Shown piece after piece: positions 1-14,199 of a stretch of 14,199 nt of DNA (position 1 is its first letter; every line of letters starts with the position of its first letter). The notes under the pieces were generated by a model. That model worked only from the letters and a program-made list of their open reading frames with translations. It was not told where the DNA came from and searched no databases. The stretch covers positions 1,838,225 through 1,852,423 of the forward strand of contig CP070682.1 of assembly GCA_020352595.1 (NCBI GenBank), read 5' to 3'. The DNA comes from a bacterium (GTDB lineage Bacteria; BMS3Abin14). Made by a program: the position numbers and the translations under genes.

Positions 1-167
1 ACCTGCGCCTTGACGGTGACGGCAACCCCAATGTCCTGGAGGTCAACCCCCTTCCCGGTCTGAACCCCGAGCACTCGGACCTGCCCATCATGTGGACCAA
101 GGAAGGCCTGCCCTACGGACAGCTCATCTCGGAGATCACGGGGTCCTGTCTGGGGAGAGATCCGTGA
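1..167 (+). CDS. D-Ala-D-Ala-ligase-like ATP-grasp enzyme, C-terminal end (partial)
   Basis: Only the last 54 codons are in the window, read from base 3 to the TGA at 165-167. They contain LRLDGDGNPNVLEVNPLPGL, the final ATP-grasp segment of the D-alanine-D-alanine ligase family. The Glu and second Asn of LEVN are expected Mg-ATP ligands. The following PEHSDLPIMWTKEGLPYGQLI tail also resembles the end of Ddl-type ligases. Such enzymes join an amine to an ATP-activated carboxylate. The stop overlaps the GTG start of the next gene (GTGA at 164-167), so the two ligases are probably translated together. The substrate-selecting N-terminal part is outside the window, so it may make something other than D-Ala-D-Ala. 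A housekeeping ddl normally sits with mur/fts genes; here the neighbours are a deacetylase and acetyltransferases, which argues for a specialised role. Confidence 0.85.
   Translation, partial: LRLDGDGNPNVLEVNPLPGLNPEHSDLPIMWTKEGLPYGQLISEITGSCLGRDP
152..160 (+). promoter_or_regulatory. Ribosome binding site for the second ATP-grasp gene
   Basis: GGGGAGAGA lies inside the end of the upstream gene, and its GGAG core is 6 nt before GTG 164. It supports GTG 164 rather than the in-frame ATG at 92, which would force a long overlap and a non-homologous N-terminus. Confidence 0.6.
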
Positions 168-1195
168 CGGAAAGGATCCCCATCCTGGTCAACGACCTGC
201 CGGATGGCGCCCGTGCCGACGAGGCCGACGTCCTGGTCCAGGCCCAGGCCGTTGAGGGTGCCCTCACGACCCTCGGCTACGAGACCGGCATCGTTGAGTT
301 CGCAACGCGTCCCGAGGTCCTGAGCCGCCGCGTCGGCGGGGAAGGGACCGCCGCCGTGTTCAACCTCGTGGAGGCCGTCAACGGGGAGAACCGCCTGCAG
401 CACCTCGCCCCCCTCGCCCTCCAGCGGCTGGGATACCTGTACACCGGCAACTCGTCCGAGGCTCTCATGAGAACCACCGACAAGACGGTGGCCAAGGAGG
501 TCATGGTCCAGTACAGGGTCCGCACGCCCTGGTGGATGGTGGCCGGGGAACAGTCCGGCCCCCGCAGTGTGGGTGGCAGCGGGGAACGAAGAAACATGAT
601 CTTCAAACCCGTCAACGAGGACGCCTCCCTCGGCATCCGCGAGGAGCTCATCGGACCCTACAGCGAGGACGAGGCCCTGGATGTTCTCGGGGCCCTGGAA
701 GGCGAGACGGGCATGCAGTACATGGCCGAGGAGTACATCGCGGGACGGGAGTTCAACGTTTCCCTCATCGAGGCCGCCCATACGCCCTGCGTCCTGCCCA
801 TCGTGGAGCAGGATTTCGCCTTTCTGCCGCCCCAGTGCGCCCACGTCGTCGGCTACCGCGCCAAGTGGGTGCAGGGTTCGGTGGAGTACACGGCCATCCC
901 GAGGAAACACCACTTCAGCCTTCAGGACCGGTCCATGCTCGAGGACGTGCGGCACCTGGCCCTGAGGTGCTGGAGGATCTTTCACCTGTCCGGTTACGCC
1001 CGGGTGGACGTGAGGGTGGACGCCGCGGGCACGCCCTACGTCCTGGAGGTCAATGCCAATCCGTGCCTGTCCCCGGACGCCGGCTTCGCATTCGCCGCCT
1101 CCCTCGCCGGGTTGTCCATGACCGACGTCGTCCGCCTGGTGGTGGACAGCGCCATCAGGTCAGCGGCCCCGCCCAGGCGGGCAAGGGCCCGCTAA
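164..1195 (+). CDS. Second D-Ala-D-Ala-ligase-like ATP-grasp ligase
   Basis: A 343-residue protein starting at GTG 164, chosen because the stop of the previous gene overlaps it and a GGAG site precedes it. It is full length for the Ddl family (about 300-350). Seen: the N-terminal domain with an FNLVEAVNG segment (residues 67-74, like the FN..hG of Ddl), an ATP-binding lysine in IFKPVNEDASLGI (K148), AEEYIAGREFNV (188-199), YARVDVRVD (278-286) and the metal-binding LEVNANP (294-300, E295 and N297). The family activates a carboxylate as acyl phosphate and couples it to an amine. It is paralogous to the gene just upstream; two different ligases in tandem suggest two successive amide bonds or a heteromeric enzyme. 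The stop is 5 bp before the next gene. The substrate cannot be read from sequence; peptidoglycan D-Ala-D-Ala synthesis is unlikely given the neighbours. Confidence 0.85.
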   Translation: MTERIPILVNDLPDGARADEADVLVQAQAVEGALTTLGYETGIVEFATRPEVLSRRVGGEGTAAVFNLVEAVNGENRLQHLAPLALQRLGYLYTGNSSEALMRTTDKTVAKEVMVQYRVRTPWWMVAGEQSGPRSVGGSGERRNMIFKPVNEDASLGIREELIGPYSEDEALDVLGALEGETGMQYMAEEYIAGREFNVSLIEAAHTPCVLPIVEQDFAFLPPQCAHVVGYRAKWVQGSVEYTAIPRKHHFSLQDRSMLEDVRHLALRCWRIFHLSGYARVDVRVDAAGTPYVLEVNANPCLSPDAGFAFAASLAGLSMTDVVRLVVDSAIRSAAPPRRARAR

Positions 1196-1200
1196 GGCCT

Positions 1201-2943
1201 ATGTTCCGTATCCGCAGGATCCACGACATCACCACCCCCTTCAACAGGATGGCCCTCGACCAGGTCAAGGAGATCCTGCGCGTCCAGTTCCCGGGCCTGT
1301 CGGCCTCCGAGATCGAGAGTGTGGAGCGGCAGCTCATGGATCCCCTCAAGTACCGGTTCCGAGCCGTTCTCCTGGTGGCCGAGGACTCGCGACAAAGGGT
1401 CAGGGGGTTCGCTCTCCTGCTCCACGCCCCGGACCTGAAGTTCGCATACCTGGAGTACATCTCGGCGGCGCCCGGAAAGACGGGGGGCGGCATAGGAGGA
1501 GTCCTCTACGAGAGGACACGTGAGGAAGCCAGGGACCTGGGCACGGTGGGGATCTTCTGCGAATGCCTTCCGGATGATCCGGCCCTGAGCCCCGACCCCG
1601 AGGTCAGGCGGCAGAACGAGGCCCGGCTGAAGTTCTACGAGCGGTACGGGGCCAGGCCCATCGCCGGGACGGCCTACGAGACCCCCCTGAGCCCCGGCGA
1701 CGACAACCCGCCCTACCTGGTCTTCGACGACCTGGGGAGCGGACAGCCCCTCCCCAGGGACCAGGCCCGGGTCATCGTGAGGGCCATCCTCGACCGCAAG
1801 TACGGGGACCGTTGCCCCCCGGGCTACATCGACATGGTGGTGGAGTCCTTCAGGGACGACCCCGTGCGGCTTCGGGCGCCACGCTACGTGCGTGCCGGCG
1901 AACAGAGTCCACCGCCCCGGGCGGTGATCCGGGAGCGGCGCATCGCTCTGGTGAAGAACGACAACCACGACCTCCATCACGTCAGGGAAAGGGGGTACGT
2001 GCAGTCGCCCGTGCGCATCGCCTCCATCCTGAGGGAGATCCTCCCCACCGGGCTCTTCGAGGAGGTCCGGGCGCACCACTTCTCCGAGGATCACATCCGG
2101 CGCGTGCACGACGGAGCTTTCGTGGATTACCTGAAAAAGGCGTGCTCCATGGTGGCACCCGGAAGGTCCATATACCCTTACGTCTTTCCCATCCGCAATG
2201 TCGCGAGGCCGCCCAGGGAGCTGCCCCTAAGGGCCGGATACTACTGTATAGACACCTTCACGCCCCTCAACGGGAGCGCGCTCAAGGCGGCCCTCGGCGC
2301 AGTGGACTGCGCCCTGACCGGCGCTCAGGCCGTCCAGGAAGGGTACCGGTGCGCCTATGTCCTGGTGCGGCCTCCCGGGCACCACGCGGAGAGGCGGAGC
2401 TTCGGGGGCTTTTGCTACTTCAACTCCGCGGCCATCGCCGCCGACGAACTGAGCCGTTCCGGTAAAGTGGCTGTCCTGGATATCGACTACCACCACGGCA
2501 ACGGGACTCAGGACATCTTCTACAGGCGTGCGGATGTCCTGACCGTCTCCATCCACGGGACGCCGCGCCTGACCTACCCCTATTTCTCCGGCTTCGAGGA
2601 GGAGAGGGGAGAGGGGACAGGGCTGGGGACCAACCGCAACTTTCCCATGCCGGAGGGCACGGACGGGACCGCCTATGCCGAGGTGCTGGGCAAGGCCCTC
2701 GGGGTGGTCAAGCGCTTCGGGCCCCGGTTCCTCGTCGTGGCCCTCGGGCTGGACACCGCCAAGGGGGACCCCACAGGCTCCTTCCTGCTGGCGGCCAGGG
2801 ACTTCACCGCCAACGGCCGCATGATCGGCTCGCTGGGCCTTCCCACACTCGTGGTGCAGGAGGGCGGTTACCGCACACGCTCCCTGGGTGCGAGCGCACG
2901 AAGCTTCTTCACCGGCCTCTGGGAAGGGCTGGGCAAGGTGTGA
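1201..2943 (+). CDS. GNAT acetyltransferase - acetylpolyamine amidohydrolase/histone-deacetylase fusion
   Basis: A 580-residue, two-domain protein starting at ATG 1201, 5 bp after the previous stop; only a weak AAGG precedes it, so coupling is likely. Residues 1-175 form a GNAT fold: YISAAPGKTGGGIGG (86-100) is the acetyl-CoA loop and LKFYERYGA (143-151) the C-terminal GNAT motif. Residues 176-242 look like a linker with a small helical part. Residues 243-580 are an arginase-fold deacetylase: RPPGHHA (390-396, catalytic His pair), GGFCYFN, DIDYHHGNGTQ (427-437; D429 and H431 as Zn ligands), LGLDTAKGDPTG (D518, third Zn ligand) and QEGGY (Y557). All expected catalytic residues are present. GYYCIDTFTP and HGTPRLTYPYFSGF resemble acetylpolyamine amidohydrolases more than AcuC, so a small acetylated amine is the likeliest substrate (inference). 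One chain thus carries an acetyl-writing and an acetyl-removing domain. Confidence 0.9.
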   Translation: MFRIRRIHDITTPFNRMALDQVKEILRVQFPGLSASEIESVERQLMDPLKYRFRAVLLVAEDSRQRVRGFALLLHAPDLKFAYLEYISAAPGKTGGGIGGVLYERTREEARDLGTVGIFCECLPDDPALSPDPEVRRQNEARLKFYERYGARPIAGTAYETPLSPGDDNPPYLVFDDLGSGQPLPRDQARVIVRAILDRKYGDRCPPGYIDMVVESFRDDPVRLRAPRYVRAGEQSPPPRAVIRERRIALVKNDNHDLHHVRERGYVQSPVRIASILREILPTGLFEEVRAHHFSEDHIRRVHDGAFVDYLKKACSMVAPGRSIYPYVFPIRNVARPPRELPLRAGYYCIDTFTPLNGSALKAALGAVDCALTGAQAVQEGYRCAYVLVRPPGHHAERRSFGGFCYFNSAAIAADELSRSGKVAVLDIDYHHGNGTQDIFYRRADVLTVSIHGTPRLTYPYFSGFEEERGEGTGLGTNRNFPMPEGTDGTAYAEVLGKALGVVKRFGPRFLVVALGLDTAKGDPTGSFLLAARDFTANGRMIGSLGLPTLVVQEGGYRTRSLGASARSFFTGLWEGLGKV

Positions 2944-2957
2944 CACCGTGTCGGGTG

Positions 2958-3028
2958 CGGGTGCCGCGGCCGGTCCGGCGCCTGCGCGGCACCCGGGACA
3001 AGGGACGGCGCCGGCGTGAGGCTTTTTT
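2958..3028 (+). promoter_or_regulatory. Attenuator-like competing stems between the fusion gene and the GNAT gene
   Basis: Two perfect GC stems share space and cannot both form as simple hairpins. Stem 1 pairs 2958-2968 with 2985-2995 (11 bp). Stem 2 pairs 2975-2982 with 3007-3014 (8 bp), its left arm lying in the loop of stem 1. A run of six T (3023-3028) follows stem 2 after 8 nt. The spacing to the T run is longer than in a canonical terminator. It may set the level of the last gene relative to the first three; no ligand or leader peptide is evident. Confidence 0.35.
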
Positions 3029-3066
3029 GGAAAAGGACACTTTAAAGAAGGTTCTGGAGGCGGGCA

Positions 3067-3621
3067 ATGAGGCAGACAGTCAGGGAATCGGATATCAAGA
3101 CCGTGAAACACATCGTCGGTTCCACCGGCTTTTTCACCGAGGCGGAGACCGAGATGGCGGGCGAACTTGTGGAGACCTACCTGAGCCAGGGTGAGAAGAG
3201 CGGATACAGGTTCCTCTTCCTGGAGGAAGGTGAAAGGACCGTGGGTTACGCCTGCTTCGGCGAGATCTCGTGCGCCGAGCGCCGGTACGACCTGTACTGG
3301 ATCGCCGTGGAATCGGGCCACCAGGGAAAAGGATACGGCAAGAAGCTGCTCGAAGGGGTCGAGAAGGAGATCGGCCGTCTCGGCGGCGAGAAGATCTTCA
3401 TCGAGACCTCCTCCAGGCGGCAGTACCTGCCCACACGCCAGTTCTACAGCGCCCGGGGTTATGAGATCGAGGCCCAGCTCAGAGATTTCTACAGCTGGGG
3501 GGACGACAAGGTGATCTTCTCCAAGACGCTGTCCGACGCCGCCAGCAAGGAGAGCGGTCCCAAGGACAGGAACCGGCCGCTCAAGATCAGGCGGATCCAG
3601 TTCCGCAGCATGAGCGGATAA
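3067..3621 (+). CDS. GNAT-family N-acetyltransferase
   Basis: A 184-residue protein with GGAGG (3056-3060) 6 nt before ATG 3067. It is a typical single-domain GNAT: the core beta strand and acetyl-CoA loop are WIAVESGHQGKGYGKKLLE (78-96), with the Q-x-x-G-x-G signature at Q86-G91, followed by IFIETSSRR (110-118) and QFYSARGYE (125-133) with the usual tyrosine. It should transfer acetyl (or another acyl) from CoA to a primary amine. The last 30 residues are a charged tail not needed by the fold. It lies 123 bp after the fusion gene on the same strand, so it probably belongs to the same cluster and could be the main acetyl donor step, while the fused GNAT domain could act on another intermediate. 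The exact substrate is unknown. Confidence 0.85.
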   Translation: MRQTVRESDIKTVKHIVGSTGFFTEAETEMAGELVETYLSQGEKSGYRFLFLEEGERTVGYACFGEISCAERRYDLYWIAVESGHQGKGYGKKLLEGVEKEIGRLGGEKIFIETSSRRQYLPTRQFYSARGYEIEAQLRDFYSWGDDKVIFSKTLSDAASKESGPKDRNRPLKIRRIQFRSMSG

Positions 3622-3630
3622 GGAAGAACA

Positions 3631-3843
3631 AGTTCAGGGTAAAAAGTTCAGAGTTCAGAGTATGGACGTCCCGGGCTGAAGGTCAGAGCCGATGGCGAGG
3701 GCCCGGGAGCCGATGGCGGACAACCAGAGTTCACTCCGGTTCCTGTTTACTATTCCCCAGTTCCAGGTCCACAGTTTCCCCTTCTCACCACTAACTCGGG
3801 ATCCAGCCTCTGAACTCTGGACTCTGAACTTCGGCTCCCGGGC
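3631..3843. repeat. Intergenic heptamer (GTTCAGA) repeat with crossing inverted repeats
   Basis: Between two convergent genes, tandem 7-mers of GTTCAGA type (3644-3661) recur on the opposite strand at 3809-3831; 17 of 18 bases of the left arm match the reverse complement of the right. A second, perfect 13-bp inverted repeat pairs 3701-3713 with 3831-3843. A 12-bp direct repeat GAGCCGATGGCG occurs at 3686 and 3707 (21-bp period). The arms are in order A-B-A'-B'. The sequence looks like a dispersed intergenic repeat and may also act as a bidirectional terminator for the convergent genes. Nothing coding is seen. Confidence 0.65.
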
Positions 3844-3860
3844 GCCGGGCTGCTCCTCCC

Positions 3861-4619
3861 TCAGAACTTCAGGGAAATGCTGGCTGCCAGGGTTTCCCTG
3901 GTCTCCACGTCGTCGAAGTCGAAGCGCCATCCGCCGTCCCGGTAGACGGCCGACATCCCCACCTTCTCGAGGAGCATGTCCGCGGCGTTGACCTCGAAGC
4001 CGAACCTTCCCAGCCTCATGAAATCCCCTTTTCCGTCCAGCCGGGCCACAACTTCCAGGTCGTCGTCCATCCTGTAGGTGAGCCTCAGTTTCCAGGCGGA
4101 CCGGGGATCCCTTCGCCCCGCGCTGTCCTCACGCGCCGGCCTCCTTCTGTGGCGCAGGTCCCTGGCGAAGGTCCTGACCTCGGCCACGATGTCCACTCCC
4201 CCGAACAGTTCGGCCCACAGGAAGCTCATCATGGAGACCATGTCATCGGGCGCGGGCTGTCGGCTCACTCCGCCGCCCCCGGGCGGCGGGGGGCAGGTAT
4301 CGAACTTTTCCCAGCGGCGCCAGACAGCTCCCCTGGGAAAGGTCGTCTCGTTAAAGACCCGGGCCATGACCGGATGCGCGCCACCACCAGACCGACGGTT
4401 CCCGGTATCGGTCAGGAGACAGTAACCGCTGTCGGCCAGCCGTTCCCCCGTCCCTTCACGGTCTGGAAAGGATCCCACGCGCTGGAAAGAGTCGCCGCTG
4501 GTAGAGGTCCAGGTGGTTTCCAGGCGCGGGACCCAGTCCGGCCCTCCGTCGAGGTTCCCCCAGGAAGGTGAGGGAAGGGCCAGGACAACGGCTATGGTCA
4601 GGATCCTGAATACACCCAT
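3861..4619 (-). CDS. Secreted/outer-membrane-like protein of unknown function
   Basis: A 252-residue protein starting at the ATG complementary to 4617-4619, with AAGGAGG (4629-4635) 9 nt upstream. Residues 1-21 form a Sec signal peptide: a short hydrophobic stretch ILTIAVVLALPS with likely cleavage after SWG. The mature part has no family I recognise. It has a Pro/Gly-rich stretch (PPPPGGGG, 110-117), a basic patch (RHRRR, 156-160) and a C-terminal third (175-252) of alternating polar and apolar residues typical of beta strands, ending in SISLKF. A terminal Phe after a beta strand is the usual C-terminal signal of outer-membrane barrels, but 252 residues with few clear strands leaves this uncertain. 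Codon use and GC match the neighbours. It appears to be a single-gene unit; the repeat element begins 17 bp past its stop. Confidence 0.65.
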   Translation of the reverse strand: MGVFRILTIAVVLALPSPSWGNLDGGPDWVPRLETTWTSTSGDSFQRVGSFPDREGTGERLADSGYCLLTDTGNRRSGGGAHPVMARVFNETTFPRGAVWRRWEKFDTCPPPPGGGGVSRQPAPDDMVSMMSFLWAELFGGVDIVAEVRTFARDLRHRRRPAREDSAGRRDPRSAWKLRLTYRMDDDLEVVARLDGKGDFMRLGRFGFEVNAADMLLEKVGMSAVYRDGGWRFDFDDVETRETLAASISLKF

Positions 4620-4639
4620 GGAACAGAGCCTCCTTCATC

Positions 4640-5060
4640 CGGTGACTGAACGGTTGGCCGCGTGTTCACGGGTGGGATTGCACAGGACGTTCCAGGACCG
4701 GCAGGGACCATGCCCGGGAAGGAGCCGGGGACATCGGCAGAGGGCTCAGTCTCGCCGGTCAGGAGGTCTCGGGGCGGCCCTGCAAGCCTCAACATGGGGC
4801 GGGTAAGGGAAGGGCCGGCATGTAAATTCTTGGGTTATAAGCGGAATTTTGCTGATGAATGGCGATGGACTTCTGACTCGTCTCGCGCATCCCGGATGTG
4901 GATGGAGTTTTGCCGACGCCGCCGAACCGGTCCACTGGGCGGGGTGACAAGGAGGAGGGCTCGACTGGGGATGGAGTTATGGGCGCCTGCGGAGGTGTTG
5001 CGATCCCGAACGGGTGTCCGGTTCCTGTACAGCCGCGGGGAAGGGAGGGGGTGGGGAACA
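4640..5060. other. Intergenic region, no recognisable gene
   Basis: About 420 bp between the start of the secreted-protein gene and the end of the ABC operon. The short ORFs on both strands have low-complexity Arg/Gly/Pro composition and no family signature. The only distinctive part is an AT-rich patch at 4821-4860, which includes TATAAC on the - strand (4834-4839). It could hold the promoter for the gene at 4619, but no good -35 hexamer is present at the right distance. Confidence 0.5.
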
Positions 5061-5098
5061 GGTCTGCGCGGCTGCCAGGCCGCGTGAGGGCACAGACC
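5061..5098 (-). terminator. Terminator-like hairpin at the end of the ABC operon
   Basis: Just past the MalG-like stop, an inner perfect stem (5067-5072 with 5079-5084, loop of 6) is stacked on an outer stem (5061-5066 with 5093-5098), with an 8-nt bulge on one side. On the - strand it is followed by TGTTCCCC rather than a real U run, so it may protect the 3' end of the mRNA as much as terminate transcription. Confidence 0.4.
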
Positions 5099-5120
5099 CC
5101 TGACGGCCGGGGTGACCCGG

Positions 5121-5966
5121 TCAGCCCTTGACGGCGCCCAGGGTGAAGCCGGCGATGAACCGGTCCAGGAAAAAGGTGTACAGGACAGCCACCGGGAGGC
5201 TTGGGATGAGAGCCCCCGCCATGAGGGATCCCCACCGGAAGACGTCGCCCCGCACCAGTTCTGTGGGCACCCCGATGCTGACTGTCTTGTGGGCCGAGAC
5301 CGAGATGAAAGCCAGGGCATAGATGAACTCGTGCATGGTCAGTGTGAAAGCGAACACCACCACCGTGAGGAGCCCGGACACGGAAAGGGGCAGGACCACC
5401 TTCACCATGGCTCCCAGGCGGCTGTAGCCGTCGATCTGGGCCTGCTCCTCGATGTCCCGGGGTATGGACTTGAAGAAACCCATGAGCAGCCATGTGCAGA
5501 AGGGAATGGTGAAGGTCGGGTAGATGACGATGAGAGACCAACGCGACTCGTGAAGTTTCAGCACCGAGATGACCCTTGACATGGGGATGAACAGAAGGGT
5601 GGGGGGGACCAGGTAGGTCAGGAAGATCCCGATGCCGAGGGTCTCACCCCAGCGGCCCGCCCAGCGCGCCAGGCTGTAGGCCGCCGGGACAGCCACAACA
5701 AGGGTGATGAGCACGACGACGGCACCCACGTACAAGGTGTTGAACAGGTACTTCAGGAAGTGGGTCTGGTTGATGAGCAGGTCCAGGTGCTCCAGTGTTG
5801 GCGGCTCGTTGAGCAGGAACGGGTTGTTGGCCGGGCTGAACAGGTCGTGGTCCCGCTTGAACATGGTGATGAGCATCCAGAAGAAGGGGAAAGCGGAAAA
5901 GAGGGCGAAGAAGGTCACCACCGGGTAGACCGCGAACCCCTCCCGTACCCTTCGTCCGGCGGCCAT
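5121..5966 (-). CDS. CUT1-type sugar ABC transporter permease (MalG-like)
   Basis: A 281-residue inner-membrane protein with about six membrane segments, the first at residues 11-36. The permease coupling motif for the ATPase is at 173-193 (EEQAQIDG then VLPL), the EAA loop with its conserved Gly (G180) and LP. Such proteins form a heterodimer with the MalF-like subunit and open the import path. The ending AGFTLGAVKG is typical of MalG-type subunits. The start ATG (5964-5966) overlaps the stop of the MalF-like gene by one base (TGATG), so translation is coupled. It is the last gene of the operon, and a hairpin follows the stop. Length and motifs are normal for the family; the sugar cannot be inferred. 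Confidence 0.93.
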   Translation of the reverse strand: MAAGRRVREGFAVYPVVTFFALFSAFPFFWMLITMFKRDHDLFSPANNPFLLNEPPTLEHLDLLINQTHFLKYLFNTLYVGAVVVLITLVVAVPAAYSLARWAGRWGETLGIGIFLTYLVPPTLLFIPMSRVISVLKLHESRWSLIVIYPTFTIPFCTWLLMGFFKSIPRDIEEQAQIDGYSRLGAMVKVVLPLSVSGLLTVVVFAFTLTMHEFIYALAFISVSAHKTVSIGVPTELVRGDVFRWGSLMAGALIPSLPVAVLYTFFLDRFIAGFTLGAVKG

Positions 5967-6910
5967 CAGTTCACCTCCGTCCGCCTGGCCAGCCTGAGCA
6001 TGAGGGTGGCCACTCCGGCCAGGACCGGGAAGAGGAACAGGGCGATGGCCGCTCCCTGGGCAAGGTCGCCCCCCTCGATCCCCTTGAAGAAGGCCCAGCT
6101 CGCCAGGACCTGGGTGCTCTGGACCGGGCCGCCCCTGGTAAGGATGTAGACCACGGTCATGTCCGTGAAGGTGAAGACGACACCGAACAGCACGGCGATG
6201 CTCATGATGGGCAGGAGCAGGGGGATGATGATGGAAAACAGCCTCTGCCGGAAACCGGCCCCGTCCACCTCAGCGGCTTCCAGGATGTCCTTGGGGATGG
6301 CGGTCAGGCCGGCCAGGAGGATCACCGTGGCCAGCGGCAGCATCCGCCAGGCGTGGACCACCGTCACGGAGGCCATGGCCAGCCCCGGTATGCCCAGCCA
6401 GTACAGGTTGGAGTTGACCCCCAGAAGAGCACCGGGTCTGCCCAGCAGGCCCACGTACCTGAGCACCCAGTCCATGGGGCTGAAGATGGAGTCGAACATC
6501 CAGAGCCAGCCGATGGTGCCCAGGGCTATGGGGGCCGTCCACGGCAGCAGGATGAGGAAGCGCACCAGCCACTTTCCACGGAACTCCTTCATGAGGGCGA
6601 GGGCCAGGATCTTGGACATCACCAGGACCAGGGCCTGCGACGCGAAGGTGAAGATGAAGGTGTTTTTCAGGGACTGGCGGAAGACGGGATCCCCGATGAC
6701 AGTCCTGAAGTTGGAGATCCCCACGTAGTCGAGGCTCGGGTCGCCCGTGGTGGCGTCGCTGAGGCTGATGAAGACGGCCAGCAGAAAGGGGATGCCCACG
6801 AGAAGGGCGATGTAGATGACGGCCGGGGCCGTCATGAGGGCGGAGAGCAGCCTCGGATCGTCACGGAACCTGAAAGGGCCGTGCGGCTGTTTTTTCTGTT
6901 CAGGCGCCAT
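5966..6910 (-). CDS. CUT1-type sugar ABC transporter permease (MalF-like)
   Basis: A 314-residue inner-membrane permease. A short basic cytoplasmic N-terminus is followed by the first membrane segment (about 22-48) and at least five more. The EAA coupling loop is EAAEVDGAGFRQRLFSIIIP (211-230) with Gly217. YILTRGGP (255-262) is a strongly conserved segment of MalF/UgpA-type subunits. It is shorter than E. coli MalF because it lacks the large periplasmic insertion, as is usual for most CUT1 permeases. It pairs with the MalG-like product and the MalK-like ATPase. The start overlaps the 3' end of the ATPase gene by 11 bp and its stop overlaps the next ATG by one base, so the three genes are tightly coupled. 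Confidence 0.93.
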   Translation of the reverse strand: MAPEQKKQPHGPFRFRDDPRLLSALMTAPAVIYIALLVGIPFLLAVFISLSDATTGDPSLDYVGISNFRTVIGDPVFRQSLKNTFIFTFASQALVLVMSKILALALMKEFRGKWLVRFLILLPWTAPIALGTIGWLWMFDSIFSPMDWVLRYVGLLGRPGALLGVNSNLYWLGIPGLAMASVTVVHAWRMLPLATVILLAGLTAIPKDILEAAEVDGAGFRQRLFSIIIPLLLPIMSIAVLFGVVFTFTDMTVVYILTRGGPVQSTQVLASWAFFKGIEGGDLAQGAAIALFLFPVLAGVATLMLRLARRTEVN

Positions 6911-7952
6911 GAACGTCCCTCAGGGCGAACCGGCCCTCGAGCCTCAGCCCCGTGCCGGCGTCGAAGAAGTTGAGCTTGTCCTTGGGCACCGCGAAGGTGT
7001 AGCTCTCCTTCGGCTCCACTGAAAAGGTGACGTTGGCCGAGAGTTTGGCCACCACGTGCCTGTGGGCGAACTCCCGTTCAACGTTGCCGTAGATGAGCCG
7101 GTCGGACCCCAGGTCCTCCATCCAGGTGACGTCGAAACGGAAGCGCTCCACGTCCCGGTCGTCACCGTACAACTGGACGGGCAGGAAGTTCTCGGGCCGG
7201 AACCCGATGACCAGCCCGTCCTTTTCCAGGAGGTTCATGGGCGGGGACCCCAGGAAGGTGGCCACGAAGGTGTCGGCGGACCTGTGGTACACCTCGTGGG
7301 GCGTCCCAACCTGGCGCACCCTCCCCTCGTTCATGACCACGATGCGGTCTCCGAGGCCCATGGCCTCCACCTGGTCGTGGGTCACGTAGAGGGTCGTGAT
7401 CCCGATCCTCTTCTGGAGCTGTTCGAGCTCCTCCCGGGCGGAAGTCCTCAGCTTGGCGTCCAGGTTGGAAAGGGGCTCGTCCAGGAGGAACACGCTGGGT
7501 TCCCGCACCATGGCCCTGGCCAGGGCCACTCTCTGACGCTCGCCCCCGGACAGTTCCCGCGGTCTGCGGGCCAGAAGATGGCCGATGCCGAACATGGAGG
7601 CGCTCCACATGACCTTCTCCCGGATGTCCTCCCTTTGCATCTTCAGGGGCTTGAGGGGGAAGGCGATGTTCTTGAACACGGTCATGTGCGGGTAAAGGGC
7701 GTAACTCTGGAACACCATGGCCACGTTGCGCTGCCTCGGCGGGAGCTGCGAAACATCCCTCCCCTCGATGAACACATGGCCTGCGGAGGGGATCTCCAGC
7801 CCGGCGATCATGCGCAAAAGGGTCGTCTTGCCGCAGCCGGACGGCCCAAGGAGTACCAGGAACTCCCCGTCACGGCTTGCCAGATCCACACCGTCCACGG
7901 CGGTGACATCCCCGAACTTCTTGACGATCTGCCTGACTTCAACGATGGCCAT
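6900..7952 (-). CDS. CUT1-type sugar ABC transporter ATPase (MalK/UgpC-like)
   Basis: A 350-residue cytoplasmic ATPase starting at the ATG complementary to 7950-7952 (MAIVEVRQIVKKFG), where family homology begins. An ATG 33 bp upstream would add 11 non-conserved residues, and its nearest Shine-Dalgarno is 16 nt away. Seen: Walker A GPSGCGKTT (36-44), Q-loop Q82, signature LSGGERQ (134-140), Walker B VFLLDEP (154-160) with catalytic E159, D-loop SNLD and switch H192. The C-terminal region from about 235 is the TOBE/regulatory domain (GFRPENF, LNFFDAGTGLRL), slightly shorter than E. coli MalK. It energises import through the two permeases. It is separated from the binding-protein gene by about 260 bp that include a strong stem-loop, which may give more binding protein than ATPase. 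Confidence 0.94.
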   Translation of the reverse strand: MAIVEVRQIVKKFGDVTAVDGVDLASRDGEFLVLLGPSGCGKTTLLRMIAGLEIPSAGHVFIEGRDVSQLPPRQRNVAMVFQSYALYPHMTVFKNIAFPLKPLKMQREDIREKVMWSASMFGIGHLLARRPRELSGGERQRVALARAMVREPSVFLLDEPLSNLDAKLRTSAREELEQLQKRIGITTLYVTHDQVEAMGLGDRIVVMNEGRVRQVGTPHEVYHRSADTFVATFLGSPPMNLLEKDGLVIGFRPENFLPVQLYGDDRDVERFRFDVTWMEDLGSDRLIYGNVEREFAHRHVVAKLSANVTFSVEPKESYTFAVPKDKLNFFDAGTGLRLEGRFALRDVHGA

Positions 7953-8159
7953 GTTCCGGCACTCCGGACCGGCTCTCACCGGCATTGCAGCGGGACCAGA
8001 GCCTCCTGCGGAGGGCGGGCCCCGTCATCTGGTCAACACTTTCCCATCGGCGCTTCGCTCATGACCGGCCCTGGCGGCAGTCCGACGATGCCGGATCAAT
8101 GAGCCCGGGCCGCCGTCCGATGATAGACCGAACAGTGGACGGGAGGCAAAGGGTAAAAG
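7953..8159 (-). other. Spacer between binding-protein and ATPase genes
   Basis: An unusually long gap inside a transporter operon. On the - strand it has a TTGACC hexamer (rc of 8031-8036) without a good -10 partner, and a small GC hairpin with GGAGG at 8002-8016. No coding sequence is recognisable. It may be an extended 5' leader for the ATPase gene. Confidence 0.35.
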
Positions 8160-8195
8160 CAGGCCCTCCCCCCGCGGTTACGGGGGGAGGGCCTG
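8160..8195 (-). terminator. Strong stem-loop after the binding-protein gene
   Basis: A perfect 15-bp stem pairs 8160-8174 with 8181-8195 around a 6-nt loop (TAACCG on the - strand). On the - strand it is followed directly by TTTTACCCTTT. It lies 17 nt past the binding-protein stop. This is a good intrinsic terminator or 3' stabiliser; partial read-through would express the downstream transporter genes at a lower level, as is known for malE-malF-type operons. Confidence 0.75.
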
Positions 8196-8212
8196 AAGCG
8201 GTGGCATCCGCG

Positions 8213-9652
8213 TCAACTGGTGCCGCCGACGACCCCTTTCTTGCGCCACTTGTCGAAAATGGCCTTGATCAGCGTCTCTGCCTGCTCCACCGCCGTCTGG
8301 GCGCTCATCCCCCTGGCCGCGTTGGCCAGCATGTTGGGGACGACGAAGGTGGCGAACACCTCACCGATGGCCGGGTTGGCGGGGCCGGGATGGCCGACGT
8401 TGGCGCTCCATTTCTCGGCGTCCTTGAGAACGGCCAGCTTGCCCTTGGCCTCACCCTCGATGCGGAACGGATCGTCGTCGAACCAGGTGTTGTGGAGGTC
8501 CCTGAGGTTCTTGGCGCCCTTGACCGCGGGATAACCCCTGTCTCCGCCCTTGACGGCGGCGTCGAAGAAGGCCGGGGAGTTGTACAGTTCGCTGAAGTAC
8601 ATGGCCTGGTCGTAGTTGTCCACCAGGTCCAGGAGGAACTTCTTGGCCGTGTCCACGCTCTTGGAATAGGTGGGGATGATGTAGCTGTAGATGACGTGCT
8701 CGCTGCTCCACCGGGTGCCCCTGGGACCCTTCAGGGCGGGCACGCAGTAGACGTCCTTGGCGATCTCGGGGACCTGCTTCTGGGCCGAGCGGTAGGCCGA
8801 GATGGAGTTCAGGATGTAGGACGCCTTGCCCGCCAGGAGGGCCTGGTTGTTGGAGACGGCCGCCCAGGCGAACACCTCGGGGGTCATGGACTCCTTGAAC
8901 AGGCGGGCCATGAACTCCACAGCCTCGACGGTCCTCTCGTTGTTGATGATGACGTTCTCGTTCTCGTCCTGGACCCCCGAATCGTAGGACCACAGGAGGG
9001 CCCGCCCGGCCATGTTGGAGTCCAGTTCCTGGGAGAGGCCGATACCGAGCTGTATCCCCTGGTCCTTCTTGATCTTCCCGCCATAGGTTATGAGGTCCTC
9101 CCAGGTTTCAGGTCCATCCGCCTTGCCGGCCTTGTCCCAGAGGCTCTTGCGGTAGTCCCCCGGGTCGATGACCCACCCGTGGCAGAAACCGTAGAACTTC
9201 TTGGTGTTGGGGTTGTAGGAGCTCCTGACGGCGAGGGGATGCTGCCTGCCGAACCGCTTGACGGCCTCCTGGTTCACGTCGGTCAGATCCAGGACGCTGG
9301 GCTCGAACTGGGCCGGGGGAGAGATCCACTCGATGAGGTCGTGACCGTCCCCCGCCGCCACCTCGGCAGCGGTCCGGGCCCCGATCTCGGCAAGGCTGAT
9401 GTGGTCCACAGTCACCTGCACATCGTTCTCCTTGCCCCACGCCTGCGTGTAGTTGTCGAACCACTCCTGGTCGTACCTGGGGACGAAGTGGGACCACTGG
9501 AGGATCTTCAGCGTCTTGCCCGCCCCCCGCGCCTGCCGCGGAATGAAGATGTGGGGCGCGCTCAGGCCGGCCACCCCCAGGCCCGTGACTTTGACGAACT
9601 GCCTCCGGGTCAATCCACTCCCCGCTCTTTTCTCTTTCTTTTTCTCTTTCAT
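8213..9652 (-). CDS. Tat-exported extracellular solute-binding protein of a CUT1 ABC importer
   Basis: A 479-residue periplasmic binding protein with AGGAGGAGG right before its ATG. The N-terminus is basic with a twin-arginine motif TRRQFVK (15-21) and a weakly hydrophobic segment VTGLGVAGLSA, so it should be exported folded by Tat, with cleavage near residue 44. The mature start KTLKILQWSHFVPRYD and the inner AAEVAAGDGHDLIEW match the family 1 extracellular solute-binding proteins. The length is normal to slightly long. Tat export is less usual than Sec for sugar-binding proteins and may mean a bound cofactor or fast folding. It is the first gene of the operon, followed by ATPase and two permeases; a strong stem-loop follows. 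The ligand is unknown: a sugar or sugar-like compound is the default for CUT1 systems. Confidence 0.92.
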   Translation of the reverse strand: MKEKKKEKRAGSGLTRRQFVKVTGLGVAGLSAPHIFIPRQARGAGKTLKILQWSHFVPRYDQEWFDNYTQAWGKENDVQVTVDHISLAEIGARTAAEVAAGDGHDLIEWISPPAQFEPSVLDLTDVNQEAVKRFGRQHPLAVRSSYNPNTKKFYGFCHGWVIDPGDYRKSLWDKAGKADGPETWEDLITYGGKIKKDQGIQLGIGLSQELDSNMAGRALLWSYDSGVQDENENVIINNERTVEAVEFMARLFKESMTPEVFAWAAVSNNQALLAGKASYILNSISAYRSAQKQVPEIAKDVYCVPALKGPRGTRWSSEHVIYSYIIPTYSKSVDTAKKFLLDLVDNYDQAMYFSELYNSPAFFDAAVKGGDRGYPAVKGAKNLRDLHNTWFDDDPFRIEGEAKGKLAVLKDAEKWSANVGHPGPANPAIGEVFATFVVPNMLANAARGMSAQTAVEQAETLIKAIFDKWRKKGVVGGTS

Positions 9653-9894
9653 GTCCTCCTCCTGGCTCTACCCCCCTGCGGGATCCCGAAGGTCGTCAGG
9701 ATCCCCATTAAGAAGACATCGCCCGGTCCGGCTTTCCCCTCTCCCTTACCCCGGGATGAAAGCGGCCGGCGGGCACGGGAACACGCCGGAACTCACCATT
9801 GCCTCCGGGATAAGCCCGCGGGGGCGGACCGGGCCGGGGTGGAAAGGGACCCTGGTTCCCATCCCTTTCCTCTCCCCGTCCACTGAATGGGAAA

Positions 9895-9916
9895 AGCCGC
9901 CCCCGAAAGGACGGCT
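9895..9916 (-). promoter_or_regulatory. Terminator-like hairpin in the leader of the ABC operon
   Basis: Bases 9895-9902 pair with 9909-9916 (seven pairs plus one C-A mismatch) around a 6-nt loop. On the - strand the stem is followed by TTT then C. It could terminate the small gene upstream at 10116-10373. If transcription starts near 9915 it would instead be a 5' hairpin or attenuator of the ABC operon. Confidence 0.5.
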
Positions 9917-9920
9917 GTGC

Positions 9921-9951
9921 TAAACAAGGGTGGCGGGTGCAAGCCTGTCAA
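9921..9951 (-). promoter_or_regulatory. Candidate sigma-70 promoter for the ABC operon
   Basis: On the - strand a perfect TTGACA (rc of 9946-9951) is followed after 18-19 bp by TTGTTTA, a poor -10. The start would fall near 9915, giving a leader of about 260 nt. The strong -35 with a weak -10 would fit a promoter that needs an activator, but this is a guess. Confidence 0.35.
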
Positions 9952-10115
9952 GGAACCTTTATCCATATTACAGGTAGAGACGGGTGTTGGGCAAGGGTGG
10001 AACTGGCCGGAACGTTCATGAAGATCAGGAGACCCCCGGGGACCCCTACCGGACTTCCGGAGCACCCTCTCGGCGGCTGGCCCTTTGGTTCAGCAGTCAA
10101 TGGGGACGGAACCGC

Positions 10116-10373
10116 TTACCGCCACCTGCGTGGATGGATCTCCGTCACTTCGACTATGTGGCGGCACTCGATGCCGACGCGGGCGAAGAGCGAATGGAGG
10201 CTTTCCGGACTGGGTGCGTCCCACTCGCACACCCGACGTGTGCAGTCGCCTTCCATGTAGGTGCGCACCCATACAGCGGTCGTTTCCCTGGCGAGGACCC
10301 TGTACTTCACCTCGAGATCGCTCCACCTCCGGTCCGGTTCGCTGTGGTATGTCAGGAACTTGGGCATGAGCAC
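10116..10373 (-). CDS. Small DUF4242-like protein (possible nickel/metal-binding ferredoxin-fold protein)
   Basis: An 85-residue protein starting at GTG (rc of 10371-10373), with GGAGG (10380-10384) 6 nt upstream. An ATG two codons later (10367) gives the more usual family start MPKFLTYH, but its spacing to the site would be 12 nt. Features: MPKFLTYH near the start, an AVWVRTYMEGD strand, RRVCEWDAPSPESLHSLF (a strand then helix), and VEVTEIHP at the end. This order resembles the DUF4242 / SCO4226-like family of small dimeric alpha-beta proteins, some of which bind nickel. The match is from memory of the pattern, so the name is tentative, but the coding potential, ribosome site and clean domain-like layout make a real gene likely. 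It stands alone between two long non-coding stretches. Confidence 0.6.
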   Translation of the reverse strand: MLMPKFLTYHSEPDRRWSDLEVKYRVLARETTAVWVRTYMEGDCTRRVCEWDAPSPESLHSLFARVGIECRHIVEVTEIHPRRWR

Positions 10374-10379
10374 TCACTT

Positions 10380-10384
10380 CCTCC
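10380..10384 (-). promoter_or_regulatory. Ribosome binding site deciding the start of the DUF4242-like gene
   Basis: GGAGG within GGGAGGAAG on the - strand. It is 6 nt from GTG 10373 and 12 nt from ATG 10367. The spacing favours GTG, while family resemblance favours ATG; the protein differs by only two residues. Confidence 0.5.
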
Positions 10385-10560
10385 CTCGGGGCCCTGCTGA
10401 CCCACGTGCCCTGTTTAAAGTATGGCACACAAAGGGCCCCCATGGGCGGCCCGGGGGAGGGAGCCAGCCCGGGACATTCCCGGGGGGGCGCGGCGTCATC
10501 GTGGCCGGGCCGCCCCCTGCCGTCAGGCTGACCGGCTGCGAGCCCGGAAGGCCAGGCTCT
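10385..10560. other. GC-rich divergent upstream region with a CCCGGGA hairpin
   Basis: No gene is seen. CCCGGGA (10468-10474) pairs with TCCCGGG (10478-10484) over a 3-nt loop. The promoter for the - strand DUF4242-like gene should lie here; a CATACT -10-like hexamer (rc of 10419-10424) has no matching -35. Confidence 0.35.
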
Positions 10561-10568
10561 GGTAAAAT
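10560..10568 (+). promoter_or_regulatory. Extended -10-like element TGGTAAAAT
   Basis: A TG-N-TAAAAT sequence stands out in a GC-rich background, with no clear -35. Transcription would start near 10575 and run into a CCCCGGC/GCCGGGG hairpin (10586-10602). It could serve a long leader of the phzF-like gene or a short RNA. Confidence 0.3.
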
Positions 10569-10585
10569 AATTGCACAGGGTAACA

Positions 10586-10602
10586 CCCCGGCTTTGCCGG
10601 GG
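10586..10602. repeat. Hairpin repeat, copy 1 (CCCCGGC-TTT-GCCGGGG)
   Basis: A perfect 7-bp stem with a TTT loop, identical over 17 nt to the copy at 10921-10937. No U run follows, so it is not a standard terminator. Confidence 0.7.
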
Positions 10603-10614
10603 GACCCGGGGGGT

Positions 10615-10644
10615 TTGACAGTTCCGGCTGGAGACAGGTATTGA
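10615..10644 (+). promoter_or_regulatory. Candidate sigma-70 promoter upstream of the PhzF-family gene
   Basis: TTGACA (10615-10620) is followed after 18 bp by TATTGA (10639-10644). The -35 is perfect and the -10 moderate. The start near 10652 would leave a leader of about 325 nt filled with repeats and hairpins. Confidence 0.35.
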
Positions 10645-10694
10645 GGGAGCGACGCCCCCCGGTGATCGTGGCTTTTAAGCCTCAGTGCCCCGTA

Positions 10695-10806
10695 TTCTCT
10701 CGCGGAGGCGCAGGGAGCGCGGGGAAAGTCCAGAAACAGGAGATGAAAACCCTTTTGCAGGTTTCCCCTGCGTCCTCTGCGTCCCTGCGAGAATCAGGGT
10801 TTCATG
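10695..10806. repeat. GCGGAGG/CGCAGGG dispersed-type repeat with crossing inverted arms
   Basis: The left arm (10695-10727, TTCTCTCGCGGAGGCGCAGG and on) is an imperfect inverted copy of the right arm (10762-10793, CCCCTGCGTCCTCTGCGTCC within it). A second pair, 10742-10753 and 10796-10806, matches with a single bulged base. The order is again A-B-A'-B'. The CTCTGCGTCC-type motif is a recurrent intergenic sequence in many bacterial genomes. No coding function is seen. Confidence 0.6.
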
Positions 10807-10866
10807 GGCTGGTGCCGGTCGGCCGCAAGATTATCTTCATCTGGTTCCATTGCACCCGCTCAGACA

Positions 10867-10906
10867 GCCGCCAGCAGGCGGCCTGAGGTTTTGCCGCCTT
10901 GGGCGG
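10867..10906 (+). promoter_or_regulatory. Four alternating complementary segments upstream of the PhzF-family gene
   Basis: GCCGCC (10867-10872), GGCGGC (10877-10882), GCCGCC (10893-10898) and GGCGG (10902-10906) allow pairings 1:2, 2:3 and 3:4, the topology of a transcription attenuator. Pairing 2:3 extends to 7 bp (10876-10882 with 10893-10899). No U run follows 3:4, so termination is doubtful. Chance is possible in GC-rich DNA. Confidence 0.3.
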
Positions 10907-10920
10907 TTCACGATTCAAGC

Positions 10921-10937
10921 CCCCGGCTTTGCCGGGG
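10921..10937. repeat. Hairpin repeat, copy 2 (CCCCGGC-TTT-GCCGGGG)
   Basis: The same 17 nt as at 10586-10602, 335 bp away, and 40 nt before the start of the PhzF-family gene. The two copies bracket the repeat-rich stretch. Confidence 0.7.
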
Positions 10938-10976
10938 TACATGACAATGTGCGACCAACAGCAGGGAGGAGGACCC

Positions 10977-11774
10977 ATGGAGACCAAGGAACTGCCCATA
11001 TACCAGGTGGACGCGTTCACCCCTCGCCTTTTCGCCGGCAACCCGGCCGCCGTGGTCCTCCTGGAGGACTGGCTGTCCGAAGGGACGATGCTGTCCATCG
11101 CCGCTGAGAGCAACCTGTCGGAGACGGCCTTTGTGATTCCCGGAGAGGGGGTGTGTGAACTTCGTTGGTTCACACCCGCAACGGAGATGGAGCTGTGCGG
11201 GCACGCCACGCTGGCGGCCGCCCACGTTCTTCTGAGTGAGTTCTACCCTGCCAGGGAGGTGGTCCGTTTCAACGCCGTGAGCGGCCCCCTTTCCGTGAGG
11301 CGGGACGGGGAGAGGCTCACCATGGACTTCCCGTCACGTCCCGGCGTCCCCGTGGAGGTCACTGGCGAGATGACGGCCGCCCTGGGCGCCAGGCCCGAGG
11401 AGGCCCTGCGCGCTTCCTATCTCCTCGCCGTCTTCGGGGACCAGGAGATGGTGGAGCGCCTGGATCCGGATCTCACCCTGGTCTCGGAACTGGACGCGAC
11501 GGCGGTCATCGTCACCGCGCCGGGGCGCGAGTGTGATTTCGTATCCAGGTTCTTCGCCCCGTCCCTGGGCATCCCCGAGGACCCGGTCACGGGGTCGGCC
11601 CACTGCACCCTCGTGCCCTACTGGTCCCGCCGGCTGGGCCTGAGGCGCCTGAACGCCAGGCAGCTCTCCCGAAGGGGAGGGGAGTTGATGTGCGAGTTGA
11701 AGGGAGGCCGGGTGGAGATGTCCGGCTGCGCGGTGACCTACATGAAGGGTGTCATCCGGGTGCCGGAATCCTAG
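10977..11774 (+). CDS. PhzF-family isomerase/epimerase
   Basis: A 265-residue protein starting at ATG 10977, preceded by GGGAGGAGG with good spacing. The reading frame is open further upstream, but that part covers the hairpin region and lacks family similarity. Conserved PhzF features: YQVDAFT (9-15), FAGNPAAVV (19-27), AESNLSETAF (43-52) with the catalytic acid E49, RWFTPATEMELCGHATLAAA, and EDPVTGSAHC in the C-terminal half. PhzF-like proteins form two similar half-barrels and catalyse proton shifts on small acids. True PhzF needs a phenazine cluster, which is absent, so this is one of the many family members of unknown substrate. The length is a little under the usual 280-300. It seems to be a single-gene unit, converging on the asparaginase gene with a 96-bp gap. 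Confidence 0.9.
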   Translation: METKELPIYQVDAFTPRLFAGNPAAVVLLEDWLSEGTMLSIAAESNLSETAFVIPGEGVCELRWFTPATEMELCGHATLAAAHVLLSEFYPAREVVRFNAVSGPLSVRRDGERLTMDFPSRPGVPVEVTGEMTAALGARPEEALRASYLLAVFGDQEMVERLDPDLTLVSELDATAVIVTAPGRECDFVSRFFAPSLGIPEDPVTGSAHCTLVPYWSRRLGLRRLNARQLSRRGGELMCELKGGRVEMSGCAVTYMKGVIRVPES

Positions 11775-11870
11775 TCACGGGCCTTTCCCTGTCCCGGACC
11801 TGAAGGGGGACGGAGCCGCCGAACCGTTCTCCGTGGCCCATCGCCTCGCACCGGGACCGAAGGTGCTGTC

Positions 11871-12845
11871 TCACCCCTCGGGCGTCCCGGCGTCCTCCGG
11901 GTCCCAGAAGGAGGCCAGAAAGTCGGCGAGCGCCTGCCTGTCCAGACCGTTGCCCAACGCCAGCCGCGCCAGGATGCAGGTCTTGAGCGCGTCGAAGGGT
12001 GAGAACACGATGGGCCTTCCGGACAGGTCCTGATAACTTCCGGCGAAGGAGTACTCGTCCCCCAGGCCGCCGTCCTGGACGCGCGTGGTGACGAGGGTCA
12101 GCCTGTCCGGGTTCTCGTCCACCGCTTTCAGGAGCCTCTCCGGTACCCGTCCGCCGCCGAGACCCTCGATGACGACCCCGGCATACCTGCCGTAGGCGTC
12201 CCTCAGGAATTGATCCTCGATGTCGTAGTGGACCTTCACCAGCGCAACAGCTTCTCCCGGGCGGTTGTCCAACCGGCTGTGCGTTCGCGTCCCGTAGTGG
12301 TAGAGGACGCGACCGGCCTCGACGGTTCCGAGCATCCCCCCGCGGGCGCTGCCGAAGGCGCGCGTCTTGAGCGTCTGCACCTTCCGGGCGTAAAGGCCCC
12401 AGATGATGTCCCCCCCGAACACCACCAGCACCCCCCGGCCGGCTGAAGCCGGGTCCGCGGCGACGCGGAGGGCGTCACGGAGGTTGGCCTCACCGTCAGC
12501 ACCTGGCCTGTCGGGCGTGACCATGGCGCCCGTCAGGACCACAGGTCTGTCCGCCGGCAGGACCATCTCCAGGTAGAAAGCCGTCTCTTCAAGCGTGTCG
12601 GTACCGTGGGTCACCACGAAGGCGTCGTGATCGGAAGCGGCGATGAAAGCGGCCAGCCGGCTGGCGAAAGCCGTCTGGAAGGAAGAGGAGGGGCTACGGC
12701 TGAAGTCGTGTCCCCGGACCTCCACACCCTCCATCCCCGCTTCCCTGACGAAGTCCGCCGATTCGAGGGCGAAGGTGGAAAGGGTCTCCCCCTCGGCCCT
12801 TTTCATGGCGATGGTCCCGCCTGTAGACACCAGCAGGATCCTCAA
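11871..12845 (-). CDS. L-asparaginase (cytoplasmic-type, asparaginase/glutaminase family)
   Basis: A 324-residue enzyme that hydrolyses L-Asn to L-Asp and ammonia. The start is TTG (rc of 12843-12845), preceded by GGAGGAGGG (12851-12859); no ATG lies near and the family homology begins at once with MRILLVSTGGTIA. Seen: the first catalytic loop STGGTIA (7-13, nucleophile T11), the second signature VVTHGTDTLEETAFYL (77-92, T82 and D83), ADGEANLRDAL (116-126) and a lysine at about 155 in YARKVQT that fits the active-site Lys. There is no signal peptide, so it is cytoplasmic. The length is normal. A rare TTG start may lower its translation. It is the last gene of a likely operon after the membrane protein, 37 bp away. 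Glutaminase or other amidase activity cannot be excluded. Confidence 0.92.
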   Translation of the reverse strand: MRILLVSTGGTIAMKRAEGETLSTFALESADFVREAGMEGVEVRGHDFSRSPSSSFQTAFASRLAAFIAASDHDAFVVTHGTDTLEETAFYLEMVLPADRPVVLTGAMVTPDRPGADGEANLRDALRVAADPASAGRGVLVVFGGDIIWGLYARKVQTLKTRAFGSARGGMLGTVEAGRVLYHYGTRTHSRLDNRPGEAVALVKVHYDIEDQFLRDAYGRYAGVVIEGLGGGRVPERLLKAVDENPDRLTLVTTRVQDGGLGDEYSFAGSYQDLSGRPIVFSPFDALKTCILARLALGNGLDRQALADFLASFWDPEDAGTPEG

Positions 12846-12850
12846 GGCGG

Positions 12851-12859
12851 CCCTCCTCC
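12851..12859 (-). promoter_or_regulatory. Strong ribosome binding site before the TTG start of the asparaginase gene
   Basis: GGAGGAGGG on the - strand with 5 nt between it and TTG. It supports TTG as the true start. Confidence 0.6.
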
Positions 12860-12882
12860 GGTCGGCACGTGTCCGCCAGGTC

Positions 12883-13263
12883 TCATGCCCCCAGGCCGGC
12901 CAGCATGGCGATGAGCAGGAAAAAGACCCACTGGAACATCCTCACCAGCGCCCTGTCCATCCCGGAGCGCAGGGCGAGGCCCATCTGGACCACGGCGAAG
13001 AGGGCGTAGTTCACGGCGATGAACCTCGCCAGGACGCGGCCCCCCTCCTGCCCCAGCAACCCGAAAGCCGAGAGAAGGAGAAACACCGTCGAGGTCACCA
13101 GAAAAACCGAGATGTAGTGGAAGACTGCGTGCATGACCTTCCGCGCCACGGGGTCGAAGTCCGATTCCGTCATGGGGAGGAGGTAGAGCCTGGTCCCGGC
13201 GAGGAAGTGGCCAACCGTCGTCATGGCCGCCACGGCGGCCGCTGCGAGGAGCATCCTGTTCAT
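12883..13263 (-). CDS. Small four-TM membrane protein of unknown function
   Basis: A 126-residue protein starting at the ATG complementary to 13261-13263. The ribosome site is weak (GGGGG), but the gene begins only 21 bp after the aldo/keto reductase stop, so coupling is plausible. Four hydrophobic segments are visible at about 5-25, 48-70, 79-97 and 108-125. Between TM1 and TM2 is a short polar stretch with conserved-looking residues (GTRLYLLP, ESDFDPVARKVMHAVFHY), including two His that could sit near the membrane face. The layout resembles small uncharacterised integral membrane proteins with an H-x-x-x-G-x-R-type first helix; I cannot name a family with confidence. It shares the strand with the reductase upstream and asparaginase downstream; no functional link between the three is obvious. 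Confidence 0.75.
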   Translation of the reverse strand: MNRMLLAAAAVAAMTTVGHFLAGTRLYLLPMTESDFDPVARKVMHAVFHYISVFLVTSTVFLLLSAFGLLGQEGGRVLARFIAVNYALFAVVQMGLALRSGMDRALVRMFQWVFFLLIAMLAGLGA

Positions 13264-13284
13264 GGCAACCCCCGGTTCTTCATG

Positions 13285-14199
13285 CTAGTCCCACTGGATC
13301 ATCTTCATCCCGGCATCGAAATAGCGCTCGCCTGAAGCGGCTCCGGGCGGGAACAGCTGGGCCAGCCGGAGGAGGTCGGCGTCGTCCAGGGCTATGGTGA
13401 GGGCGGCCACGTTCTCCTCAAGGTGCGCCACCCTGGTGGTGCCGGGGATGGGCACCATGTCAGGCCCCTGGGCCGTGACCCAGGCCAGGGCGAGCTGGGC
13501 CGCCGTGCAGCCCCTGGCCCTCGCCAGAGCATCCAGGCCCCGGACCAGCTCCAGGTTCTTTTCCAGGTTCTCACCCTGGAACCGGGGAAACCGCTCGAGG
13601 CGCGCATCCCCCTCCCGCGCGAACTCCCGGCTGCTCCAGGCTTTCCCTGCCAGGAGAGCCCTGCCCAGCGGGCTGTACGGGACGAAGCCGATGCCCAGTT
13701 CCCTGCAGGTGGGGATCACCTCCTCCTCGGCCTCCCTCGTCCAGAGGGAGTATTCCGTCTGCAGCGCCGATATGGGGTGGACCGAGCTGGCCCGGTGCAG
13801 TGTCCGCGGGCCCGCCTCGCTCAACCCGAGGAAACGGACCTTGCCTTCCTCCACCAGCCTGGACATCTCACCCACGGTGTCCTCGATGGGTACCTCCATG
13901 TCCACGCGGTGCTGGTAATAAAGGTCGATGGTGTCGGTCCCCAGACGGCGCAGGCTCCCCTCACAGGACCTGCGCACGTATTCCGGGCGCCCGCACACAC
14001 CGGTGAACCCGCCCCCAGGGTCGCGCATCACACCGAACTTGGTGGCGATGACGAATTCGTTGCGCTTGCCGCCCACGGCCCTGCGCACCAACTCCTCGTT
14101 GTGCCCTCTCCCGTACATGTCCGACGTGTCCAGGAAGGTGACTCCCAGATCCAGGGCGCGGTGGATGGTGGCTATGGACTGCTTCTCGTCGCTGGGACC
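13285..14199 (-). CDS. Aldo/keto reductase (5' end outside the window)
   Basis: An open frame of 304 codons plus stop that runs off the right edge; the ATG at 14118 is internal, since the frame upstream reads [21 protein letters not shown], the standard beta/alpha segment of aldo/keto reductases. The catalytic tetrad is visible: Asp in FLDTSD, Tyr in DMYG, Lys in VIATKFG and His in YYQHRVD. Further family motifs are [31 protein letters not shown] and the NADPH-binding [15 protein letters not shown]. Only about 20-30 N-terminal residues are missing. It should reduce aldehydes or ketones with NADPH in the cytoplasm, in the YajO/general stress-type subgroup (AKR11/12-like). It is the first visible gene of the - strand group with the membrane protein and asparaginase. 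The substrate is unknown. Confidence 0.93.

Follow-up and report, generated by a model that had tools for sequence, protein, structure and literature searches.

The DNA analysed here (the window; 14,199 nucleotides, G000:C1:1838225-1852423) carries part of a gene cluster whose core is KamA-Lig1-Lig2-GNAT2, that is a lysine 2,3-aminomutase, two ATP-grasp ligases of the Ddl fold and an acetyltransferase, with a GNAT-deacetylase fusion protein (Fus) as a frequent partner. The cluster is real and conserved and, because it recurs in many other genomes, its arrangement is more than chance. We read it, with a probability of about 0.5, as a small-molecule module in which a beta-lysine peptide would be made by the two ligases and tuned by acetylation, perhaps to act as a solute. 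The location of the genes and of the two halves of Fus is given in Table 1.

Table 1. Features of the cluster in the window and on the second contig of the same genome
Feature	Position	Strand	Basis
Lig1 C-terminal end, first Ddl-fold ATP-grasp ligase	1..167	+	Reading frame, stop at 165-167; ca. 55 residues in the window
Lig1, complete gene	L004:4406-5380, other contig of same genome		Gene read there
KamA, lysine 2,3-aminomutase	L004:3102-4388, other contig, just upstream of Lig1		
Lig2, second Ddl-fold ATP-grasp ligase, 343 aa	164..1195	+	GTG start overlapping TGA stop of Lig1
Fus, GNAT + acetylpolyamine-amidohydrolase-like deacetylase, 580 aa	1201..2943	+	PF00583 (Acetyltransf_1) 22.3 bits, cut-off 20.7; PF00850 (Hist_deacetyl); 38-row alignment
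GNAT half of Fus	1201..1740 (end approximate)	+	Gly97, Gly99 and Tyr146 in 38/38 rows; end judged by modelled secondary structure
Deacetylase half of Fus, residues 268-572	2002..2916	+	PF00850, 240.6 bits (Pfam); nearest solved structures 6phr, 9gkz, 3q9b
GNAT2, separate acetyltransferase, 184 aa	3067..3621	+	PF00583 (Acetyltransf_1), 45.1 bits (Pfam); 2r7h, 131.3 bits

The window belongs to a scaffolded genome of 2.16 Mb that is 73.7% complete, and its first base is a contig end located directly after a gap of 100 N. A self-search of the genome revealed that window positions 1-303 recur at G000:C1:761213-761515 with 3 of the 303 bases differing, and that this second copy likewise abuts a 100-N gap, at which it ends. 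The contig ending in the second copy is placed elsewhere in the scaffold and bears KamA together with the complete Lig1. The 303-base repeat would thus probably correspond to the two ends of one broken contig rather than to a duplication. The first gene of the cluster, KamA, is missing from the window because the window starts at the contig end and KamA lies on the other contig. The natural order in this genome is most likely KamA-Lig1-Lig2-Fus-GNAT2, an order that was found in 11 of 66 loci having a ligase pair. Reading frames and Pfam bear out the cluster of Ddl-like ligases, GNAT-deacetylase fusion and further GNAT described in a previous, sequence-only reading of this DNA; the two tandem ligases with overlapping stop and start that it reported do overlap, but most of Lig1 lies outside the window. 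Fus starts 5 bases past the end of Lig2.

A scan with Fus, restricted to one genome per species, returned at least 592 matched stretches, of which at least 568 encode relatives; the 80 best loci were taken further. All five genes occur in 30 of these 80 loci and a partial cluster in 16, many of them cut by contig ends, while in the other 34 no operon gene was found near Fus. Judging by their titles, the five-gene loci include Thermodesulfobacteriota, Pseudomonadota, Bacteroidota, Planctomycetota (Phycisphaerae), Chloroflexota (Dehalococcoidia) and Ignavibacteria, the hosts being mostly metagenome-assembled genomes whose taxon labels can be wrong. Freshwater and groundwater samples are among the host titles. 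An adjacent ligase pair was present in 66 of 120 related loci examined, 24 of which were left out of the neighbour count as having less than 3.5 kb of flank on at least one side. In the 42 remaining loci, KamA was found beside every pair, GNAT2 beside 39 and Fus beside 21, the last share being biased upward since the 120 loci were mostly found via Fus. The neighbourhood search proposed in the sequence-only reading therefore shows that the gene arrangement is not unique to this genome; of the four-gene set defined there, the conservation holds, but KamA had been missed and Fus, though often present, is not a fixed member.

The relation between Fus and the operon differs from one sample to the next. 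A stand-alone Fus was seen in 34 genomes. At another place in the genome, 31 of them contain a Lig2 match that scores 304 bits or more, the remaining ones reaching 204 bits (G031), 242 bits (G045) and only 119 bits (G022). In the 20 of these 34 that have the best Lig2 scores, KamA, Lig1 and Lig2 were found together in 17 and GNAT2 nearby in 17. A less biased sample covers 199 genomes of the class to which a Pseudodesulfovibrio carrier belongs; in it (E up to 1e-100 for Fus and up to 1e-60 for Lig2), Fus occurs in 35, Lig2 in 43, both in 35 and neither in 156 (Fisher p 1.2e-31). Four of the eight Lig2-only genomes of this sample were inspected: all four have KamA-Lig1-Lig2, three have GNAT2 and none has a linked Fus. 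In G083, a member of the same sample, only the deacetylase part of Fus is matched. The phylum of the window itself was sampled with 12 genomes, two of which have Fus (E up to 1e-60).

The second class sample, also less biased, comprises 274 gammaproteobacterial genomes of the class to which a Dasania carrier belongs and contains Fus in 15 genomes, Lig2 in 11 and both in 5 (p 9e-5), with Lig2 counted at 290 bits or more, a limit chosen after the scores had been seen. The operon is absent from 10 of the 15 Fus genomes and Fus from 6 of the 11 operon genomes. Inspection of five of these 10 revealed no operon gene adjoining Fus, and five of the six showed KamA-Lig1-Lig2-GNAT2 with Fus absent. A count of 10 of 15 Fus genomes having Lig2 was revised to 5 of 15: half of the Lig2 matches (11 of 22) score 273 bits or less, of which five were inspected and found to be lone ligases outside the operon, the other six being assumed alike. 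The one neighbour scanned of such a lone Lig2-like gene matches PF15887 (Peptidase_Mx). Since Fus and the operon are so often apart in this class, Fus as an obligate fifth member is ruled out and the data speak against a rigid five-gene pathway.

The catalytic residues of both halves of Fus are intact. In an alignment of 38 rows (20 whose loci include operon genes and 18 other rows, with catalytic residues alike; L045 was left out for an internal stop), the zinc ligands, both His and the Tyr of the deacetylase half occur in every row, as do the GNAT residues listed in Table 1. The best sequence and structure matches of the deacetylase half are acetylpolyamine amidohydrolases. The part of PMC11532494 that deals with bacterial polyamine deacetylases describes three motifs for them, PIS, RPPGHH and EGGY. 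RPPGHH and EGGY are present in all 38 Fus rows, whereas PIS is replaced by PTG (Pro-Thr-Gly) in all 38, and Fus further differs from the acetylpolyamine amidohydrolases by its GNAT fusion. The position aligned with M. ramosa Glu106, a residue which is itself not universal (His in PsApaH), is Pro in 23 rows, Ser in 6, Ala in 6, Glu in 2 and Ile in 1. Two positions before (340) the residue is acidic in 37 of 38 rows, and position 344 is Arg in 35 of 38. From these aligned residues, Arg344 would fit a substrate with a carboxylate, such as an acetylated amino acid or an acetylated peptide, but the acidic position 340 speaks against it. The structural model of Fus is moderate (mean pLDDT 82.5, pTM 0.62) with low-confidence loops in the deacetylase half, and in a sequence search of the PDB its first 240 residues had no match with E under 0.09.

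These data bear directly on the most serious alternative, which is compatible with the ligase reading and in which Fus is an independent enzyme of amine or polyamine acetylation and deacetylation, often linked to an operon that works without it. The 34 stand-alone loci among the best 80 of at least 568, the 10 gammaproteobacterial Fus genomes lacking the operon and the kinship with acetylpolyamine amidohydrolases all point this way, as do the pairwise distances of Fus, which follow those of Ddl in a small genome set (rho 0.65, n 12). With KamA or Lig1 the distances of Fus agree inconsistently (rho 0.06 to 0.64 depending on the subset). Against independence stand the 35 of 35 Fus genomes with Lig2 in the 199-genome sample, the Lig2 matches elsewhere in nearly all stand-alone-Fus genomes and the occurrence of Fus and GNAT2 in one frame at two loci (L032 and L080); a polyamine role in particular is countered by PTG in all rows and, with the reservation made above for Glu106, by an acidic residue at that position in only two. 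We consider this alternative rather unlikely.

The distances of KamA, Lig1 and Lig2 go along with one another. In genomes that also gave a Ddl (n 14-16), pairwise distances agree between KamA and Lig1 (rho 0.78), KamA and Lig2 (0.62) and Lig1 and Lig2 (0.60), whereas KamA, Lig1 and Lig2 against Ddl gave rho -0.08 to 0.22. With all shared loci, the values are 0.84, 0.73 and 0.67 for the same three pairs and 0.57 for Lig2-GNAT2; with divergent variants left out, they are 0.61, 0.32 and 0.28, with 0.75 for Lig2-GNAT2 and 0.04 for KamA-GNAT2. The low values of 0.32 and 0.28 count against the module reading. One reading of these distances is that KamA may feed Lig1 while GNAT2 may handle the product of Lig2.

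ORF clustering of the best 80 of at least 568 Fus loci revealed no further recurrent partner gene, the largest real-looking family outside the cluster occurring in 9 loci, and no transporter or osmotic gene that is regularly linked. A MarC-like gene was seen in three loci and a C39-like gene in two, each having been scanned in one locus. A tblastn search of 72,556 plasmid records with Fus (E 1e-60) and Lig1 (E 1e-30) found no match. Rfam, applied at gathering scores to 26 sources (the window plus 25 loci, with three of these sources belonging to the window's own genome), detected no riboswitch, the hits being one group II intron and one tRNA.

Beta-lysine is found in peptide antibiotics such as the streptothricins. 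The cluster might accordingly make a secondary metabolite, namely an antibiotic-like or signalling beta-lysine peptide for which acetylation and deacetylation would serve as self-protection or as an activation switch, and the co-variation of the operon genes with each other and not with Ddl is what a mobile unit would show. Yet the same clustering of the best 80 loci yielded no recurrent exporter, resistance or carrier-protein gene, and a compact gene set persists in several phyla; such a product is improbable in our view.

Lig1 and Lig2 match Dala_Dala_lig_C in Pfam (91.2 bits for the complete Lig1 of the other contig and 48.7 bits for Lig2; cut-off 24) but fall short of the D-Ala-D-Ala ligase model NF002378 (133.1 and 88.2 bits, respectively; cut-off 243). 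In a tree limited to loci that have exactly two ligase ORFs 290-400 aa long (27 loci, plus this genome), Lig2 forms a clade (support 100/99), Lig1 groups with one other row (97/84) and the Ddl clade (100/100) contains the 17 Ddl only; the window's genome encodes its own Ddl elsewhere. Nine residues of the Ddl ATP/Mg site are kept in 28 of 28 Lig1 and 28 of 28 Lig2, the one exception being a Glu-to-Asp change in Lig2. All 56 ligases have other residues in place of His62, Tyr206 and Leu271 of Ddl. At the positions of Glu15, Ser150 and Tyr216 of E. coli DdlB, which we take to be the D-Ala specificity residues, Tyr216 is conserved in none of the 56, Ser150 in 9 of 28 Lig1 (Thr in 19) and 0 of 28 Lig2, and Glu15 in 1 of 28 Lig1 and 3 of 28 Lig2, the alignment being unsure at this last position. 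Both ligases thus share the fold and the ATP/Mg residues of D-Ala-D-Ala and D-Ala-D-Lac ligases but differ in clade, pocket and score, and the evidence supports the view that they are not housekeeping Ddl, as had been anticipated from the sequence, and have lost most of the D-Ala contacts. L-amino acid ligases are likewise ATP-grasp dipeptide ligases, but the match of Lig1 to BL00235 (3vot) is weak (26.5 bits) when compared to Ddl chains (up to 74.6 bits).

KamA is closest to the lysine 2,3-aminomutase 2a5h among structure-database sequences. The lysine-binding Asp293 and Asp330 of 2a5h are present in 33 of 33 KamA rows, as are the three radical-SAM Fe-S cysteines and the PLP lysine; by these residues the pocket of KamA is of the lysine type. 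The best-scoring family model is AblA (TIGR03820, 475.5 bits), under its cut-off of 525.4, and the LAM_C domain is matched only at positions 1-55 of 127.

EpmA and EpmB beta-lysylate EF-P, and ATP-grasp ligases can modify proteins, RimK tagging being an example. By analogy, Lig1 and Lig2 could attach beta-lysine or its peptide to a protein, cell-wall or lipid acceptor, and KamA does belong to the family that includes EpmB, with an aminomutase supplying beta-lysine for amide formation in both cases. However, KamA scores 259.9 bits with EpmB (TIGR03821), under the cut-off of 369.3, the cluster has ATP-grasp ligases in place of the LysRS-like EpmA, Lig1 and Lig2 display the small-substrate Ddl fold along their whole length, and no target gene is regularly linked in the best 80 of at least 568 Fus loci, so that tagging of an acceptor is quite improbable. 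Least probable is N-epsilon-acetyl-beta-lysine as the end product, with the ligases serving a separate purpose: a lysine 2,3-aminomutase and a GNAT are indeed common to the abl pathway and to the cluster, in which a GNAT is regularly present, and the best score of KamA is with AblA, but two ATP-grasp ligases are added here, GNAT2 scores 25.1 bits with AblB (TIGR03827; cut-off 205.1), KamA accompanies the ligase pair at each of the 42 loci whose flanks are long enough, and their distances agree.

For GNAT2 the closest entry is 2r7h, whose deposited name is putative D-alanine N-acetyltransferase, and a literature search on Dde_3042 to Dde_3046, which we take to be locus tags for the source of 2r7h, found no paper.

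The beta-lysine peptide reading that we prefer would proceed as follows, the order of the steps being inferred. KamA, a radical-SAM/PLP enzyme, would convert L-lysine into beta-lysine, a step that is well supported by its residues. Lig1 and Lig2 would form amide bonds by way of carboxylates activated to acyl phosphates, yielding a small beta-lysine-containing peptide; ATP-dependent ligation by both is supported by their fold and intact catalytic sites. Gene context suggests that GNAT2 would place an acetyl group on a free amine, either in the product or in an intermediate, and that in many but not all hosts the two domains of Fus would adjust or recycle acetyl groups. Beta-lysine is quite likely to be a ligase substrate, and an acetylated di- or tripeptide is, by a little, the favoured product. 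An amino-acid-based amide fits better than a peptidoglycan precursor, as the sequence-only reading had it; of its two candidates, amino acid or polyamine, the former is retained and the latter is not supported, as KamA in the cluster points to lysine or beta-lysine and the deacetylase domain lacks the PIS motif, and the protect-ligate-deprotect order that it proposed finds no support in the results.

A role as a solute, the likeliest one in our view, is put forward tentatively, for a metabolically inert, charge-neutralised compound of the N-acetyl-beta-lysine or N-acetylglutaminylglutamine-amide type. Synthesis of the latter relies on the genes asnO and ngg with ATP-grasp and GNAT activities and, unlike the present cluster, involves to our knowledge no aminomutase or deacetylase; the likeness, drawn from descriptions of the two systems, lies in an acetylated small peptide made with ATP-grasp and GNAT enzymes. 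The portion of PMC1224877 concerned presents N-acetylglutaminylglutamine amide as an acetylated small peptide acting as an osmolyte. As to osmotic function, neither a regularly linked osmotic gene nor a riboswitch was seen, and the freshwater and groundwater hosts do not favour a salt role.

The gene set fits no named pathway that we found, in agreement with the earlier reading, and searches of a limited literature collection turned up no description of it. An amidoligase survey from 2009 (Iyer and others) may have predicted part of this neighbourhood, and first notice is not claimed. The enzyme families are known, including ATP-grasp synthesis of small peptides, while the way they are combined, how widely the set occurs and the two-headed Fus appear to be undescribed.

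Family models match Lig1 and Lig2 only to D-Ala-D-Ala ligases, under the cut-offs, and a recurrent pathway may therefore hide under housekeeping names. It is conceivable, if still speculative, that this pathway is widespread and moves horizontally, that its products are a new class of acetylated beta-lysine di- or tripeptides, made by a dedicated pair of non-D-Ala Ddl-fold ligases, and that in many hosts Fus, as one chain, both adds and removes the acetyl group and so reversibly switches a free metabolite, not a protein. A chain that joins GNAT and deacetylase would offer a natural model of how small molecules are reversibly acetylated. If beta-lysine peptides are made, they would represent a new class of microbial metabolites, perhaps compatible solutes, and the cluster a source of ligases for beta-amino-acid peptides; the product may help cells under stress such as salt.

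The cluster of lysine 2,3-aminomutase (KamA), the Ddl-fold ATP-grasp ligases Lig1 and Lig2 and the acetyltransferase GNAT2 also occurs as divergent variants (L154, L031, L037, L072, L082, L005, L006, L008, L027 and L050), which differ by gene order or by ligases having only ca. 30-38% identity to those of the window's genome. A MarC-like membrane protein gene adjoins the cluster in three loci (L005, L008 and L027) and a C39-like peptidase gene in two (L057 and L064). As far as observed, the ABC importer set of the window shows no link to the cluster in other loci.

Fus, the acetyltransferase-deacetylase fusion often found with the cluster, forms a single open frame with GNAT2 in two cases (see table). 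The Fus match at L045:8001-9746 contains an internal stop codon. Two Fus genes occur in the gammaproteobacterial genome G343 (L163 and L164), in which no operon match was found at the limit used (Lig2 score of at least 290 bits).

Other genes of the window and single-frame Fus-GNAT2 fusions
Feature	Location	Strand
ABC importer genes (a pair of BPD_transp_1 permeases with ATPase and solute-binding protein)	window 5121-9652	-
PhzC-PhzF family protein	window 10899-11774	+
Asparaginase family protein	window 11871-12845	-
Aldo/keto reductase	window 13285-14118	-
GNAT-deacetylase-GNAT	L032:5204-7477	
GNAT-deacetylase-GNAT	L080:8001-10262	

Gaps of 100 N (L003:9901-10000 and L004:5517-5616, the latter at the end of the contig carrying KamA and complete Lig1) lie one beside each contig end, window position 1 being one such end. 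The two ends of one broken contig appear to have been placed ca. 1.08 Mb apart in the scaffold, and other gene orders spanning N gaps of this genome are possibly unreliable. Just past the gap, L004:5700-5850 is dense in short repeats of the type CCAGG/GGTACTTGG.

Finally, Lig2-like ligases standing alone in gammaproteobacteria (L168, L169, L170, L176 and L177) each adjoin a neighbour gene, which in L170 is a Peptidase_Mx match; a lone ligase with a neighbour of this type perhaps represents a further undescribed ligase-peptidase pair.
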